A DNA stretch of 64,000 nt from a virus, in the IMG/VR virus record IMGVR_UViG_3300033156_000312, positions 18,046-82,045 of that record; one strand, written 5' to 3'. Positions within the stretch are counted from its first letter, which is position 1. Every line of letters begins with the position of its first letter. Positions 1-64,000 of the stretch are shown one piece after another. The position numbers were made by a program, and so were the translations under genes. The notes below the pieces were generated by a model. That model worked only from the letters and a program-made list of their open reading frames with translations. It was not told the DNA's origin and did not search any database.

Positions 1-2
1 AG

Positions 3-248
3 AAACAAATCAAAGATTTATCTCTCAATATTGGAGGATTTGATGTTATGCACTTTGGTCATTACCATAAATTAAAAGAAAGAGAGATGGCTGATAAGGT
101 ATTGATAAAACAGAATGGATGTTGGATTGAGAAAGATAATTATGCTTTCAAGAAATTCAAAACTTATTCTGTTCCCAAACAGCATTTCTTTGGTTGTTCT
201 CCAAAGCGAGTTGAAACCTGGGGATATAAAATTGACCTAAGGGGTTGA
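3..248 (+). CDS. Metallophosphoesterase, C-terminal part (cut by window edge)
   Basis: The reading frame is open to the first base of the window, so this is the 3' end of a longer gene. The visible 81 codons contain HFGHYHK, which matches the last metal-binding motif (GHxH) of calcineurin-like phosphoesterases, followed by a tail FGCSPKRVETWGYKIDL typical of the end of phage members of that fold. The N-terminal metal ligands lie outside the window. An ATG at 48 is internal to the frame and has no convincing ribosome binding site. A second metallophosphoesterase lies at 11604. Which of the two is the SbcD-like nuclease partner cannot be decided from this fragment. Confidence 0.7.
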   Translation, partial: KQIKDLSLNIGGFDVMHFGHYHKLKEREMADKVLIKQNGCWIEKDNYAFKKFKTYSVPKQHFFGCSPKRVETWGYKIDLRG

Positions 249-299
249 GAACAAAGGACTTATGACAAATAAATGCGGACGAAAAATAAGGAGGAAGTA

Positions 300-551
300 A
301 TGACAAAGTATCCTAAGTTTGAAAAAGTAGATGACCATACTATTCGTATAATTATGGAAAAAGCTAATGAAGTTTCATTAGCGAAGATTATACAAAACAG
401 AGAACAATTATTACAACAAAAGAAAATGGTCGAAGAAGCACTTAAAAATGTAGAAAAAGTGCTTGAAAATGCAAAAAAATTAGGTATAACTCCGAAAGAG
501 GTAACGTCTAATGACAGCCGAGATAATAAAAATTCAAAAAAGACCGAGTAA
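300..551 (+). CDS. Small coiled-coil protein
   Basis: An 83-aa protein of unknown function. The start at 300 is chosen because aaggaggaag ends just upstream; an ATG at 273 in the same frame lacks such a site. Residues about 25-60 are rich in Glu, Lys, Gln and Leu with heptad spacing, predicting a long coiled coil, and the C-terminus is polar (Asn/Lys/Ser). It overlaps the next gene by 41 bases, so the two are probably translated together. Confidence 0.65.
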   Translation: MTKYPKFEKVDDHTIRIIMEKANEVSLAKIIQNREQLLQQKKMVEEALKNVEKVLENAKKLGITPKEVTSNDSRDNKNSKKTE

Positions 552-753
552 ATATGGTGGGTTTTTCTATTTAGTTTGTTTCAAAGGTCTTAATGGACAG
601 AGTTATATTTCGTATATTTATCCCAAAATGCGAAACTATGCACGTTGGAAAAAAGTTTTAGATGTAGGAATAACTTTATCAGGACTTCATTTAGTTAAAG
701 GTAAAAGAAATCTTGTTGACGCAGATAGCCGCTTCGTGAAAGTTGAGGAATAG
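511..753 (+). CDS. Hypothetical protein, possible OB fold
   Basis: An 80-aa protein that starts inside the previous gene. It has alternating beta-like segments around YGGFFYLVCF, SYISYIY, GITLSGLHLV and DADSRF. The pattern of a small beta barrel with a basic face, placed next to replication genes, suggests a nucleic-acid-binding OB fold. This is inference only, as no catalytic motif is visible. Confidence 0.6.
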   Translation: MTAEIIKIQKRPSKYGGFFYLVCFKGLNGQSYISYIYPKMRNYARWKKVLDVGITLSGLHLVKGKRNLVDADSRFVKVEE

Positions 754-755
754 TT

Positions 756-977
756 ATGGCAAGGAGAAAAAGAATGAAACACGTAAAGAAAAATAGGTCA
801 TTTGGACATAGACATAAGCATAACAAGAAAAGCGTAGCCGAACGGAAACGTATTAAAAATCTTTTGAAACGATGGAAAAAACAAGGTCGAGATGACCTTT
901 TAAATCAATACTTTCGTCAACAACAATTAGGAACTTTAGGAATATATGAAGTTCCTATAACTCCAAAAGGAATTTAA
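756..977 (+). CDS. Small, highly basic protein
   Basis: A 73-aa protein whose first 45 residues are dominated by Lys, Arg and His (ARRKRMKHVKKNRSFGHRHK), with a more neutral tail. Such composition suggests nucleic acid binding. It starts 2 bases after the previous stop and ends just before the primase-helicase, so it belongs to the replication operon. No family is recognised. Confidence 0.6.
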   Translation: MARRKRMKHVKKNRSFGHRHKHNKKSVAERKRIKNLLKRWKKQGRDDLLNQYFRQQQLGTLGIYEVPITPKGI

Positions 978-978
978 T

Positions 979-2868
979 ATGCAATATAAACAAATAATTC
1001 TATCAAAGCTTATTGACTATTTAAAGTATAAAAAAATCAAATTGAGTCGAGGGCATATAAAGACTTTTTCTTGTCCTTTTTGTGGCAAGACAGCAACATT
1101 ATTACCAAACTCTCATTATGTAAATTGTTTTTTTTGTCGTCCTAAAGAAAATTTTGGAGAATATTTTACAGTTATAGATATTGCAAGAAAATTGGATAAA
1201 CCAGATGCTTCAGATGAAGAAATCTTACAATATCTTAAAGATATATTAAACATTAAAGTAATGACAAAACAAGATGAAGTAAAAGTAGAAGATATATTAA
1301 AGAAATATCAAGAATGGGGGTTCGATTTAGTTCCAATAGTTACTAATGGAAAAATTCCCGCAGAAAAAGAATGGACAAAGAAAACCCATAAAGATATAAA
1401 TGAATGGATGCGATGGATAAAAGACGGTCTTAACATAGGAGTTAAAACGGGAAAAGTAAGCAATATTATTGTAGTGGATATAGACCAAAAACCAATACCA
1501 AATGAAATCAAAAATTTATTAAGAGATGATAGCACTTTTATTCAAGAAACAACAAAGGGCTATCATTTATTTTATAAATATGACTCTGACTTACCAAAAA
1601 CTCGTATAGATGAAATCAAAATAGATATAGAGAATGATGGTGGGCAAGTTGTGATATATCCTTCGAGAATTAAAGATAAGGAAAGAAAAATTCAACAATT
1701 TGGAAAGATAGCAGAAATGCCCGAAGAATTAAAAGAATATCTAAAGAAACAAATGACCGTCCCTCGCAAAACTCAAAGTGAAAAGATAAGTGAAGATATA
1801 CAAACAGAAGATTTTAATTTAGGGGTATTGGGAGAAGGACAAAGAAATTCATCTTTAGTAAGAATAGGTGGAATTTTGAGAAAAGAACTTAATAAAAAAC
1901 AAACCGAGTATACTTTACATATGCTTAATAAAGTTTTATGTAAACGACCTCTCCCCGTCAAAGAAATGCGAGCTATGATAAATAGCTTAGATAAATATAC
2001 TCACTTTGATGAAAAAGAGTTGGCTCATAAAGTATTAGAATATTTGAGAGACATAGAAGAAGCTAATAGAAATGAAATTGCTATGGCAATAGTAGGAACT
2101 AATCGAGGAGAGGAAAAAAAGAGAATAGATAAAGCTCTACAATATTTGGTTAAAGAAAGATATGTATCTAAAATAGGGAGAAGTTATTCCATTCGAAAAA
2201 AAGTAGAATGGAAAGAAACTTTGATTAATATAGGAGTTCCGATTGATTTTCAAATGCCATATTTTTATGATTTAATGCACTTTCATTTTGGAGATTTAAT
2301 TATTATCGGGTCAAGAAACGCTACAGGAAAAACTCATATAGCCATGAATATAGTTAAACAATTAGTTGAACAGAAAATTACTCCTTATTATCTTTCTCTT
2401 GAAGGTGGTTCAAGATGGGCAAAAATAGCACTACAACTCGGATTAAAAGAAAGAGATTTTAAGTGGGAAGAAACTTCTAATCCTAATAATGTAGAATTAG
2501 AACAAAATGCTATTACTATAATTGATTGGTTATGTCCAAAAAGTTATGCAGAAACAGATAAAATATTACAAAACTTAAATGATAAAGTGCGTGAAACTAA
2601 AGGAATATTAATTGTTTTTGTTCAGTTACGAGATAATAACGAATGGTTAGCTAAAGATTTAATAAAACAATTCCCTGCTTTTGCTTGTAGATATATTTAT
2701 GATAATGAAGATAGTGGAGAATATGGCAAATTTAAAATAGACAAATTAAGAGATGCTAAAATACGTATTAAAAGTTATGAATTACCAGCATATTATAATT
2801 GGGAAACTAAAGAACTCATATTAGTTTCAGAATTAGAACAAAAAAAGAAATTAGAAAATGAAGAATAA
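979..2868 (+). CDS. Primase-helicase (Zn finger, PrimPol and RecA-like ATPase)
   Basis: A 629-aa replication protein with several domains in order. Residues 32-53 carry CPFC and CFFC, a zinc finger like those of DnaG-type primases. Residues about 110-270 resemble a PrimPol (primase-polymerase) domain: VVDID near 165-169 supplies acidic metal ligands, TTKGYHLFY near 192-198 gives the conserved histidine, and DGGQVVIYPS follows. GEGQRNSSLVRIGGILRK resembles the primase C-terminal helical segment. A winged-helix-like stretch and then a RecA/DnaB-type P-loop GSRNATGKT (444-452) complete the protein. It probably makes primers and unwinds DNA at the phage fork, partnering the family B polymerase at 8614. 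The end overlaps the next gene by 11 bases. Confidence 0.88.
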   Translation: MQYKQIILSKLIDYLKYKKIKLSRGHIKTFSCPFCGKTATLLPNSHYVNCFFCRPKENFGEYFTVIDIARKLDKPDASDEEILQYLKDILNIKVMTKQDEVKVEDILKKYQEWGFDLVPIVTNGKIPAEKEWTKKTHKDINEWMRWIKDGLNIGVKTGKVSNIIVVDIDQKPIPNEIKNLLRDDSTFIQETTKGYHLFYKYDSDLPKTRIDEIKIDIENDGGQVVIYPSRIKDKERKIQQFGKIAEMPEELKEYLKKQMTVPRKTQSEKISEDIQTEDFNLGVLGEGQRNSSLVRIGGILRKELNKKQTEYTLHMLNKVLCKRPLPVKEMRAMINSLDKYTHFDEKELAHKVLEYLRDIEEANRNEIAMAIVGTNRGEEKKRIDKALQYLVKERYVSKIGRSYSIRKKVEWKETLINIGVPIDFQMPYFYDLMHFHFGDLIIIGSRNATGKTHIAMNIVKQLVEQKITPYYLSLEGGSRWAKIALQLGLKERDFKWEETSNPNNVELEQNAITIIDWLCPKSYAETDKILQNLNDKVRETKGILIVFVQLRDNNEWLAKDLIKQFPAFACRYIYDNEDSGEYGKFKIDKLRDAKIRIKSYELPAYYNWETKELILVSELEQKKKLENEE

Positions 2869-3769
2869 AAAATTAAATCAATATATAATATCAGCTAAAA
2901 AGTTAATCAACATGCCTTATAATCAATTAAATTTAGCTAATTACAAGAAAAAATTTGTTAATATTTATAAATTAAAAAATATACACTTTATAAATACTTC
3001 TTCTAAAAAACCTATTAAATTAATGTCTGGACAATCTAAAAATGCAGGTATTATTGCTTCTTCAATTCCATCTTCCAAAAGAAATATTTATTTAATAGGT
3101 AAGGGGATTTTATTTGATGCAGGAGGATATGATTTAAAATCTTCTGGAAAAATGAATAATATGAAATGTGATATGAGCGGAATGGCAATAGCATTTGCTG
3201 TATCTTCTTATTTTAAAAATAATAATGTAATCGCTTATTGTCCTGTCGCTACAAATTTTATACATAATAACCAAATTACTCCTGGCGATTACATCAAGAT
3301 AGGAAATAAAACTGTAGAAATAACAAATACAGATGCAGAAGGTAGATTAATTTTAGCTGAAGCATTAAGTCAACTTACTGTTGAAAAGAATGATATAATT
3401 ATAACAATAGCTACTTTAACAGGAGTATGTGCTTATGCTATTGGAGAAAAAGCAACCGCTTTTATGACTCCAACTAAAGAATTTACTCATAAATACAAAC
3501 TTGCGAGCAAAAAAGCAAACGAACTTGCTTGGAGACTTCCATTATGGGACTATTTACAAAAATCTTTTAATAAAAAAAGAATAACGAATACTTCTAAGGA
3601 AAAATGTGGGACTATTATGGGGGGAATGTTCCTAAAACAATTTATTCCAAACCCCAAAAATTGGATTCATCTCGATATAGCTTATTCGGCTTATGATAAC
3701 AAAAAAAATAAGGCGACTGGAGAACCTATAATGAGTTTAGTTTACTTTGTTGAGGAGTTATTGAAATGA
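2858..3769 (+). CDS. M17 family leucine aminopeptidase homologue
   Basis: A 303-aa protein matching the catalytic domain of leucine aminopeptidase (PepA, family M17). The two-metal site is complete: K82 and D87 in KGILFDAGG, K94, D105 in KCDMSG, and D159/E161/R163 in NTDAEGRL. The spacings K-D (5), K-K (12) and D-D (18) match those remembered for PepA. Later segments ATLTG, WRLPLWDY, GGMFLKQF, WIHLDIA and ATGEP also follow the family order. The N-terminal domain is only about 70 residues, far shorter than in cellular enzymes (about 480-500 aa in total). It overlaps the primase-helicase (11 bases) and the resolvase (4 bases). Its phage role is unknown; peptide turnover, protein maturation or a PepA-like DNA role are possible. 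Confidence 0.88.
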   Translation: MKNKKLNQYIISAKKLINMPYNQLNLANYKKKFVNIYKLKNIHFINTSSKKPIKLMSGQSKNAGIIASSIPSSKRNIYLIGKGILFDAGGYDLKSSGKMNNMKCDMSGMAIAFAVSSYFKNNNVIAYCPVATNFIHNNQITPGDYIKIGNKTVEITNTDAEGRLILAEALSQLTVEKNDIIITIATLTGVCAYAIGEKATAFMTPTKEFTHKYKLASKKANELAWRLPLWDYLQKSFNKKRITNTSKEKCGTIMGGMFLKQFIPNPKNWIHLDIAYSAYDNKKNKATGEPIMSLVYFVEELLK

Positions 3770-4296
3770 AATATCCAATTAAAAAAATAGAAAAGGCGTT
3801 TAATATCAAATTAAAAAGAAATGCTGTATCTCTTGGATTAGACACCGCCAGCAAATCGGGATATTGTATCGCAAAAACGAATACTAAAACTATCAAATTA
3901 GATATTGGGTTTATTAATATTGATGTAAAAGGGATTAAAGACAGAGTTTTAAAAAATGCTCTTAGATACGAAGAATTATATAGACAATTGAAAAAGCTTA
4001 TAAAATCAAATTATATTGTTGTGATTGAGGACGTTTTTCATTCATTTAATGCTTATACAACTATTTTATTAGCAAGAATAGGAGCAATTGCCTGGACTCT
4101 CGCAAAAGAAATTGACTGTAAGAAGATAATGTGGAAGACAGCCGTTCAAGCCAGGAAAGGTTTGAGCTTACCTTGTAACAAAAAGAAAAAAATAGTAATG
4201 AATGAAATGAACAAAATACTGAATACTAAGATAAAGAACTCTGATATGGTGGACGCATTAATTTTGGCTATTAATGGTCTAATTAAGGAGAAATAA
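3766..4296 (+). CDS. RuvC-like Holliday junction resolvase
   Basis: A 176-aa RNase H-fold nuclease. SLGLDTASKSGYC gives the first-strand aspartate, VVIEDVF the middle glutamate, and NSDMVDALILA the C-terminal acidic pair, the four-carboxylate pattern of the RuvC/YqgF group. It would cut branched DNA during recombination-dependent replication or before packaging. It overlaps the aminopeptidase by 4 bases, and its stop shares a base with the next start. Confidence 0.85.
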   Translation: MKYPIKKIEKAFNIKLKRNAVSLGLDTASKSGYCIAKTNTKTIKLDIGFINIDVKGIKDRVLKNALRYEELYRQLKKLIKSNYIVVIEDVFHSFNAYTTILLARIGAIAWTLAKEIDCKKIMWKTAVQARKGLSLPCNKKKKIVMNEMNKILNTKIKNSDMVDALILAINGLIKEK

Positions 4297-4460
4297 TGGA
4301 AGAACCGAATAAATTATTTTGGAAAATAGTTTTTATAGCGACAATAAGTTGCTTTCTAAGTTCTACTATGTTATATAGCCATACAGGCTTTTTAATTTTC
4401 AGTTTAAGTGTAGCTGTTATTTTAATATCTTTATTTTATAAAATTATTCGGAGATTTTAA
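4296..4460 (+). CDS. Small membrane protein, two transmembrane segments
   Basis: A 54-aa protein whose ATG overlaps the stop of the resolvase (taatg), with aaggag upstream. It has two hydrophobic stretches, about residues 10-26 and 31-48, joined by a short SHTG turn, and a basic end (KIIRRF). This is an inner-membrane hairpin topology. Its function is unknown; holin-like proteins can look like this, but it sits in the replication operon. Confidence 0.65.
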   Translation: MEEPNKLFWKIVFIATISCFLSSTMLYSHTGFLIFSLSVAVILISLFYKIIRRF

Positions 4461-4465
4461 ATAAA

Positions 4466-4672
4466 ATGAAACCTATAACCATCTGGACTCGCTATACTAA
4501 ACAGAAAGACGGAACTTATAAATGGGAACATAATCACATTGAAGATGAGCTTATTAGAGGGATAGAACCTATTCCTAATTGTGAGTTTCAATGCAAAGCG
4601 TGGAAAGATGCTCAATGGCGTCGTTGTTGGGGGTATCTCAATGTTCGTAATAAAGTTATTACGTTTATTTAA
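4466..4672 (+). CDS. Hypothetical protein
   Basis: A 68-aa protein with many Trp and Tyr residues (WTRY, YKWEHNH, AWKDAQWRRCWGY), no membrane segment and no recognised family. It starts 5 bases after the previous stop and overlaps the next gene by 32 bases in another frame. Confidence 0.6.
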   Translation: MKPITIWTRYTKQKDGTYKWEHNHIEDELIRGIEPIPNCEFQCKAWKDAQWRRCWGYLNVRNKVITFI

Positions 4673-4892
4673 GAAATCTAAATGTAATCATATTGTTGGT
4701 ATAAAGCACATTAAATTTGGACATAATGAAGTTGTTTATGAAGATGAATTTATTAATCATAAATGTAAATTTGACGGAGAAATTCTTTGGAAATGCCCTT
4801 TATGTAAGAAAGAAATTTGGGTATGGATTAATAAATATGAACCTGAATTTGGACATTTTCAAGCGAGACAATATGTGGGGTATAAAAGATGA
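4641..4892 (+). CDS. Small zinc-ribbon-like protein
   Basis: An 83-aa protein, taking the ATG at 4641, which has a G-rich site (gggggt) just upstream; an ATG at 4581 would lengthen the overlap with the previous gene. Cys and His residues fall in pairs (CNH, HKC, CPLC), suggesting a metal-binding ribbon. KFDGEILWKCPLCKKEIWVW resembles the short ribbons of many phage accessory proteins. The function is unknown. Confidence 0.6.
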   Translation: MFVIKLLRLFKKSKCNHIVGIKHIKFGHNEVVYEDEFINHKCKFDGEILWKCPLCKKEIWVWINKYEPEFGHFQARQYVGYKR

Positions 4893-5110
4893 ATGAATTT
4901 TTTGAGAAATTTCATAAAGAACATTGGCTAAAAATTGAACTGTCTTTTATTGAATGGCTCTATAAATATAAAAATTTTTTAGGTAGATTAAAGTTAGAAG
5001 ATTTTAAACAATTTGATTCGAGAGAAGAAGCTATGAACACTTGGATTAACGAGATAATTCATGAAGTAAGGAGAGAGAAGTATGAAAAGAAGAATAAAAA
5101 GAAAACCTAA
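4889..5110 (+). CDS. Hypothetical helical protein
   Basis: A 73-aa protein that overlaps its neighbours on both sides (4 and 29 bases). The sequence is mostly helical and rich in Lys and Glu, with aromatic clusters (FEKFHKEHW, FIEWLYKYKNF) and a lysine-rich tail. No family is recognised. Confidence 0.6.
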   Translation: MNEFFEKFHKEHWLKIELSFIEWLYKYKNFLGRLKLEDFKQFDSREEAMNTWINEIIHEVRREKYEKKNKKKT

Positions 5111-5396
5111 ACTCATAGGTAGATTTCGCCATTCTCATCTTATTAATTGCGGATTAAGAGTTGACCTTCATGAAGATGAAGATGAATGGGGCAGAATGAG
5201 TGAAAGTCTTTGCTATGAAATTCTTGAAGCTTCCAAAGAGAAACTCAAAATCAGAGTTTGGCATATTATTTATGAAGATAATATTGGAGAACAATGCGAA
5301 GATAGTTTAGGAATATTTGAAATAGATTTAACAGCTCCCTACAATAAAAATAATCTAAAGTTTATAAGGAGTGAATTGAAAGATGGAAAAAAATGA
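5082..5396 (+). CDS. Hypothetical protein
   Basis: A 104-aa protein with a basic N-terminus (KRRIKRKPK) and an acidic middle (HEDEDEWG). The later part has a beta-like pattern (KLKIRVWHIIYED, LGIFEIDL). It overlaps recA by 14 bases, which suggests translational coupling. No function can be assigned. Confidence 0.6.
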   Translation: MKRRIKRKPKLIGRFRHSHLINCGLRVDLHEDEDEWGRMSESLCYEILEASKEKLKIRVWHIIYEDNIGEQCEDSLGIFEIDLTAPYNKNNLKFIRSELKDGKK

Positions 5397-6348
5397 AAGA
5401 CTAAATAGAATACTAAAAGAATTAGAGAACAAATATAATATTAAGAAAGCGAAAGATATAGATAAAGAAGATATTATATCTACAGAAATATTTCCTCTTG
5501 ATTATGTGCTATCTGGAGGAATTCATGAAACAGAAGGCGGACATAGAATAGAATTTTTTGGAGCAGAAAGCACAGGCAAATCAACTTTTGCTTTGCATAT
5601 AATTAAGAAATTTCAAGAACAAGGAAAAGTTTGCGTCTATATGGATGCTGAAAATTCCTATGATAAAGAATGGGCTGAGCAAATTGGCGTAGACAATGAA
5701 AAACTTTTAATAGTAAAACCTTCATCTTTAGAAGAAGCTGGAGATTTATTTGTGAAACTTATTCCAGAAGTGGATTTAATTGTTATAGATAGTATAGTAG
5801 GATTAATTCCTGAGGAAGAAATAGATAGAGAAACAAATCAACCTACTATGGGATTACAGGCAAGAGTTAATGCTCTTATTACAAGAAAAATATATAGAGC
5901 AATTGCTCATAAGAAAACCACTATGATATTTATTAATCAACTACGAGAGAAAATAGGGGTTATGTTTGGTAATCCCTATACTACTGGTGGTGGACGAGCA
6001 ATCAAACATATGTATAACACAAGAATAGAATTCAAAACAGGTGCACCTATTGAACATGGGAGTGGACAGAAGAAAGATAGAATTGGCTGGGAAATAAAGA
6101 TGAAATGTATTAAGAATAAAAAAGGAACTCCCTATCGTCAAGCAGTTGTTGATTTCTATTTTGATGGGAGAATAGATAATAAGAAAAGTTTGCTATTCTC
6201 TGCTATAAAGTATGGGATAATTGAACGAGCAGGGTCTTACTATAAATATGATAAAATTAAAGAACAAGGGGCAGAAAAATTCTGTGCAAAATTGGATAAT
6301 AAAGTCTGGAAGAAAATAGAAAAAGAAATATGGAAGAGGATAAAATAA
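5383..6348 (+). CDS. recA: RecA-family recombinase
   Basis: A 321-aa recombinase. Walker A [9 protein letters not shown] lies at residues 60-68 and Walker B is DLIVIDSI. The L1/L2 region and [25 protein letters not shown] follow the bacterial RecA core closely. The C-terminal domain is shorter than in cellular RecA (about 350 aa). It polymerises on single-stranded DNA and promotes strand exchange. With the RuvC-like enzyme, the SbcC-like ATPase and a metallophosphoesterase it forms a recombination-dependent replication set. The stop overlaps the next start (taatg). Confidence 0.92.
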   Translation: [321 protein letters not shown]

Positions 6349-6560
6349 TGAAAATCAATACAGAATTTGATGTTAATGAGAAAGTTTTTGATGATTTAAC
6401 AGGCGAAGAAGCTACAGTTATTGGTATAGAATTTAAGAACGGAAAACGTTTTGGAGAATATGCTACTGCTTGTAATACTGTAGGTTATTGGGTAAATAAT
6501 GATTATCTTGGAGGTGGAAGGCATCCCTGGGAATTAAGTAAACTTATGAGGAGTAGATAA
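6348..6560 (+). CDS. Hypothetical beta-rich protein
   Basis: A 70-aa protein. The start at 6348 is preferred because ggaagagg lies upstream and the ATG overlaps the recA stop. KVFDDLTGEEATVIGIEFKN resembles small SH3-like or KOW-like beta folds, but this is not certain. It may act with RecA given the tight coupling. Confidence 0.55.
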   Translation: MKINTEFDVNEKVFDDLTGEEATVIGIEFKNGKRFGEYATACNTVGYWVNNDYLGGGRHPWELSKLMRSR

Positions 6561-6736
6561 TGAAAATAACAATAACATATAAATCAAGTGTGCAAATAAG
6601 CCCTGAAGATTTCACTACATTTACTGAAGTTATAGATTGTAATGAAAATGAAACACTAAAAGAATTGCACAAACGGCTTACTGAAAAATGGTCTAATAAA
6701 AAATTTGACGGAGAAATTCATTTTAGAGAAAATTAA
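6560..6736 (+). CDS. Small hypothetical protein
   Basis: A 58-aa protein whose ATG overlaps the previous stop (taatg) and which has gaggag upstream. It has a beta-like start (MKITITYKSSVQI), an acidic middle and a short helix (TLKELHKRLTEKW). No family is recognised. It overlaps the next frame by 32 bases. Confidence 0.55.
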   Translation: MKITITYKSSVQISPEDFTTFTEVIDCNENETLKELHKRLTEKWSNKKFDGEIHFREN

Positions 6737-6959
6737 AGAGAAGGAAATAAAACTTAATCCACTATTGAAATTTTTGAATAAATATTTAGATGTATTTGAT
6801 AAATTAAGCACAAGAGAACGAGAATTTATATTAACGACGTTAGAAAAATCTTGTTGTATGATAATTACACCAAAAAGAATATTATCTCAAACAGAGATAG
6901 AAGAATTGGGAAATAAATTAGTAAATAATAAAATAATAATCATTAACAAAGAATTATAA
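6705..6959 (+). CDS. Hypothetical helical protein, start uncertain
   Basis: An 84-codon open frame beginning with TTG; there is no ATG near the front. A ggag at 6710 would serve a rare ATT start at 6720 better than the TTG, so the start is unresolved. The protein is helical and hydrophobic, with LLKFLNKYLDVFDKLSTRERE near the middle. No function is recognised. Confidence 0.5.
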   Translation: MTEKFILEKIKEKEIKLNPLLKFLNKYLDVFDKLSTREREFILTTLEKSCCMIITPKRILSQTEIEELGNKLVNNKIIIINKEL

Positions 6960-6969
6960 GGAGAAAATT

Positions 6970-7431
6970 ATGCGTATAAGAGATATTGAGAAGCTTTGTC
7001 AAGATAATGAAACTCTTGACCAAGTAATTGATGAATGTGAAAAATTGTGTAATAGAACAGATTATTGGATGAATTGTATGAAAGACGGATTGCTTTCTTC
7101 CGATAATCCGAAAGAAGTCGTAAATGCTTTACAAGAATTAACAGGCATATTTGGGCTTCTGAATACAGTAGTTGCTGTTGTTGGAACTGAAAAGAAAAAT
7201 AGAGAAGTTAGATATTACAACAAAATTCGTATGGATATGGAAAATGCAGGGAAAAAGTTTGTCTCTACTGTTGGGGAGAAACAAGCCAGTGAACATGTTG
7301 CAGAATATAGAAGAGTAAGAAACTATATACAAGCATATCGAGAATCCTGTGAAAAGGCTATATCAAGTTTACAGAGTATTTTAAAACAAATTCAGGTCGA
7401 AGCCAGATTAACAGGGAAAGAAGAGGGTTAA
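6970..7431 (+). CDS. Hypothetical helical phage protein
   Basis: A 153-aa, almost entirely helical protein with a good ribosome site (aaggaga). The C-terminal half (YRRVRNYIQAYRESCEKAIS) is coiled-coil-like, and YYNKIRMDME is a conserved-looking segment. Similar helical proteins often lie beside phage recombination genes, but I cannot name the family. Confidence 0.6.
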   Translation: MRIRDIEKLCQDNETLDQVIDECEKLCNRTDYWMNCMKDGLLSSDNPKEVVNALQELTGIFGLLNTVVAVVGTEKKNREVRYYNKIRMDMENAGKKFVSTVGEKQASEHVAEYRRVRNYIQAYRESCEKAISSLQSILKQIQVEARLTGKEEG

Positions 7432-7432
7432 T

Positions 7433-7843
7433 ATGGATAGCGGAAATATACATAAGGTCTGGGGAACAAGAAGAAGAATACTTTTAACAAATACTATAGA
7501 ATTAGATTTGCTTCATTTAAAGAAAGATACTTTTTGTAGCACACATTCTCACAAATCTAAAATTAATCTATTTACTGTTATTAAGGGAAAAGTTAGGATT
7601 GAAACGGAGTTTGGAAGAATTATCTTAAAGAAAAATGAATCTTTTGAAGTTAGACCGCCATTAAAACACCGTTTCGTAGCTTTAATGAATAGTATAATGG
7701 TTGAAACTGCTTATGTAAATAATGGAAAGATAGATACAAATGATATTAATAGAAACGTCTTAGGGGGAAGAATTATTAAAGGAAAATATATTAGTATTCC
7801 CGAATTAAGAAAAAAAGGATATTTGGAATTAAATAATGAATAA
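7433..7843 (+). CDS. Cupin, mannose-6-phosphate isomerase type II-like
   Basis: A 136-aa single-domain cupin. It begins with KVWGTRRR, like the entry to the cupin domain of bifunctional mannose-phosphate isomerases. It then has CSTHSHKSKINLFTVIKGKV (first cupin motif, His ligands) and RPPLKHRF (second motif). The tail GKIDTNDINRNVLGGR echoes the EDDIVR..D.YGR ending of that family. It would bind a metal and a sugar or nucleotide sugar, linking the early region to the glycan genes after 17 kb. It overlaps the following HNH gene by 8 bases. Confidence 0.72.
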   Translation: MDSGNIHKVWGTRRRILLTNTIELDLLHLKKDTFCSTHSHKSKINLFTVIKGKVRIETEFGRIILKKNESFEVRPPLKHRFVALMNSIMVETAYVNNGKIDTNDINRNVLGGRIIKGKYISIPELRKKGYLELNNE

Positions 7844-8627
7844 ACGACAGAAAAAATATTTAACAAATAAATGTAAAGATTGTGGGAAAACTTGTTGTGA
7901 TGTATCAATAAGATGTAAAAAATGTGCAAATATAAAAGTTAATAAAATGAAAAAATTTAATTTTTCAAAAAAATTATTAGAAAAAGAATATATATTAAAT
8001 AGAAAGTCTTTGAAACAAATTGCGAAAAAATTAAATTGTTCTTCTGCGACAATTGCAAATTATTTAAAATTGTATAATATTAAAACAAGAACTTCTTGGG
8101 AAGGGTCAGAATATAAATCAAAAAAATGTAAATATTGTAAAGGAGAATTCATTTCTGTTTATAAACAACAAAAATATTGCTCTGATATTTGTGCGAGATA
8201 TGATTGGAGAAAAAATAATATAGATAAGATTCGCAAACAACAACGAGAATTCGCCAATAAAAATTATTCTAAATATAAAATAAGAATACAAAAATACGGT
8301 AAAAATTTTCGTAAAAAATATCCATGGATAGTAACCTTTAAAAATATAAATCAAAGATGTAATAATCCGAATAATTCGCATTTTAAATATTATGGAGGTA
8401 GAGGAATAAAAAATCGACTTACAATAAAAGATTTAAAATTTCTTTGGTTTAAAAACAAAGCATATTTAATGAAATGCCCCAGTATTCATAGAATAAATAA
8501 TGATAAAGATTATACATTAAAAAATTGTGAATATATTGAACTATCTAAAAATATTAGTTATCGAAATATAATAAATAATATCAAACGATTAAAGAGGAGA
8601 ATATTAAAATTCAATGCAATTAGTTAA
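7836..8627 (+). CDS. HNH-type homing endonuclease with zinc fingers
   Basis: A 263-aa protein. Residues about 13-30 hold paired cysteines (CKDCGK, CKKC). Next comes a helix-turn-helix (SLKQIAKKLNCSSATIANYL) and a second zinc motif (CKYCKGEF-YCSDIC). The C-terminal part has RCNNPNNSHFKYYGGRGI and SIHRINNDKDYTLKNCEYI, the layout of phage HNH homing enzymes in which the final part reads R.D.dG.Y...NC. It sits directly upstream of the DNA polymerase gene, overlapping it by 14 bases, a common insertion site for freestanding homing endonucleases. Confidence 0.8.
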   Translation: MNKRQKKYLTNKCKDCGKTCCDVSIRCKKCANIKVNKMKKFNFSKKLLEKEYILNRKSLKQIAKKLNCSSATIANYLKLYNIKTRTSWEGSEYKSKKCKYCKGEFISVYKQQKYCSDICARYDWRKNNIDKIRKQQREFANKNYSKYKIRIQKYGKNFRKKYPWIVTFKNINQRCNNPNNSHFKYYGGRGIKNRLTIKDLKFLWFKNKAYLMKCPSIHRINNDKDYTLKNCEYIELSKNISYRNIINNIKRLKRRILKFNAIS

Positions 8628-10830
8628 TATATACAATAAAAATAGAAAAATTTATTTATTTAAACGTAATAATAGAGGAGAATTAACTGTAGAAATCAAT
8701 AATTCGTTTTTTCCTTATTTCTATACTCCTTGTGTTGAGGGAAACTATAAAGGATATAAAGGCGAATCCTTAAAGAAAGTTATTGTCTCTACACCGAAAG
8801 AAGTCGCTAAAAATAGAACAGATAATAGTTACGAATCTGATATAATTTTTACGAGAAGATATTTAATAGACAAAATAGACGAAATAGAAAAGACTGACAT
8901 TAAATATTGCTTTTTAGATATTGAGGTTCAATCTACAAAAAAGCCAAATGTTCAACGAGCCGAATATCCAATTTCTTGTATCTCGGTATACAATTCTTTG
9001 TATAAAAATATACAAACTTTCTTTTTAGCTGATTATGAAGATGAACCCACTATGCTCAATGAATTTATAGTTTATATGAAAAAAGAATCCTTTGATATAT
9101 GGTTCTCTTGGTATATTCGATTTGACTATCATTATCTATCTAATAGGTATAATAATTTGACGGGTATGACATTCGCAGAAGAAATCAGTCCAATAGGCCA
9201 AGTTAGATACGGAGACAAAGAATTATTCTACCCCGCAGGGATTAGTATAGTTGATTATCTAACTTGGTTCAAAATCATAACTCAAAACAGAGAACGTCAA
9301 TATACTCTCGACCATATCGCAGAGAGACATCTGGGAGCGGGTAAAACTCATACAGAAGTCGATTTCTCAAAGTTATCAGAAGAAGTCAAAGAACGTAATA
9401 GAGAAGATGTTGAAATAATGCAACATTTAGAAGAAAAAAAGAAATTAATTCCCTATTTTGACGAAATCAGACGTTTAGCTAAAGTAGAATGGGAGGATTT
9501 AATATACAATTCGAGAATAATTGACGCACTATTGCTTTCGGAGGCAAAACGACAAAATGTCGTGTTGCCAATGCGTCAGAAAGATGTAGAGAAAGAAGAG
9601 TTTGAGGGGGCATACAGAGAAGCATTTAAGACAGGAGCTTTTTGGAATATAGGAAAATACGACTTGTCTTCGGCATATCCAAACGCTATAATTGACTTTT
9701 GTTTAGACCCAGCAAATATAGAAAATTTAAGTAATAAAGCTCAATTAAATGAAATAGATAATAACAAACTACTCCAAATCGAAAATACTTATTTCAAACA
9801 AAACTCTAATGCATTATTACCTACAGTTGTTAAGAAGTTAATAACTTTAAAAACTGAAATTAAGCAAAAGTTGTCAACAACAAGCACAGAAGATAAAATA
9901 TATAAAGATATAAAAAAGATGTATGATGCTATTAAGGCAGTGGTAAACTCTGCCTATGGAGTTTTTGGTTCACCTTATTTTCGCCTTTTTGACCCAAAAG
10001 TAGCTTCTGCAACGACCTATATAGTAAGGAGTATATTACATCATGTTAAAGATAACTGCGAAAAGGACGGTCATAAAGTTATATATGTAGATACGGATTC
10101 TGTCTTTATTCAAAGTTCAGACAATTTAACAGATTATTTAAATAGACTCATAAAAGAATGGTATAAAACAAAATACAACAAAGAAAATCATGGTATAGAA
10201 TTTGAATACGAAGGACAATTTGAGAAGCTTCTTATTTTAACAAAATGCAGATATAAAGGACATTTAAGAAAACCTAACGGGGATTTAGATATAGAAACTA
10301 AAGGAATTGAAAGTAAACGTAAAGATAGTAATCAATTTATTAAAGAATTTCAAACAGAATTAATAGATAAAATTTTTAATAAAGAAGACAAAGAAAGTAT
10401 ATTTGAATGGATTAAATTACAAGTCGAAAAAGTTAAGAACGCTAAATTGGCAGAAATTTCTTTTCCATGTAAGTTAGGAAGAGACCCCAATTTATATAAG
10501 AATACTCCTATATTCTTACGAGCATTACGCAACACTGAAGGATTTGAAAAGAATGTGGGAGACCCATACTATTATATCTTTATGAAAGGAACAGATGAAA
10601 GCGGTAAAGGGTTAGTATTAGCATTTGATGAGAAAAATGACAAACATATTAACAGAGATAAAATAGATTGGGAACAAATGATTAATCGTAATATTTTGAT
10701 GAAATTAGATAGTATTTTTGAAGCTATGAACTGGGACATTGGGGAAGTTATTGAAATAAAACCCAAAAAGAGAAAAAGACGAAAAAAAACAACTAAAAGA
10801 GAGAAAGATGTCAAAAAAGCAGAAGTCTAA
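8614..10830 (+). CDS. Family B DNA polymerase
   Basis: A 738-aa replicative polymerase. The 3'-5' exonuclease is marked by CFLDIEVQS (Exo I), FSWYIRFDYHYL (Exo II) and NREDVEIM (Exo III, with Asn where Tyr is usual). The polymerase domain has YDLSSAYPNA (motif A), KAVVNSAYGVFGSP (motif B) and VIYVDTDSVF (motif C). Length and motif order agree with compact, nucleic-acid-primed phage enzymes. The C-terminus ends in a basic tail (KPKKRKRRKKTTKR) that could contact DNA or a clamp. The N-terminus overlaps an HNH gene. Confidence 0.93.
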   Translation: MQLVNIYNKNRKIYLFKRNNRGELTVEINNSFFPYFYTPCVEGNYKGYKGESLKKVIVSTPKEVAKNRTDNSYESDIIFTRRYLIDKIDEIEKTDIKYCFLDIEVQSTKKPNVQRAEYPISCISVYNSLYKNIQTFFLADYEDEPTMLNEFIVYMKKESFDIWFSWYIRFDYHYLSNRYNNLTGMTFAEEISPIGQVRYGDKELFYPAGISIVDYLTWFKIITQNRERQYTLDHIAERHLGAGKTHTEVDFSKLSEEVKERNREDVEIMQHLEEKKKLIPYFDEIRRLAKVEWEDLIYNSRIIDALLLSEAKRQNVVLPMRQKDVEKEEFEGAYREAFKTGAFWNIGKYDLSSAYPNAIIDFCLDPANIENLSNKAQLNEIDNNKLLQIENTYFKQNSNALLPTVVKKLITLKTEIKQKLSTTSTEDKIYKDIKKMYDAIKAVVNSAYGVFGSPYFRLFDPKVASATTYIVRSILHHVKDNCEKDGHKVIYVDTDSVFIQSSDNLTDYLNRLIKEWYKTKYNKENHGIEFEYEGQFEKLLILTKCRYKGHLRKPNGDLDIETKGIESKRKDSNQFIKEFQTELIDKIFNKEDKESIFEWIKLQVEKVKNAKLAEISFPCKLGRDPNLYKNTPIFLRALRNTEGFEKNVGDPYYYIFMKGTDESGKGLVLAFDEKNDKHINRDKIDWEQMINRNILMKLDSIFEAMNWDIGEVIEIKPKKRKRRKKTTKREKDVKKAEV

Positions 10831-11041
10831 ATACTGTCAATGTAAAAAAGCCAGAGTTTCTTATACGAATGAAGAAATTGTTTGTTCAAAATGCTGGAAG
10901 CCCATTAAACTCAAAATCAGAAAAATTTGGACTATTAATCCTCACACTCGTATTAAGGAAAGCGATAAAAAATATAATAGAAAGAGAGCAAAAAGAAAAT
11001 TAAGAAAACAATTGGAGGAAGAGAATGGGTATATTCGATAA
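10808..11041 (+). CDS. Small zinc-ribbon protein
   Basis: A 77-aa basic protein with a CQC pair and CSKC about 19 residues later, a compact zinc ribbon, followed by a Lys/Arg-rich helix. It overlaps the polymerase gene by 23 bases and the next gene by 17. It may be a polymerase accessory or RNA-binding protein, but the function is unknown. Confidence 0.6.
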   Translation: MSKKQKSKYCQCKKARVSYTNEEIVCSKCWKPIKLKIRKIWTINPHTRIKESDKKYNRKRAKRKLRKQLEEENGYIR

Positions 11042-11303
11042 TTTAAAGTTTGATAAAAGTCAGAAGGAGTATGATGAGAATTATTTGATAGCATTAGTTA
11101 ATGTTAAAAAATTTGACATCTTCTATACATTAGCTAAAGGTCGCAAAAGATTAGCACAGATAATGAACAATCTTTCGACCAAGAAATACTGTGTGTTAGG
11201 AATACAAATGCTTCAAAATGTGAAAGATGTTGATGAATTGATGAAAGACTTGATAGAAGATAATAAAGATGGCGAAATGAACTTTGGCAAAGACGAAGAA
11301 TAA
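11025..11303 (+). CDS. Hypothetical protein
   Basis: A 92-aa protein with ggagg upstream of its ATG. It is mixed helical, with an acidic C-terminus (DLIEDNKDGEMNFGKDEE). No family is recognised. Confidence 0.6.
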   Translation: MGIFDNLKFDKSQKEYDENYLIALVNVKKFDIFYTLAKGRKRLAQIMNNLSTKKYCVLGIQMLQNVKDVDELMKDLIEDNKDGEMNFGKDEE

Positions 11304-11316
11304 AAGGAGGTAAATT

Positions 11317-11544
11317 GTGATTACGGGCAAAGATGCAAGAATGGAGATTAAGAAAGCTAAAGAAGTTGTAGATTCAGACGCTACTACGGCAGAAAAGCTT
11401 AAAGCTATTATGAAATCCGTAGAAGTAGTCAGTAAAGTTGCATTAAGTATCAGAACCAGCTTGGTTCGTATAATGGATAAGCTCGGCGTTGATAAGATTC
11501 AGAGTAAGCGACCTGCTGAAGATAAGAAAAAAGAGACGAAATAA
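11317..11544 (+). CDS. Hypothetical helical protein, GTG start
   Basis: A 75-aa helical protein. The GTG at 11317 lies 6 bases after aaaggagg, which decides the start. The C-terminus is Lys/Glu-rich. A strong hairpin follows 7 bases after the stop, so this gene closes a transcription unit or marks a processing point. Confidence 0.6.
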   Translation: MITGKDARMEIKKAKEVVDSDATTAEKLKAIMKSVEVVSKVALSIRTSLVRIMDKLGVDKIQSKRPAEDKKKETK

Positions 11545-11551
11545 TTTTATT

Positions 11552-11581
11552 GCTGGGAGAGAAAAAGAAATCTCTCCCAGC
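11552..11581 (+). terminator. Strong hairpin, possible terminator or processing site
   Basis: A perfect stem gctgggagaga / tctctcccagc with an 8-base A-rich loop. No run of T follows (tatatctctt instead), so as a Rho-independent terminator it is weak. It could protect or separate the upstream mRNA. It sits between the 75-aa gene and the metallophosphoesterase gene. Confidence 0.55.
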
Positions 11582-11603
11582 TATATCTCTTAGGAGATAA
11601 AAA

Positions 11604-12233
11604 ATGAAGAAGGTTATCTTCGCTGACCCTCATATTTCTGAAAAGTCAATTACAGAACTTGAAACTATTTTTAAAGAAATAGTAAAACAAGATGGAGATA
11701 TTTTGATTATGCTGGGAGATTATTATGACAAAAAAAGACCCACAGCAAAAGAGATTATTTTTGGAACTAAATGGGCTTACTTTTTTAAACGATTATATAA
11801 AAAAGTTATATTTCTTAGAGGTAATCACGATAAGACCAGAGATACAAGTGCAATAGATTATTTACAATATTTAGGAATAGAAGTTGTAGATGAATACATA
11901 GATGATAATAATATTTATTATGGGCATTATATGACTGACCAATCTACTTATGAATATGGCACTCATGAAAAAAAAGCCAAAGATTTAACAAAGTATCAAT
12001 TAGCGATTTTAGGTCATCAACATACTTACCAAAAGTTAGAACGAAACGTATTACATTTAGGGTCTTGTAGATATGTAAATTTTAATGAAGTCAATGATGA
12101 TTATAAATATATGATGATTATGTTAGATGGACTTAACGGGCAAAGAGTAAAATTGAATACTCCAATTCCGATGAAAGATTTTAATTCTGTAACAGAATTA
12201 AAAGAAGAAATTAAAAAATATGAAAACAAATAA
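11604..12233 (+). CDS. Calcineurin-like metallophosphoesterase (SbcD/gp47-like)
   Basis: A 209-aa protein with the full motif set: ADPHIS, GDYYDKK, RGNHDK, YYGHYM and GHQHTYQ. These coordinate two metals in calcineurin-like phosphoesterases. It is shorter than SbcD (about 400 aa) and lacks a clear capping domain. An SbcC/Rad50-like ATPase lies 2.1 kb downstream (14376), and such pairs process DNA ends in T4-like recombination (gp46/gp47). The partner could instead be the truncated phosphoesterase at the window start. The ribosome site aggag is close to the ATG. Confidence 0.82.
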   Translation: MKKVIFADPHISEKSITELETIFKEIVKQDGDILIMLGDYYDKKRPTAKEIIFGTKWAYFFKRLYKKVIFLRGNHDKTRDTSAIDYLQYLGIEVVDEYIDDNNIYYGHYMTDQSTYEYGTHEKKAKDLTKYQLAILGHQHTYQKLERNVLHLGSCRYVNFNEVNDDYKYMMIMLDGLNGQRVKLNTPIPMKDFNSVTELKEEIKKYENK

Positions 12234-12396
12234 AAAAATCTTAATACAAAAATATATAAAAGAGAACAAATTTATGCACAAAATAGCAAAAGAATTGAAT
12301 TGTTGCACAGCTACCATATTTTATAATTTAAGAGCAAACAAAAATCGGGACTATTGGTATGCTTATTTTACTTATATAATGGAGAATTGGAAATGA
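12220..12396 (+). CDS. Small helix-turn-helix protein
   Basis: A 58-aa protein starting inside the end of the phosphoesterase gene in another frame. KFMHKIAKELNCCTATIFY matches a helix-turn-helix and resembles the DNA-binding segment of the HNH enzyme at 7836 (LKQIAKKLNCSSATIANY). It may be a degenerate remnant of such an endonuclease or a small regulator. The stop overlaps the next ATG (atga). Confidence 0.55.
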   Translation: MKTNKKILIQKYIKENKFMHKIAKELNCCTATIFYNLRANKNRDYWYAYFTYIMENWK

Positions 12397-12650
12397 ATAA
12401 AATCCCTTTAAAATGCAGGTTGATTATAAATTCTTATACTCAATTTAAGAACGAGATAAATCAAATCGCACAATATAAAGATAAGTTCTACGAATTTAAA
12501 CTTAAATTAGAATTGGGCAATACTATCTTAAATAAAGAAGATAAAATCGAAGAAACTAAAAGACATAAATTGATAGACGTGTTAAGAGAAGGAATAGAAA
12601 AAATAAAGGATAAGGATGTTAAAGCTCTTTTAAAGGAGATAATAAAATGA
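12393..12650 (+). CDS. Hypothetical helical protein
   Basis: An 85-aa protein. The start at 12393 is chosen because ggaga lies upstream and the ATG overlaps the previous stop; a longer frame from 12354 has no such site. Lys/Glu-rich helices make up most of it. No family is recognised. Confidence 0.55.
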   Translation: MNKIPLKCRLIINSYTQFKNEINQIAQYKDKFYEFKLKLELGNTILNKEDKIEETKRHKLIDVLREGIEKIKDKDVKALLKEIIK

Positions 12651-12892
12651 TAAACAGTAATCTTGATAAAATTAATTGGTGTGTGAGTTGTTATCCAAAT
12701 ATCGTAGGTAAAGAAAAAAAATTAGTGGGAGAATATATATTATATAATAGATGGGTTAGTAGGAAAGATTTAGGGATAGAACCTATTGTAATGATTAGAT
12801 TGCCTATAATTTGTTCATCAAAAAAAGAGAATATAAAACAATTAAAAAAAATATTTGATAAAGTTAAAAAAATGTGGAAGGAGATAAAATGA
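12647..12892 (+). CDS. Hypothetical protein
   Basis: An 81-aa protein overlapping both neighbours by 4 bases. NWCVSCYPNIVGKEKKLVGEY gives a CxxC pair near the N-terminus, and the C-terminal third is a lysine-rich helix. The function is unknown. Confidence 0.55.
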   Translation: MINSNLDKINWCVSCYPNIVGKEKKLVGEYILYNRWVSRKDLGIEPIVMIRLPIICSSKKENIKQLKKIFDKVKKMWKEIK

Positions 12893-13068
12893 AAAGAAGA
12901 AAAAAATTAAGAACTTACATTGTAACTTATGAACCAGATGATTGTTATGATTATATTACTGTAAGAGCTTCATCTTTAGAAAGAGCGAAAGAAATAGCTA
13001 TGAAAAAAGAACAGTTAGATGAATATCAAATTGTTGATATAGTGCCCAAAGGCAAATGGAGGAAATAA
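12889..13068 (+). CDS. Small hypothetical protein
   Basis: A 59-aa protein. The ATG at 12889 follows aaggag and overlaps the preceding stop, so it is preferred over an upstream in-frame ATG at 12874. YIVTYEPDDCYDYITVRASSLERAKEIA has the beta-then-helix look of small phage proteins that fold as alpha/beta sandwiches. The function is unknown. Confidence 0.55.
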   Translation: MKRRKKLRTYIVTYEPDDCYDYITVRASSLERAKEIAMKKEQLDEYQIVDIVPKGKWRK

Positions 13069-13070
13069 AA

Positions 13071-13952
13071 ATGAAAAAGGATAAAAAGCAAAGTATGAAA
13101 AAGAATTGTAAACTATGTAATAATTTATTTATTGCTACAGGCAATAATCACAAATATTGTAAAAATTGCTGTCTTTTAAATAATAAAGAAAAAACTAAAA
13201 TATATAATCAAAAATATAGAAAAGAACATAAAAATCCAAATCCTAAACATAAATTTTGGACAAAGCAAGAAGAAAAATATCTTAAAGAAAATTATGAATG
13301 GGGAAATAAAAAGGAAATATTGTCATATTTAAAAAGAAGTTGGTATTCGATTAATCATCATGCTAAATTTCTAAAAATATGTAGATTTAGGAGAAATAGC
13401 AAAATAAAAAATATATTAGGTAATAACTTTAGTTTTCGTATCAATAATCCTGGTGGACATGTTCGTATTAGTAATCCTTCTTTAGGAGTTTATAATCAAT
13501 TAGCTCATAGATATATTTGGGAAAAATATTATAACAAAAAAATACCTAAAGATTGTTATATTCATCATAAAGATGGCAATCCTCAAAATAATAATATTGA
13601 AAATTTAACTTTAGTCAAAATAACTGAACATTTTAATGTAGAAGCAATTAGACGAATTGCTCAAGAATGTTTTGAAATAGCAGATGCTCATGGATTTTGG
13701 AAAAGAAAAAATGGTAAACCTTATAGAAATGTAGGAGAAGCTTTATGTTTAATAGTTTCTGAAGTTAGCGAAGCATTTGAAAGTTATAGAAAAAATCCAA
13801 AGGATAAAGAACATTTTGTAGAAGAATTGGCTGATGTGTTAATACGATTATTAGATTTTAGTTATGGAATGGGATTACATATTGAAAATGCTTTACGAAA
13901 AAAAATGGAAATAAATAAAAAGAGGCCTTATAAACATGGCAAAAGATTCTAA
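13071..13952 (+). CDS. HNH endonuclease fused to MazG-like pyrophosphohydrolase
   Basis: A 293-aa fusion, starting at 13071 after ggagg. The N-terminal part has a zinc finger (CKLCNNLF-HKYCKNCC). Next is a Myb-like helical stretch (FWTKQEEKYLKENYEWGNKK). An HNH endonuclease core follows (LAHRYIWEKYYNKKIP, YIHHKDGNPQNNNIENL). From about residue 195 the sequence is an essentially complete MazG-like domain: EALCLIVSEVSEAFESYRK supplies the acidic metal ligands, EELADVLIRLLDF the second helix, and KMEINKKRPYKHGKRF the usual ending. MazG enzymes hydrolyse nucleoside triphosphates or ppGpp. No ATG separates the two parts, so one polypeptide is made. Confidence 0.85.
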   Translation: MKKDKKQSMKKNCKLCNNLFIATGNNHKYCKNCCLLNNKEKTKIYNQKYRKEHKNPNPKHKFWTKQEEKYLKENYEWGNKKEILSYLKRSWYSINHHAKFLKICRFRRNSKIKNILGNNFSFRINNPGGHVRISNPSLGVYNQLAHRYIWEKYYNKKIPKDCYIHHKDGNPQNNNIENLTLVKITEHFNVEAIRRIAQECFEIADAHGFWKRKNGKPYRNVGEALCLIVSEVSEAFESYRKNPKDKEHFVEELADVLIRLLDFSYGMGLHIENALRKKMEINKKRPYKHGKRF

Positions 13953-14076
13953 CTATTGTAAGTGTAAAGTCCCAAAAGAAGCTACTAAAGAAGAAATGCT
14001 ATATCTTATGGGAGGTATAGTAACTGATATTCGTTTATGTAAGATATGTGGCAAGGAGATAAAAAAGGAGAAATAG
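13936..14076 (+). CDS. Tiny zinc-ribbon protein
   Basis: A 46-aa protein overlapping the end of the MazG fusion by 17 bases. YCKCK near the start and LCKICGKEI near the end give a four-cysteine zinc ribbon. The next ATG is 2 bases after the stop. The function is unknown. Confidence 0.55.
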   Translation: MAKDSNYCKCKVPKEATKEEMLYLMGGIVTDIRLCKICGKEIKKEK

Positions 14077-14077
14077 A

Positions 14078-14386
14078 ATGGATATATTAATTTATGCACA
14101 ACCAGAAAAAGTAGAACATAAAATGAAAGACAAAGTTTCTTCAGATATTATTTATTGCTATTGGACAGTTTCTATTCACCCTAACTTAAAAACTAAAGTT
14201 GTTAATAAAGTCTATTTTTCTGATGGAAATCATATTTATGCTCAAGGAGATTATATTGGTAATGATTATGAATTTACTGATGATGGAGAAAAGAAAGTTA
14301 TATATTTTGAGCCATTAGAGAGAGTTAATCTTAAACAACCTAAAAAACCCCCTACAAGAGGATGGTGTTATATTAATGTTAATTAG
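14078..14386 (+). CDS. Hypothetical phage protein
   Basis: A 102-aa protein with aaggag upstream. It is beta-rich and ends in KKPPTRGWCYINVN. It overlaps the SbcC-like gene by 11 bases, so it is probably co-translated with it. No enzymatic motif is visible. Confidence 0.6.
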   Translation: MDILIYAQPEKVEHKMKDKVSSDIIYCYWTVSIHPNLKTKVVNKVYFSDGNHIYAQGDYIGNDYEFTDDGEKKVIYFEPLERVNLKQPKKPPTRGWCYINVN

Positions 14387-15836
14387 ACGTATAGTATTAA
14401 AAAATTTTAAATGTTTCATAGAAAAAGACGAATATTTCGAACATTCTGTCTTAATTCGTGGTTCTAATGGGTCAGGTAAGAGCACCTTAGCTCTTCAGAG
14501 CATACTTTTTGCATTATACGGGTATTCTCTTTCGGAAACATTAAAAGACTTACCTACACGAAATATAGCGAAATCTTGCTCTGTTGAAATAGAATTTAAG
14601 CATAATAATAAATATTATAGAATTCTTCGGTTATATCCATCCAAGTTGACGATTTTTGAGAATAATAAGCAATTACAATTTACTACTTTAACAGAAGCTC
14701 AAGATTTCATCAATCTTACTTTTGGAGACCGTCTTAATTTTATGAAATTTCGTATAGTGGATGCTTATTCTAAAGATACTAATTTTTTAGATGAAGGGCC
14801 GACAACTCTAAAACAGATTATATTTTCTGCTTCTGAAGATACATTTAATAATATAAGAAAAAAACTCTTACAAATTAAAACAGAGAGAGAAATCTACAGT
14901 AAAAACAGAGCAATAATATATACTCATTATCCCTCCACAAAACGCTTACAACTTATATGTAGTAAATTAGAAGAATTAGAAAAACAAGATAGAGAGTTAA
15001 GAAAGACGATTAGAGATATTGAGATTGGGTTAAACACTGCACAGAGAGAAATTGGAAGATTAGAAGGAGAAAAACAAACTTTAAAGTATAAACGAGATAA
15101 GATGTTATCAAATACTAAATGTTATGCTTGTGGTCAAGCTATTTCAGAAAGTCATCAAAAATCGTTACTTTCCGAAATAGGAGCTCGCACTAAAAAAATC
15201 AATAATCGCATAGGTCATCAGACTACAGAAATTGAATTTTTGAATGATATTATAGGTCAGCATAAAAGAGTTAAAGATAATATAGAGGTAGAAATGGTTG
15301 TTTTAAGAGACTTAAAATTGAAACTTCAAACTCGCATGAAGCAAAGTGATTATAAATATACAGAAAAAGATATATTAATAGTAAAAAGAGCTATACAAGA
15401 AATAGATAGACTGTCTACTTATTATTTAACTGAAAGCGTTAAAATATTAGAACCAATTATAAATGATGTATTAGCAAAAATTAATTTTCAAGTTCGATTT
15501 GAAATAGATGATAAAAATAAATTCAGAATCACTCTACAAAAAGATGAAGTAGAATACAAATACAAAGATTTATCAACGGGACAAAAACTTATATTACAAA
15601 TCGCTTTCAAACTCGCTATATTATTGGAACGAGGAGAGACAGGTCTGATAGTGGCAGATGAAGGGATGTCCTCACTTGACAGAGAAAATCTTGAGCATAT
15701 ATTAGGATTATTTCACAATTTACCTTTTCAATTATTTCTTGTCATCCATCGACTGGATGATATACCTTCTTTTATAAAAGTGATAGATTTGGACAAGGAG
15801 GAAATCAATGATAATAAGAAATCGAATAAAATGTAA
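14376..15836 (+). CDS. SbcC/Rad50-like DNA repair ATPase
   Basis: A 486-aa SMC-type ATPase. Walker A is RGSNGSGKST (about residues 29-38). Two coiled coils flank a zinc hook, CYACGQ (about residues 249-254). The ABC signature is LSTGQKL, and Walker B is GLIVADEGMSSLD with a following HRLDD switch histidine. The coiled coils are short compared with cellular SbcC, as in phage gp46. With a metallophosphoesterase partner it would resect DNA ends for RecA-driven recombination. The end overlaps a small zinc protein gene by 29 bases. Confidence 0.9.
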   Translation: MLIRRIVLKNFKCFIEKDEYFEHSVLIRGSNGSGKSTLALQSILFALYGYSLSETLKDLPTRNIAKSCSVEIEFKHNNKYYRILRLYPSKLTIFENNKQLQFTTLTEAQDFINLTFGDRLNFMKFRIVDAYSKDTNFLDEGPTTLKQIIFSASEDTFNNIRKKLLQIKTEREIYSKNRAIIYTHYPSTKRLQLICSKLEELEKQDRELRKTIRDIEIGLNTAQREIGRLEGEKQTLKYKRDKMLSNTKCYACGQAISESHQKSLLSEIGARTKKINNRIGHQTTEIEFLNDIIGQHKRVKDNIEVEMVVLRDLKLKLQTRMKQSDYKYTEKDILIVKRAIQEIDRLSTYYLTESVKILEPIINDVLAKINFQVRFEIDDKNKFRITLQKDEVEYKYKDLSTGQKLILQIAFKLAILLERGETGLIVADEGMSSLDRENLEHILGLFHNLPFQLFLVIHRLDDIPSFIKVIDLDKEEINDNKKSNKM

Positions 15837-15981
15837 GCACTGTGGAAGTATAATCGAAAGTAAATATAGACATGACTTTAGAACTTGTAAGTGCAGAAAA
15901 GTCAGTATAGATGGTGGAAAAGATTACCTTCGCAGAATAGGAAAACCCGAAGATTACGAAGACCTCAGTGAAACGGAGTAA
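15808..15981 (+). CDS. Small Cys-rich phage protein (DUF7695-like)
   Basis: A 57-aa protein with a strong ribosome site (aaggagg). CKHCGSIIESKYRHDFRTC-KC followed by VSIDGGKDYLRRIG and EDLSE matches a widespread small phage protein (recalled as DUF7695) with a four-cysteine zinc site. The biochemical role is unknown. It lies within the end of the SbcC-like gene. Confidence 0.7.
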   Translation: MIIRNRIKCKHCGSIIESKYRHDFRTCKCRKVSIDGGKDYLRRIGKPEDYEDLSETE

Positions 15982-15984
15982 TCA

Positions 15985-16266
15985 ATGACAGTAGCATTTG
16001 ATGTAGATGGCACATTAATATATCCCGAAGGAGTCCCTGGTCATGAACCAGATACTCCTCGATATGAAGTAATACAATTATTTCATTTATTTGAAAGATT
16101 TGGATGCACTATGATTATTTGGTCAGGGGGAGGAATTGATTACGCTGAAAGATGGGCAGGTAAATTAGGATTACAGGCCGTCATAGCTGAAAAAGGAAAT
16201 GTAAAAGCTGATATAGTAATTGATGATGAAATTGTAAATTTAGGAAAAGTAAATTTGGAGGTGTAG
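15985..16266 (+). CDS. HAD-like phosphatase
   Basis: A 93-aa compact HAD-superfamily protein. FDVDGTLI supplies the nucleophilic and acid/base aspartates, IIWSGGG the second motif, and KADIVIDDE the C-terminal acidic motif. There is no cap domain. Such phage enzymes act on nucleotides or on 3'/5' phosphates at DNA ends. The start follows ggag. Confidence 0.8.
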   Translation: MTVAFDVDGTLIYPEGVPGHEPDTPRYEVIQLFHLFERFGCTMIIWSGGGIDYAERWAGKLGLQAVIAEKGNVKADIVIDDEIVNLGKVNLEV

Positions 16267-16270
16267 ATAA

Positions 16271-16384
16271 ATGATTAAAAAATTGAAAGAAATCTATTTA
16301 ATAGTAAAAGCTATATTTTTATGGTCAATTTTTACTTTTTTGATGTTAATAGAATGGATGATAAATAAACTATTTGAGAGGTAA
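16271..16384 (+). CDS. Single-span membrane peptide
   Basis: A 37-aa peptide with one hydrophobic span (about residues 9-30) between Lys-rich and Lys/Arg ends. A strong ggaggtg precedes the ATG. It is too short for function assignment. Confidence 0.5.
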   Translation: MIKKLKEIYLIVKAIFLWSIFTFLMLIEWMINKLFER

Positions 16385-16387
16385 AAA

Positions 16388-16543
16388 ATGTGGATTAAAT
16401 TTGATGGAAAATCAAATAAAGTAGAGCTTGCACATTCTTCATGGGATAGCTCCCGAATATTTACTCTTGAAGGTTGGGTGCATATTGTAGAAACATATGA
16501 TAGACTGTATATAGACGGAGAAGACGCAGAGGAGATAAAATAA
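16388..16543 (+). CDS. Small hypothetical protein
   Basis: A 51-aa beta-like protein (MWIKFDGKSNKVELAHSSWD) with gagagg upstream and a stop that overlaps the next ATG (taatg). It has an acidic end. No family is recognised. Confidence 0.5.
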   Translation: MWIKFDGKSNKVELAHSSWDSSRIFTLEGWVHIVETYDRLYIDGEDAEEIK

Positions 16544-16827
16544 TGTATGGTAAAATAGTTACTTGGCTCTATAAAAAACATGCTGAAAAAACAATGAAAC
16601 AAGCACAGAAACTAAATGAAAAACGCAAAGACGCTGAAAGACAACAAGTGCTTGAACAAATGAGACAACTTTATAGTTTCGTTCAGTTTCTTAATAGACA
16701 GTTTGTAAATCGTAAAGAAAAGAAGAGTTTTTGGCTATCAGTTGCGAAGAATGAAAACGTAATGGAAAATACGATAAAAAAGTTAATCAAAAGAATGAAA
16801 GAATCTAAAAATGACAAAAACGCCTAA
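16543..16827 (+). CDS. Basic helical protein
   Basis: A 94-aa Lys/Gln-rich helical protein with an N-terminal amphipathic helix and a long charged helix (residues about 14-45). Its start overlaps the previous stop. The function is unknown. Confidence 0.55.
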   Translation: MYGKIVTWLYKKHAEKTMKQAQKLNEKRKDAERQQVLEQMRQLYSFVQFLNRQFVNRKEKKSFWLSVAKNENVMENTIKKLIKRMKESKNDKNA

Positions 16828-16966
16828 AGATGTTCAAACCTTTTTTTGTATGTATTGTGGACATATTTGGCAATTAATTTGCAGAGACAGATTTATTACA
16901 GATGATGAATTTAAAGAATGGATAGAAAACGTCAAAAAAGAACATGAGGAAAATTGCGACAAATGA
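16811..16966 (+). CDS. Small zinc-binding protein
   Basis: A 51-aa protein overlapping the previous gene by 17 bases. FFCMYCGHIWQL gives a CxxC-H site, with two further cysteines (LIC, ENCDK). The stop overlaps the next ATG (atga). The function is unknown. Confidence 0.55.
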   Translation: MTKTPKDVQTFFCMYCGHIWQLICRDRFITDDEFKEWIENVKKEHEENCDK

Positions 16967-17334
16967 TTTTGTATCACCCATCAGACCGAAAATTCAATAT
17001 TGTAAAAGTAAAATATTTTGGAGAACATTATTATACTTTAAATGACATGAAAATATCTCCAGTTCCTCGAACTTTTTGGTATAACGAATTACCGATTTCA
17101 GAAAATAGATTTAAATCATCTCAATTTATTTATGTAGCAAAAGTGAATAAAAAACGGATTTATGATTTAAGAAAAGATAAAAATAACTTATTAGAGAAAT
17201 TTAGATATAGAGGATTACATGGGCTTTTATTATATTTGAAGAAAAGGTATTTAGGTGTTATATATCAAGTGCAAGAATTTAATTTAGTCGCAATTTTTAA
17301 AGATATAAAACCTATAAGGAGAATAGAAAAATGA
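16963..17334 (+). CDS. Hypothetical protein
   Basis: A 123-aa basic protein with many Tyr and Phe residues. The ATG at 16963 overlaps the preceding stop and is preferred to a TTG three codons upstream. It is coupled by a 4-base overlap to the cytidylyltransferase fusion, so it may belong to the modification operon. No motif is recognised. Confidence 0.6.
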   Translation: MILYHPSDRKFNIVKVKYFGEHYYTLNDMKISPVPRTFWYNELPISENRFKSSQFIYVAKVNKKRIYDLRKDKNNLLEKFRYRGLHGLLLYLKKRYLGVIYQVQEFNLVAIFKDIKPIRRIEK

Positions 17335-18341
17335 AAAATATTGTTTATGCCCCAGGAGTTTTCGATATGCTTCATATTGGACATATTCAATATCTTCAAA
17401 AAGCAAAAACTCAAGGAGATTATTTAATTGTAGGAGTGCAAAGTGATAAAGGTGTAGAATCTATGAAAGGAACGAAACCTATTCTATCTGAGAATATAAG
17501 AATGCAAACAATAAAAGCTTTAGAATGTGTAGATGATGCTTTTATATATGAAGATACTAATTATATATACCATGCAAAAAGAGCAAATGCTAAAATATTT
17601 TGTTTATCTACTCAACATAAAGAAGCTGAACGTTTTAAAGAATTAGTCAAATATATGAGAGACATAGGAGGGAAAATAGTATATATCTCTCATATGAAAG
17701 GTATATCTTCTACTGCGATTAAAGATAAAGTTAAAAATGAATGGAAATCTGTTTGGGAAAGAGTCGCCTCTTCTGATAAAAATGATATAGAAGTAAATGG
17801 AGGATATAATCAAATAGGAGAAAAAAATGCTGTTAAATTAGCATTATACTTAACTGATAAATTTGCAATTAGACAAGAAGATAAAGTTTTAGATTATGGG
17901 TGTGGAAGTGGAATTATTTTACAGAAATTAAGATGTCAAAAATATGGTATAGATATATCTCCCAGCATGATAGAAAGAGCTATCAAAAATAATCCATCTG
18001 GACTTTTTGCTGTTGGAGATGATATAATAATGAGAGGACATTATAATTATATTATTTGTCATGGCACTGTTCAATATTTCTCTAATACTGTTTACGCTTC
18101 TCATATTTTTTTAGAGATGAAGCGTTATGCAGACTGTGTAATTATTTGTGATATTCCTGACGAAGCAAAAAAAGAACAACGAGAGAGGTATAGAAGAGAA
18201 CGAGGAATGAATTCTTATCCCCCTCATTTATATTATTCTCGTGAGTTTTTTAGAAATTTAGATTTTGAAACTTTTGACAATGAAATATCGATAACAAATA
18301 ATAAAAATTACGGTTTTTATGCAGTGTGGAGACGAAAATGA
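17331..18341 (+). CDS. Cytidylyltransferase-methyltransferase fusion
   Basis: A 336-aa two-domain enzyme. Residues 1-135 are a cytidylyltransferase of the TagD/RfaE/ECT type: GVFDMLHIGHIQYLQKAK carries HxGH, and GISSTAIKDKV is the second nucleotide-binding motif. It would join CTP to a phosphorylated alcohol or sugar. From about residue 175 a Rossmann methyltransferase follows, with SAM motif VLDYGCGSG, GIDISPSMIERA and a late Tyr/Arg-rich end. The pairing suggests a CDP-activated, N- or O-methylated group such as a choline-like head group. A LicD-like transferase 2.6 kb downstream could use it. Neither substrate is shown by the sequence. Confidence 0.83.
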   Translation: MKNIVYAPGVFDMLHIGHIQYLQKAKTQGDYLIVGVQSDKGVESMKGTKPILSENIRMQTIKALECVDDAFIYEDTNYIYHAKRANAKIFCLSTQHKEAERFKELVKYMRDIGGKIVYISHMKGISSTAIKDKVKNEWKSVWERVASSDKNDIEVNGGYNQIGEKNAVKLALYLTDKFAIRQEDKVLDYGCGSGIILQKLRCQKYGIDISPSMIERAIKNNPSGLFAVGDDIIMRGHYNYIICHGTVQYFSNTVYASHIFLEMKRYADCVIICDIPDEAKKEQRERYRRERGMNSYPPHLYYSREFFRNLDFETFDNEISITNNKNYGFYAVWRRK

Positions 18342-18721
18342 TGCGTTATTGGTTATTTATAGGACGTTGGAGTCCTTTTCATAATGGACATAAGTATATA
18401 ATAGATAGTTATGTCAATACAGGGAAACCAGTCTGTATTGCTGTGCGAGATAGCAAAGAAAAATATTCTACTGCATTAAGAAAAATGATGATTGAAGCTG
18501 TTTATAAGAAAGAAATTGAAGAAGAACGAGTAAAAGTCATTATTATTCCTGATATAGAAGGAGTTGCAGTTGGAAGAAAAATTGGATATTCAATCATTCA
18601 AGTTCCTGATAAAATTAAAAATATTTCTGGAACAAAAATCAGAGCTGGACAATTAAATGATGTTCCTTCAGAAGTGCAAAAAATTTTAGATGAATGGAAA
18701 AAATATAACGAATCTCGATAA
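18338..18721 (+). CDS. HIGH-type nucleotidyltransferase
   Basis: A 128-aa enzyme of the nicotinamide-nucleotide adenylyltransferase/cytidylyltransferase superfamily. The front motif GRWSPFHNGHKYI has the HxGH signature, IAVRDS follows, and ISGTKIRAG is the second binding motif. The start is ATG 18338 or ATG 18341, overlapping the preceding stop. From memory, close relatives in marine phages occur fused to APS kinase domains, and here APS kinase is two genes downstream. That makes an adenylyl transfer to sulfate, or to a sugar phosphate, worth considering. It is not a standard ATP sulfurylase. Confidence 0.78.
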   Translation: MMRYWLFIGRWSPFHNGHKYIIDSYVNTGKPVCIAVRDSKEKYSTALRKMMIEAVYKKEIEEERVKVIIIPDIEGVAVGRKIGYSIIQVPDKIKNISGTKIRAGQLNDVPSEVQKILDEWKKYNESR

Positions 18722-18756
18722 ATGATTTTATATGAATTATCGAAAAGAGATTTTAA

Positions 18757-19545
18757 ATGAGAAAAAGAATAAATAAATTACCGAGCTTTTTGATTATAGG
18801 AATGGCAAAATGCGGAACAACCAGTTTATATAATATGTTAATTCAACATCCAAAAATTCAACCCGCCAAAAGAAAGGAATTATATTTTTTTGAAAAAGAT
18901 GATATATATGAAAAAGGGATAAATTTTTATAGAAAACAATTTAATTCTTGTGCAGAAGATGAAATTTGTGGAGAAGCGACTCCTTATTACTTATATTACA
19001 AAAAGACTCCTGCAAGAGTTAAAAATCTTCTTCCTAATGTAAAATTGATAGTATTATTAAGAAATCCAATTACTCGAAGTTACTCTCATTTTTATGGATA
19101 TTTAAGATTATGTAAAAAGAAAAAGCAAATTCCCATAGCATTAACTTTGAAAGAATTTTTAGAAAAAATTGAAAAAAATCCAGAAGTTAAACTTAATTAT
19201 AGAGGACAAAATTTTCTGAAGAAAAGTATATATGTAGATATGCTCAAACATTGGTTTAAATATTTTTCAAGAAATCAAATTATGATTATTAAAAGCGAAG
19301 ATTTTTTTAAATCCCCTCAATTGATTACGAATACTGTATTTGAATTTTTAGGTCTGTCAAAATATAACGTAAAAATAAGACATGACTTAAAAACCGAAGA
19401 AATGAATTTGGTATTATTAAAAGTCAGGAGATATGCTAAATTATCACAATTTGTCATAGATTATTTGAAAAATTATTATGCTCAATATAATAAACGACTA
19501 TATCAATTAATTGAACGAGACATGAATTGGGAGAATGAAATATGA
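18757..19545 (+). CDS. Sulfotransferase (PAPS-dependent)
   Basis: A 262-aa sulfotransferase. FLIIGMAKCGTTSLYNMLI is the 5'-phosphosulfate loop with the catalytic Lys. RKELYFFE follows, and VKLIVLLRNPITRSYSHFYG is the 3'-phosphate motif. It would move sulfate from PAPS to a hydroxyl or amine on a glycan. PAPS can come from the APS kinase in the very next gene, which overlaps it by 4 bases. No signal peptide is seen, so it acts in the cytoplasm. Confidence 0.88.
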   Translation: MRKRINKLPSFLIIGMAKCGTTSLYNMLIQHPKIQPAKRKELYFFEKDDIYEKGINFYRKQFNSCAEDEICGEATPYYLYYKKTPARVKNLLPNVKLIVLLRNPITRSYSHFYGYLRLCKKKKQIPIALTLKEFLEKIEKNPEVKLNYRGQNFLKKSIYVDMLKHWFKYFSRNQIMIIKSEDFFKSPQLITNTVFEFLGLSKYNVKIRHDLKTEEMNLVLLKVRRYAKLSQFVIDYLKNYYAQYNKRLYQLIERDMNWENEI

Positions 19546-20285
19546 AACTAAAAAAAATCAATAAAAAAACATTTAGTTGGCAAGGAATAGCTTATAGAAT
19601 TTTCGTTATTGGTGTTAATGCTATATTTTTTAAAGTTGGAGCTAAACAAGCTATGCAACAATATGGTGCTATTGGAGCTTCTTTGATTTGGAATAGTATT
19701 AATATGATATTATATTTTTTATATCATGGAGTATTTTTAAGATTATTTTCTTTACGAATTGAAACTAATGGGACTGTAATTTGGTTTACGGGACTAAGTG
19801 GAAGCGGAAAAACTACGATAAGTGATAAATTAGCACAAGAACTATTACAAAGAGGATATAAAGTCCAAAAATTAGATGGAGATATATTAAGAAAAACAAT
19901 CAATAAAGATTTAGGATTTTCATTGGAAGATAGAAAAATCAACTTAGAACGTGCTATTGCAATTGCTAAAATATTAGCAGAAAATAAAATTATAGTATTA
20001 TGTTCTTTTATTTCTCCTGATAGAAATATAAGAAATAAATTCAGAAAACAAATAAAAAATTTCATAGAGATTTATGTTAATTGTCCTTTATCGATTTGTA
20101 AACAACGAGACCCTAAAGGATTATATCGACAGGCATGTGCAGGGAGAATATCGAATTTTACGGGAATTTCTCAAAAATATGAGCCTCCTTTACATCCACA
20201 TATAGAATTAAAAACTGATTTGGAAAGTATAGAAAATAGCACAAAAAAAATTATGAATTATTTAAGAATTCAAAAATTAATTTGA
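19542..20285 (+). CDS. cysC: APS kinase with N-terminal membrane domain
   Basis: A 247-aa fusion. The first about 70 residues (WQGIAYRIFVIGVNAIFFK, IWNSINMILYFLYHGVFL) form two membrane segments resembling the DUF2061 family. The rest is a complete adenylyl-sulfate kinase: P-loop GLSGSGKTT from residue 84, LDGDILR, DLGFSLEDRKINLERA, SFISPDRNIRN and VNCPLSICKQRDPKGLY. It phosphorylates APS to PAPS, the donor for the sulfotransferases at 18757 and 21488. Membrane anchoring would place PAPS synthesis next to lipid-linked glycan assembly. It overlaps the sulfotransferase by 4 bases. Confidence 0.9.
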   Translation: MKLKKINKKTFSWQGIAYRIFVIGVNAIFFKVGAKQAMQQYGAIGASLIWNSINMILYFLYHGVFLRLFSLRIETNGTVIWFTGLSGSGKTTISDKLAQELLQRGYKVQKLDGDILRKTINKDLGFSLEDRKINLERAIAIAKILAENKIIVLCSFISPDRNIRNKFRKQIKNFIEIYVNCPLSICKQRDPKGLYRQACAGRISNFTGISQKYEPPLHPHIELKTDLESIENSTKKIMNYLRIQKLI

Positions 20286-20292
20286 GACAGTG

Positions 20293-20907
20293 ATGAAAAC
20301 TAAAAAACGTAATCGCAAAGGCAAAAATAACAGTAATTATATAGATGGAAGATGTTTAAAAAAGCATTACTGTAAAGATTGTGGAAAAAAGATTTCTTTA
20401 CAAACTGCTATATATGGAAAAGGAAAATGTAATTCTTGTTCTCATATAATACACGGAGAATATTTAAAAGTTCATTATTGTATAGATTGTAATAAAGAAA
20501 TAGGAAATAGAGCTACAAGATGTAGAAAATGTGCAGACAAATTACATAGCGAAAGAATGTCAACTAAGTTGAATTATTTTGCTGGAAAACACTTTACAAA
20601 AGAAAAAAACCCGAATTGGCAATATGGACTTTCATTTGAAGAATATGGTGCAGAATTCGATAATGCTCTCAAAGAACAAGTAAGACAAAGAGACCATTAT
20701 AAGTGTAGAATTTGTGGATGTAGTCAAGTAGAGAACGAAAGACAGTTAGATGTTCATCATATTGATTATGATAAGAAAAATAACGATATGAACAATCTTT
20801 TGACTTTATGTGTGCATTGTCATAGAAAGACCAATCACAATCGAGATTATTGGTTTGCTTATTGTCGATATATTATTTCATATTTAAAAAGAAATAAGTT
20901 AATATAA
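20293..20907 (+). CDS. HNH endonuclease with tandem zinc fingers
   Basis: A 204-aa protein. The N-terminal half has two repeated zinc motifs (HYCKDCGKKIS-CNSC and HYCIDCNKEIG-CRKC). The C-terminal part is a classical HNH core: QRDHYKCRICGC, LDVHHIDYDKKNNDMNNLL and LCVHCHRKTN. It lies between APS kinase and licD without clear functional reason, as expected for a mobile homing endonuclease. A GTG three bases upstream is an alternative start. Confidence 0.85.
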   Translation: MKTKKRNRKGKNNSNYIDGRCLKKHYCKDCGKKISLQTAIYGKGKCNSCSHIIHGEYLKVHYCIDCNKEIGNRATRCRKCADKLHSERMSTKLNYFAGKHFTKEKNPNWQYGLSFEEYGAEFDNALKEQVRQRDHYKCRICGCSQVENERQLDVHHIDYDKKNNDMNNLLTLCVHCHRKTNHNRDYWFAYCRYIISYLKRNKLI

Positions 20908-21491
20908 TGAATATAACAAACACCAAAAAATTCTTATTTGAAATAGCGGATGTGCTTGAGAAACACAATATAGAATTTTGTATATTTGCAGGCAATCTTT
21001 TAGGTTTAATTAGAGACGGAGATTTCATTCCATGGGATAAAGATATTGATTTAGCAGTGCGAACTCGCTTTTGGAACGATACTAAATTATTCAAAAAAGT
21101 TGCTGAAGATTTAATAAGAAAAAATATTTCACTTGATTATATTTGGAATAATGATATTTTAAGAATAGGAAAATATGGAATTCCTTGTCATATTATTTAC
21201 TTACGAAAAAATAATAAAGAATATTATCAATATGCAAATTCAGGGAAACATAGTTTCCCTTTAGAATGTATGAATACTTTTGATGAAATAAAATTTTGCG
21301 GAAGAAAATTTAAGATTCCTCATAATTCAAAAAAGTTATTAGAAAACACTTTTGGGAAATCATGGAAAATTCCTATGAAAGAATCAGCATGCAAAAGATT
21401 AAATAAAACTAAACTAAATTGGAAATCAGTAATTAATAAAGACAGATTTCATCTGAATTATATTATACCGTTTTTTGAGGAGGAACAATGA
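20907..21491 (+). CDS. LicD-like phosphotransferase
   Basis: A 194-aa protein of the LicD/fukutin nucleotidyltransferase-fold family. FCIFAGNLLGLIRDGDFIPW followed by DKDIDLAV is the hallmark motif with its catalytic aspartates. KIPHNSKKLLENTFGKSWKIP is the later conserved block. Known members attach phosphocholine, ribitol phosphate or similar groups from CDP donors to glycans. The cytidylyltransferase-methyltransferase upstream is a natural source of the donor. Its start shares one base with the HNH gene stop. Confidence 0.85.
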   Translation: MNITNTKKFLFEIADVLEKHNIEFCIFAGNLLGLIRDGDFIPWDKDIDLAVRTRFWNDTKLFKKVAEDLIRKNISLDYIWNNDILRIGKYGIPCHIIYLRKNNKEYYQYANSGKHSFPLECMNTFDEIKFCGRKFKIPHNSKKLLENTFGKSWKIPMKESACKRLNKTKLNWKSVINKDRFHLNYIIPFFEEEQ

Positions 21492-22117
21492 GATATGTCA
21501 TAGGATTTGGGACAGGAAGAAGCGGAACAGTATCTCTCGCTAAATTGCTTAATGATTGTAAAAATGTAAACGTATCTCATGAATTTAGAGATAGAGGAGT
21601 TTATCATAGATTATCATGGAAGTTTAAGCAAAACGAAGCTAAAGAGAGATTAGATAATTTGAGAAAATTAGAAGGTAAATTAGTAGGAGATGTTGCACAT
21701 TATTATTTGAACTATATAGATTATTTTGTAGAAAAATTAGAAACAGATATTAAATTTGTGCTTCTTGGAAGAGATGCCGAAGAAACTGTCAAATCATTTA
21801 TGAAGAAATCAAGAGGATTCAATCATTGGATGTCTCCTCATACAAAAGTATTTAAAGATGGCAAATACAGACATATAGATTGGGATAGAACATTTCCAAA
21901 ATATAATGATGCCACATCAAAGAGACAAGCTATTTCTTTCTATGTAAATCATTATTATATTAGATGTATGGGATTAATAGGTCTATACCCAAAACGAATA
22001 TTTCTATTAGATATAAAAGAAATAAATAATAAGAAAAAACAAAAAGAACTATTTGATTTTCTTGAAATTCCCGAAGAAGATAGAGTATATCAGAGAATTT
22101 GGGAGAATAAATCATGA
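21488..22117 (+). CDS. Second sulfotransferase-like protein
   Basis: A 209-aa P-loop protein. VIGFGTGRSGTVSLAKLLN matches the PAPS-binding loop of sulfotransferases, and FVLLGRDAEETVKSFMKK the 3'-phosphate motif. It differs strongly from the enzyme at 18757, so it probably has another acceptor. It overlaps both neighbours by 4 bases. Confidence 0.8.
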   Translation: MRYVIGFGTGRSGTVSLAKLLNDCKNVNVSHEFRDRGVYHRLSWKFKQNEAKERLDNLRKLEGKLVGDVAHYYLNYIDYFVEKLETDIKFVLLGRDAEETVKSFMKKSRGFNHWMSPHTKVFKDGKYRHIDWDRTFPKYNDATSKRQAISFYVNHYYIRCMGLIGLYPKRIFLLDIKEINNKKKQKELFDFLEIPEEDRVYQRIWENKS

Positions 22118-22680
22118 ATCCTACTATAAAAGATATACAAAAACTAATGAACAATAAAACAATTTGTCTAATTGGCAACTCACGGTCTATATTGAAGAAT
22201 GAAAAAGATATAGATATATATGATGTTATTTGTAGATGTAATAGAGGAAAACCTCAAGGAAAATCTAAATATATAGGTAGTAGAACAGACATATTATTTT
22301 TATCAACGAAAATAGATGGAGTCAGATTACAGAGAAACTTTAATCCCCGATTCATAATCTGGCTCCCCCCTGGGCGAAAGCGAGTTACACCTTTCGTAAA
22401 AAACAATGCCTATTTCGTGCCCAAAGAAGAATGGCAAATATTATACGATAAACTTTCTGGAGAATATCGTCCTTCAACAGGACTTATGGCTTTGAATTTT
22501 ATACTAAATCATCTTGAATTTAAGAAGCTCATTATTTACGGATTTGACTTCTTCAAATCTGGGACATGGTATCATCAAATAAAGAGCGGAGTGCATGAAG
22601 CTCATAATCCAGAAGAAGAGAAAAAGATAATAATAGAAATGATTAAGAATCGACCAAACGTGGAAATGAGAATAGAATGA
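22114..22680 (+). CDS. Sialyltransferase-like protein (GT29-like)
   Basis: A 188-aa protein. TICLIGNSRSIL, DIYDVICRCNRG and IGSRTDILF resemble the large sialylmotif of GT29 enzymes (xVxGNSx..., then D..D.ViR.N, then G..TD). PSTGLMALNFIL with LIIYGFDFF resembles the small motif. WYHQ and HNPEEEKKIIIEM resemble the end motifs with the catalytic His. It is shorter than animal enzymes and has no membrane anchor. The donor may be a CMP-sugar such as a nonulosonic acid, but this is not proven. Confidence 0.78.
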   Translation: MNPTIKDIQKLMNNKTICLIGNSRSILKNEKDIDIYDVICRCNRGKPQGKSKYIGSRTDILFLSTKIDGVRLQRNFNPRFIIWLPPGRKRVTPFVKNNAYFVPKEEWQILYDKLSGEYRPSTGLMALNFILNHLEFKKLIIYGFDFFKSGTWYHQIKSGVHEAHNPEEEKKIIIEMIKNRPNVEMRIE

Positions 22681-23291
22681 TAATAATATCTTATGCAACT
22701 AAAAATACTCCTTATATGCAAGTAATTGAGCAAAGATTAAAACCTACTTTAAAGAAATTTAAGCTTAAATATGATATAGAATATCCAGAAGATTTTGGTT
22801 CATGGCAAGAAAATACTCATTATAAAGCCGAATTTATCAAGAAGATGCTTCTAAGACATAAAGAAGCTGTCTGTTTTATTGATTCTGATGCTACTATAGA
22901 AAAATATCCTAAATTATTATATAAATTACAAGACTACGATATGAGTTTACATTATCTTGATTTTGATTTACAATGGAGAAAAAAATCAGGCACAAAACGA
23001 GAAGCTCTTAGTGGCACTTTATATTTAAATTATAATGAAAAAATGTTGAAATTTCTTGATGACTGGATAGCTGAAAATGAAATCGATGCTCAATGGGAAC
23101 AAAGAAATATGCAAAAAGTATTGGAAAGATGGAAAGATAAATTGAGAATATATCCTCTCCCATACGAATATATAGTTATAGTATATGGGGGAGATAGAAT
23201 ACCTTCTCATATGGTCAAAAAAGAAGATGTAGTAATTCTCCATCATCAAGCGTCCAGACGTTATAGAAATTGGAAACGGAGAAAAAAATGA
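22677..23291 (+). CDS. Nucleotide-sugar glycosyltransferase-like protein
   Basis: A 204-aa GT-A-like enzyme. CFIDSDATIEKYP carries a DxD metal motif. SGTLYLNYNEKMLKFLDDWI and EQRNMQKVLERW match the acceptor side of putative nucleotide-diphospho-sugar transferases. The C-terminus is basic and aromatic. It overlaps both neighbours by 4 bases, so it is made with the other glycan genes. Confidence 0.72.
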   Translation: MIIISYATKNTPYMQVIEQRLKPTLKKFKLKYDIEYPEDFGSWQENTHYKAEFIKKMLLRHKEAVCFIDSDATIEKYPKLLYKLQDYDMSLHYLDFDLQWRKKSGTKREALSGTLYLNYNEKMLKFLDDWIAENEIDAQWEQRNMQKVLERWKDKLRIYPLPYEYIVIVYGGDRIPSHMVKKEDVVILHHQASRRYRNWKRRKK

Positions 23292-23653
23292 TTTTAATGA
23301 TATGTGCTATAATAACAAATATAGGAGATTATGTTACTACATTAATAGGATTTCATTTTGGTTGCACTGAAGCAAATCCGTTAGCAAGATGTTTATTTAA
23401 AATTCCGATTATAGCATTTTTGATTAAGATACCATTAGTAACCTATTGGTTAATTACAGGAAATAGTTTATTACATTTAATAGCGACTATTTTGCTCGGT
23501 TTTTGTTGTATTAATAATATAATTCAAATTATGAAAATGAGGAGAGTAATAAAATGGATAAGCCAAGCCAACTCATTATCATTGGGGGCGGCCCGTCTAT
23601 ACGTGAAGGAATTAGTAAGGGTCTATGGCAAAGAATACAAAATAAATTTGTAA
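23288..23653 (+). CDS. DUF5658-like membrane protein
   Basis: A 121-aa membrane protein. The ATG at 23288 has cggag upstream and overlaps the previous stop. NIGDYVTTLIGFHFGCTEANPLAR matches the start of the DUF5658 family (D.xT...G..E.NP). Three to four hydrophobic segments follow. Its last 100 bases overlap the next gene in another frame, unusually long for this genome. The function is unknown; a lipid or glycan transport role fits the neighbours but is inference. Confidence 0.65.
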   Translation: MILMICAIITNIGDYVTTLIGFHFGCTEANPLARCLFKIPIIAFLIKIPLVTYWLITGNSLLHLIATILLGFCCINNIIQIMKMRRVIKWISQANSLSLGAARLYVKELVRVYGKEYKINL

Positions 23654-24246
23654 TAGGAATCAATTTCTCCTATAAGTATCACAAAGACCCCACAATTCAA
23701 TGTTTTCTCGATTGGAAATTTTTTCAACAGAATAAAGAAGAAATGTTAAAGCTTCCTTTGATAGTTACAAAAAAACATAACAAGATTTCTGGTAATAATA
23801 TGATTTATTTACGACCTACAACTAATTATCGTAGAGATTTAAGTAGTGGGGCGTGGAAGGGTTCTTTAACAGGTATTTATGCTGTCTCTTTAGGGATTTA
23901 TTTATTAGATGAAGGGACAATTTTTTTGTTGGGCTACGATTTCGATGGCATTTCACAGAAGGATTCAAAAAAACCTCTTACACATTATTTTCAGGGACAA
24001 TATAAACATAATGGGGTAGGAAAAGTGAGTTATTATAGAACTAAAGGCAAAGCTCAAAATGATTTTCATCCGTTCGCTAAAGAGAAAAAAGTTAAGATAT
24101 ATAATGTCTCTCTAAATAGTAAGATACCACAATTTGAGAAGATAAGTTACGATAAATTCTTTTCTCTTTTAAATAATAAAAAATATAATCAAGTAGTATT
24201 ACGAGAGTGGATTAAGAATAAATTAAAAGGAAAACCTGAGAAATAG
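23554..24246 (+). CDS. Putative glycosyltransferase (DUF115/sialyltransferase-like)
   Basis: A 230-aa protein. LIIIGGGPSIREG at the start, VIGINFS, and GSLTGIYAVSLGIYLLDEGT then IFLLGYDFDG have the order seen in MptE/DUF115-type and related sialyltransferase-like proteins (nucleotide-binding loop, then an STG-like and GxDF motif). It resembles the protein at 22114 in general plan. DFHPFAKEK may hold the late catalytic His. Donor and acceptor are unknown. Confidence 0.65.
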   Translation: MDKPSQLIIIGGGPSIREGISKGLWQRIQNKFVIGINFSYKYHKDPTIQCFLDWKFFQQNKEEMLKLPLIVTKKHNKISGNNMIYLRPTTNYRRDLSSGAWKGSLTGIYAVSLGIYLLDEGTIFLLGYDFDGISQKDSKKPLTHYFQGQYKHNGVGKVSYYRTKGKAQNDFHPFAKEKKVKIYNVSLNSKIPQFEKISYDKFFSLLNNKKYNQVVLREWIKNKLKGKPEK

Positions 24247-24269
24247 TTATATCTAAAGGAGGTAAGAAA

Positions 24270-24422
24270 ATGAATAGAAGAAAAACTGAAAAATTGATGC
24301 GATTAAAAGGATGTGAAGACTGTAAAAATTTAACTTGTCTCTGGAATAGTGAAGTAGCCACTAAAAGTGTGGCAAATGTTTTTACATCTAAATATAATTG
24401 TAATACAAGTAAAAGGAAATAA
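24270..24422 (+). CDS. Small Cys-rich protein
   Basis: A 50-aa protein with a strong ribosome site (aaaggaggt). GCEDCKNLTC and a later Cys give a possible metal site. The next ATG is 1 base after the stop. No family is recognised. Confidence 0.5.
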   Translation: MNRRKTEKLMRLKGCEDCKNLTCLWNSEVATKSVANVFTSKYNCNTSKRK

Positions 24423-24423
24423 A

Positions 24424-24894
24424 ATGGAAATAAAAAGAGGAGATTTAATTCTTCTATATTATAGATTCGACCCTATTGCTTGGCTTATTAGAAGAAAAAC
24501 ACATAGCAAATGGAATCATATAGGAGTAGCATTGCATGGAACTAAAATTATAGATTTAAGAGCTACTAAGCTTCGCTATGCAAAGATTTCTCGCTTTACT
24601 AAAAGCTGTATTTATAAAATCAAAATCTTACGCATTAAAAATTTAACTCCAGAAATAAGAGAACATTTAATTAACACTCTTGCGAAACAATCAGAAATAA
24701 GACATTATTTCAAGATGTTGTGGAAATTTTTTCTGATGTTCTTCAATATCCCTACTGATATTTGTCTTAGTTGCTCAGAAGTAATCGCACAAGCATTAAG
24801 AGAGAAGAATATAGACATTTGCTCTGGAAAAGATGTGCGATTGATTACTCCCGAAGATTTTAACAAAAGTAAAGAGGTCTATCATGTCTCCTAA
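24424..24894 (+). CDS. YiiX/NlpC-P60-like papain-fold hydrolase
   Basis: A 156-aa protein. EIKRGDLILLYYR, then HSKWNHIGVAL (catalytic His) and IDLRATKLRYAKI, and finally ICLSCSEVIAQAL (catalytic Cys) follow the circularly permuted papain order of YiiX-like proteins. Members hydrolyse amide or ester bonds in cell-wall peptides or lipids. A second member lies at 60604. The ATG at 24424 is preferred over a longer frame because of the tight spacing. Its place among glycan genes suggests action on the envelope. Confidence 0.75.
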   Translation: MEIKRGDLILLYYRFDPIAWLIRRKTHSKWNHIGVALHGTKIIDLRATKLRYAKISRFTKSCIYKIKILRIKNLTPEIREHLINTLAKQSEIRHYFKMLWKFFLMFFNIPTDICLSCSEVIAQALREKNIDICSGKDVRLITPEDFNKSKEVYHVS

Positions 24895-25558
24895 AATAGC
24901 AATTCTTGTTCCATGTTACAATGAAGAAAATCATATTAACAATATGATTTCTAAATTAAATAAATTGTCGTTACCTTATTTGTTTGTAAATGATGGTTCT
25001 ACAGATTGCACTCATAAAATTCTACATAGTATTCAATGCCCTTATATTGAGTATTATCCAAACAAAGGCAAAGGATATGCCATAAAAAAAGGAGCTAAAC
25101 ATTTAATAGCTCAAGGATATGATTATATTTTGATTATAGATTCAGACGAACAAAATGATATGAATGATTATTCACAATTTGTGAATGTTTTAAAAATACA
25201 TCCAGATGCAAAAATTGTTATAGGAAATAGATTTCATAACCCTCAAAACATGCCAACTATAAGATATTATACTAATAAATGCATGTCTTGGATTATATCC
25301 AAATTAGCTCATCAAAAAATAACAGATACTCAATGTGGGTTTAGATTAGTGCATAAAGAGGTATTTAAAATAAGAACAAAAAGTTTACGATTTGAATACG
25401 AATCCGAACAATTAATCAAAGCTGGAAGAAAAGGATATAAAATAGTATCGACTCCTATCAAATGTATTTATTTTAAAGATAGAAAATCCAAAATTAGACC
25501 TTTACAAGATACATTCAGATTTTTTAAAATGTTATTAAATATTTATTTAATAAAATAG
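24884..25558 (+). CDS. Family 2 glycosyltransferase
   Basis: A 224-aa GT2 enzyme. AILVPCYNEENHI is the nucleotide-binding start, FVNDGSTDCT and NKGKGYAIKKGA follow, IIDSDEQND is the metal-binding region (DSD), and ITDTQCGFRLVHKEVF matches dolichyl-phosphate mannose synthase-like enzymes. It probably makes a polyprenyl-phosphate sugar or glycosylates a surface polymer. Its last 16 bases overlap the 3' end of the convergent structural gene, with no terminator between. Confidence 0.88.
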   Translation: MSPKIAILVPCYNEENHINNMISKLNKLSLPYLFVNDGSTDCTHKILHSIQCPYIEYYPNKGKGYAIKKGAKHLIAQGYDYILIIDSDEQNDMNDYSQFVNVLKIHPDAKIVIGNRFHNPQNMPTIRYYTNKCMSWIISKLAHQKITDTQCGFRLVHKEVFKIRTKSLRFEYESEQLIKAGRKGYKIVSTPIKCIYFKDRKSKIRPLQDTFRFFKMLLNIYLIK

Positions 25559-27678
25559 GGATGAACCCACCAATTTTCATTATATTGAAATGGCAGTGGA
25601 CAATTTGAATGGTCTGTTGATTCGTAATCTATTAATTGAGTTATTGTATATTTTCCCCAAAACCATAAGGAATTATAATCACATCTTGTGTCTCCCCCTC
25701 CTATATAAGTCGGAGCATCTGGACTTTGCCATGCAGAAGAAGGACTATCAGGAGTTACAAAATAGTTATACATATCCAAAGACCAAGGCCAATCATCAGC
25801 GGGACATAAATTTGGAACATTATAATATTTAATTCCTGCGTATATGTTTTTATCTATAGGATAACTTGAATCAGCAAGAATAATATCCCCATTCGCATAA
25901 AATTTACTGATTGTTAATTCTTTACAACAATATTGAATAGTGCCAGTTACTTTTGGAGGCGTTTTGCCATGCACATTATCCCCAAACCATACAGTATCAG
26001 CAAATATCCAATAAACTGTATCTTCTGGCCCATAACTTATCACCTCTCCAGGTTCTATTCTTGTCCATTCTTTTCCTCGAATTGTTACAGTTGCAGATTT
26101 ATCGATAACGTCTGAATGTAATAAAGTTATATGAGTAGTTCCAAATAAATAACTTTCATTATGATATTCTTCTGCCAAATACATAGCCCCATCAGTTTTA
26201 GTCAATATACGATTATAACTTCCTCTGGTTAAAGCATTTTGCCAAGAAAATTCCCATTCCGTTTCATCTAAAACTTGAACGGCCTTATAAGAAGTTCCAA
26301 ACAGTTTGGTCTTTACTGAAGCATATCTGTTTATTTTTTTGTTTCTCTCCAAATTATCCATATCCCATCTATTAGGAACATACATAGTGAATTTATATAC
26401 TGATTTATCTTCTTTTACCGAACCAGCAGAGTTATATAAATTATCAAAACAGTTCATATCTATCGCAGGAGACCATGTTGCCCAAGAATGACATAAATCC
26501 CATTGTCTAATATAACTTTCTCGTTTTATTGAGCTTAATTCATATGTTGGAGTAAATACTCCTATATGCTGATATATTCCTCCGTCTTTATGTTCTAACG
26601 TTACTTGTTTACCTGTTGCAATAGCATCCTCTAAAAACCCGCATCCAACAAAATTACGCTCAGAAAGATTTTGAGGAGAAACTTTATATTCATCTAATTT
26701 AATTTCATTAGGTCGTGCATCGCTGAGAATTGTGATTTGAAGTTTTATATCAGATTCTATAGTATTCCCAGGGAAAAAAGTGCACCATTGGTCAGTTCTG
26801 CTTTCATGTCCTGAATATTTAATAAATTTACCCAAACAATGAGGAATTGGAACAGTATCATCACAACCACAGGCCCAATCGTATCCTCCAATACCATAAT
26901 ATCCCTGTTCAGCACATTTGCCTCCTGAAGCTTCGTAACATCCCTTATCTGTTGGCCCGAAGTATCTTCCTATTTGTTGTTGTAAATAAAAAATCCAATA
27001 ATAATGACAATAAGCATCTCCTGTATGCCAATTCGCCCAATTGAACCACGATAAATTCCCTTTTAAATATCTTGTATTAGCTCGATAAATAATTGCAGGA
27101 ATCATTGGAATTTCAGAAGGGATTGGATGTCTTAAATCTTCAAAATGTATGTTTTGAATTGAACCTTTCCAATTCTTTAAATCGGGAGGAATCCAATCGT
27201 ATTGATAATAGAGGTCGCCCACTGAACGCCTTTCATTTCCTTCATCATCATAATTGAAATATTGTTCTTTAGTAATACCGATACATTCCAATATTTTCTC
27301 TGTAGAATCTCTAATCTCTTGAATTAATTGTTTTGTAACTAAAAAATAGGCAGGGTCTCCTGGAACTAATGATTCGGGAATAGGACTAAATTCTGTTCTT
27401 TCAGAAGTAGGAATTCCTGCATCTATCTCTTGTTGTTTTCTGGCATCTTGGATTTCTTGTAAATGGTCTTTATGTATAACAGTAATCCCAGAATATAACT
27501 GTTTATCATTTAAATCAGTTACATATCCTGGGATTCCATTTAATGTAAGTAAAGGGTCATCTTTCCAAGTATAAATCCCTTGATTACGATAATACTCTCT
27601 TAGAGCTTCATCTGCTATTGGGTCTCCAGAGTTTATTATCCTACTAAAACACACTGGACATCTCTTGACATCTGCCAT
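25543..27678 (-). CDS. Large Cys/Trp-rich structural protein, probably tail tip
   Basis: A 711-aa protein and the last gene of the leftward virion operon. The N-terminus KRCPVCFSRI is half of a zinc ribbon. The middle is rich in Trp, Tyr and Cys (NWANWHTGDAYCHYYW, YDWACGCDD). The sequence is mostly beta and non-repetitive. It follows tail-tip genes and has a good site (aggag) before the ATG. I do not recognise a family; a tail-tip or receptor-binding component is the likeliest role. Confidence 0.65.
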   Translation of the reverse strand: MADVKRCPVCFSRIINSGDPIADEALREYYRNQGIYTWKDDPLLTLNGIPGYVTDLNDKQLYSGITVIHKDHLQEIQDARKQQEIDAGIPTSERTEFSPIPESLVPGDPAYFLVTKQLIQEIRDSTEKILECIGITKEQYFNYDDEGNERRSVGDLYYQYDWIPPDLKNWKGSIQNIHFEDLRHPIPSEIPMIPAIIYRANTRYLKGNLSWFNWANWHTGDAYCHYYWIFYLQQQIGRYFGPTDKGCYEASGGKCAEQGYYGIGGYDWACGCDDTVPIPHCLGKFIKYSGHESRTDQWCTFFPGNTIESDIKLQITILSDARPNEIKLDEYKVSPQNLSERNFVGCGFLEDAIATGKQVTLEHKDGGIYQHIGVFTPTYELSSIKRESYIRQWDLCHSWATWSPAIDMNCFDNLYNSAGSVKEDKSVYKFTMYVPNRWDMDNLERNKKINRYASVKTKLFGTSYKAVQVLDETEWEFSWQNALTRGSYNRILTKTDGAMYLAEEYHNESYLFGTTHITLLHSDVIDKSATVTIRGKEWTRIEPGEVISYGPEDTVYWIFADTVWFGDNVHGKTPPKVTGTIQYCCKELTISKFYANGDIILADSSYPIDKNIYAGIKYYNVPNLCPADDWPWSLDMYNYFVTPDSPSSAWQSPDAPTYIGGGDTRCDYNSLWFWGKYTITQLIDYESTDHSNCPLPFQYNENWWVHPYFIK

Positions 27679-27688
27679 ACCTTACTCC

Positions 27689-28390
27689 TTACGCTGTCGG
27701 GTCATATTCTGAATATGTTGCAAATAATCTCCAACACCTTGCATTTTTATCCCACGTTATAGCATTTTTAGAGCCATCTTCATTGTATAAAGGACTTCGT
27801 TTTGGATTTCCATTTTCGTCATTTACTATATTTCCGTTAGAGTCTCTTTCAACAAAATAACACGATTTAATATCAATTTCAATTGCTTTTACTCCCCAAC
27901 TTTTTGTTTTTGCATCAAAATCTAAATGAAGTGGCCCTATCATTTGAACACCGTCTAATCCATGTTCATTTTCATTAGATAATTTTATATTTGGTTCTTC
28001 TGTCCAAAATTGTTGAGTGTGAGGGTTATAATCTGTCATATCTTCATATTCTACAATTTCTAATTGTTCTGAAATTAAAGCTCCTCCTGACCATCTTGTA
28101 TGAGAATGTTTATTATAAGCTTTATTGGGAGTTGCATCAGGAGCTATTGCCCCATAGCTGGGATATAATAATTCTAAATCATTCCAAGCTAACAGTCCCC
28201 CGTAAATCCCCCCAGCTCCACTTCCAGGCTCAACGGGCCCAGATAAACTTCTGTCTCGAATACCTCCTACTTTAGAATACGGAACTGGTTCGTCATGTTC
28301 TTCTGTATCTGATAACTGTCTTAATTTTGCTTTTAAATTGACTATTTCTTGTTCTAACAATTCAATTCGTTGATTTAGTGTCAACTTCAT
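27689..28390 (-). CDS. Tail fibre-like protein with N-terminal coiled coil
   Basis: A 233-aa protein. Residues 1-27 form a coiled coil (LNQRIELLEQEIVNLKAKLR) suited to trimer formation. A Gly/Pro-rich linker follows, then NKHSHTRWSGGALIS, a His-rich patch like metal-binding HxH sites of phage fibres, and a beta-rich end. It lies between the tail-hub gene and the 711-aa gene. Confidence 0.62.
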   Translation of the reverse strand: MKLTLNQRIELLEQEIVNLKAKLRQLSDTEEHDEPVPYSKVGGIRDRSLSGPVEPGSGAGGIYGGLLAWNDLELLYPSYGAIAPDATPNKAYNKHSHTRWSGGALISEQLEIVEYEDMTDYNPHTQQFWTEEPNIKLSNENEHGLDGVQMIGPLHLDFDAKTKSWGVKAIEIDIKSCYFVERDSNGNIVNDENGNPKRSPLYNEDGSKNAITWDKNARCWRLFATYSEYDPTA

Positions 28391-28399
28391 ATATTCTCC

Positions 28400-31192
28400 T
28401 TACTCACCATGATAAGGTAAACTGACTGTTCGTATAAAACTCCTATCATTTTTAAGTTGTAAAGTTACTTTAAAAGTATTCAAATTATAAGACATTGACT
28501 GTATATTTAATGACTGTTCCAACATTTCTGGGACATATATTCTATTTGTTAAATCAATATTATAAAAACAAACAGCATCTATTATTAAATCTATCGTTCC
28601 TTCTATAGTTTTATCACAAGTTTTACTTAATTGCCAATTAGCATAATCATGAGCAAAAGGCTTATCATCCCATGAAGGAACATGCACTGCTCTCCCATCT
28701 GAATCTACATACCAGCCTCCTGTTTGGGCATTGAGATTTGTTAAAGATAACTGTCCTACTATTGTCGTAGGATAACTTCCCATTTTAGATGTTACAAATT
28801 TTAGTGGATGTTCATCGTCTCCTGGGGGTGGAGGAGGTGATAATTCAGGGTCTTCACTTGGGTCTTCTGTTCTTGAATAATATTTTTTCTTCCACAATTT
28901 TAACCTAATTCCAGGAGCTCTAACCGATGTAATTTCGCCATAGTCATTCATTTTATATAAATATATAGGGTCATTAAATGTAAGAATTCCGTCTTTATAA
29001 TCTATAGTAAATCCATCTCGCAATTTGCCATCTGGTTCTGTCTTTGTATAATCACTGGCTCCATCAGGTAAAAATACGTATACTCCAGGAGTAAAAACAT
29101 CCGTCCACTCTTCTAAGTTAGGGTCTAAAGGAGGCAGTTTGTATCGTCTGAATACGTTTTTGTATTGATTTGCCATATGAGATGGGTGATAATTCCACCC
29201 ATAACCATGACCTCCATCTTTTCTTACTAATACTTCATTTGCTGAGTCCCAATCTGGAATAGCAGATATAGCAACAAAATTATACATGTATCCTTCATAA
29301 GTTTTATATCTGTCTTCATATCTTCCATTATCTTCGTTATACCATCTAAATCGTCTAACTACCCAGTTACCCATTGTAACTCTTAATTTATTTACAATAT
29401 TTGCAACTGATTCGGTAATATTATGAGATAATACTTGATATATATTAAGATTTGTTCCTATTTTCTGTCTTTCTAATGTAATTATGCTTCCATTTCCAGC
29501 TCTCCATAACTTTCTATTTTCATCAACATCATAAAACCAACCAAAGTTCCCTGCTTCTTGAACTAATTGACTAATACAATCTGATGTTCCAATACCAAAA
29601 CAATTTATTGACTGTGGTATAAAATCTCCTATTCCAGGATTCCATCCACAAGCACTTAATCCTGCTGAAATAGTAGAATAATATACTTCTTTGGCATCGC
29701 TGGGTTTGTGCCCTATATAAAAATATTGATTATCACGATTATCTAACCAATATTTATCTTGACAATTTACACTTATTGTGTCTGGAGTATCAGTGGGCAT
29801 AATATCTACCACATATCCACTATATAATGTAAAATATCCACTCCAATCAGAATAATAATAGCGAATTGAGACTGAGGATTCTACTGAAGGTTTAGTGTCA
29901 TCATAAGGTCTTCCAAGAGTAAACGAAGCAGTATGAGAAGTGTTTAATGCTTTTGTAATAATGATAGAATCTATATCTGCATCAGTTTGTTCAACTCCAT
30001 TAATAAAAACTTTAATGAATTCTTTGCCTTGAGATTGAAATCCTGCATCTCCTGGAGTCATCCATTCTGCTATCATTCTGAAATCGTTAGTTACATCATA
30101 AATTTGTCTTCCAATTGTTCTAATATCATTATCAACATCATATTCTTTAGCATAAGCCATATTGACCGTGTTTATACAAGTCCCTAATACTCTTTTAACA
30201 GTGTTTATTTTGTTATTTATGACTTCAAGAACAGTTTTTACGAAATTAAATTTGTTTAATGTGTCAGAAAGAACCTGAATAACAGTGTTAATTTTACTGT
30301 CTATATCATATCGTTTTTGAATAACCATACGAAAATCGTTATCTATATCGTCTACAGTTCCAGATACAATTTCATCACTAAATAATATAGTATCTGCTGG
30401 TTCTATTTTTTCTCTCGAAACATTCAAATAGATGTCATCACTTAATTGTATAGTATCATGTTCAAATACTTCTTTAGCAAACGTAATCTCATCAGAAATA
30501 TTTAAAATATCTGAGAGTTCTTTCTTAAAGAGCGGATAATTAAGATAAATATCATCAGAAATATTTAATGTATCAGATAAAAATATTTCTATTTTCTGTT
30601 CCATATTTTCAGTGCGAGCAGTATAAGTTGAAGCCCCAGAAGCTTTACCATGTGAAAATCCAGCATATAAATAACGATAAGTAGTATTATTACATGTTAT
30701 TATGAGAGTATCTACTATATTCGTATCATTTGCTCTATCCGTCGAAGAAGAATATATTTTACACGTAGCCGTAGTGCCACTTCGAGAGACTTTAAGATAA
30801 TAAGTCGTATATTTTGATAACCAGTCGGTAGAATCTGTTTGTCCGTTTGCCGCATCTTTAAGACTTATTTTTATTTGGGTAGCTCCGTTTTTATTAATAG
30901 TAGATACAATCAATCCATTGGACATACTTAAATAATAATTTAAATCATTAGAAATACCCCAATGACCATGTATATTATAATCTCCTGTAGCACCTGTTAC
31001 TATATCAGGATATATATCAAAATCAAAGGTTACATCTCCAAAGTATCCAGCCCCAAAATCTTTATAGACATAAGTGCTATCTTTAATTTCTAATGAGCCT
31101 TGACAAGATAAACCATCTGTAGATATATCCCATGTGCTATTATTACCTGTCGGGTCATAGACAGTGTATGTTTGAAAGTTCTCGTAAGCCAT
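28400..31192 (-). CDS. Large tail-tip/hub protein with lectin-like N-terminus
   Basis: A 930-aa protein in three parts. Residues 1-200 are beta-rich and resemble a concanavalin-like sandwich (FDFDIYPDI, YYLKVSRSGTTATCKIYSSS). Residues 200-290 hold four degenerate repeats of the type DTLNISDDIYLN, followed by helical segments with repeated DNDFRMV/DSKINTV-like units. From about residue 380, FIKVFINGVEQTDADIDSII and GYFTLYSGYVVDI resemble baseplate-hub or tail-associated proteins that close the tail tube. It lies downstream of the tape measure gene, as hub genes do. Confidence 0.7.
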   Translation of the reverse strand: MAYENFQTYTVYDPTGNNSTWDISTDGLSCQGSLEIKDSTYVYKDFGAGYFGDVTFDFDIYPDIVTGATGDYNIHGHWGISNDLNYYLSMSNGLIVSTINKNGATQIKISLKDAANGQTDSTDWLSKYTTYYLKVSRSGTTATCKIYSSSTDRANDTNIVDTLIITCNNTTYRYLYAGFSHGKASGASTYTARTENMEQKIEIFLSDTLNISDDIYLNYPLFKKELSDILNISDEITFAKEVFEHDTIQLSDDIYLNVSREKIEPADTILFSDEIVSGTVDDIDNDFRMVIQKRYDIDSKINTVIQVLSDTLNKFNFVKTVLEVINNKINTVKRVLGTCINTVNMAYAKEYDVDNDIRTIGRQIYDVTNDFRMIAEWMTPGDAGFQSQGKEFIKVFINGVEQTDADIDSIIITKALNTSHTASFTLGRPYDDTKPSVESSVSIRYYYSDWSGYFTLYSGYVVDIMPTDTPDTISVNCQDKYWLDNRDNQYFYIGHKPSDAKEVYYSTISAGLSACGWNPGIGDFIPQSINCFGIGTSDCISQLVQEAGNFGWFYDVDENRKLWRAGNGSIITLERQKIGTNLNIYQVLSHNITESVANIVNKLRVTMGNWVVRRFRWYNEDNGRYEDRYKTYEGYMYNFVAISAIPDWDSANEVLVRKDGGHGYGWNYHPSHMANQYKNVFRRYKLPPLDPNLEEWTDVFTPGVYVFLPDGASDYTKTEPDGKLRDGFTIDYKDGILTFNDPIYLYKMNDYGEITSVRAPGIRLKLWKKKYYSRTEDPSEDPELSPPPPPGDDEHPLKFVTSKMGSYPTTIVGQLSLTNLNAQTGGWYVDSDGRAVHVPSWDDKPFAHDYANWQLSKTCDKTIEGTIDLIIDAVCFYNIDLTNRIYVPEMLEQSLNIQSMSYNLNTFKVTLQLKNDRSFIRTVSLPYHGE

Positions 31193-31218
31193 ACTTAATT
31201 CCTCTTAGATATTTAGTA

Positions 31219-31683
31219 TTATGCTCCTGCAACTGTAATAGTTATCTTTACATACAAATCAGTATCGTTATCAACAGATTTGGCATTAAATACGAATCTA
31301 TCAAGCATTATAGAACCTGTTACTGTTCCACTATCAAAAATTCCAGCTTCTTTAATATCATAAGATTCACCTGTGCCAAAACTGAAAGTTTTCTCGAAAG
31401 TGCATTTATAATCTGCTAAATATGCACGAGTTGCCTCTTCTCTTGCAACTTCATTCTTTAAAGCTGTATCACCAGCCACGACTGAATCGCCTGTTTCACT
31501 AATTCCAACAGCTATATGAGTAAATTCAGTTATACCTGTTCCTATTCCGCCAAGCAATTTTGCGACGTGTTCTTTACCAGTATTAACTATCATATTTTTA
31601 ACTTCTTCATGTTCTACAACAGTGCCATCTTTCTTTCTGGTTTCGATTATTGCATCGCCTATAAGAATTATCCCGTCTTTCAT
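31219..31683 (-). CDS. Tail protein, fibre-adaptor type
   Basis: A 154-aa protein. The ATG at 31683 follows aggagga and is preferred to an in-frame ATG at 31746. VKNMIVNTGKEHVAKLLGG, FTHIAVG and YDIKEAGIFDSG are typical of small phage baseplate/tail proteins that sit beside fibres. It is beta-rich in the C-terminal half. Confidence 0.68.
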   Translation of the reverse strand: MKDGIILIGDAIIETRKKDGTVVEHEEVKNMIVNTGKEHVAKLLGGIGTGITEFTHIAVGISETGDSVVAGDTALKNEVAREEATRAYLADYKCTFEKTFSFGTGESYDIKEAGIFDSGTVTGSIMLDRFVFNAKSVDNDTDLYVKITITVAGA

Positions 31684-31747
31684 TTTACGTTTCCTCCTCA
31701 GATTCATTTCTATTTTATCTCGTAATACAAATTTTTCTTTTTTCATA

Positions 31748-32176
31748 TTATCTCCATCCAGCAGGATTTAATCCTACGATTTTCCTATCATTTATGTCAA
31801 AGTCTCTTCTGACTATATCCCCAATTTTATATCTACTGTCTAAAGTCTGAAAAAGAGTTATACGATAGCTCACTACTTTTTTTCCTTTACGTCCCATGAT
31901 GTAAGCATATTCAATTCTGGGTTTATTATTAAGCTTTTCTATTGTCTTCCCGATTCTCGCCCAATCTTTTGTAGCTTCTATCATGTGATAATATTCATCA
32001 TAACCATGTAAAGTCAAATAATTACCGTCAGGTAATCTATAAAATATTCTTTTAATTTTCTTATCGGGCATATCATTCCAACCAGTGTTGAAATAACTTT
32101 TACCCCCTTCATACGCACTTCCATCGCTGAAAATTACTTGATAAAGAGCTTGATTTTTTTTATCACTCTTTTTCAT
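31748..32176 (-). CDS. Hypothetical protein
   Basis: A 142-aa basic protein with aromatic beta-like segments (ALYQVIFSDGSAYEGGKSYF, KKVVSYRITLFQ). Its first base overlaps the stop of the zinc-ribbon gene upstream. It lies in the tail-tip cluster, but no family is recognised. Confidence 0.6.
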   Translation of the reverse strand: MKKSDKKNQALYQVIFSDGSAYEGGKSYFNTGWNDMPDKKIKRIFYRLPDGNYLTLHGYDEYYHMIEATKDWARIGKTIEKLNNKPRIEYAYIMGRKGKKVVSYRITLFQTLDSRYKIGDIVRRDFDINDRKIVGLNPAGWR

Positions 32177-32616
32177 TATTTTATCTCCTTTACAGTTATA
32201 CCTTTAATGATTGTTACAAGCGATTTCAAATTATATATTGCTTTCATAAGAATTCTTTTTCCTTTTCTCTTAGCTTCGCATAATCCACAAGCTTCAGTTG
32301 TTTTAATGAAAGTTCTTAGTTCCAACTCTATAGACTTACCATTAACATCGATATTTGCTTTTAATGAAACTTGATAGCGATTTTTTCGTCTATCAAGTCG
32401 CTTTCTATTTAATTCTTTGAATCTTTGTTGAACTTTTGCTGGAATTGGTTCCTCACGTTTTTCAAGAACAATATTACATTTGTTACATTTCATTGTTGCT
32501 ACTTGTGAAATAGCCTTAATAACTTCAAATTGATTCTGCTCTTTCTGTTCAACTTTGGATTTCATTTCCTGAATCAAAATGAAGTTTTGTCTATTACCGC
32601 ATTTTGGACATTGCAT
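32176..32616 (-). CDS. Zinc-ribbon protein
   Basis: A 146-aa protein with N-terminal CPKCGN and CNKC about 40 residues later, and an additional CGLC near residue 117. A Lys/Arg-rich helix lies between. It looks like a nucleic-acid-binding ribbon rather than a structural protein, despite its place among tail genes. A strong aaaggag precedes the start. Confidence 0.62.
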   Translation of the reverse strand: MQCPKCGNRQNFILIQEMKSKVEQKEQNQFEVIKAISQVATMKCNKCNIVLEKREEPIPAKVQQRFKELNRKRLDRRKNRYQVSLKANIDVNGKSIELELRTFIKTTEACGLCEAKRKGKRILMKAIYNLKSLVTIIKGITVKEIK

Positions 32617-32646
32617 TATTATCTCCTTTGTTTATAATCAATTATC

Positions 32647-33312
32647 TTAATTCCAGGTATATCTACATGTTAATACAAAAGTTTCAACTGCTGGAGTTCC
32701 GTAACCTGCTGGGATTACAATTTTGAGATTAGCATAAAGATTTCTCTCTGATTCACCAGTTGATAAACTTATAGCTCCATTACCATCATTCAATTGTAAC
32801 ACTCTTGCAGAATCATCACCAGCTATCGCAGTTCCAGTCCAATCTACACCAGGAAGTGAAGAAGTTGTGCAAATAGCCTTAATCATAGAATTTGCAGGTG
32901 TTCCATTACCAAGAACATGTTTAGCATATGTAGTATGATTATCATCATCCCATGCTTCTAATTGAGGTTCAGAAGCAGTATCTCCATCAAAAGCAAAATT
33001 AAAAACATATCTCTTATTTTCACCCATACCAATAACTTTATGAGTATAATATGAACCTCCAACATCATGAGAATAATCCATTAACAAACAGAGAGCTACT
33101 GTAACATCTACAGACGCATCTATAATAGTTGCCGCTTCATTTAACTCTGTCGGAGTGGGTTCAGAAGTCATTAAATCTTTGACTATTGCACTCCCTGCCG
33201 TCCAAATCAGATAATCGTGGTCAAGGTCTAAAGCAATATACCCTGCACCAGTATCTTCATAAGCTAAATCTGCATCCACATAATTTACTCTTACTGTTAG
33301 ATTTGTTGCCAT
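32647..33312 (-). CDS. Putative tail structural protein
   Basis: A 221-aa beta-rich acidic protein (LTVRVNYVDADLAYEDTGAG, VALCLLMDYSHDVGGSYYTH). Length and position after the tape measure suggest a tail-tip or tube-related subunit. A strong aggagga precedes the start. No motif identifies it. Confidence 0.6.
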   Translation of the reverse strand: MATNLTVRVNYVDADLAYEDTGAGYIALDLDHDYLIWTAGSAIVKDLMTSEPTPTELNEAATIIDASVDVTVALCLLMDYSHDVGGSYYTHKVIGMGENKRYVFNFAFDGDTASEPQLEAWDDDNHTTYAKHVLGNGTPANSMIKAICTTSSLPGVDWTGTAIAGDDSARVLQLNDGNGAISLSTGESERNLYANLKIVIPAGYGTPAVETFVLTCRYTWN

Positions 33313-33348
33313 CGTATTCCTCCTACTGATTTCTTTTTCGTATATCCA

Positions 33349-33771
33349 TTAATACGCTAATACTAAAAATGCTACTCTATACTCTTGAACTCCCACTCTC
33401 ATTGATTGTGGAAATTCTATCTCTGATATTCTTCTGACCGTATAAGACCAGTCTGTAGTCCATGCACCCCCAGTAATAGGTCTATGCTTTAAAGTTAATG
33501 TAGCAACATCAGTTGTAATATTTGAACGCATAGTATTCATCAAAGTAGTTATATCTTCATAACCATCAGCATCATATAACTTTCCTCTGACTTCAATTGT
33601 CTGACTTTTTTTACCTCCAGGAATTACTATAGCACCATCTCCTCTATTACCTTGAATAATTGTAGCTTTCATTCCTTCTTTAGGGTCAGTTACATGAAAT
33701 ACATATGGTAAATCATAATCATGAGTGCCATCATCAAAATTTACTACTACTTCATAATCTTGATATGCCAT
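33349..33771 (-). CDS. Putative distal tail protein
   Basis: A 140-aa protein directly after the tape measure gene. KKSQTIEVRGKLYDADGYED and FPQSMRVGVQEYRVAFLV match the beta-sandwich pattern of distal-tail or tail-tube-like proteins that nucleate the tail tip. The assignment rests on gene order plus fold impression. Confidence 0.6.
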   Translation of the reverse strand: MAYQDYEVVVNFDDGTHDYDLPYVFHVTDPKEGMKATIIQGNRGDGAIVIPGGKKSQTIEVRGKLYDADGYEDITTLMNTMRSNITTDVATLTLKHRPITGGAWTTDWSYTVRRISEIEFPQSMRVGVQEYRVAFLVLAY

Positions 33772-33784
33772 ATATTATCTCCTC

Positions 33785-36568
33785 TTACATAAATTTTCTT
33801 GTTTGGTCAGCAAAGCGTTTTTGGAATCTCTGGTCTTCTAATAGTTTTTGTTTGATTTGCTTTCCAATAGAATCTGCTATTTCTTCTGCTGTTTCACCTT
33901 CTGCTGTGAACGTCATATCACCGATACTAATTTCTATTCGTCTTTCTCGTGTTCTTTCTGCTTCTATCATTCCACGTCTTACACCTTCAGCAATATTTTC
34001 TGCTGTTAATTTTTCTGGAGGAATTAATGCTTGTGAAGGGAACAATTCAGAATATAACTCTCCCATTACTGCTCCACCTAACTCTCTGGCTCTACGTTTG
34101 CGTTGAACTTCTCTCCAATCTATTCTTGTCTCTTCCCATGTTTCTCCATATCCTCCAGTTACTATTGCTCGTTTGCTTCCTTCTTCAATTCCTTGTGCGG
34201 TAGCATCAGAAAACATTTGAGTAAAGATTTCTCTCATTCGTCCTTCCAATTCAGTAGTCCATTCTGTTCCCAAATCTTTAAAAGATTGTCTCCAAATTCT
34301 CATATGCTCTTCAACTTTACTTTTTGTTTCATCTGCACCTAATATGGGAGTTGCTTCTCCTCTATCAGCTCTCTTTAATTCACTTACAATATCTCTCCAT
34401 TGTTTTCTAAAATCTTCAAGAGCTGGAGGGATTCCTTCAGTCCAAACTTTCCAAAATTCGTTAGCAGTTTTTGGGAAGCTTTCATCGAATATTTCAATAT
34501 CAGGCAATCTCCACAAGGATTTGCGAATATCATTAACAGCTTCTTGACCTTTTTTAGAAAAATGACTAAAATATTGGTCAATCAAAGTTCTATCTTCTAT
34601 ATCTCTTCTATATCTTCCAGCCAATTGTTCTGGAGTTAATTTCATTAATTCCATTACTCTTCGTAGTTTATTTCGTTCATATTTATCAGCTTGTGCGAAA
34701 GATGTATATAAACCTCTAATGGCTTCTCTTTGTCGTTGTCTTATGTTAAGTTGTTCTAATTGAACTTGATTCATCATTTTAGCAACATTGACTAATTCTT
34801 TTTCTGTAATAACATGAGCTTGTGTAATTCTTAATACTTCAGCCCAATCTTGTTTTAAAACGGCAATTAGTAATTTTTGCTTGTTAACTTCTATTCCTTG
34901 ATTTTTTAAAGATTCAGTTACAGCATCAACATAATCGAGTAATTTTTGTTGAGATATTTGCATTTCATCATATCCCAATATCTCTAACTTGCGATAATTA
35001 ATTAAATCTTCTTGTAATTGTAATCGCATTTTAATAGCTTCATCAATTTCATATTCTGCATTCATCTGTGCTTCTAATTCTTTTAGTTCTTCTTCTCGCT
35101 GTTTCTCAAGTTCTTCTAATCTTGCTCTTCTTCTATCAAACCATTCTTCTCCAGCTTTAGCCCCTGCCCCAACAACAGTTTCTAATCCTTGTTTCTTTAA
35201 TTCATCTTGATAGCGTTTCATCATTTTTGGTAGTGCGGCAAATGGGAATAAAGATTCTATTATTTGCTCTCCTTTTGTTTTGGGAGTCATAGCTAATAGA
35301 CCTCTCCAAACCGCTTTAATTCCTTTGCCCACTTCTCCTAATTGTGCTCCTGCAATTGTGGCATTTAATGACATTCTTTCAAGCCATTTATTTACATCTT
35401 TTAAAGCTTCAACAAAATCATCTGTTCGAGTTATTCCGATAACAAAATCTTTAATTAACATGTTAAAATTATCTCTCATATTTTCTAATTGAACTTCAGG
35501 GGTATTATCTCGAATTTCTAATAACGCATCTGCCATCCCTTTTGAATTTTTCTGTAAATCTACTAAAGTTTCATTGAATCTTTCACCCATAGCAACCATG
35601 GCTCGAATTATACGTTTAGAACGTATATTAAATATTTTACTAAGTCTTTTTTCAATTTCTGGCGTTGTTTTACCCATTTTTCTAAAAGTATCTATTAATT
35701 CTTTTAAAATGTCGAACCAATCTAAAGCTCGTTTTGGGTCAAATGCTTTTCCTAATTCTTTTTCTACTGCTGGAAGTTTTTGTGCTAATTCATCTAAACT
35801 TCGCCCAAATAGACGACCAGACCTTCCACCTTTCAATAAAGCATCGTGAGATACTGCTAATACTGCAACTAATTCAGTCATACTAAGACCAAAAGCTTTT
35901 GCTTGCCCACCAACATTGGCGATAGCTTGAGCCAATTCATTCATTTCTATTTCATGGTCTGACCAAGCTCTTGCCAAAACATCGGCAATTTTTCTCATTT
36001 TCTCTTGTTTTGTGGTAACTCCTTCTATATTATCTCCTAATAGACGATACATAGCAGATACAGTTTTTGCAGTCATAGCTACATCACCATAAGTTCCTTT
36101 AGCTAATGTTACCGCAGGGATTGTTGCCATAATAGCATCTCTAAATGTCAGACCCGATGTGCCCATTCGATAGTAAGCTTCTATAACTTCTTTTGAAGTT
36201 CCTGCATGGGTTCTTGCAAATGTTTCGGCAAGTCCTCTCAATTCTTCCATAGCTCTTGCCATTCCTTCAGGTGCTCCTGATGTAACAGCAGAAGCTCTTG
36301 CTATCGCAGATTCTAACTCTACCCAATATCTCACTCCCTGACTTATAGTATTAAAGACCGCCATCATAGCTTGTCTAAATGCAAACCAAACAGGAACAAC
36401 TATAGCTACTCTTTTCAAAGCTTTGATAAATTGCCCTGTCATTCCTGTAGCTCTTTTAGTAGTTTTACCTGTCTTATCTATCTGTTTTTCTATACTTCTG
36501 ATTTGCGTCATAGCGACCTTGCCGCCTTTGACTGTTACCAGAAATGATATTAGATATTTTTTATCCAT
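33785..36568 (-). CDS. Tail tape measure protein
   Basis: A 927-aa protein. The N-terminal part has QIRSIEKQIDKTGKTTKRAT, a hydrophobic stretch (VAIVVPVWFAFRQAMMAVF) and the TP901-type core (SAIARASAVTSGAPEG, YYRMGTSGLTFRDAI, LAKGTYGDVAMTAKTVSAM). Long helical and coiled-coil regions follow. It fixes tail length and enters the cell at ejection. By the usual scaling of about 1.5 angstrom per residue, a tail near 140 nm is implied. It lies downstream of the chaperone-type genes, as expected. Confidence 0.9.
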   Translation of the reverse strand: MDKKYLISFLVTVKGGKVAMTQIRSIEKQIDKTGKTTKRATGMTGQFIKALKRVAIVVPVWFAFRQAMMAVFNTISQGVRYWVELESAIARASAVTSGAPEGMARAMEELRGLAETFARTHAGTSKEVIEAYYRMGTSGLTFRDAIMATIPAVTLAKGTYGDVAMTAKTVSAMYRLLGDNIEGVTTKQEKMRKIADVLARAWSDHEIEMNELAQAIANVGGQAKAFGLSMTELVAVLAVSHDALLKGGRSGRLFGRSLDELAQKLPAVEKELGKAFDPKRALDWFDILKELIDTFRKMGKTTPEIEKRLSKIFNIRSKRIIRAMVAMGERFNETLVDLQKNSKGMADALLEIRDNTPEVQLENMRDNFNMLIKDFVIGITRTDDFVEALKDVNKWLERMSLNATIAGAQLGEVGKGIKAVWRGLLAMTPKTKGEQIIESLFPFAALPKMMKRYQDELKKQGLETVVGAGAKAGEEWFDRRRARLEELEKQREEELKELEAQMNAEYEIDEAIKMRLQLQEDLINYRKLEILGYDEMQISQQKLLDYVDAVTESLKNQGIEVNKQKLLIAVLKQDWAEVLRITQAHVITEKELVNVAKMMNQVQLEQLNIRQRQREAIRGLYTSFAQADKYERNKLRRVMELMKLTPEQLAGRYRRDIEDRTLIDQYFSHFSKKGQEAVNDIRKSLWRLPDIEIFDESFPKTANEFWKVWTEGIPPALEDFRKQWRDIVSELKRADRGEATPILGADETKSKVEEHMRIWRQSFKDLGTEWTTELEGRMREIFTQMFSDATAQGIEEGSKRAIVTGGYGETWEETRIDWREVQRKRRARELGGAVMGELYSELFPSQALIPPEKLTAENIAEGVRRGMIEAERTRERRIEISIGDMTFTAEGETAEEIADSIGKQIKQKLLEDQRFQKRFADQTRKFM

Positions 36569-36571
36569 TTT

Positions 36572-36916
36572 TTAATGTTTCTCCTTAAAAATTACTGATG
36601 GCAAATTACCTGAAGTATCTCTTTGTCTCTTTTGTTGTTTTGAAGATTTGGGTTTCTCTTCCTCCTGCGATTTATATAATAGATATGCCTCTGTTCTCAT
36701 CTCGTCATCTATTACCTCTTGAGAAATATATGATTTTTTCATCTGTAAGTCATCATATAATACATTATATATCTGAAGCCATTTGAGAAATAATAATTGT
36801 AATCGAGAAAAGTCTATATTATTATAAAACAGATTAATATTACTCATTTCTTTGGCTCTACGATATAGAAATTGATACTGATATGATTTTGCCAACTTTC
36901 TTACAAATTTTTCCAT
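36572..36916 (-). CDS. Putative tail assembly protein
   Basis: A 114-aa helical protein directly upstream of the tape measure gene, where the second tail assembly chaperone normally lies. It has its own site (taggag) and is in the same frame as the gene before it, separated by TAA TAG. Normal initiation rather than frameshifting is therefore likely. The C-terminus is basic and polar. Confidence 0.6.
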   Translation of the reverse strand: MEKFVRKLAKSYQYQFLYRRAKEMSNINLFYNNIDFSRLQLLFLKWLQIYNVLYDDLQMKKSYISQEVIDDEMRTEAYLLYKSQEEEKPKSSKQQKRQRDTSGNLPSVIFKEKH

Positions 36917-36928
36917 ACTTAACTCCTA

Positions 36929-37561
36929 TTACAGAGTAGGAGCAAAAACTAAGTAATTGACATAATAAAAAGTTTTATTAATCAATTCAGAATCAGAAGA
37001 ATTTGCAAATTCTTTATAGCCTCTAAATACTTTCTCCCATTTATCTTCCCCGACTTTCTTTTCCAACACCAAATAAGCATAATAAGAATTAACTTCCAAA
37101 GTCAACTGGTCTTCTATAGAGTAACTAAGTAAATCTGTTTTCTCTATATTAATAGTCATTTGTTGCACTCGAAGCTCACTTATATCATTTTTTAACTTTT
37201 CAATATCTTTTTTATTGTTGGTCTTAGCCAATCTTATCTGAAGCTTCTCTATATCATCTTGCAATCTTATCATCTTCTGTTCCATTTCAGGAATGTCAAT
37301 ACCTTTTTTCTGATATTTTTCAACCCACTGTCTTCTGAAAAACATATCATCATCATCAACATATTTAGCATACGTTTTTCTTCTATGCTTCTCAATATCT
37401 AACTGTTCAGCGTAAGTAGGTTTTCTTACTCTATATACTTGCTCTTTGACTTTAAAAGCTATCTTATTATCTTTTAGTAATTGTTCTATTTCTTTGCCCT
37501 TTTCAAGCTCTGAAATAGTCTTAACCATCTCTTTATTAATTTCTTTCTTGTCCTTACCCAT
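36929..37561 (-). CDS. Putative tail assembly chaperone
   Basis: A 210-aa charged helical protein located between tail tube and tape measure, the place of tail assembly chaperones. YRVRKPTYAEQLDIEKHRRK at the front and a coiled coil (residues about 85-125) are visible. The ATG at 37561 is 6 bases after ggagg; a GTG lies one codon upstream. No classical slippery heptamer with an overlapping frame was found at its end. Confidence 0.62.
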   Translation of the reverse strand: MGKDKKEINKEMVKTISELEKGKEIEQLLKDNKIAFKVKEQVYRVRKPTYAEQLDIEKHRRKTYAKYVDDDDMFFRRQWVEKYQKKGIDIPEMEQKMIRLQDDIEKLQIRLAKTNNKKDIEKLKNDISELRVQQMTINIEKTDLLSYSIEDQLTLEVNSYYAYLVLEKKVGEDKWEKVFRGYKEFANSSDSELINKTFYYVNYLVFAPTL

Positions 37562-37605
37562 CACTTACCTCCTCTTTAGGATAAAAAATACCCGATTCAG
37601 ACAAA

Positions 37606-37830
37606 TTATTTCTGTCTTTCGGGCTTAATTCTAAATTCGACACGACCAATTTCTATAAGTTTCTTCGTAACTCTACTCTGTTCATATATAATTTCTTTAG
37701 CTAAGTCCTTATATAGCTTAGGGTTCAGAGCTTTATTCTTATCCAAAACCTCTATACGTTTACATAAAATTCCGACTAATACCTTTGCTTGGTCGTCTAT
37801 TAGTTTAAATAATCTCTCATACTTTTCCAT
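37606..37830 (-). CDS. Hypothetical tail-region protein
   Basis: A 74-aa helical basic protein between tail tube and chaperone genes. YKDLAKEIIYEQSRVTKKLI forms an amphipathic helix. The function is unknown. Confidence 0.55.
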   Translation of the reverse strand: MEKYERLFKLIDDQAKVLVGILCKRIEVLDKNKALNPKLYKDLAKEIIYEQSRVTKKLIEIGRVEFRIKPERQK

Positions 37831-37854
37831 TTCTTACCTCTTCTTACTCTAATA

Positions 37855-37907
37855 AGGGGCAGAGAAGCTCTCTAATGAATGTAGCTCAAAGAGAGCAATC
37901 TCTCCCC
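37855..37907 (-). terminator. Long imperfect hairpin after the tail tube gene
   Basis: On the minus strand ggggagaga-ttgctctct pairs with agagagctt-ctctgcccc across an 18-base loop, giving about 15 paired bases with small bulges. It starts 12 bases after the tail tube stop. No long T run follows, so it may cut transcription only partly, leaving more tube mRNA than downstream mRNA. Confidence 0.55.
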
Positions 37908-37919
37908 ATTAGATTAGTA

Positions 37920-39179
37920 TTATATACCGATTTTTGTTGAATCGGCAGATATTATCAAATTTTCACCTTCAAGAGTGTTATCCTGAGTAACATACTCATT
38001 AACACTTGCCCCGCCACGTAATTCAGTAGGCGATAAGCCAGCGGCTTTAAAACCATATTTAAATGAACTCTTGGTGTTATCATCAAAAATCTTAATTATC
38101 AAAGTTGCTTCATCAGTTAAATTCTCGACATCAATTATCCCGAAGTCGGGAGCTTCTCCTGCCAGCACTTCTTCGATAGTGAAATCCTCAAGAATTCTGC
38201 CTAACGTTACCGTTACGGTAGAATCAGTAATACCTCTTGCCACGACATCTTTATTTCCAATTTCTCTTATATCTTCTCTATCAAACGCAACGTCAAGAGT
38301 TACGCTTTGTAAACGATAGATATAATCAGAAGCACTTGGCTTACCTGACGCAGGTATATACAAGTAGATAGAAACACTATCTCCAATTATACCAGCGACA
38401 TCAGAATCGTTTAATGAGAATATCGTAGCAGGAGCCGTTCCAGATGTATAATAAATTTTATATACATCGCCGATTGCGGCCTCATGAACTGTCAACATTT
38501 TCAATGATGGTGTATATTCATACTCTTCACTTGAAGAACCTTCTGATAGCTCTTTACTGGAACCACTTCTAACTCGAACAACTCTCTGCATATACTTATC
38601 AGCAGTATTCGGGTCTTCAGCAGGTTCTCTTGTGCTAAGGTCTATCTCAACATCATTACCTGTAAGCAAATCGCCAGTTTCAACCTCTGCTCGGTGATAA
38701 ATGAAATACTTATTATCTCCTTGCAGAATTCTGGCTTGCTCTCCTACAAAGTCAAAACTTCTTTCAACGATTGCCTGTGGGTCTCCTATGGTAATTGAGA
38801 AGCCAGAGCATCTCAATGCAGGATACCATGCAGTGCCTTTAAATGTGCCATCATCATCAGTCAGATATGCACATATATCGAAGTAAGGAGTTTTAAAATC
38901 TGCCAGGTCAATTTCATCTTCACCAACAGCACCTTTTACATCACTATTGACTAACTTCTGCCAAAATTCAATATTTCCATACTCGTATTGGGTTAATGTA
39001 TACCCAATCGTCGGACTCTTTTTCAGATACCCTACAGCACCATCTCGCCCTATCTCCTCAACCTTCTCTCTATTGAGAGTGATTGTTGGGTCAATTGCTT
39101 GTGCTCTGTCAATCTCGGCATCAGCAACGTCGTCCAATATAGGGAAGATTCTCGGTCTGTAATATGAACTGTGGATCAT
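37920..39179 (-). CDS. Major tail tube protein
   Basis: A 419-aa beta-rich protein with a strong aaaggagga site and a hairpin after its stop, signs of high expression. YTLTQYEYGNIEFWQKLVNS, LRCSGFSITIGDP and LQSVTLDVAFDREDIREIG with a paired later segment (TVTVTLGRILEDFTIEEVLA) fit tube proteins with an inserted domain. Its position before the chaperone-type genes and tape measure supports this. It is longer than simple tube proteins (about 150-250 aa). Confidence 0.78.
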   Translation of the reverse strand: MIHSSYYRPRIFPILDDVADAEIDRAQAIDPTITLNREKVEEIGRDGAVGYLKKSPTIGYTLTQYEYGNIEFWQKLVNSDVKGAVGEDEIDLADFKTPYFDICAYLTDDDGTFKGTAWYPALRCSGFSITIGDPQAIVERSFDFVGEQARILQGDNKYFIYHRAEVETGDLLTGNDVEIDLSTREPAEDPNTADKYMQRVVRVRSGSSKELSEGSSSEEYEYTPSLKMLTVHEAAIGDVYKIYYTSGTAPATIFSLNDSDVAGIIGDSVSIYLYIPASGKPSASDYIYRLQSVTLDVAFDREDIREIGNKDVVARGITDSTVTVTLGRILEDFTIEEVLAGEAPDFGIIDVENLTDEATLIIKIFDDNTKSSFKYGFKAAGLSPTELRGGASVNEYVTQDNTLEGENLIISADSTKIGI

Positions 39180-39215
39180 TGTGTCCTCCTTTGACTATTT
39201 TTCCGACATTATCTT

Positions 39216-39500
39216 TTAATCATTTTTATGACGCTCCTCACAAATTGCATCTCTTTTAATTATCGCTTTTTCTATTTTTCCTAATCTTCTATAAACCTTT
39301 TTCATCTCTTCATAAAGTTTGTCTTTAGATTCATTACTTTCTTTTTGTAATATTTTTACATCTTCTATAACATGTTTTAAGTCATTTTCTCTTATTTTAG
39401 TTGACACTATCTTGCCCACTATAAAATTAAAAACACTGAAGAAAAATGATACTACTGCTATTATAAAGCCCCAAAATCGCCAATCTTTTAGAATTTCCAT
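39216..39500 (-). CDS. Membrane-anchored coiled-coil protein, possible holin-type
   Basis: A 94-aa protein. One membrane span (residues about 9-30, FWGFIIAVVSFFFSVFNFIV) is followed by a coiled coil and an ending AICEERHKND. This plan recurs in small phage membrane proteins placed near tail genes, some annotated as holin-like. The function here is not proven. Confidence 0.6.
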   Translation of the reverse strand: MEILKDWRFWGFIIAVVSFFFSVFNFIVGKIVSTKIRENDLKHVIEDVKILQKESNESKDKLYEEMKKVYRRLGKIEKAIIKRDAICEERHKND

Positions 39501-39501
39501 G

Positions 39502-39981
39502 TTATACTTCTATCCTCCCAAGACTACAGGTTAAAGTAAGAAGATGGCGGTATCGGTCATGAACATCGAGCTTACTTTTCTCAATATCGAAATCTATTGG
39601 AGTATCATCTATATTTGTTATTCTAATTCTTCCATTCGCCACTTTGCTCGTAATTTGTCCATTTGTTATCGTATAATCATAATAAGTGCATCCACTCTTT
39701 AATTTTTCTATCAAAAAATCTTTTAAATCCAATCTTTGTCCATCACTTTTCGCAAATATATCTATTAATACTGACGGTGTTCTTACTGTAGAATTCCCAC
39801 CGATTTCCGCTGGGTCATGAGATGTGATTCCACATCTTATACAAATAACAGGTAAATCTATATTATAAACTCTTGAAAATGTTTTCTCTATATTGACATC
39901 ACTCCAAGACCCAATTAATTCGCTTTCAAGATATTGTATAATACTGGCTTCGATATTCCGAGATATTCTATATACTCCCAT
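39502..39981 (-). CDS. Putative tail terminator protein
   Basis: A 159-aa alpha/beta protein. SIIQYLESELIGSW, VICIRCGIT and VLIDIFAKSDGQRLDLKDFL match the plan of tail-terminator or completion proteins at the tail-neck joint. It lies between the gp10-like neck gene and the tail tube gene, as those genes do. It shares one base with the upstream gene. Confidence 0.65.
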   Translation of the reverse strand: MGVYRISRNIEASIIQYLESELIGSWSDVNIEKTFSRVYNIDLPVICIRCGITSHDPAEIGGNSTVRTPSVLIDIFAKSDGQRLDLKDFLIEKLKSGCTYYDYTITNGQITSKVANGRIRITNIDDTPIDFDIEKSKLDVHDRYRHLLTLTCSLGRIEV

Positions 39982-40535
39982 TATTGTCCTCTTTTTAGTG
40001 CCTGTAAAATTTTAGTGAGTTCCAATTCCATTTTTACTTGACTCGCTTGTATATAGTTAATTGGTCTAATTGGATGAGTAGGCCATATTCCACTTCCTGC
40101 TCCAGATTGATAATCAAAATGTTCTCTTCCTTTGCCAGCATATTCAGCTTTTGGTCTTCCGTCTCCACCTCTAAAATAGCCAGGAACGAATCCGCCACGA
40201 GCTGGGATATATGGGCTTCCACTTACTGTTTTGCCGGAATTCACAACATACCAATATGGGGCTCTTGTATTTAATCTGTCCAAACTACCAATTCCCCAAA
40301 ATATTCTTCCCAATCCTGCACCAGCTTCTTTTACAAAATCAACGGATTTTGCTAAATTACCACTCCCACCTTCTCTTTTTCTATTAGCATTTATATATGA
40401 TTTCATATATCGTAATGTTCTATAGCCTAACACTAAAGCTCGCTCTTGAAATTTGAACCAATCTTTTTGAACAGTTTCATCCCAGAGTTTCTTAGTCTTG
40501 AATCTGGGAGTTACTTTCATTTTAAATTCTGGCAT
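39981..40535 (-). CDS. Neck/tail-completion protein, HK97 gp10-like
   Basis: A 184-aa basic protein. A helical N-terminus is followed by APYWYVVNSGKTVSGSPYIP and a Gly-rich stretch, then HPIRPINYIQAS. In HK97 gp10-type proteins the segment ending in RP.P....A is typical. Gene order (connector, gp10-like, terminator, tube) agrees. Confidence 0.68.
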   Translation of the reverse strand: MPEFKMKVTPRFKTKKLWDETVQKDWFKFQERALVLGYRTLRYMKSYINANRKREGGSGNLAKSVDFVKEAGAGLGRIFWGIGSLDRLNTRAPYWYVVNSGKTVSGSPYIPARGGFVPGYFRGGDGRPKAEYAGKGREHFDYQSGAGSGIWPTHPIRPINYIQASQVKMELELTKILQALKRGQ

Positions 40536-40725
40536 TTTCTATCTCCAATCCTAATTTCAAAAACCCTAATTTTATTTGTGCTTTTTTATTACATTCTTCG
40601 TTGGAACAAATTATCAAAAATCTATTACTTTTATTTGCTATGCAGTAAGTAGTAGCTTGAGCCTTGCAAAAGAAACACTTATGTCGCTTAAAATAAGATT
40701 TATACTTCCTTTTTGATATAGACAT
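40522..40725 (-). CDS. Small Cys-rich protein
   Basis: A 67-aa protein with CFFCKAQ, YCIANK and CSNEECNKKA, enough cysteines for one zinc site. The N-terminus is very basic. It overlaps both neighbouring neck genes. The function is unknown. Confidence 0.55.
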   Translation of the reverse strand: MSISKRKYKSYFKRHKCFFCKAQATTYCIANKSNRFLIICSNEECNKKAQIKLGFLKLGLEIENARI

Positions 40726-41053
40726 AACAACGAAGATAATTTCCTTCCTCTCTTATCTGCATACGTCCTGAAACTTTCCATCCATAAAAAATTTCTCCAT
40801 CTATCAAAATTTTATAAGAAGCTTCAATGAGAGAGCGATGTTTTTTTTCGATAATTATCTCTTTTGCTTTAGTTACACTAATTCCTATCATTTTCCATTG
40901 AGCTTGTGTTGCAGTTAAATCAGAAACAATTGCTCTTATCGGAAGAGGATTTAATTCGCTATAGTCAACATTTTTCTCGAAAGGGTCTTGAATTTCCTCT
41001 TGTGCCATTATAATCCCAATTGATTGTGCTTGTTCCTGAAATAATTTATCCAT
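40700..41053 (-). CDS. Putative head-tail connector protein
   Basis: A 117-aa beta-rich protein just before the gp10-like gene. LPIRAIVSDLTATQAQWKMI and ILIDGEIFYGWKVSGRMQIR suggest a small barrel like head-closure proteins. This rests on gene order and fold impression. Confidence 0.55.
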   Translation of the reverse strand: MDKLFQEQAQSIGIIMAQEEIQDPFEKNVDYSELNPLPIRAIVSDLTATQAQWKMIGISVTKAKEIIIEKKHRSLIEASYKILIDGEIFYGWKVSGRMQIREEGNYLRCYVYIKKEV

Positions 41054-41056
41054 AAT

Positions 41057-43477
41057 TTAGTCCCAAAGTTCCGCCACACCGTGTAGCTTGAGTTTTTTAT
41101 TGTTAAATGTTTGCATTTTCCATTTCATATTAGTGCCACTAATACCTGTTGTTTCAAATTCTTTTATACCACTTAATACACGTTTATTATTATCGTAATC
41201 GCCTTCATCTGTCAAAGTAACTTGTTCCCAAGTAGTTCCTCCATCTTTACTTACATAAGCTTTTAGGTCTGTATTAATTGTAATTGTGTCAATATCTTCT
41301 TCAAATAACACCAATCGTGCAGTATCTGGTTCTGTATCAGCAGTAAATGATTCTGAAATTAAAATCATATTAGAAGGGTCAGATTCAGCGTATATATTAT
41401 CTATATAGAAAGTATTAGTAGCATCTGCGTTAGTTACTTTAATTTTTATCCAGTCTATATCATCTTTATTAGCGTCTGAAATAGCTGATATATCCCAAGT
41501 TTTAGTTTCCCAAGTATTAGCTGAACTTACTGCTATATTATAAGTAGAAGTAGTTCCTCCACTATCGTGTATTTGTAATTGTAAATTAGTCCCTGTTCTT
41601 GAAGCGTATATATCAAATTTTATTCTGTCATATGAAGATAAATCTTTATAACTCCCAGTGCTATATTCGTGAGTAAGTGTTTCATTTAAAGAATCAGTAG
41701 CATCTGCAACTATTTTGAGAGAATATGAGCCTTGTTGTTTTATTGTTGATTCTGAATATGACTGAAGTCCACCTTCTCCATAAGCTTGTGTTGGAACTGT
41801 TATAGTATCTGTATTACCAGTAGAAGGAGAAGCATTAAAGATATTAGAATGTTGTATTCTTATTTCATCCATATAGCCATTAAAATAATAGTATCCTGGA
41901 ATTCCCCCTATAAATAATTCATCCGCAATTGTCAATGTTGAATTATCTTGAACATAGTTTACTTGATTACCGTCTTTGTATATAGCATATTCATTACCTA
42001 CTTTACAAAGGGCTATATGATGCCAATTAGTATCTGTTATTTCTCCTCCATAACCTGTATTAATTATATCATCACTATCACGTAAACGAAATCTTATCCC
42101 ACTTCCATCAGCATGATTAAATTGCCAAAAAGAAGTTCCATCTCCTTGTTGTATATAAATCTCAGTTCCAGCATGGTCAGTATGTTTTACCCAAAAATCT
42201 ATAGTCCAATCATCTGAATTTGAATCGCATATATCCCAATCTGCACTATCCGAAAAAGACATATAATCAGAATCACCATCAAATTTGTAAGATGCTGTGC
42301 CCCATTTTTTATTAGCAGTATCTAATTGCATAGTTCCATGAAATGTAGGAATATGATAATTTCCACTTCCACCGTCCCCAGAAACATCTTGTGTATTCAT
42401 ATGCAATAATAATTTCGTATTAGAATCTGAACTATGTTCTGTTGTTGGAACTGTTATAGTATCTGTATTACCAGTAGAAGGAGAAGCATTAAAGATATTA
42501 GAATGTTGTATTCTTATTTCATCCATATAGCCATCGAAAAAGTAAGAATAGCCTGAAGCTAAATTCCCTATTAATAAATCTCCAGCAAAAGTATCTATAT
42601 CACTATCATTAAGATACCCTCCTTGTGTCCCATCAAGATAAATTCCGTAATCGTTTCCCACTTTACAAAGGGCTATATGATGCCAATTAGTATCTGTTAT
42701 TGTCGAACCATTAAAATCAACAATCCAAACGTTTGCTGAACGTATCGCAAATCTTAATCCAGCAGTATCGCTGTGAGTTAAAATCCATCTATTCTCAACA
42801 TCTTCAAACTGTGCCATGTAATATTGCAATCCAGTAATATTATTATGTTTTACCCAGAAATCTATAGTAAAATTAGTGGAAATATCCCAATCAGCACTAT
42901 CAGGTATAGATAAATAATCACTATCACCATCAAAGTAACAAGAAGAAGAACCCCACTTTTTATTGTCTGTTTTCAATTGTGCCGTTTCGTTTTGAGTTAC
43001 TACATGTCCTGTATTTCCAGAATCTATAATTTCTTTTCCACCATCTTGACCATCTCCATGAAGAAGTAATTTTGTATCAGAATCTAAACCGCCAACTACA
43101 GAAGTTTCCCAATTTGCTTGTGCCGAAGCGTCAGAGGAATATTCGCAATAATCTATTTCTAAATCTGCTATAGAAGAAGGTTCATAATAATCATCAGTAG
43201 AATTATAAGTTTGCCCTGAACTTCCACCTGTTCCAGTATCTACACCACTCTCATCAGTAAATACATCTCTAATACCGTCTATCATTTCATGTTTTGTAAA
43301 TGAATTTTGAACAGCTATATCAAAGGCATTAAGCATAGTATTTAATTCTATTCTATCCGCTATTTTAGCTTTGTTATTCTCTATTTTTAGAGTAAAATCA
43401 TCTATTTTATCTGCCAGATAACCTGGAGATGTATCACTTGAATTAGCTTGAAATTTATTACTTTCATGTTTTGGCAT
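41057..43477 (-). CDS. Adhesin with two tandem LamG-like domains
   Basis: An 806-aa fibre or decoration protein. Two concanavalin/LamG-like sandwiches lie in tandem. Each has SDYLSIPDSADWDI or a similar strand, TIDFWVKH, TDTNWHHIALCKVGN and GYMDEIRIQHSNIFNASPST. The second units are almost identical in DNA over 92 bases. A third beta domain (NLQLQIHDSGGTTSTYNIAV) resembles a carbohydrate-binding module. It probably binds glycans on the host. It lies between fibre genes and the neck genes. Confidence 0.8.
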   Translation of the reverse strand: MPKHESNKFQANSSDTSPGYLADKIDDFTLKIENNKAKIADRIELNTMLNAFDIAVQNSFTKHEMIDGIRDVFTDESGVDTGTGGSSGQTYNSTDDYYEPSSIADLEIDYCEYSSDASAQANWETSVVGGLDSDTKLLLHGDGQDGGKEIIDSGNTGHVVTQNETAQLKTDNKKWGSSSCYFDGDSDYLSIPDSADWDISTNFTIDFWVKHNNITGLQYYMAQFEDVENRWILTHSDTAGLRFAIRSANVWIVDFNGSTITDTNWHHIALCKVGNDYGIYLDGTQGGYLNDSDIDTFAGDLLIGNLASGYSYFFDGYMDEIRIQHSNIFNASPSTGNTDTITVPTTEHSSDSNTKLLLHMNTQDVSGDGGSGNYHIPTFHGTMQLDTANKKWGTASYKFDGDSDYMSFSDSADWDICDSNSDDWTIDFWVKHTDHAGTEIYIQQGDGTSFWQFNHADGSGIRFRLRDSDDIINTGYGGEITDTNWHHIALCKVGNEYAIYKDGNQVNYVQDNSTLTIADELFIGGIPGYYYFNGYMDEIRIQHSNIFNASPSTGNTDTITVPTQAYGEGGLQSYSESTIKQQGSYSLKIVADATDSLNETLTHEYSTGSYKDLSSYDRIKFDIYASRTGTNLQLQIHDSGGTTSTYNIAVSSANTWETKTWDISAISDANKDDIDWIKIKVTNADATNTFYIDNIYAESDPSNMILISESFTADTEPDTARLVLFEEDIDTITINTDLKAYVSKDGGTTWEQVTLTDEGDYDNNKRVLSGIKEFETTGISGTNMKWKMQTFNNKKLKLHGVAELWD
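41789..41880 (-). repeat. 92-base direct repeat, downstream copy
   Basis: Identical over 92 bases to 42443-42534. It encodes the end of the second LamG-like domain (GYMDEIRIQHSNIF and following linker). Perfect DNA identity, not only protein similarity, points to a recent duplication or gene conversion. Confidence 0.9.
42443..42534 (-). repeat. 92-base direct repeat, upstream copy
   Basis: Perfect copy of 41789-41880, 654 bases away. It encodes the end of the first LamG-like domain. A further matching block of about 40 bases occurs at 42001 and 42661. Confidence 0.9.
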
Positions 43478-43483
43478 AATTTA

Positions 43484-43660
43484 TTACCTCTGCTTTGGGA
43501 CTATTTGAATCATAGGAACTGTAATTAAATCTAAATCATATTTTTCAAGAATAGTTCTAATTTCTTTATCTGCTTTTTGTATCTTTTTTTGCAATAATTG
43601 TTGAGCTTTAATCTGTAACTCTTGTTCTGTTAAACGTTCACTTTTTTTCTTCTTAAACAT
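43484..43660 (-). CDS. Small charged helical protein
   Basis: A 58-aa protein with a strong ribosome site (aaggaggt) and a charged helix (SERLTEQELQIKAQQLLQKK) ending in DLITVPMIQIVPKQR. It lies between two fibre-like genes and could be a fibre chaperone or linker. The function is unknown. Confidence 0.55.
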   Translation of the reverse strand: MFKKKKSERLTEQELQIKAQQLLQKKIQKADKEIRTILEKYDLDLITVPMIQIVPKQR

Positions 43661-43671
43661 CTCCTACCTCC

Positions 43672-45261
43672 TTAAGTTAATTCTACTCCCACAACATCTC
43701 CACTTCCTCTTCTAAATAATAAATAAATACGATTTGAATCATCAGTATCTTTCCATATTGCCATATAATCATCAGCATTTAAAGTTGGTTCAGAAGCTTG
43801 AGCGTATATTTTTATTTTTAATTCCCCTGTTATTTCTTGTTTTCCGTTTATTTTTACATATTCATTATCAAATTCTCCATAAATTAAAGGAACAGACCCA
43901 GTAACCTTTCCATCATTTTCAATATATAACTTATTTGAACCTGTTTCATTATAACCTGCATGATTTCCAATGAAAACATTCTTGTTACCTGAAATATTAT
44001 TACGTCCTGACCCTGCACCTATGAACACATTATACTCTCCTTCTGTGTTCTGATTTCCTGCCGCATGCCCTACAAAAGTATTTTGCTGGCCTCCTATATT
44101 GTTTTCCCCTGCATTTACACCTATAAAAGTATTATAAATTCCTGTTGTATTAAGTCGTCCAGAGTATCTTCCTATAAACGTATTTCCATATCCAGTGCAT
44201 CCTCCTGTAATATCTTGCCCTTGTCCTGCCGCATGCCCTACAAAAGTATTATACTCTCCTGTTGTATTCCAATACCCCGCCTTCATACCTATAAAAGTAT
44301 TAAAATCGGCTATATTTTGACAACCAGATAACTGACCTACAAAAGTATTATACTCTCCTTCTGTGTTCTGATTTCCTGCCGCTTGCCCTATAAAAGTATT
44401 ATGCTCTCCTGTTGTATTCTGATTTCCTGCTCCATGTCCTATAAAAGTATTGTTACTTGCTATTGTATTTTTTTGACCTGACTTTACCCCTACAAAAGTG
44501 TTGTTATATCCTGATGTATTGTCTATACCTGCCCAAGCACCTATAAAAGTATTATAATTGCTGGTAGCATTTTGACCTGCTCGTGCACCTATAAAAGTGT
44601 TATAAGTTTCTGAAGTAATTGCTTGTCCTGCATAAGCACCTATAAAAGTATTATAAATTCCTGAAGTAAAATTATAACCAGCTCTTATTCCTACAAAAGT
44701 GCCTTCAGTTCCCGTTGAAAGTCCACTTTGTCCTTTGCCTGCTTCTTTACCTATAAAAGTGTTCTTATCCCCTGTATTATATAATCCTGCTTCTTTACCT
44801 AAAACTATCCCATCTGTATTTAATTCTTTCAGGAAATCATAACCAGTGTATCTATAAGCTCCTATTTTTAAATCTAAACCATTAGAATCGAATCTTGTTA
44901 TCTCATTGTTATCTACTACATTAGTAATATAACTCCCGCCAGTTATGTCTACAACTTCAACTTTTGAATCGTCTTCTTCTATTTTATCGGTATTTATTAC
45001 AAGTGCTTCCGCTTTCCATTTTGAAGAAGCTGAATCATATCTCATTATATAATCGTCTTGAGGAGTTCCAGTATCAAAATCTACATCACTTAAATCATTC
45101 AATTGATTTACAGAGCCAGAACCAGCGACCCATTCAAATTTGCTTTGACCAGAAGCTTTACGAATATAATAATTATCCTGAATAGCATTAATAGCTTCAA
45201 TATCATCTGGTAGAATACTTCTAATTTGAGAATGCCTAACTCTTGTATTTCTTTCCGCCAT
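43672..45261 (-). CDS. Tail fibre with NTFIG-type solenoid repeats
   Basis: A 529-aa fibre. The N-terminal 140 residues include NTRVRHSQIRSILPDD and LNDLSDVDFDTGTPQDDYIM, a virion-attachment style shared with the protein at 45983. About 16 units of 17-24 residues follow, consensus yNTFIGxxAGxxNttgx. The ending SNKLYIENDGKV-PLIYGEFDNEYVKING is like fibres processed by endosialidase-type chaperones, although no chaperone domain is present. It probably forms a trimeric beta-solenoid shaft for adsorption. Confidence 0.82.
   Translation of the reverse strand: MAERNTRVRHSQIRSILPDDIEAINAIQDNYYIRKASGQSKFEWVAGSGSVNQLNDLSDVDFDTGTPQDDYIMRYDSASSKWKAEALVINTDKIEEDDSKVEVVDITGGSYITNVVDNNEITRFDSNGLDLKIGAYRYTGYDFLKELNTDGIVLGKEAGLYNTGDKNTFIGKEAGKGQSGLSTGTEGTFVGIRAGYNFTSGIYNTFIGAYAGQAITSETYNTFIGARAGQNATSNYNTFIGAWAGIDNTSGYNNTFVGVKSGQKNTIASNNTFIGHGAGNQNTTGEHNTFIGQAAGNQNTEGEYNTFVGQLSGCQNIADFNTFIGMKAGYWNTTGEYNTFVGHAAGQGQDITGGCTGYGNTFIGRYSGRLNTTGIYNTFIGVNAGENNIGGQQNTFVGHAAGNQNTEGEYNVFIGAGSGRNNISGNKNVFIGNHAGYNETGSNKLYIENDGKVTGSVPLIYGEFDNEYVKINGKQEITGELKIKIYAQASEPTLNADDYMAIWKDTDDSNRIYLLFRRGSGDVVGVELT
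43920..44815 (-). repeat. Coding repeat array (NTFIG units)
   Basis: About 16 units of 51-72 bases encode N-T-F-[IV]-G-x-x-[AS]-G followed by a variable N-rich loop. Conserved codons recur (acttttatagg on the coding strand), while loops differ. The irregular spacing and open frame show a protein repeat, not a CRISPR. Confidence 0.85.
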
Positions 45262-45273
45262 ATATTCCTCTTG

Positions 45274-45468
45274 TTACAAATTTAAATTCTTTAAGATAAA
45301 TAGAATTAACCTACTTAACTTCTTTAGATAGTTTTTAGCCGAATTAAGGTTAGTTATATTATTATCAATATAATTATTAATTTGTTGTGGCGATAAATTA
45401 TCAATCCAAGATAATTTAATTTCTCTTATCGCTTCTCGCTGTTTGTCTGATTTGAGTCGTTCTGGCAT
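45274..45468 (-). CDS. Small helical protein
   Basis: A 64-aa helical protein (SDKQREAIREIKLSWIDNLS) with a hydrophobic C-terminal helix. It lies just upstream of a fibre gene. No family is recognised. Confidence 0.55.
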   Translation of the reverse strand: MPERLKSDKQREAIREIKLSWIDNLSPQQINNYIDNNITNLNSAKNYLKKLSRLILFILKNLNL

Positions 45469-45469
45469 T

Positions 45470-45670
45470 TTATAGTTCCTCTCTTACAAATGCGGATATT
45501 TTAAAATCAAATTTATAATCCTGAAAGCACTTCTTACAAGTTACTTTATAACTGTTTAATTTATAGGTAAAATCATTTGAATTTACTTTTTCTGTTATTG
45601 GACTGATATAAAAATCATCATGTCCACAGAACCGACAATAAAAGTTCATTTTAGTAACTAAAGTGCTCAT
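45470..45670 (-). CDS. Zinc-ribbon protein
   Basis: A 66-aa protein with CRFCGHDDF and CKKCFQDY, a clean four-cysteine ribbon. It starts immediately next to the stop of the coiled-coil gene. It is one of several such ribbons in the virion gene cluster. The function is unknown. Confidence 0.6.
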   Translation of the reverse strand: MSTLVTKMNFYCRFCGHDDFYISPITEKVNSNDFTYKLNSYKVTCKKCFQDYKFDFKISAFVREEL

Positions 45671-45913
45671 TTATTTTTCTTCTTTCTTTTCTTCTGGGGG
45701 CATTAATAATTCATTAATAAACAGAATAATTCCTTCTAACTTTGCCACTTGAAATTGTATTTGTTTTATTGCATTTTCGCCTTTTTTCTTTTCGGCTTTC
45801 GCCCACTTTAATTTACCTTCTATAATTCCACGAAGATTATTAGAGTCTATCTGGCGATTCTTTTTCATACGTTTTAAAGTTTCTTTCTGTTTTTTATTCA
45901 TTTTTTTCCTCAT
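45671..45913 (-). CDS. Coiled-coil protein
   Basis: An 80-aa protein with a Lys-rich N-terminus and a long helix (residues about 25-70), with hydrophobic positions at heptad spacing. The site taaggag precedes the start. The function is unknown. Confidence 0.55.
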   Translation of the reverse strand: MRKKMNKKQKETLKRMKKNRQIDSNNLRGIIEGKLKWAKAEKKKGENAIKQIQFQVAKLEGIILFINELLMPPEEKKEEK

Positions 45914-45982
45914 TTTATACTCCTTACTTTAATAATTATAGTTAACGTGTTTTTGGGTTCTACATTAAGAAACTAAATTGTT

Positions 45983-47008
45983 TTAGTCCTTAACGTAGTA
46001 AGCAATTACAATATCGCCTGAAACAGGGTCAGTCGCAAAACTAACCGTAGTTCCAGAAAGCGTATAATCTTTACCAGTTCCTTCCTGCTGAACTAAACCG
46101 TTCAAGAACACCATAAGTGTTCCAGAAGCAGGGGTGTTACTGAGAGTAAAATCTCCAGCATAACCAGTATCGTCTATCTGAGAAGAAACATCTTCTTTAA
46201 CAACATCAGCTTCTACTAAATAATCTTTCTTAACACTAAGAGTATCTCCAGTAATCTGAAGAGTATCATCATCTACATTAACTGCCAAAACTCCAGCAGA
46301 AGCACTTAATCCATCACCAGCAAAAGCAGTTGCTAAATCAGCAATAGATTCTAACTTAGCTTTATCAACACCAGTAGATTTATCAAGAAACATAATCTCA
46401 TCACTACCAACATCTACTACTCCTGCATCTAAATCTACCACTACATCTTCTAAATAACCCGCAGTATCTCCAGATTGAGCTTTAACTTTTTCATCAGTGT
46501 CAACAATATCATAAAACTCTAATCCATCGGGTGTAGCATTAACTCTAACTCCTTTACCAGCTTGACCAGCATAAGAACCAGGAGTATCTGTTAATCCTAA
46601 GAATGTATCAGTATCACTTGGGGTTGCCCAAGCTATACTGCCACCAGTTTGTAATTGCAAATACTGACCTGCCGAGCCAGCACCTGCATTAAACTGAGTG
46701 TCATCCAAAGAATCATCAGCTACCTTGATACCAGAAGCTGAACGAGCAATAGTTGAACCATCAAGTTTTACTTGAAGATTCTCACTGCCATCATCTTCTA
46801 AACCTTCGCCAGCGAAATCAGAAACATCAATAGCTAACTGATTGGCACTGTTTTGAATACCGTCGCCAGCTATAGCAGTAGCAATATCAGCCCAAGCATC
46901 TTGCTTCATCACGCCATCAGCATCAATAAAAGCTAACTTATCACCAATAGCAAAGACTTCTTCGCTTAAACTAATTTGAGCTCCACGAATTCTTGTATTT
47001 AACGCCAT
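45983..47008 (-). CDS. Fibre-like structural protein
   Basis: A 341-aa acidic, beta-rich protein of low Cys content with a very strong ribosome site (aaggagga). NTRIRGAQISLSEEV at the start is like the fibre at 43672 (NTRVRHSQIRSI). The end ASGTLMVFLNGLVQQEG-DYTLSGTTVSFA is a module also seen in the protein at 47437. Repeats such as AGDGLSASAGVLAVNVDDD occur. It is probably an abundant fibre or decoration protein, given its structured leader. Confidence 0.72.
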   Translation of the reverse strand: MALNTRIRGAQISLSEEVFAIGDKLAFIDADGVMKQDAWADIATAIAGDGIQNSANQLAIDVSDFAGEGLEDDGSENLQVKLDGSTIARSASGIKVADDSLDDTQFNAGAGSAGQYLQLQTGGSIAWATPSDTDTFLGLTDTPGSYAGQAGKGVRVNATPDGLEFYDIVDTDEKVKAQSGDTAGYLEDVVVDLDAGVVDVGSDEIMFLDKSTGVDKAKLESIADLATAFAGDGLSASAGVLAVNVDDDTLQITGDTLSVKKDYLVEADVVKEDVSSQIDDTGYAGDFTLSNTPASGTLMVFLNGLVQQEGTGKDYTLSGTTVSFATDPVSGDIVIAYYVKD

Positions 47009-47154
47009 GTTTGTCCTCCTTAATTATAAGATTTTCAAATTTCATGACGCATTTCAAATTTCAGTCCCTTTCGGGCACATTGTCGCATTTAACCCTGCGA
47101 CCACGATAACTATCATGTTACATTTTCATGTCGACATGAAGTAAAAATTTTTTC
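47009..47154 (-). promoter_or_regulatory. Structured leader upstream of a fibre gene
   Basis: This 146-base gap holds a perfect 16-base palindrome ttcatgtcgacatgaa (47125-47140), a gtcgca/tgcgac hairpin (47082-47101), a ccctttcggg turn, and a direct repeat tttcaaatttca (47033-47044 and 47052-47063). It lies before the strongly ribosome-bound gene at 45983, so it could be a promoter/operator or an mRNA-stabilising leader. No clear -35/-10 pair was found. Confidence 0.5.
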
Positions 47155-47427
47155 TTATTTACTATTTGTATATCCCGAACCTCCGCAAGAGCAGTTTTTA
47201 TAACCGCCTCTAACGGAGTGTCCACAATTCGATTTCTTAATTAATCCTTCTTGTTCTAATTTCTTGAAAAGTTTATTTAAATTATTGTAAAAATAGTCCA
47301 TAACTTGACTTTTAGCATATTTAAAGTCAGCCGTGCGTTTATCCATCTTGAATCCAATAAGGTCAAGCACCTTTTTCATTGTATCTAACGTCTGCAAATA
47401 TATATTTTTGGCCACCTGTATTTTCAT
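47155..47427 (-). CDS. Small protein with Cys/Gly-rich tail
   Basis: A 90-aa helical protein (IYLQTLDTMKKVLDLIGFKM) ending in a Cys/Gly-rich segment, NCGHSVRGGYKNCSCGG, that could bind zinc. A longer-range role is unknown. Confidence 0.55.
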   Translation of the reverse strand: MKIQVAKNIYLQTLDTMKKVLDLIGFKMDKRTADFKYAKSQVMDYFYNNLNKLFKKLEQEGLIKKSNCGHSVRGGYKNCSCGGSGYTNSK

Positions 47428-47436
47428 ATTATCACC

Positions 47437-47895
47437 TTATGATTTCTTTATATAATTAACTATTACTGAATCCGTAATAACAGTATCAATTGGAAGTGAA
47501 AATTTGGTATCTGAGATAATTGTTACATCACTACTTAATAATTTTAGTCCATTTAGAAATACTTCCAAACTTTCTGTTCTAAAAGCATGTGTCGTAGTAT
47601 ATGGGTCTCCTGCTGTAACAGGAGGCAAAGGGTTTACTGTCTCGTTCTGAACTGCATAAGAATCGATAATTACATTTATTTCTTTATTGACCCAATAACC
47701 ATTTTCCCACACTAATATCTGGTCGGTTAAAGGGCTTATGATAGTAGTATCAAGCAATTCTGAAAGATATTTCTTAACGCCACCAATTCTATCCACAACA
47801 GAAAAATTAACTTCAAAAATTTCTTTTTCGATTAGTGTGATATTAAACGTTTGTTTTTCTGTTATATTTACTTTTAATTGTTCTGTCAGTGCCAT
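47437..47895 (-). CDS. Fibre-like structural protein
   Basis: A 152-aa beta-rich protein. The first 50 residues are an assembly-like strand pattern (KVNITEKQTFNITLIEKEIF), then LVWENGYWVNKEI. The end ESLEVFLNGLKLLSSDVTII matches the terminal module of the 341-aa protein at 45983. It is probably a capsid- or tail-bound fibre component. Confidence 0.62.
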   Translation of the reverse strand: MALTEQLKVNITEKQTFNITLIEKEIFEVNFSVVDRIGGVKKYLSELLDTTIISPLTDQILVWENGYWVNKEINVIIDSYAVQNETVNPLPPVTAGDPYTTTHAFRTESLEVFLNGLKLLSSDVTIISDTKFSLPIDTVITDSVIVNYIKKS

Positions 47896-47907
47896 AACGA
47901 ATTCCTA

Positions 47908-48285
47908 TTAGTTTGTTCTTTGTGTTACTGGTTCAGTAATTCGTAATCGACCAATCGCTATCACATGTCTGTTATTTTCATCATCTTCAACTGTTATATC
48001 GTAGTAATAGATTCCATGCTCTATGTCTGTATCAGATGTAGACAGGTTTATATCTGAAACCCCATCAACTGGGTCATCATGGTCATAATCACATCCAGTT
48101 GCAGAACCTATAGTATGTTTAATAATTGCGACACTATCAGCGTCTTTCATGTTCTTTTTGACAGTGAAATATACTATCCAGTTCGAAATGTCTTCTCTTG
48201 AACCTTCTGTTGAGAAGATTAACTCATACGATTTACTGGTTTTTTTATAGATTTCTAAATCTTTCCAATTTGGTCTTATTGCCAT
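47908..48285 (-). CDS. Immunoglobulin-like virion protein
   Basis: A 125-aa protein with a beta-sandwich pattern: SYELIFSTEGSREDISNWIV-FTVKKN and HGIYYYDITVEDDENNRHVI. This resembles the N-terminal domains of phage baseplate or head proteins of the BppU type. It lies between the capsid adaptor genes and the fibre genes. Confidence 0.62.
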   Translation of the reverse strand: MAIRPNWKDLEIYKKTSKSYELIFSTEGSREDISNWIVYFTVKKNMKDADSVAIIKHTIGSATGCDYDHDDPVDGVSDINLSTSDTDIEHGIYYYDITVEDDENNRHVIAIGRLRITEPVTQRTN

Positions 48286-48309
48286 GACTTATTCTCCTTT
48301 ATCTTTGGA

Positions 48310-48873
48310 TTAATCCCAACTCAGGACATCCATTACTCCCAATCCAAATTTATAACGATTAACTAATTTTTCTATTTTTTCTTCTTTATCCATAGTTTTA
48401 GGATAACGCACTGTAACATTAGGCAATCTGTATTCGCTGTAATCTGGTTTAATTAAAATTGAAGAAACGATTGCAATTAAATCCATACTTCTATTATCAG
48501 GAGCTGGAAATATATCTCCATTCTCTATTTCAAAATCTGACTGTTGATAATCAAAAATACTAATCCACGTCAAAGCTCCTTTGACGTATTCAGTTAATTC
48601 TGAATCGCTATACTTATAATAAGTATATTTTACTACTATATTATCTCCTTTGCTTAGTCCCGTTACACTTAAAGTAATTTCGTTGTTGATAGAATCATAA
48701 CTATATTCGCCAGTGTCTAATTCGACTCCGTTTAGTGTAACTTTGATTATAGATTCAATATTTTCTTCTGCTAAAGTAAATACAGGAGAAGTAGTATAAG
48801 AAAATGCCTCAAAACTTGATTTTTCTAAGTCTTCAATTAAAGCTCTAATTTTAGGACGGATTTCGGAAATCAC
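48310..48873 (-). CDS. Putative head-tail adaptor with fibre-like domain, GTG start
   Basis: A 187-aa protein. The start is a GTG at 48873, 6 bases after aaggagg; a longer ATG frame to 48948 would overlap the previous gene by 98 bases. IRPKIRALIEDL opens as head-tail adaptors often do. A beta insert (IIKVTLNGVELDTGEYSYD) is like the LNG modules of the fibres, and a helical part (LTEYVKGALTWISIFD) follows. The exact position in the virion is not known. Confidence 0.65.
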   Translation of the reverse strand: MISEIRPKIRALIEDLEKSSFEAFSYTTSPVFTLAEENIESIIKVTLNGVELDTGEYSYDSINNEITLSVTGLSKGDNIVVKYTYYKYSDSELTEYVKGALTWISIFDYQQSDFEIENGDIFPAPDNRSMDLIAIVSSILIKPDYSEYRLPNVTVRYPKTMDKEEKIEKLVNRYKFGLGVMDVLSWD

Positions 48874-49330
48874 AATATTCCTCCTTATCTTTTTCTTCTT
48901 TAATATATTTTCGGCAGAGGAGTATCTCTTTTCCTCTATCTCCGACAAATTTAAAATTATTGTGAAGTAATACTTTTCTAAATGGATGATTTTTCTTTAT
49001 TTTAGCAAATAAATCGCATCCAACATGCCATAGAAGCACTTTAAGTAATCTATCTCCAGCTTCTGCATCTTTTATTAATGGTTTAATATAAATTCTTTTA
49101 GAATTGTCTGAAAATCCTGTTACAAAAATTATACCGTCTTTCATACTATAAACTATCTTATCACCTTTCTCTAAGTAGTCATACAATATATGTGAATTGT
49201 CTTTTATAAATAATCTAAGATTACTTCTTGTTATATAAAAATCACTATAGACATCAAGAGTTTCTTGTATAATATCTTCTATCACTTTTTTTTCTTTACT
49301 TCCTACTTTTCCTGACTTGAATATAAGCAT
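48851..49330 (-). CDS. GNAT-like phage protein
   Basis: A 159-aa protein next to the capsid gene. LLKVLLWHVGCDLFAKIKKN then HPFRKVLLHNNFKFVGDRGK and EILLCRKY match the C-terminal half of small acetyltransferase-like proteins common in phage structural clusters. The acetyl-CoA loop is not obvious, so activity is doubtful. Confidence 0.6.
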   Translation of the reverse strand: MLIFKSGKVGSKEKKVIEDIIQETLDVYSDFYITRSNLRLFIKDNSHILYDYLEKGDKIVYSMKDGIIFVTGFSDNSKRIYIKPLIKDAEAGDRLLKVLLWHVGCDLFAKIKKNHPFRKVLLHNNFKFVGDRGKEILLCRKYIKEEKDKEEYCDFRNPS

Positions 49331-49354
49331 TGTCTTTCTCCTTACTGTTAGAAA

Positions 49355-49395
49355 GTGAAAGGGGGTTTAAGGGGTTACCTGTCGCCCCCTCTCAC
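49355..49395 (-). terminator. Hairpin after the major capsid gene
   Basis: On the minus strand gtgagaggggg pairs with cccccttt-cac (10 of 11 bases) around a loop of 19 bases. It begins 16 bases after the capsid stop, with only a short T-rich tail. It is a likely partial terminator or mRNA-stabilising hairpin that favours capsid expression. Confidence 0.6.
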
Positions 49396-49410
49396 GAATT
49401 GTTCTATAGC

Positions 49411-50412
49411 TTAGACTGCCAACGTAGCATCTGATGTGCAGATTGCTAACGGATTGACAATAGCCATCACTAAACTTTCATAGGCATAAACACCATAAGC
49501 GAGCAAGTTAGAAACTGCTCCACCAGTGGTTGTGCCAGCTATGACAGGAGTAGGATTTACGATTGTTGCTCTTTGAGTATTATCGACCTCCGCACCCATT
49601 AGCTTCGCTATTTCGGGAGAAATTCTCCTTCTAACGAACTTTACGGGTTTGCCCTGTGCCAACCTTGAATTCTTCGCAACCATTATCATGTGCTTTTTAT
49701 TAAGAATCTGCGTGTCGGCCTGTGCCCCACCAGCTACATCAGCTTTAACTTTACCGAATACTTTGATAACCTGTATGCCCTGTGTTCTTAGCATCTCGTC
49801 AAGACCGACACGATAATTGAAAGTAGAAGCGTTCTCTTTCGCATAAAGGTCAATCTTTTCTTTAACTGTATTACCAACTAAAAGAACATATCCGTCACCA
49901 TAGTCTTCGAGCTTATGTTTCATAGCCATTATAACATCATATAGGTCTTCTCCCGTTTCGGCATCTCTTGACTGAATTGACGCACCAGACGGTAGATTAC
50001 TTTCAAAACTTCCCGTATCAGCAGTGGCTTCTATCGCATTGATAAGAAGCAAAAGCTCTCTCTTATCGAGACCACGAGTAATTTTCTCTTTCTTTCTTGC
50101 TAATACCTGAGTATCAGGACTACCAAGAACACTATCTACCAGCACGAATTCGAGTCTTGAATTGAAGCCAGCGAAACTGATTTCAGTATCTCCTATAGGG
50201 TCTTTCTTGATAGGATTTATTTTCCCATCGCCATCAACCGCAAGGATAACCTCAGCTTCGTCATCAACAGAAGAATGTATCCAAACCTTTTCACCAGGTT
50301 CTGCGGGTGGCAGAACGTCTGCTATCGCCGATAATTCAAACGATACAGGTTTTCTGGTATCAATAGGTTCGCCTATTAATCTTGCTATTTCAAGAGTTAT
50401 GTTTTTATCCAT
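49411..50412 (-). CDS. Major capsid protein
   Basis: A 333-aa protein in the capsid position, followed by a strong hairpin. The sequence is balanced alpha/beta: EAEVILAVDGDGK, RLEFVLVDSVLG, DLYDVIMAMKHKLEDYGDGY-LLVGNTVKEK (helix and P-domain-like) and a C-terminal beta segment (ATIVNPTPVIAG). This is the usual layout of HK97-fold capsid proteins without an N-terminal delta domain. Scaffolding is supplied by the protease/scaffold gene upstream. Confidence 0.82.
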   Translation of the reverse strand: MDKNITLEIARLIGEPIDTRKPVSFELSAIADVLPPAEPGEKVWIHSSVDDEAEVILAVDGDGKINPIKKDPIGDTEISFAGFNSRLEFVLVDSVLGSPDTQVLARKKEKITRGLDKRELLLLINAIEATADTGSFESNLPSGASIQSRDAETGEDLYDVIMAMKHKLEDYGDGYVLLVGNTVKEKIDLYAKENASTFNYRVGLDEMLRTQGIQVIKVFGKVKADVAGGAQADTQILNKKHMIMVAKNSRLAQGKPVKFVRRRISPEIAKLMGAEVDNTQRATIVNPTPVIAGTTTGGAVSNLLAYGVYAYESLVMAIVNPLAICTSDATLAV

Positions 50413-50486
50413 GATTTTAACCTTTTACTATAAATTTCTTTGTCAAACTATCTTCTTTGACTATTTATCTTTTAGTCTTATCTTTA

Positions 50487-52970
50487 TTATTCTTTATATC
50501 CAAAGGCATCTTTGTCAATTTGGTCGTGCATCTTCTTGTAGTAATCATCATCTTTCTTCTTTGACCCAACGACATCAGTGCCTGTTTCAAGTTTTGCCCT
50601 TAAACTTGCATTTTCCATCTCTACTTTGGCTTTAGAGAACTTATCGTCATTAAGAATATCCTCATCAGATATTTCATAATCACCAAGTTCTGCTCGCCTT
50701 TTGAGAATTTCTTGAGCTTTTTCAGCATAAAGCTTTATTTTCTTTTTGGCTTCTATTAATTCTTTTGCCAATTTATTAATACCAGCTTTATGTCTCTCTA
50801 AAAGAGATTTCATCTTTAACTGTCTTGCTCTGCGTAGAATTTTTCTTCTCACAGACTCAACAGATACTCCCAATCTCTTTAGCGTAGCTTTGGGCTTAGG
50901 TTGTCCAAGTCTTGCTAAAGCATTTCTTACATGAGCTTCATCATGTATTGGGAACATTCTAATCTTTCTCATTTTGCCAGTTTTCTTGTTCTTAACCTTT
51001 ACTACTACTGCAAACATTTTATCAGAAATTCCTTTTCGTTCCTGATATGTCAATTTCTTTGCTTCATCTTCTTTCTTAGCTTGTCCTGGGCCTGGGCGGT
51101 CTGCTCGCCTCATTTGTCCACCACATTTAGCACATTTTAAATCTTTACAATGTTTATCAGTCGTTATCTTATATCCGCATTTGATACATGAACAGTCAAA
51201 TTTTTGACTAACTTCAATGTCTTCAAATTCTTCGTTATCTATTATCTCATATTCAAATCGAGCTTCTACTGGCTCTTCAACTTTAGACTCCTCTTTCTTC
51301 TCTTCAGCAGGTTTTTCTTCAGTCTTCTCTTCGACTTTAGTTTCTTCTGCTTTTTCGGGAGTCTTTTCATCTTCTGTTTCTTCGGCTTTAGGAGCTTCCT
51401 TTGCCTCTTCAGCTTTCGGTTCTTCAGTCTTTTCGACCTTCTCTTCTTTAGCTTTTTCGGCTTCTGGTTGCTCTTTCTTCGCCTCTTCAGCTTTATCCTC
51501 GGTCTTTGGAGTCTCTTCTTTCTTCGGCTCTTCGACTGTCGGCTTTTCAACTTTTTCTTCTTTAGGTTCTGCTTTGGCTTCTGTTGGCTTTTCTTCTGCC
51601 TTAGCTTCTTCCTTTTTAGCTTCAGCTTTTCGTTCAGAAATAACTTTCTTATTCTCTTCTTCAGAGCTTTTCAGGAAATCATGCTCTTTCTTTTCATCTT
51701 TTTTCTCAGAAGCCGTAACTTTTTTCTCATCTTTCATTTCTTTTCCTCCTTCTTCCGAAGTTTCTTTCTTATCTGCGATAATTATCTCTTCTATTTTACT
51801 TATTTGTTTATATGATTCTTTAGTAATATCATACGAATATTCTAAACCACATCTCTTACATTTTACAGTTTTTATCTTTAATTTGGATGAACCTACGACC
51901 TCGTTTACTTTACCGCACTGTAAACAAGTAGTTCTACCCATATATATAAAATTCATATTTTGAACTAATTCATTCACTTTCTTTTTAGCCCAAGTAACTT
52001 TGTATTCTTTTGCACAATGCAAACATCTTAATTTTGCACCCGTTTCAGTTTTTTGTAATAATCTCCAACTACTGGTATGACAACTTGGACACATCACCTT
52101 AAAATCAATTAATTGAGGAGGATATATCATTTTACCAGATTTACCAAGAATAGCAAAACATTTAGGACATTTAATGTCTCCCAATAATTTAGGTTCAAAC
52201 TCTTCACCACAATTTTCGCATTTGATTTTTGTAGAAACTTGAGTAGTTATAGTGTTATCTGATTTAGGAGTTTCTTCTGAACTTGTAGTCATATCATCAC
52301 CAATCCAACACGTTTCACCATTGCAAGTTATGATGTCTTCGGCATCATATTTTTTGGCAAATATTAAATTCTCTTCTATTGCTTCAGAATTTTTCTTTGC
52401 TAATTCTAACACTTTAGCATCTTCAAAGGCAGGTTCTTCTTTGAAAAGCAATGCTCCTCCTGCGATTTCTTGCTGAAGTAACTCAAAAGTGCCATCTTTT
52501 AATTTTCTTTTTTTATTTTTCGGACACCAAATTTCATAAGAAGTTGCCAGTTTTTTGGCTTTGAAGAGCTTTTTAGCTTCTTCCCACTCTTCGCCAAAAT
52601 TAGCTTTATAAAATACGCCATAGGCAACAACCATATCTTCCTTTTGTTTATATCTATAATCAATATAATGACCTATTACATACCTTCTTTGATGGTCAAT
52701 ATCAACTGGTTTACCAATCATACTTGGTAAAGCTTTGAGTAATGCCTTTTTTGGTAGACGGGTTCGATTTTTGTTTGCTTTATCTGCAAACGTGTAAATA
52801 GTCTTAAACCCTGCTAAAGCTTTATTGTTTTTTAAATTTATACCTTTTGCTTTAGCTATCTCTATAAGTTCGTCTTTTTCTTTACCCTCTTCAAGAATTT
52901 CTGTCTCTGAATGTTGTTCATAATCCTTTAAAAACTCTATTGCATCTACATTAGTGATTCTATTATTCAT
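50487..52970 (-). CDS. Prohead protease fused to scaffold, with zinc ribbons
   Basis: An 827-aa fusion. Residues about 45-180 are a prohead protease-like domain: MIGKPVDIDHQRRYVIGHY (His 93) and KKLATSYEIWCP (Ser 144) give the expected His/Ser pair. Several zinc ribbons follow (CENCGEEF-CPKC, CPSCHTSSW-CLHC, CLQCGKVN-CKRC). Then comes a long Lys/Glu/Ala/Pro low-complexity stretch (about residues 400-580), another ribbon (CIKCGYKIT-CAKC), and IHDEAHVRNALARLG with a helical scaffold end. It would direct capsid assembly and then self-cleave. The many ribbons are unusual for this family. Confidence 0.78.
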   Translation of the reverse strand: MNNRITNVDAIEFLKDYEQHSETEILEEGKEKDELIEIAKAKGINLKNNKALAGFKTIYTFADKANKNRTRLPKKALLKALPSMIGKPVDIDHQRRYVIGHYIDYRYKQKEDMVVAYGVFYKANFGEEWEEAKKLFKAKKLATSYEIWCPKNKKRKLKDGTFELLQQEIAGGALLFKEEPAFEDAKVLELAKKNSEAIEENLIFAKKYDAEDIITCNGETCWIGDDMTTSSEETPKSDNTITTQVSTKIKCENCGEEFEPKLLGDIKCPKCFAILGKSGKMIYPPQLIDFKVMCPSCHTSSWRLLQKTETGAKLRCLHCAKEYKVTWAKKKVNELVQNMNFIYMGRTTCLQCGKVNEVVGSSKLKIKTVKCKRCGLEYSYDITKESYKQISKIEEIIIADKKETSEEGGKEMKDEKKVTASEKKDEKKEHDFLKSSEEENKKVISERKAEAKKEEAKAEEKPTEAKAEPKEEKVEKPTVEEPKKEETPKTEDKAEEAKKEQPEAEKAKEEKVEKTEEPKAEEAKEAPKAEETEDEKTPEKAEETKVEEKTEEKPAEEKKEESKVEEPVEARFEYEIIDNEEFEDIEVSQKFDCSCIKCGYKITTDKHCKDLKCAKCGGQMRRADRPGPGQAKKEDEAKKLTYQERKGISDKMFAVVVKVKNKKTGKMRKIRMFPIHDEAHVRNALARLGQPKPKATLKRLGVSVESVRRKILRRARQLKMKSLLERHKAGINKLAKELIEAKKKIKLYAEKAQEILKRRAELGDYEISDEDILNDDKFSKAKVEMENASLRAKLETGTDVVGSKKKDDDYYKKMHDQIDKDAFGYKE

Positions 52971-52994
52971 TTTACTTCCTCCTCAGAATTTTTA

Positions 52995-53426
52995 TTAATA
53001 ATTTTCTAAATTTATTCCTTGTTCTAAAAATAAATTATTAAATTTCGTTACTTGTTCTTCCATTAATTTTTGTTGAGAATATAAATAGTCTCTTATCGTT
53101 TTGATTTCCGCAAAATTTCGATATTGTAATTCAGTAATAAAACTTGGTGCTTCTTTAGCAAGTTCAAGTCTTTCGATGGGATTAAATTCTTTAGCAAAAT
53201 TATGTAAAAAGAATTCTATCGAAAAATTATCTTCTGCAAAAATCTTTTTAATTGTAGGACAATTTTCATCACATTTCCCTATTGCAGTTCTTTTTAAATA
53301 TTTTTTATTTTGATTGTCATAAAAAATAATTGTTTCTTCGCTATTATCATCTACAAATAAATGCTCTTCGTCTTTTCCATAAATAATAATACTCAAATTG
53401 TGAATGTCGCAATAAATCGTTTTCAT
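52995..53426 (-). CDS. Hypothetical protein
   Basis: A 143-aa acidic protein. MKTIYCDIHNLSIIIYG and GKCDENCPTIKKIF show cysteines that could pair, and the C-terminal half is helical (IKTIRDYLYSQQKLMEEQV). It lies between the scaffold/protease and fibre-like genes. No family is recognised. Confidence 0.55.
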   Translation of the reverse strand: MKTIYCDIHNLSIIIYGKDEEHLFVDDNSEETIIFYDNQNKKYLKRTAIGKCDENCPTIKKIFAEDNFSIEFFLHNFAKEFNPIERLELAKEAPSFITELQYRNFAEIKTIRDYLYSQQKLMEEQVTKFNNLFLEQGINLENY

Positions 53427-53441
53427 ACATTTTATTCCTTA

Positions 53442-53978
53442 TTATTTTTCGCTGATTTCAACATCATCAAACAAGAACGAATAACTTGTGCTATAATTGT
53501 TACCGCCAATACCTACATATCCAGAAATAATGCTATGGTCAGTATCTTCAACAGTTGTTATTAAATTCCAAGTCCCACTTATATATTCTTCTACTGATAA
53601 TTGAAATCCATCTACTCTAAATCTTGTCTTAACATAAATATTATAACCTTGATAAGAAATTACCTGACTTAATAACGTAGCAACCCCATTAACAATACGA
53701 TATATTGCATATTTTCTATAATTTGTATAGGCATATATCATTAGTTTATAGTAATTGTAAATAGAATCATCTGAACGAAGTATCATTGCACCAACTTGCC
53801 TGCCACCGTTTTCATTAGTCCAGGGTTTTATAGTTGCAACTACTTCACAATCAGTCAAATTATTTCGAGCATTCCATAACATATATTTAGTGCCAGATAA
53901 TTGACATCTTTTTGAGCCTCCGACATCTATGACTGCTTGTCCTCCGTTACCTGATATATTCCAATTTGATTTTCCCAT
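53442..53978 (-). CDS. LamG/concanavalin-like binding protein
   Basis: A 178-aa single beta-sandwich. DCEVVATIKPWTNENGGRQ, GAMILRSDDSIYNYYKLMIY, RFRVDGFQLSVEEYISGTW and SGYVGIGGNNYSTSYSFLFD match the order of carbohydrate-binding concanavalin-like folds. It probably decorates the capsid or a fibre, since it lies among head genes. Confidence 0.7.
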   Translation of the reverse strand: MGKSNWNISGNGGQAVIDVGGSKRCQLSGTKYMLWNARNNLTDCEVVATIKPWTNENGGRQVGAMILRSDDSIYNYYKLMIYAYTNYRKYAIYRIVNGVATLLSQVISYQGYNIYVKTRFRVDGFQLSVEEYISGTWNLITTVEDTDHSIISGYVGIGGNNYSTSYSFLFDDVEISEK

Positions 53979-53994
53979 TTTTGCCTCTCAATTA

Positions 53995-54423
53995 TTACGT
54001 TTCGTCCCAACTCGTATCTTCAAAGTCTTCTATAAATAAAGATACAAACACATTATTAACAAACCAATTATTTTCAAAATTATCTATAAATAATTGTGTA
54101 AAAATATTATCAGCAAACCATTCATTCTCAAATAAATCTTCAAATAATTTTGTAAAAGTATTGTCGACAAACCATTCATCTTCAAAGCTATCGAAAAATA
54201 TTGTAGGCAAATTATCGGGAATTGAACCGACCTCATTTTGCCATTTATAATACCATTTATCCTCAGATTTAATATAAAATTCGATTCTTTTTCTTTCAGT
54301 GTTATAACCCATCACATTTTCAGATGGATGTGCTATTCTTGTTGTATCTGTCCAAGTGCGAGATAAATAATTTGTATTATTTTCTTGTAAATATTTTAAT
54401 TTTCCAGCTAAACTATTTCTCAT
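53995..54423 (-). CDS. Fibre-like protein with 18-residue repeats
   Basis: A 142-aa protein. The N-terminal part (NTERKRIEFYIKSEDKWYYKW) is like fibre attachment segments. Residues 78-131 hold three tandem 18-residue repeats, consensus D-x-F-E-[DN]-[EN]-W-F-x-[DN]-N-x-F-x-x-L-F-x, and a truncated fourth. Such strongly aromatic-acidic repeats could form a short helical or beta rod. The family is not recognised. Confidence 0.65.
   Translation of the reverse strand: MRNSLAGKLKYLQENNTNYLSRTWTDTTRIAHPSENVMGYNTERKRIEFYIKSEDKWYYKWQNEVGSIPDNLPTIFFDSFEDEWFVDNTFTKLFEDLFENEWFADNIFTQLFIDNFENNWFVNNVFVSLFIEDFEDTSWDET
54007..54192 (-). repeat. Tandem 54-base coding repeats
   Basis: Three 54-base units and a partial fourth inside the 142-aa gene. 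Each encodes F-E-x-x-W-F-x-x-N-x-F. The units differ at the DNA level, so the array is not brand new. Confidence 0.75.
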
Positions 54424-54432
54424 AATCCATTC

Positions 54433-55659
54433 CTATTTCTGAATTATTATTTTTGCTCTTCCAATAGCTACTGCACTTCCACTATCATTATAAAGTCTAA
54501 TATTATTTGCATCGTGATAAATAATAGTAAACACACCTTCTCCATTAATCCACTGGTCTTGATAAGTTCCAGCAGAAGGTTTAAACATTACAGTAGCTTG
54601 AACAAATTGTTTCCCTAATCCGTGATTTATTGTTTCAAAGTTTGCTCCGTCTGCTTGCAATTCTATTGTATTTGTGTAAACATCGGATATTAAATTATCT
54701 AAAGCCTCTTTAATAGTGTCTCCTGCAACTGAAGAATCGTTCTTAATTGACTCTCCTTCTGTTAAATGAGATAAAATAGGATTCCCTATTAAAGTTAAAC
54801 TGTTAGGATAAGATATACTATCAAAATCAGCGTATAAAGAAGAATCTGTAAATTTTTCAATTGTAGTAGCTCCTTGCAGAAAAGACCCAACACAAGATAA
54901 ATATAAACCATCAGTAGCTCCTACTGTCTTTGCAATTGTAGTTCCATAAAATTGACTTGATTCTATTATATAATAACTACCATATCCACTATAGTCATAT
55001 ACAGGATTATCTACAGTAATATAACTATTTCCCCATGTAGATACTCCATGATAAAGAACATAAGTATTTTTTATATCTAAATTCCCCGCTAAAAATACCG
55101 TATCATATACTTGGAAATAATCTCTTGCCATTCCTTTGCCATGAAATATAACATCTCCTCTTATATTACATCCAGACAATTCAAAAACACAATAATTGGA
55201 TAAAGGCGTTATAATAGTTCTTAACACTTTAATCAAATTAATAGTAGAATAATCTGTTCTACTAATCGTTATATTTTTAAACCCAGTATACCCGTCTTCT
55301 TGGCCGCTACCATCTTGAGCGTTCCATATTAAACTTCTACCTGGCCTGACTTTTATTACTGAACTTTGCATTTGATAACCTTCTACAAAAACGCATGTTT
55401 TGATTGGTAAATCAGAGTCTGGTTCAACAGTTTTACCTAAAATTTTAATAACATATCTTTTAGTTATTGAGTTATCGTTTATAGAAGATACTGCATCGAA
55501 ATAAGTTTTATACGGTTTATATTCACTTCCATCAGCAGTATAAGAGTCAGTTCTATAACCATCTACATATATAATAGTAGAATTCGTCAAAAAACTGTTA
55601 TCTAACATTTTTTGTCGTCTACCTGTGTATGGATTAAATACATATTTATATTCTTTCAT
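54433..55659 (-). CDS. Parallel beta-helix fibre protein
   Basis: A 408-aa protein. NSTIIYVDGYRTDSYTADGS is the usual entry of phage pectate-lyase-like fibres (IYVDG...G..GKPYKT), and KPYKTYFDAVSSI follows. A long series of short beta strands comes next (VIFHGKGMARDYFQVYDTVF, NLDIKNTYVLYHG). The end INHGLGKQFVQATVMFKP-VAIGRAKIIIQK is a receptor-binding style terminus. No catalytic residues can be named, so it may only bind glycan. Confidence 0.72.
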   Translation of the reverse strand: MKEYKYVFNPYTGRRQKMLDNSFLTNSTIIYVDGYRTDSYTADGSEYKPYKTYFDAVSSINDNSITKRYVIKILGKTVEPDSDLPIKTCVFVEGYQMQSSVIKVRPGRSLIWNAQDGSGQEDGYTGFKNITISRTDYSTINLIKVLRTIITPLSNYCVFELSGCNIRGDVIFHGKGMARDYFQVYDTVFLAGNLDIKNTYVLYHGVSTWGNSYITVDNPVYDYSGYGSYYIIESSQFYGTTIAKTVGATDGLYLSCVGSFLQGATTIEKFTDSSLYADFDSISYPNSLTLIGNPILSHLTEGESIKNDSSVAGDTIKEALDNLISDVYTNTIELQADGANFETINHGLGKQFVQATVMFKPSAGTYQDQWINGEGVFTIIYHDANNIRLYNDSGSAVAIGRAKIIIQK

Positions 55660-55671
55660 TTTATTCCTCTT

Positions 55672-55957
55672 TTATAATTTAGAGTAAACTTTATACTCTA
55701 ATGCAGTCCGATTTTCCCAAACACCTGTAGCATATCTATATTCTGAAAGGTCTGACTTCTCTCTCATAATTATTGTCTGTCCTTTTGGATGAACATATCT
55801 ATAATAATTATAAGTTTCTCCTGTTTCTTCTCCAGCTTCATTTTCAGTTACATCATGAAATATATAATCTGTTAATGGGGCTTTCTTCCAATCTGTTCTA
55901 CCTACTGCCCCCCCCCCCCTCTATGAAAAAATTTATAATTTTTTGAATTATACTCAT
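55672..55957 (-). pseudogene. Fibre-family gene interrupted at a 12-G tract (candidate phase-variable)
   Basis: The ATG at 55957 has gagagg upstream and starts right after the portal stop. As sequenced it reads MSIIQKIINFFIEGGGGSR and stops at TAG. With one G fewer the frame stays open for 79 more codons to TAA at 55672-55674. That stretch includes VGRTDWKKAPLTDYIF, GETYNYYRYVHPKG, IIMREKSDLSEYRYATG and VWENRTALEYKVYSKL. The latter half resembles a recurring phage protein type (YxxxG...IMRE...YRYA.G...W.NR..L.Y). The full product would be about 94 aa. Either the locus switches by G-tract slippage, or the tract length was misread. Confidence 0.75.
55908..55919 (-). repeat. Homopolymer of 12 C (12 G on the coding strand)
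   Basis: Twelve consecutive C residues in a genome that is otherwise strongly AT-rich; no other G/C run of this length was seen in the window. It lies in the 5' part of a coding frame, the usual place for contingency-locus tracts. Confidence 0.95.
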
Positions 55958-55958
55958 A

Positions 55959-57791
55959 TTATCCTCTCTTATTCTTTTTGTCAAAAGCTTGTTCTATTTC
56001 TGCCTTTTCTATCTCTTCAATTATTTCTACTATTTGGGCTTTAGTTAAACTCTTTTTTCTTATCCACTTCTTACCACTTTTCTTATATTTAAGTTTAACA
56101 TTCCTCCAAGCACTTTGTCTTGCTTTGTTTTCATCTTTAGTTTCTCTATAAACAGCATTAAAAGTTTTTATCCATATTCTTCTTGCCCCTACTGGGAGAC
56201 TTTTTAATTGTGCAGGGTAATTTTTTAAAGTATAAGGAGCCGTTATTAAATCAGGATTTTTGCTTTTGATTAAATCTATTTGAGTTACAGCTTTTCCACA
56301 TTTAGGACATTTAACCCAGCCCATTCCTGCTTCAGTTTCAGTAAGCATATCAAAAATATTTCCGCATTTTTTGCATTTTGCAAATGCTTCCATTTTTCCA
56401 ATATCATAATTTTTCTTTTCTGGGCCTTTCTTATCATCAGGAATTTCATCTTCTTCTGTATCTAAATCGGCAGGTAAATCTATCCCTTGACCTTCTCGAT
56501 TTTCTCTCACAGGAGGATATAATTTTTCGCTAATGCCTTCCGCCTCTTCCTTCTCTCTTCTATGAACCTCTGTTTTGAAATCAACTTCAGCAATCAATTC
56601 TACTGCCGTTTGAGATGATATTCTACCTCTATCATAAAGAGAACGAATAAGAGTTTTGAAATCTTCAGTCATAAACCCTTTAACGGGAGAAGAACTTATA
56701 TAGAAATTACCATTCATATATTTTATGTGACTTTTGTTTTTTTCTATGATTAGAAGCACTAATTGTTTTAGAATCTGTTTAAAATCTTCTACACCAGTTT
56801 TTACTTCTTCTATAAATACTCTTGGATTTAGGACACTTTCTCTTCTTGATGTCGAAACTGCTTCTACTACATCTATAAATCCAAGTCCTGCAAGTATATT
56901 CTTTTCTGCTACTACAAATAAATCTCTATTAAATAATTTTGCCAAATCTGGAATTACATCTTCAATCGTTTCATCAAATTGAGTAACTCTCATAGGAGAT
57001 TTTACATTTTTTTCTCCTATCTTTGTAGTTTTCAAATCATTCATTAAATCTTGGAATTGTTTTTTAACTTGTAGTAATTCTTCATCACTATAAATTTTGA
57101 TATTATTTCTTGCTAATTCTGCTGAACCCTTTTTAATCAATCTCATATAAGGAATTACCTGTTCAAGCAATTCTATCTCTTTGTTTTTTAGAGATTGTAT
57201 AATTTTCCAGTTGTGATAAACGCCTCTCTTTATTAGATATGGAGTAGGGTATTTATCAAACCATCTCCCATAAGGTCGAGAGAAGATATAACCATTATCC
57301 ATTTTAGTCTCCATACTCTTCCCTAAATAATAATCATAGCTTCCAATAGTCAATACGTCATCATCTTTCACATCTTTAGCGTGAATACTCTCTCCATCCA
57401 CAAAAAACATCTTTGTAGGAAGAATAATTCCATTCTTAGTAGATTCCCATTTAGAGACTCGAAGAACTGGAAAGGAAGAATATTTCCATCGTTCTTTAAA
57501 ATATTCTTTTGCTAAAGGCTTGATTCCTACAGGAGTTTTACCATTATACCCTTTATTAAGAACAAATAACCACTCCTCTAATATTTTGGTAAATCTTTCA
57601 TTATCTGTTTCAATATTAAAGTCCACACAAGCAGTATTTACCGCAAAATCTGTCAAAGAATCAACCAACCCAGAGACATCATCTTCTTGCATTGTTCTCA
57701 CAACTTTTACTTGATTGTGATAATCACTGGGCACAGTGATTTTCTTTAACATCATTGATAATACATAATTAAGATATAAAGAAGTATCCAT
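55959..57791 (-). CDS. Portal protein with C-terminal zinc ribbon and ChaB-like domain
   Basis: A 610-aa protein, starting at ATG 57791 after aaaaggaga; a longer frame to 57857 overlaps the terminase end. The body has the portal-like order: long helices, EYFKERWKYSSFPVLRVSKW, and a stem helix region (LLEQVIPYMRLIKKGSAELA). The C-terminus adds a ribbon (CKKCGNIF-CPKCGK) and LPVGARRIWIKTFNAVYRE then ARQSAWRNVKLKYKKSGKKW, which match the ChaB fold. Such tails are uncommon and may face the capsid interior. The terminase gene lies directly upstream. Confidence 0.85.
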   Translation of the reverse strand: MDTSLYLNYVLSMMLKKITVPSDYHNQVKVVRTMQEDDVSGLVDSLTDFAVNTACVDFNIETDNERFTKILEEWLFVLNKGYNGKTPVGIKPLAKEYFKERWKYSSFPVLRVSKWESTKNGIILPTKMFFVDGESIHAKDVKDDDVLTIGSYDYYLGKSMETKMDNGYIFSRPYGRWFDKYPTPYLIKRGVYHNWKIIQSLKNKEIELLEQVIPYMRLIKKGSAELARNNIKIYSDEELLQVKKQFQDLMNDLKTTKIGEKNVKSPMRVTQFDETIEDVIPDLAKLFNRDLFVVAEKNILAGLGFIDVVEAVSTSRRESVLNPRVFIEEVKTGVEDFKQILKQLVLLIIEKNKSHIKYMNGNFYISSSPVKGFMTEDFKTLIRSLYDRGRISSQTAVELIAEVDFKTEVHRREKEEAEGISEKLYPPVRENREGQGIDLPADLDTEEDEIPDDKKGPEKKNYDIGKMEAFAKCKKCGNIFDMLTETEAGMGWVKCPKCGKAVTQIDLIKSKNPDLITAPYTLKNYPAQLKSLPVGARRIWIKTFNAVYRETKDENKARQSAWRNVKLKYKKSGKKWIRKKSLTKAQIVEIIEEIEKAEIEQAFDKKNKRG

Positions 57792-57804
57792 ACTTTGTCT
57801 CCTT

Positions 57805-59424
57805 TTAAAAGTCTGTTCCCAATCCCCAACTCGAATTTGTGGGAGGGATGTCTTCAAAATCTCTGATTTTCCAAATTATTATTGCCAACACACGAAAAGC
57901 GTCAAATAAATGGTCTCCTATACCACTTGGACATATATACATCTTTCGTGTTCCAGATATTTTAGAGATAACGGCATTGAGTTGTTTATCGAATCTATAG
58001 TCAAGAGGAATTCTGAATTTTTTATCATAGAGAAGTTTTTTTAATCTTCTCACAGACCACTCTGACATATATTCAGTTTTATAAACAGGTTTTCCGTTTT
58101 TGAAAACTATATTATCTTCTTCATCTTTTTCAAAACCAACATTAACTTTCATTGTGCCTGCATAACGAATAACGTGTTTTACTCCATAAATTTTTTCAAA
58201 ATCATCTGCGAGCGTTCTTCCAAGAGCTTCTCCACATTCTACCCCTATAATATTAGCTTGAACGCTATCTATGATATATTTAAAAATTTCAAGTTGTTCA
58301 TCATGCTTTAGATTATAAAGAGTAATATTATATAAATAATTGTATATTTCTTTTACTTCTGATATTACAATAATTTCAGTTCCGCCTGCACCATCTCCAA
58401 CATCAGCACATACAAAAATCTGATTAGCGTTTTTTGGTCTCTCTACAACTATCAAGTCTCTAAATCTCTTATATCTTGTTTTAGGAATCTCAAATCGCTT
58501 GATGTCCTTTTTTTCAATGTAACATTCTCGAACTCTATCCATATCGAATTCCGAGACACCTTCTTCAACTATCTCGCCCTCTACAAAAATACGATAATCA
58601 ATAGAATCTTCTCCACCGTAATGCTCTACTCTGTCTTTTTTTTCTTCTTTGTCCCAATGAGGATTGACATATTGAGGAAGATTAATAACTTTGCCTCGAT
58701 TTTTTAAATCATAGAACATCTGCCCAGCAGGCATATATTTTGTAAAATTAGTCATACCTGCAAATCGTTCTATGACTCCAAGCTCTGAAGCAGATTCTTT
58801 TCGTTTATTAAAAACTTCCTCTGTTTCAAAACTCATTTCTTCACCCCAGAGTTTCTTAAAGTGCTTTTGAAAGAACTGGTCGCCTGGGTCTTTTTTGGCT
58901 TTCAGATTCATATTTACGCCGTCAAGCATCCATCCATTCTTTGCTTCTATATGATAATTAGGATAAGTTCTAATCTGTCCCTGTCTCCATTGTTTAAGAA
59001 TAGGATGCTTATCTATCCCGTGTTTTATAAAGTCTAATACTCCACGTAAATGAATTAAGTCCATAGAGGTGAATCCACAAGGATAACCATCGTCATGAAG
59101 CATAGATAGAGGAACATCTAACTTCTCCGTGCACAGTGTCTTTCCATATTTACGGCCACCAAAATTATATACATCTGCTACATTTTTTCTTAATCGAAAT
59201 TCTTGTTTTTTAGAAAGACTGTAATGTTTTGCGATTCCTTCGAAATCAATTAATGATTCAAATGAAATCATTGGTAATTGATAATTTCTTAATCGCCCAA
59301 ATACATCTTCACGAAATTCAGAAATATTATCAAAATTAGAAAAAAGACATTCAATCAGACATACTGGATTATGCCATGCTTTCATGAAAGACAAATTTTC
59401 TTCATTGATTTTTTCTAAAACCAT
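57805..59424 (-). CDS. terL: Terminase large subunit
   Basis: A 539-aa packaging motor. Walker A is GGRKYGKT (about residues 94-101), and the Walker B region is LWGEEMSFE. The C-terminal RNase H-like nuclease has ADVGDGAGG, VECGEALGR and DHLFDAFR with its acidic residues. It pumps DNA into the prohead and cuts concatemers. The portal gene follows and a putative small subunit precedes it. Confidence 0.88.
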   Translation of the reverse strand: MVLEKINEENLSFMKAWHNPVCLIECLFSNFDNISEFREDVFGRLRNYQLPMISFESLIDFEGIAKHYSLSKKQEFRLRKNVADVYNFGGRKYGKTLCTEKLDVPLSMLHDDGYPCGFTSMDLIHLRGVLDFIKHGIDKHPILKQWRQGQIRTYPNYHIEAKNGWMLDGVNMNLKAKKDPGDQFFQKHFKKLWGEEMSFETEEVFNKRKESASELGVIERFAGMTNFTKYMPAGQMFYDLKNRGKVINLPQYVNPHWDKEEKKDRVEHYGGEDSIDYRIFVEGEIVEEGVSEFDMDRVRECYIEKKDIKRFEIPKTRYKRFRDLIVVERPKNANQIFVCADVGDGAGGTEIIVISEVKEIYNYLYNITLYNLKHDEQLEIFKYIIDSVQANIIGVECGEALGRTLADDFEKIYGVKHVIRYAGTMKVNVGFEKDEEDNIVFKNGKPVYKTEYMSEWSVRRLKKLLYDKKFRIPLDYRFDKQLNAVISKISGTRKMYICPSGIGDHLFDAFRVLAIIIWKIRDFEDIPPTNSSWGLGTDF

Positions 59425-59468
59425 ATTTTCCTTGTTTATAGGGAATTAATCAGAAACTACTGGAAGGA

Positions 59469-60125
59469 TTACTCTTCTGGAAAAATCTTTTTCTCTAACC
59501 AAGTAATGTAATCGATAGGAGTGCCAAGCACATCCGCAACTTCTTTCTTCGTGAGTTTCCCCTCTTTATATAATTTCCAAAGGGCTTCATTCGCCAAAAA
59601 TCTGTCTTTGAAGAAAGTATGTTTCTGTGCCTCATAAACATCACTTTTAATACGTAACATAATAAGTTTTGAACAATGTGGACACGGAAATGTTCGAGAT
59701 GCTGAATTTTCGTCTAACCATTTCTGAAACTTTCTCTTGAGAATTTGTATATGATTGAAAGCATCATCTACGTTCTTGTCTTCAAATAAACCTAATTTTT
59801 CCCTTAATGTCAATATTTGTTGTAAATTCTGGTCGAGAGCATAGGTAAGGGATTTAGGAGCTACATCTGTTTTTTTATCTGACCCTTTAGCTCTCGCTTT
59901 TTTATAGTCTGTTTCTATTTTTTCTATTTTCTTCTTATATCTCTCTTGTAGCATTTCCCTGAATACTAATTCAGACAAGAGAGTTAAATCGGCAAGAGAT
60001 TCTATGTGATATTTTTCTTTATATTGCTCAAATCTTTTTTTGCCTTTAAATTTCTCTCCTCTATTTAATCCTATACCTTCAAATTCATAGCTTCCTGCTT
60101 TAGATATGTTATTTTTTTCGTTCAT
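59469..60125 (-). CDS. Putative terminase small subunit / DNA-binding protein
   Basis: A 218-aa protein starting at ATG 60125, which follows ggtaaggaat; the same frame is open to 60176 but that part overlaps a terminator hairpin. It has charged helices (residues about 70-110), a CPHC half-ribbon and a C-terminal helix-turn-helix (KEGKLTKKEVADVLGTPIDY). Directly before terL, this fits a small terminase that recognises packaging sites. Confidence 0.68.
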   Translation of the reverse strand: MNEKNNISKAGSYEFEGIGLNRGEKFKGKKRFEQYKEKYHIESLADLTLLSELVFREMLQERYKKKIEKIETDYKKARAKGSDKKTDVAPKSLTYALDQNLQQILTLREKLGLFEDKNVDDAFNHIQILKRKFQKWLDENSASRTFPCPHCSKLIMLRIKSDVYEAQKHTFFKDRFLANEALWKLYKEGKLTKKEVADVLGTPIDYITWLEKKIFPEE

Positions 60126-60162
60126 ATAATTCCTTACCAATAAAGAGGTTACAGTTAGTGAA

Positions 60163-60190
60163 TCTGAAAAAACCACTCAATAGAGTGGTT
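60163..60190 (-). terminator. Rho-independent terminator in the terminase leader
   Basis: On the minus strand aaccactc-tatt-gagtggtt is an 8-base perfect stem followed by TTTTTT. It lies about 75-100 bases after the promoter at 60270-60299 and just before the terminase genes. It would release a short leader RNA unless passed by antitermination. Confidence 0.75.
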
Positions 60191-60269
60191 AACTTATTTA
60201 TTTATAAAGAGTTAGATAAATGTTAAACAAAAAAAAGATAGTTTTAGACATAGATTCACCTCTACTATA

Positions 60270-60299
60270 AGTATATCATATAAGTATAGGCACTGTCAA
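60270..60299 (-). promoter_or_regulatory. Sigma70-type promoter P2 (minus strand)
   Basis: On the minus strand TTGACA (60299-60294) and TATACT (60275-60270) are separated by 18 bases. The surrounding 65 bases closely match promoter P1 at 62681-62710, including gaaaaaga and cttgtcttac upstream. Flanking cctctact and agtatagg form an imperfect dyad. It drives transcription into the terminase and virion genes. Confidence 0.82.
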
Positions 60300-60316
60300 G
60301 TAAGACAAGAGTCTTT

Positions 60317-60361
60317 TTCAAAAAAAATAAGAGGAGTTAGTTTTACCTAACCCCTCTTATT
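60317..60361 (-). terminator. Strong Rho-independent terminator
   Basis: On the minus strand aataagaggggttag pairs with ctaactcctcttatt (14 of 15 bases) around a 6-base loop and is followed by a run of T. It closes the 60389-62575 operon immediately before promoter P2. Confidence 0.88.
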
Positions 60362-60388
60362 ATCATAAGTTACGTGAATTTTCAACTT

Positions 60389-60568
60389 TTATCTGAAAAT
60401 TTTTCCAAAAATTCCTTTAACTTCTTCATAAAGCCACTCTATAAACTGTCTTATATATTCAATCGCTTTTCCTATATACTCGACGGCTTTTTCGAGATAA
60501 CCTATAATTTTTTCGAGCATTTCTCTGGAAAATAACTCTCGAAGAAATTCTTTTAATTTATCAAGCAT
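60389..60568 (-). CDS. Amphipathic helical peptide
   Basis: A 59-aa peptide with a strong site (ggaggaa). It is almost one long amphipathic helix, with heptad-like LEKAVEYIGKAIEYIRQFIE and an aromatic end (WLYEEVKGIFGKIFR). It lies just after the YiiX-like hydrolase gene in the same operon. Amphipathic holin-like, membrane-active or antiholin peptides can look like this; the role is unproven. Confidence 0.65.
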   Translation of the reverse strand: MLDKLKEFLRELFSREMLEKIIGYLEKAVEYIGKAIEYIRQFIEWLYEEVKGIFGKIFR

Positions 60569-60603
60569 GCTATTCCTCCAATTGTGAGATTTGGTCGACC
60601 TAT

Positions 60604-61257
60604 CTACTTAGTCTTACTATACGAACAATTTAAAATTTTTACAATAGTGCGTAATTTCTTGCTTCTATATAAATCCCAAGGAGTTACAAATCCTGGAGTC
60701 GTTGCTGACCAGAGAGATTCAACATGATACAAATAAGCCAAATGCACTAATTCTGAACAAATAAACTTTATCTTGCTATCCCAAGGATTTTGCCAAATTC
60801 TTTTGATAAAATATTTAAGTCTGGGGTTTTCTATGAGTTCAAGTAAAAAGTATCTACCGAGAATAGCAAATGCTTGTCCCCAATCATAAGGATGTCCATC
60901 TTGCTTCAATAGCCAACGTTCCATTCTGACACGTTTCCAATGTTCAAAAGCTCCTCGATACCTTTTGATAACAATATTTGCTTTCGGATGTTTTGCCCAT
61001 AATCTTAATGGCTTAATTTTTACACCCGTAAAAGCAGATTGAATTATTTTACATTCATTTATGTCGTTATGAGTTTCAATAACTATACCTATATGATTGG
61101 GCACGAAACGGTCTTCTGGATGTTTGCCTCCATTTTCTACAATTCTAATGGCTCGACCTAATATATTCCATGAAGACCTTCCATCAATAAAGACAATATC
61201 ACCAAATTGAAGCTTCTGATGTATGCTTTCAGTCCATTCGATTTTTCTTTCGTGCAT
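60604..61257 (-). CDS. YiiX/NlpC-P60-like papain-fold hydrolase
   Basis: A 217-aa protein. KLQFGDIVFIDGRSSWNILG, VPNHIGIVIETH (catalytic His) and KIKFICSELVHLAY (catalytic Cys) show the permuted papain order also seen in the protein at 24424. It is larger and has no signal peptide. In phages such enzymes are candidate lysins or modifiers of envelope peptides or lipids. It follows the papain-like gene with a 1-base gap. Confidence 0.78.
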   Translation of the reverse strand: MHERKIEWTESIHQKLQFGDIVFIDGRSSWNILGRAIRIVENGGKHPEDRFVPNHIGIVIETHNDINECKIIQSAFTGVKIKPLRLWAKHPKANIVIKRYRGAFEHWKRVRMERWLLKQDGHPYDWGQAFAILGRYFLLELIENPRLKYFIKRIWQNPWDSKIKFICSELVHLAYLYHVESLWSATTPGFVTPWDLYRSKKLRTIVKILNCSYSKTK

Positions 61258-61258
61258 A

Positions 61259-62104
61259 TTACACTAAACCTTTTTTTCTAAGTTTTCTTCTCTTTCTTAA
61301 AGTAAGATTCGCAACTCGAAGTATAATAGTATTCTTAAATTCTTCAGGGTCATCAATGTCTATCATTTGGATAGCATCCATTAATGTGCGACGCATTTCC
61401 TTGTATGAAAGAAAACCATATCCATTTTGACCCCAACCTGTTCCCCAAGAATTTTTGAACTTATATAATTTTGTTTCATCATCATAACCTACAAGAGCTA
61501 TAGCATGTCCTCCAAGATACCCTTGAATTCTCTCACACCAATTAGCGTCAGGGATATGACCATTTTTCTGTCTATACCAATTTCTATATACTAAAACTCC
61601 AATATGAAGAGGCCCAAATTTTACTAATGAAGCTTTCAGTTCCTTTTCATTTGTAATTCTAACATATACAGGTTCTATCTTATACTTTAAAGCGTTATGA
61701 TAAGCTCCTGAATATGCTTGTCTTGGCTTGTTTGCTTCATAAGGCCAAAATTTTTCTTCACAAATTCCTTTATCAACTAATACTTTAGCGACAGCTTTTA
61801 AAGTAGTTCCTTCTTTATGTCCGCTGATTTTTTTCGCTTCTTCATATAAAAAACGTTCTGATAAATCTATATATCTATCATAATCATGAAATTCCATCCA
61901 CTCTTTAATTGCTGTTCCTGCAAAACCTGCACATGCCCCTTCTCCGCCTTGATTTCTAACTTCAGACATTTCAGCAGTATAATCTATTTTACTTGGCAAT
62001 TTATCTATAATATCACTAACAAGTGTTGTTACCAAATAGTCTCTCTTGTCAAATGGGGATTTATATAATCCCAATCGGCTTTGTAAATACTTGGTTTTTC
62101 TCAT
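61259..62104 (-). CDS. Papain-like (C1A) cysteine protease
   Basis: A 281-aa protease of the papain fold. EVRNQGGEGACAGFAGTAI holds the oxyanion Gln and catalytic Cys, GGHAIALVGYDDE the catalytic His, and FKNSWGTGWGQNGYGFLSY the catalytic Asn and the usual ending. No secretion signal is visible. A phage-encoded C1A enzyme is uncommon; it could cut envelope peptides at lysis or degrade host proteins. Its start overlaps the small basic protein stop by 4 bases. Confidence 0.88.
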   Translation of the reverse strand: MRKTKYLQSRLGLYKSPFDKRDYLVTTLVSDIIDKLPSKIDYTAEMSEVRNQGGEGACAGFAGTAIKEWMEFHDYDRYIDLSERFLYEEAKKISGHKEGTTLKAVAKVLVDKGICEEKFWPYEANKPRQAYSGAYHNALKYKIEPVYVRITNEKELKASLVKFGPLHIGVLVYRNWYRQKNGHIPDANWCERIQGYLGGHAIALVGYDDETKLYKFKNSWGTGWGQNGYGFLSYKEMRRTLMDAIQMIDIDDPEEFKNTIILRVANLTLRKRRKLRKKGLV

Positions 62105-62319
62105 TCTTCTTTATTCTCCTCAATTGGAGAAGTCGGAGTTAATGATTTCTCCTCTTTCTTTTCTTTCTTGAATTTGTATTTGATTATCTTCTCTTTAGGT
62201 AGAGCGAAAAGAGATGGGAAAGATTTGCCTTTCTCACGAAGAGTTTTAAATCTCTCCCAACGCTTACGCACTGTTCTATGGTCATTATTATTGCTTTTAA
62301 AGGAAGGATGTATAGACAT
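62101..62319 (-). CDS. Small basic protein, PVC-type
   Basis: A 72-aa, highly charged basic protein. MSIHPSFKSNNNDHRTVRKR then ERFKTLREKGK and ALPKEKIIKYKFKKEKK resemble the small basic protein family (recalled as TIGR04137) of Verrucomicrobia, Chlamydiae, Planctomycetes and Omnitrophota. That family begins MSxHxS and has an R..ER...L...G..... LPK plan. The cellular role is not known. Being in a phage operon with envelope hydrolases is unexpected and hints at the host lineage. The match is from memory and not computed. Confidence 0.7.
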   Translation of the reverse strand: MSIHPSFKSNNNDHRTVRKRWERFKTLREKGKSFPSLFALPKEKIIKYKFKKEKKEEKSLTPTSPIEENKEE

Positions 62320-62320
62320 A

Positions 62321-62452
62321 TTACTTTCTCTTGCGTTTATTTGGAATAGACCTCAAAGCAAGATATTTAATCTTACGAAATAGCTTAATAGCATTCCATG
62401 TAGTTTTATCAAGTTTTAAAGCTCTATAAAATTTGTTTTTTCCATCTCTCAT
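62321..62452 (-). CDS. Tiny basic protein
   Basis: A 43-aa basic peptide (RDGKNKFYRALKLDKTTWNA, RKIKYLALRSIPNKRKRK) between the membrane peptide and the small basic protein. The start is taken at 62452, with only a weak ribosome site. Its reality rests on the tight spacing (1 base to the next gene). Confidence 0.5.
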   Translation of the reverse strand: MRDGKNKFYRALKLDKTTWNAIKLFRKIKYLALRSIPNKRKRK

Positions 62453-62455
62453 ATA

Positions 62456-62575
62456 TTACCTATAAGGTTTACTTACAGCCCATATCAGCACAGGAATCCA
62501 AAAGACAACTAATACAGGGCATAAAGCTGTTAAAATACTTGCTACCCATATTAACAATATTTTTAGTATCTGCAT
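62456..62575 (-). CDS. Single-span membrane peptide
   Basis: A 39-aa hydrophobic peptide (ILKILLIWVASILTALCPVL, WIPVLIWAVSKPYR), first in the operon driven by P1. Almost the whole length is apolar, enough for one or two membrane passes, and the end is basic. It is holin-like in style, but too short to classify. Confidence 0.5.
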   Translation of the reverse strand: MQILKILLIWVASILTALCPVLVVFWIPVLIWAVSKPYR

Positions 62576-62669
62576 ATTATCACTATTCTTTTGTTAAGAG
62601 CAGTTAGGGAATAGTAATAGTTTTCTATTGGACATACACCAACGTTCTCACCCTCTTTTATCATCATCT

Positions 62670-62710
62670 GCTCTACTATAAGTATATCACATAGAGTAGA
62701 GCAGTGTCAA
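62670..62710 (-). promoter_or_regulatory. Sigma70-type promoter P1 with dyad operator (minus strand)
   Basis: On the minus strand TTGACA (62710-62705) and TATACT (62686-62681) are 18 bases apart. A perfect 8-base inverted repeat, gctctact (62670-62677) and agtagagc (62695-62702), brackets the -10 region, as an operator would. P2 at 60270-60299 is a near copy. It drives the operon ending at the 60317-60361 terminator. Confidence 0.82.
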
Positions 62711-63110
62711 GTAAGACAAGGGTCTTTTTCAAAAAAATTTTTGGCTACGCCACCACTCTACTCTCTACTGTATCAAAGTAGCTACTTTTGACCCTTCGGG
62801 TCAGTTCCACTCTTTATTGTAGCGTATACCATAGTGATAATATTCTTAATAAACTCACTTCAATACCGATAGCCATAATTGAAGAAATAGAGCATTTATT
62901 TTAATAATCGAAACCATTATTTACATTTCGTAGTAGTTATCATAGATAGTGATAATCTTATCTATAATAGTAACCCTATATTGTTGTCAGAAAAAATGTA
63001 TAGTTTTTCTGATAGAAATGTTTCATTTTATAGGATAGTATACACGATTACTGTATAATAAATGCACGATTAAGTCAGTAAATGTCATAATATATAGCGA
63101 ATTTCAGGTT

Positions 63111-63158
63111 AAGTCCTTATTGTAAAAGGACTTAGCTGGAAAATTGATGATTTCCAGC
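63111..63158. repeat. Twin adjacent hairpins
   Basis: Two perfect 8-base stems stand back to back: aagtcctt/aaggactt with a 7-base loop, then gctggaaa/tttccagc with an 8-base loop. No T run follows on either strand, so a terminator is unlikely. A structured RNA or origin element is possible. Confidence 0.7.
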
Positions 63159-63191
63159 GTTAGAAAGAGTGTTTTGGAGCTGTGAGATACA

Positions 63192-63260
63192 GCGACTTAG
63201 AGCATAGATAGGGCGACTTAGACATAGGTTAGGACGAGATAGGACGACAATAGAGCTACT
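63192..63260. repeat. Iteron-like direct repeats
   Basis: The 20-21 base unit gcgacttaga-cata-agg occurs twice in a row, followed by two shorter derivatives beginning acgaga and acgaca and ending tagg or tag. Spacing near two helical turns is like iterons bound by replication proteins, but the copy number is low. Confidence 0.55.
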
Positions 63261-63410
63261 TATATAGCGATTTTTTCTGTTTGCTAATTAAGACCCTATA
63301 GTCATAACTATTGATAAATAAAGAAGTTAGATAAATTGATTAGAGTGATAATAGTATATTATCGCTTTATACAGCAATAAATGAGTGATATTGCATAAAA
63401 AAGCGACTGC

Positions 63411-63452
63411 ACTATTAACTATCTCGACATAGTATGACTATTAACTATTTCG
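63411..63452. repeat. Short direct repeat actattaactat[ct]tcg
   Basis: The 16-base motif occurs at 63411-63426 and 63437-63452, differing at one base, 26 bases apart. It lies in the same gene-free region as the iteron-like series and may be a protein-binding site. Confidence 0.55.
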
Positions 63453-63673
63453 TCTATTATAAGCAATAATTAAAAATGTTATTGTATTTGTTTTTTTATA
63501 ATGTATAGTATGATAATGTAATAATAGTATAGTATAACATAAAGATATTATAGATAGTTATTAACAGATAATTTTTAGTTAATAATGTATCAAAAGGTAG
63601 TTTTAAAGCGAATACTGAATTATTAACAAAATAACATTGTAAATGTTAGATAGACAAAAGATAGTTTTTTTAT

Positions 63674-63702
63674 TTGCTTTTAATGTTTTTTTATGCTATA
63701 CT
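63674..63702 (+). promoter_or_regulatory. Sigma70-type promoter (plus strand)
   Basis: TTGCTT (63674-63679) and TATACT (63697-63702) are separated by 17 bases, and a gene with aaaggaga follows at 63732. It opens rightward transcription away from the gene-free region. Confidence 0.72.
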
Positions 63703-63731
63703 TGTATTAGCAAACAGAAAGGAGATTTAAA

Positions 63732-63953
63732 ATGAAAGCGATAATCAACAGATTTAATGATGATGAGATTAAATTTTTGATTAGTTTAATCAACAGATAT
63801 ACAGATGATATAATTGCAAGTAAAGATAATTTAAAGTATTTTAATGACTGTTATGTATTATCACTCGTAAATAAAGTCTTGTCAAAAAGTCTTGTCAAAA
63901 CAGACTATATAACGCTTGTCAAAAGTATTCAGAGAAAACTAACAACAATATAA
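63732..63953 (+). CDS. Hypothetical early protein
   Basis: A 73-aa helical protein and the first gene after the plus-strand promoter, with aaaggaga 6 bases before the ATG. Its DNA contains three agtcttgtcaaaa-like repeats (63875-63924), which encode SLVK-type units. A small early phage protein is likely; no family is recognised. Confidence 0.62.
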   Translation: MKAIINRFNDDEIKFLISLINRYTDDIIASKDNLKYFNDCYVLSLVNKVLSKSLVKTDYITLVKSIQRKLTTI

Positions 63954-64000
63954 TATTAGCAAAACAATAAAAAGACTTAACAAGTTTAGAGTATATAAGT

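What the first reader, a model, noticed from the sequence alone, without database searches (positions are those of the whole stretch)
55672..55957. G12 tract switches a fibre-family gene out of frame by one base
A run of 12 G in a strongly AT-rich genome splits an otherwise intact gene. With 11 (or 8 or 14) G the frame is open for about 94 codons and the second half resembles a known phage protein type. Homopolymer slippage is the classic mechanism of phase-variable adhesins. Here it sits between portal and a beta-helix fibre gene, so it could vary an adsorption or capsid-surface protein.
Basis: partly seen in the sequence, partly recalled or inferred. Interest (0 to 1): 0.85.

Follow-up and report, generated by a model that had tools for sequence, protein, structure and literature searches.

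The report
Poly-G switch in phage fibre module
A phage known only from environmental DNA carries a run of 12 G that puts a small virion gene, next to its fibre gene, one base out of frame; related phages carry similar runs in the same gene module, some in frame and some out, so these viruses probably switch parts of their fibre apparatus on and off by copying slips.

Summary
C12 (G12 on the coding strand) lies at 55908-55919, the only G/C run longer than 6 in the window. It puts an otherwise intact 94-codon gene (55957-55672) one base out of frame; 8, 11 or 14 G would be open. The start is real: relatives L007/L011 share the ribosome-binding site, start codon and N-terminus, and have no tract. 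The gene is not a fibre. It encodes a small unnamed family found in nine genomes of this clade, always just upstream of a gene with a conserved fibre-type N-terminus and never without it (9/9 against 0/10), so it is probably a fibre adaptor or chaperone. The strongest new evidence is in the kin: 23 related viral records (1.2 Mb) hold only four G-runs of 8 or more, one each in four genomes (G12, G12, G12, G10). All lie on the coding strand, between the portal-like and protease-like genes, in accessory genes; two are in frame, two are not. That supports slipped-strand phase variation of a fibre module, as shown for Campylobacter Fletchervirus phages. Read-level variation in this phage was not available, so switching itself is inferred; a miscalled tract length is the main rival.

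The parts
55908..55919 (-). G12 homopolymer (C12 on + strand), codes for a Gly linker between the N-terminal helix and the conserved domain; proposed slippage site
55672..55957 (-). Small fibre-partner gene (adaptor or chaperone), 94 codons if 11 G, stops after 19 codons with the assembled 12 G
   Evidence: linkage to fibre gene
55962..55968 (-). Ribosome-binding site GAGAGGA, same sequence in L007/L011
54433..55659 (-). Fibre-type gene, 408 aa, N-terminus MKEYKYVFNPYTG conserved in kin; N-terminal 115 aa align at 41% with the beta-helix fibre of L004; no Pfam hit of its own
55959..57857 (-). Portal-like gene (assigned by gene order; not named by profiles), upstream neighbour
57805..59424 (-). 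Large-terminase-like gene (assigned by gene order and motifs; not named by profiles)
50487..52970 (-). Prohead-protease/scaffold-like gene (assigned by gene order), far border of the interval that holds all tracts in kin

Best explanation
The G12 tract is a hypermutable simple repeat. During replication it gains or loses G and so switches a small virion-module gene on (8, 11, 14 G) or off (other lengths). The protein is most likely an adaptor or assembly chaperone for the fibre encoded just downstream, so a phage population would contain particles with and without a working form of that fibre. The assembled contig shows an off length. Shown: the tract, the intact domain in the other frame, the real start, the strict linkage to the fibre gene, and tracts in both phases in the same module of related phages. 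Inferred: that length varies within this phage's population, that the protein serves the fibre, and that the switch affects adsorption.
For: The tract is unique in the record and far above chance. The gene is intact apart from the tract frame, with a start confirmed by kin. Among 23 related viral records only four have a G run of 8 or more, one each, all on the coding strand and all between the portal-like and protease-like genes; placement by chance about 6e-5 for three independent genomes. Tract states: window G12 off, L160 G12 off, L161 G10 on, G006 G12 on. The same tip gene has 12 and 10 G in two contigs of one metagenome. Small gene and fibre-type gene co-occur 9/9 against 0/10 and moved together in L006. 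The same mechanism is established for receptor-binding proteins of Campylobacter phages (PMC11868660, PMC11959909).
Against: No read-level length distribution. All eight other distinct members of the small family lack the tract. The L160 copy has an extra in-frame stop besides its tract, so at least one off copy may be decayed. The role of the small protein rests on linkage only; no fold or family match.
Confidence: 0.62

Rival explanations
1. Assembly or sequencing error: the true tract is uniformly an in-frame length and the gene is always on. The tract would still be real, only its length miscalled.
For: Homopolymers of 12 G are hard for PCR and short reads; the error needed is a single base; the gene is otherwise intact.
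Against: A/T runs up to 8 do not break genes in this record. The tract itself, and those of three kin in the same interval, remain unexplained.
Confidence: 0.2
2. Fixed null allele: a chance expansion has inactivated a dispensable gene, with no switching.
For: The gene is absent from about half of the clade, so it is dispensable. L160 shows an off copy with a second lesion.
Against: No second lesion in the window gene. Kin tracts are also found in frame. Chance expansions would not all fall in one module.
Confidence: 0.09
3. Expression-level slippage: polymerase or ribosome slips on the G tract and makes some full-length protein from the 12-G template, so the tract sets protein dose rather than an on/off state.
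For: G runs are slippery; tail-assembly genes of lambda and Mu use programmed -1 or -2 shifts (own knowledge).
Against: The simple -1 shift leads straight to a stop (it equals 13 G). Kin encode the protein in one frame, and other tract genes are in frame at 10 and 12 G, needing no shift.
Confidence: 0.07

Closest known systems
Poly-G phase-variable receptor-binding proteins of Campylobacter Fletchervirus phages (Sorensen et al. 2021, Cell Rep 35:109214; not held, described in PMC11868660, PMC11959909, PMC8766974)
   Same: Long G tract inside a coding frame of a phage host-binding module in an AT-rich genome; length sets on or off.
   Different: Here the tract is in a small partner gene of the fibre (window), a tip gene (L160/L161) or the last gene before the protease (G006), not in the receptor-binding gene itself as far as shown; the phages are an uncultured clade without detectable sequence kinship to phage records; switching has not been shown.
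Simple-sequence contingency loci of bacteria (e.g. poly-G loci of Campylobacter jejuni)
   Same: Tract near the 5' end of a gene for a surface function; frame-dependent.
   Different: Phage gene, and one tract per genome rather than dozens.
Other phage host-range switches: Bordetella phage diversity-generating retroelement; invertible fibre segments of Mu and P1 (named in PMC10579305)
   Same: Vary the host-binding apparatus within a population.
   Different: Proposed agent here is replication slippage only; no such retroelement or invertible segment was searched for systematically.

Membership tests
Simple-sequence-repeat phase-variable locus | Repeat tract long enough to slip, inside or before the coding frame | tested here: met
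   G12 at 55908-55919
Simple-sequence-repeat phase-variable locus | Gene intact apart from the tract frame; on lengths differ by three | tested here: met
   93, 94, 95 codons at 8, 11, 14 G; invariant residues kept
Simple-sequence-repeat phase-variable locus | Tract length differs between copies of the same gene | tested here: inconclusive
   Not testable for the window gene (no other tract-bearing copy). For a module gene of kin: 12 G in L160, 10 G in L161, same metagenome, but the copies differ elsewhere too
Simple-sequence-repeat phase-variable locus | Reversible switching at high rate within a population | not testable with these tools
   needs reads or culture
Fletchervirus-type poly-G receptor-binding protein system | Tract lies in the receptor-binding protein gene | tested here: not met
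   Window tract gene is a small partner gene; no fibre or receptor-binding family match
Fletchervirus-type poly-G receptor-binding protein system | Kinship of the phage to Fletchervirus | tested here: not met
   No tblastn match of the terminase-like protein among 50,697 phage records at E 1e-3
   No Pfam, PHROG or NCBIfam match; Foldseek best hit is an uncharacterised 89-aa phage protein, E 0.05-0.14
Fibre adaptor or chaperone (functional role) | Gene strictly linked to, and moving with, the fibre gene | tested here: met
   9/9 against 0/10 genomes; pair relocated together in L006
Fibre adaptor or chaperone (functional role) | Physical interaction with the fibre or portal | not testable with these tools
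   needs complex prediction or experiment

The most novel reading that the evidence does not exclude
In this uncultured phage clade, switching lineages keep a single long G tract, always in the accessory fibre module between portal and prohead protease but in a different gene each time (fibre partner, fibre-tip-like gene, last gene before the protease), placed where it also codes for a glycine linker. Selection would then repeatedly re-create one frame switch in the host-binding module, and switching a fibre's partner protein would remove a fibre without touching the fibre gene.
Probability: 0.4. Interest if true: 0.7.

Novelty: new variant of a known kind. Interest (0 to 1): 0.56.

Why it matters
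Phage-encoded phase variation by poly-G slippage is described for Campylobacter phages, where a review calls it an exceptional case (PMC11959909). An independent, uncultured clade with what looks like the same device, placed in a fibre partner gene and recurring in different genes of one module, suggests the mechanism is more general and could be found by searching for rare long G tracts in phage structural modules. It also warns that automated annotation will call such genes broken or miss them, as happens here with 12 G.

Tried and rejected
Phage records: no match of the 94-aa protein, the terminase-like protein or family members; the last two returned nothing even at E 10, so I treat them as weak negatives. 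The genome-contig scan with the small family found nothing; with the terminase-like family it gave two MAG contigs, one 100% identical to an IMG/VR contig (L010/L017), so the Lokiarchaeota and Cyanobacteria labels are probably bin contamination and I draw no host from them. A search for small-family members with a G8 tract at the same place found five stretches, none related. The tract as Shine-Dalgarno or alternative start region: rejected, no ATG/GTG/TTG in the right frame follows until deep in the domain (sequence). A special RNA fold at the tract: not supported (z -1.45). -1 ribosomal shift: leads to a stop. The near-identical upstream parts of L160 and L161 were considered as a recombination signal, but both contigs begin in that shared stretch, so the choice of sequence is biased. 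A loose NPxTG pattern gave one hit in L168, in a different gene at another place, counted as chance. The names portal, terminase, protease and capsid rest on gene order; profile searches did not name them.

Full report
Observation. The window has a C12 run at 55908-55919 on the + strand, i.e. G12 in a minus-strand gene. It is the only G/C run above 6 in 64 kb and the only G10 in the whole 82,045-base viral record. In 100 dinucleotide shuffles none had as many G8 matches; a first-order model expects about 1e-4 such runs. The gene starts at ATG 55957, directly after the stop of the portal-like gene, behind the ribosome-binding site GAGAGGA. Changing only the tract length in a script gives open frames of 93, 94 and 95 codons at 8, 11 and 14 G and early stops at other lengths; the assembled 12 G stops after 19 codons.

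Is the start real, and is the gene otherwise sound? Two relatives, L007 and L011 (99.98% identical to each other), have the same ribosome-binding site and start and a homologous N-terminus (MNIFQRITSKFKGV against MSIIQKIINFFIEGGG), continue in a single frame for 90 codons, and have AAAGGAGT where the window has the tract. The window's domain after the tract keeps all residues that are invariant in the family. The only lesion is the frame at the tract. 47 A/T runs of 7 or more lie in intact ORFs, so the record is not generally bad at homopolymers.

What the gene is. It is not a fibre. It belongs to a small family (76-94 aa) with no Pfam, PHROG or NCBIfam name and a predicted four-stranded beta structure of moderate confidence (pLDDT 73-74), whose best structural match is an uncharacterised phage protein (Foldseek E 0.05-0.14). 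Members occur in nine distinct genomes: the window's, L001, L002, L004, L006, L007/L011, L021, L026 and the L161 record. In all nine it is followed directly by a gene whose N-terminus reads NPxTGxxQxV or a close variant; in ten kin genomes without the small gene no such fibre gene lies between the portal-like and protease-like genes, as far as the contigs reach (Fisher p 1e-5; the genomes are related, so the p-value overstates independence). In L006 the two genes sit together in a different place, between the terminase-like and portal-like genes. The fibre bodies differ widely: beta-helix in L002 and L004, fn3 in L026, tail or tail-fibre profiles in others. The window's own fibre aligns with the N-terminus of the L004 beta-helix fibre at 41% but has no Pfam hit itself. 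Several kin without this pair have another small gene of about 100 aa after the portal-like gene, in L008, L010 and L166 followed by another long gene. I therefore read the small protein as an adaptor or chaperone dedicated to the fibre; this is inference from linkage.

The tract in relatives. All eight other distinct members of the small family lack a G tract. But a search of 24 kin records for G8 found, besides a 2.1-Mb bacterial MAG (G010), only four tracts in 23 viral records totalling about 1.2 Mb, one each in four genomes; G7 adds only three isolated sevens in the 19 records re-searched. The four are: the window's G12; G12 in G020/L160; G10 in G021/L161; G12 in G006/L173. All are on the coding strand and all lie between the portal-like and the protease-like gene (L160's contig ends at the tract, so there only the protease side is seen). 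L161's record closes on itself by a 99-base end overlap; joined there, the order is portal-like, small gene, NPxTG gene, a 90-aa gene, a 193-aa gene with the G10 tract in frame, protease-like gene. The 193-aa gene has a weak C1q-like C-terminus (E 0.018, below the curated cut-off). L160 is the same gene in another contig of the same metagenome, with 12 G, out of frame by one, and with a further in-frame TAA. In G006 the tract joins two halves of a 173-aa gene just before the protease-like gene and is in frame. So two tracts are on and two off. The chance that the window, G006 and G021 tracts all fall in this interval is about 6e-5 if placed at random.

Mechanism. Best reading: slipped-strand mispairing at the G tract switches an accessory virion gene. 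In the window lineage the target is the fibre's partner protein; in the L160/L161 and G006 lineages it is another gene of the same module. Steps shown: tract, frames, intact domain, linkage, both phases among kin. Steps inferred: variation within one population, role of the small protein, effect on adsorption. The main rival is a one-base error at the homopolymer with the gene always on (0.20); it would not explain the tracts in kin. A fixed null allele (0.09) and expression-level slippage (0.07) are less likely.

Wider context. Many are at contig ends or in GC-rich DNA. Some repeat the window's design: AT-rich contigs with starts such as MPVINRLPIGGGG or MATSVITPIGGGG followed by an uncharacterised protein, mostly off by one as assembled (L048 and L138 of one contig; three genes in L117), and genes with tail or tail-fibre profiles in L112, L129 and L136. 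Because the pattern demands 11 G, on-states at 10 are missed, so no rate can be drawn. In one methyltransferase case near-identical flanks carry 14 and 15 G in different contigs, so such tracts do appear with different lengths in wild phages, subject to the same caution about homopolymer calls.

Known systems. Poly-G phase variation of receptor-binding proteins is established in Campylobacter Fletchervirus phages (Sorensen et al. 2021, Cell Rep 35:109214, not held; summarised in PMC11868660, PMC11959909, PMC8766974). The window works like that system but is not shown to be a member: the tract is not in the receptor-binding gene and no kinship of the phages is detectable. The carrier encodes a bacterial-type RecA, so a bacterial host is likely, but the host is unknown.

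Noticed in passing
L046, L049, L057, L059, L069, L071, L073, L108, L115, L120, L121, L140, L146, L150, L152: A recurrent class of phage cytosine-methyltransferase-like genes with a start-proximal G11-G15 tract after which two different frames are both open and long (one frame matches DNA methyltransferase PHROG 363, the other PHROG 1008). L046 has 14 G where L120 and L152 have 15 G with 99-100% identical flanks.
   Followed up: partly
L048 and L138 (one contig, IMGVR_UViG_3300011977_000007), L117 (IMGVR_UViG_3300028048_000085): AT-rich contigs with three G11-G14 tract genes each, starts MPVINRLPIGGGG / MATSVITPIGGGG, uncharacterised products, mostly one base out of frame as assembled; possible phase-variable arrays.
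   Followed up: partly
window 18757-20285 and 21488-22117: Sulfotransferase, adenylylsulphate kinase and a second sulfotransferase-like gene in a phage, near a glycosyltransferase at 24884-25558.
   Followed up: no
window 61259-62104 and 2858-3769: Papain-family cysteine protease gene and an M17 aminopeptidase gene in the phage.
   Followed up: no
window 55959-57857, C-terminal part: The C-terminus of the portal-like protein family matches a solved ChaB structure (1sg7, E 6e-4), and in L026 it ends in an amphipathic stretch resembling the N-terminus of the small partner protein.
   Followed up: no
L017 (Lokiarchaeota MAG contig) and L010 (IMG/VR): The MAG contig and the viral contig are 100% identical over 6,779 bases; the archaeal label is probably a binning error, though an archaeal host of that virus is not excluded.
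   Followed up: partly
L006 1391-6252: Small gene and fibre gene sit between the terminase-like and portal-like genes instead of after the portal-like gene: the pair moves as a unit.
   Followed up: yes

What the first reader, a model, noticed from the sequence alone, without database searches (positions are those of the whole stretch)
62101..62319. PVC/Omnitrophota-type small basic protein carried by a phage
MSIHPSFKS at the start, the ER...L..KGK centre and LPK...K.K.KKEKK ending fit a conserved small basic protein family known to me only from Verrucomicrobia, Chlamydiae, Planctomycetes and Omnitrophota. It gives a host clue and suggests the phage mimics or replaces a host factor, possibly ribosome- or nucleic-acid-linked.
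Basis: partly seen in the sequence, partly recalled or inferred. Interest (0 to 1): 0.72.

Follow-up and report, generated by a model that had tools for sequence, protein, structure and literature searches.

The report
Phage-borne PVC-bacteria signature protein
A virus of the little-known bacterial phylum Omnitrophota, along with five of its relatives, carries its own version of a small RNA/DNA-binding housekeeping protein previously known only from the cells of one branch of bacteria, which suggests that these viruses refit a core host machine, possibly the ribosome, during infection.

Summary
Minus-strand ORF 62319-62101 encodes 72 aa matching TIGR04137 over the whole model (31.4 bits, E 1.3e-7), below the 50-bit cut-off. 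Against Omnitrophota genomes it matches 259 of 285 (best E 1.7e-13, 58% identity). A profile built only from cellular members gives it 51.8 bits; the best of 10,000 shuffles gives 12.2.

The contig is an 82-kb tailed phage without close cultured relatives. I recovered seven terminase kin from IMG/VR and one 5-kb contig in an Omnitrophota MAG (1 of 374 genomes; 0 of 199 Planctomycetota).

The finding grows: five further IMG/VR records of this lineage carry their own homologue, two above the curated cut-off. Two other large kin lack it. All six keep the family's invariant residues and share two changes rare in cells (V-[R/N]-K, LPKE). dN/dS between two copies is about 0.24. The gene sits at four or more different genomic places. 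In the window it lies in its own unit, with a repeated phage promoter and a terminator.

Function is inferred. The cellular protein is a single-copy nucleic-acid binder, proposed to replace ribosomal protein uL30; I found no uL30 in 117 Omnitrophota. Most likely the phage copy supplements or replaces the host protein, much as phage bS21 does.

The parts
62101..62319 (-). phage homologue of the PVC signature / small basic protein (TIGR04137), 72 aa, pI 10.0
62321..62452 (-). 43-aa basic protein just upstream; homologues in kin L162, L163, L165, which have no TIGR04137 gene next to it
62456..62575 (-). 39-aa hydrophobic peptide, first ORF of the unit
   Evidence: sequence
62681..62710 (-). promoter TTGACA-18-TATACT with extended TG; repeated phage promoter that heads this unit
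61259..62104 (-). papain-family (C1) cysteine peptidase, start overlaps the stop of the 72-aa gene by 4 bases
   Evidence: kin L159 64%
60604..61257 (-). C92 (YaeF/YiiX-type) permuted papain-like amidase
60389..60568 (-). 59-aa ORF, last gene of the unit
60326..60361 (-). intrinsic terminator (15-bp stem, T tail) that closes the unit
60270..60299 (-). second copy of the repeated promoter, in front of the terminase/structural genes
57805..59424 (-). probable large terminase (by motifs and position, no profile hit); used to find kin phages and the Omnitrophota MAG contig

Best explanation
It is a phage-encoded copy of the PVC signature protein, taken from an Omnitrophota host and kept by selection in one lineage of Omnitrophota phages. 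Shown here: homology, Omnitrophota as the nearest cellular source, recurrence in six phages, retention of invariant residues, low dN/dS in one pair, and a phage-owned transcription unit. Inferred: during infection the protein binds the same host RNA/DNA target as the cellular copy (most likely ribosomal RNA or the ribosome) and supplements or displaces it, keeping or retuning translation for phage messages, as proposed for phage bS21.
For: Homology and host. Kin phages with their own copy. Phage relative in an Omnitrophota MAG: with 0 of 199 Planctomycetota. Retained invariants M1, S6, R15, V17, E22, R23 and nearly H4, L7, R20, L40, K42. dN 0.22, dS 0.92 between L180 and L181 cores. Own promoter and terminator. 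The cellular gene is single-copy in almost all genomes that have it (345 of 384 Omnitrophota). In one example genome of each of three phyla it lies near translation/RNA genes: a MetRS-C-like tRNA-binding protein and RNase III; ProRS and an rRNA pseudouridine synthase; QueE and Der. uL30 is absent from 117 Omnitrophota while it is over the cut-off in 9 of 14 controls, which fits the proposal, reported in PMC7203096, that this RNA-binding protein stands in for uL30. Phage bS21 and bL12 enter host ribosomes (PMC6375957), and the bS21 gene sits near late/terminase genes in its phages (PMC9723584).
Against: No experiment places the cellular protein on the ribosome. The AlphaFold models are weak (pLDDT 74 and 64; one helix) and show no uL30-like beta-alpha-beta-alpha-beta fold. 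The gene is absent from kin G395 (90 kb) and not found in partial G394 (49 kb), so it is dispensable for this phage lineage. In the window it lies with two peptidase genes rather than RNA genes. The window copy has lost the conserved GxW segment.
Confidence: 0.6

Rival explanations
1. The captured nucleic-acid binder now serves phage DNA (condensation, packaging or protection), not the host's RNA machinery.
For: Basic protein (pI 10-10.6 in all six); the published cellular protein is described, from my memory of Lagkouvardos 2014, as an unspecific DNA/RNA binder; in the window the unit lies just before the terminase genes.
Against: In G393, G399, G400 and G401 the gene lies among replication/early genes on the other strand. 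The family's specific invariant residues are kept rather than drifting to a generic lysine-rich peptide.
Confidence: 0.2
2. Dominant-negative copy: it occupies the host site and shuts host translation or nucleoid function down.
For: All six phage copies replace the hydrophobic residue of the cellular V-[L/F]-K-R motif by R/N and have E after LPK. Phage bS21 impaired translation in vitro in E. coli ribosomes (PMC6375957).
Against: Two chromosomal Omnitrophota copies (G175, G252) carry similar changes at both places, so these do not by themselves mark loss of function.
Confidence: 0.12
3. Neutral passenger gene picked up by chance, without benefit.
For: Absent from G395 and not found in partial G394; different insertion places.
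Against: Six phages, low dN/dS in the one pair measured, invariants retained at 28-64% identity, own phage promoter.
Confidence: 0.06
4. Assembly chimera: a bacterial gene misjoined into a phage contig.
For: Single metagenomic record.
Against: Start/stop overlaps with phage genes on one side and close packing on the other, kin of both flanking genes in other phages, and five other phage records with their own divergent copies.
Confidence: 0.02

Closest known systems
PVC signature protein / TIGR04137 'small basic protein' (CT421.2 family)
   Same: Whole-model alignment, N-terminal MS.HPS[L/F], R.V...ER, LPK and the lysine-rich tail; 58% identity to Omnitrophota members
   Different: In a phage; 31.4 bits, below the cut-off; R after V and E after LPK; two residues and the tryptophan of GxW lost; Omnitrophota's Ala/Pro-rich tail replaced by a short lysine/glutamate one
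Phage-encoded ribosomal proteins bS21, bL12 (Mizuno 2019, PMC6375957; Chen 2022, PMC9723584)
   Same: Host-derived small basic housekeeping gene in uncultured phages, under purifying selection; in the window near late/terminase genes
   Different: Other protein family; ribosomal location of the PVC protein is only proposed; place in the genome varies between kin

Membership tests
TIGR04137 (PVC small basic protein) | score over the curated 50-bit cut-off | tested here: not met
   31.4 bits. Kin G400 53.2 and G401 52.3 are over it
TIGR04137 (PVC small basic protein) | match over the full length of the model | tested here: met
   positions 1-49 of 50
TIGR04137 (PVC small basic protein) | family-invariant residues | tested here: met
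   alignment A4
TIGR04137 (PVC small basic protein) | encoded by a PVC-superphylum cell | tested here: not met
   82-kb virus record; phage genes
TIGR04137 (PVC small basic protein) | unspecific DNA/RNA binding | not testable with these tools
   reported for the cellular protein; primary paper not held
phage-encoded ribosomal protein | protein is a ribosome component | not testable with these tools
   only indirect: no uL30 in 117 Omnitrophota; no homologue in the PDB
phage-encoded ribosomal protein | recurrent in a phage lineage under purifying selection | tested here: met
   six records; dN/dS about 0.24 in one pair

The most novel reading that the evidence does not exclude
The PVC signature protein is a lineage-specific ribosomal protein (a uL30 stand-in), and Omnitrophota phages carry a modified version that builds phage-tuned ribosomes: a phage ribosomal protein of a kind that exists in only one bacterial superphylum.
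Probability: 0.3. Interest if true: 0.85.

Novelty: new variant of a known kind. Interest (0 to 1): 0.62.

Why it matters
The family was described as unique to PVC cells, with no homologue elsewhere (PMC3444138). Finding it repeatedly in one phage lineage gives a sequence marker for viruses of Omnitrophota, a phylum with almost no characterised phages. It also gives natural, divergent variants of a protein whose function has been open since 2012. If phages keep it under selection, it probably sits at a control point worth hijacking, which makes the ribosome (uL30 stand-in) hypothesis directly testable. My searches of the held open-access library found no report of a viral copy; that is not proof that none exists.

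Tried and rejected
Viral scans with the single protein and with a cellular consensus found nothing, as did a tblastn search of cultured phages; only the two-phage alignment did. A last scan found no further carriers. A genome scan with the 72-aa query alone failed, so I used a consensus probe written from memory of the family pattern; similar consensus probes were checked against TIGR04137. First-pass terminase and polymerase scans failed because the patterns chosen were not conserved. Donor lineage: a first tree grouped the phages with G175/G252 (96/87), but with more of that order the phages formed their own clade (99/86), and without the two mark columns that clade was not recovered, though not rejected (p-AU 0.65). 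The donor within Omnitrophota is therefore unresolved. Short DNA matches to Omnitrophota genomes were mostly AT-rich chance or tail-repeat matches, so no spacer is claimed. PDB sequence and fold searches gave nothing usable. uL13 at E 0.087 was dismissed as noise.

Full report
Observation. The 72-aa product has one NCBIfam match, TIGR04137, over the full model at E 1.3e-7, 31.4 bits, below the curated 50 bits; Pfam and PHROGs are silent. The match is not a matter of lysine content: a profile made only from cellular members gives it 51.8 bits, against 12.2 for the best of 10,000 shuffles.

Record. The window is bases 18046-82045 of an 82,045-base virus record. It holds a tape measure and baseplate, a family B DNA polymerase, Prim-Pol, RecA and SbcC-like genes. 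The probable terminase has no match among 50,697 phage records, and the polymerase only distant ones under 25% identity.

Cellular family. With a consensus probe I fetched 80 cellular relatives; almost all titles name Omnitrophota, Verrucomicrobiota or Planctomycetota, a few just 'bacterium'. The family is in 345 of 384 (often incomplete) Omnitrophota genomes, nearly always once. The window protein itself matches 259 of 285 Omnitrophota genomes, up to 58% identity and E 1.7e-13. In one example genome per phylum the cellular gene lies near translation/RNA genes. Gupta and colleagues described the protein (CT421.2) as found only in the PVC clade (PMC3444138). A review reports it as an RNA-binding protein proposed to replace uL30 (PMC7203096). 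My test agrees with that premise: uL30 (TIGR01308) is over its cut-off in 0 of 117 Omnitrophota and in 9 of 14 control genomes.

Host. DNA search found contig G201:C78 (5.1 kb) in an Omnitrophota MAG whose terminase is 51% identical to the window's over 527 aa, with collinear neighbours. A profile search found that one genome among 374 Omnitrophota and none among 199 Planctomycetota. One small contig in a MAG is modest evidence alone, but it agrees with the protein.

Kin phages. The terminase pair recovered seven IMG/VR kin. One, G393 (89 kb), carries its own TIGR04137 homologue among replication genes. The pair of phage proteins then recovered four more carriers, L178-L181; two of their proteins are over the TIGR04137 cut-off. 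G393, G399 and G401 share structural and replication genes with the window phage; G400 shares polymerase, Prim-Pol and RecA; G398 (25 kb) shares 20 ORFs. G395 (90 kb) lacks the gene, and partial G394 (49 kb) shows none.

Evolution. The six copies keep the family invariants. They share a polar residue after V in the V-x-K-R motif and LPKE; in 121 cellular sequences LPKE occurs once and nearly all have a hydrophobic residue after V. A single phage clade is favoured (99/86) but depends on those two columns and is merely not rejected without them. Three copies (L179-L181) sit near the homologues of window genes at the very start of the window; the others are elsewhere, so the gene has moved or been gained more than once. 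dN/dS between L180 and L181 is about 0.24.

Anatomy in the window. A strong extended promoter at 62710-62681, repeated at 60299-60270 and at L004:485, and a 15-bp-stem terminator at 60361-60326 bound a six-gene unit: hydrophobic peptide, 43-aa basic protein, the 72-aa gene, C1 peptidase, C92 amidase, 59-aa ORF. In kin L162, L163 and L165 the 43-aa gene is followed, after a short stretch without the cassette, by the gene before the terminase, so the 72-aa gene and the peptidases behave as cargo. L159 has the peptidase cassette without the 72-aa gene.

Function. The cellular protein's exact role is unknown. The most economical reading is that the phage copy does what the cellular one does, at the same nucleic-acid site, to the phage's benefit. 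The closest worked precedent is phage bS21 (PMC6375957, PMC9723584). Structure prediction did not help. By NCBIfam's own rule the window protein is not a TIGR04137 member; I file it as a phage branch of that family.

Noticed in passing
window 2858-3769: Phage-encoded M17 leucyl aminopeptidase (Pfam E 1e-64), also in kin L162 (56%) and L181 (71%); unusual cargo.
   Followed up: partly
window 756-977: 73-aa very basic protein (MARRKRMKHVKKNRSFGHRHKHNKK...) without family, directly after the 511-753 gene, near where kin L180/L181 carry their TIGR04137 copy.
   Followed up: no
L004:10138-11718: Phosphoesterase interrupted by an intein with LAGLIDADG domain; kin L180 and G393 polymerases also look enlarged by inserts, and L153:2352-4007 has a 330-aa insert relative to window 59469-60176.
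   Followed up: no
L004:12263-13489: BT1/MFS-family membrane transporter (Pfam BT1 E 9e-25) in the phage genome.
   Followed up: no
window 62600-63730: About 1.1 kb AT-rich stretch with few ORFs between the divergent gene blocks, rich in ATAGT-like repeats; candidate control or origin region.
   Followed up: no
window 62681-62710, 60270-60299, L004:485-514: Repeated extended promoter TTGACA-18-TGATATACTTATAGTAGAG; similar TTGACA...TATACT sites occur in several kin.
   Followed up: partly
window 17331-18341: Fusion of a cytidylyltransferase-like and a methyltransferase domain.
   Followed up: no
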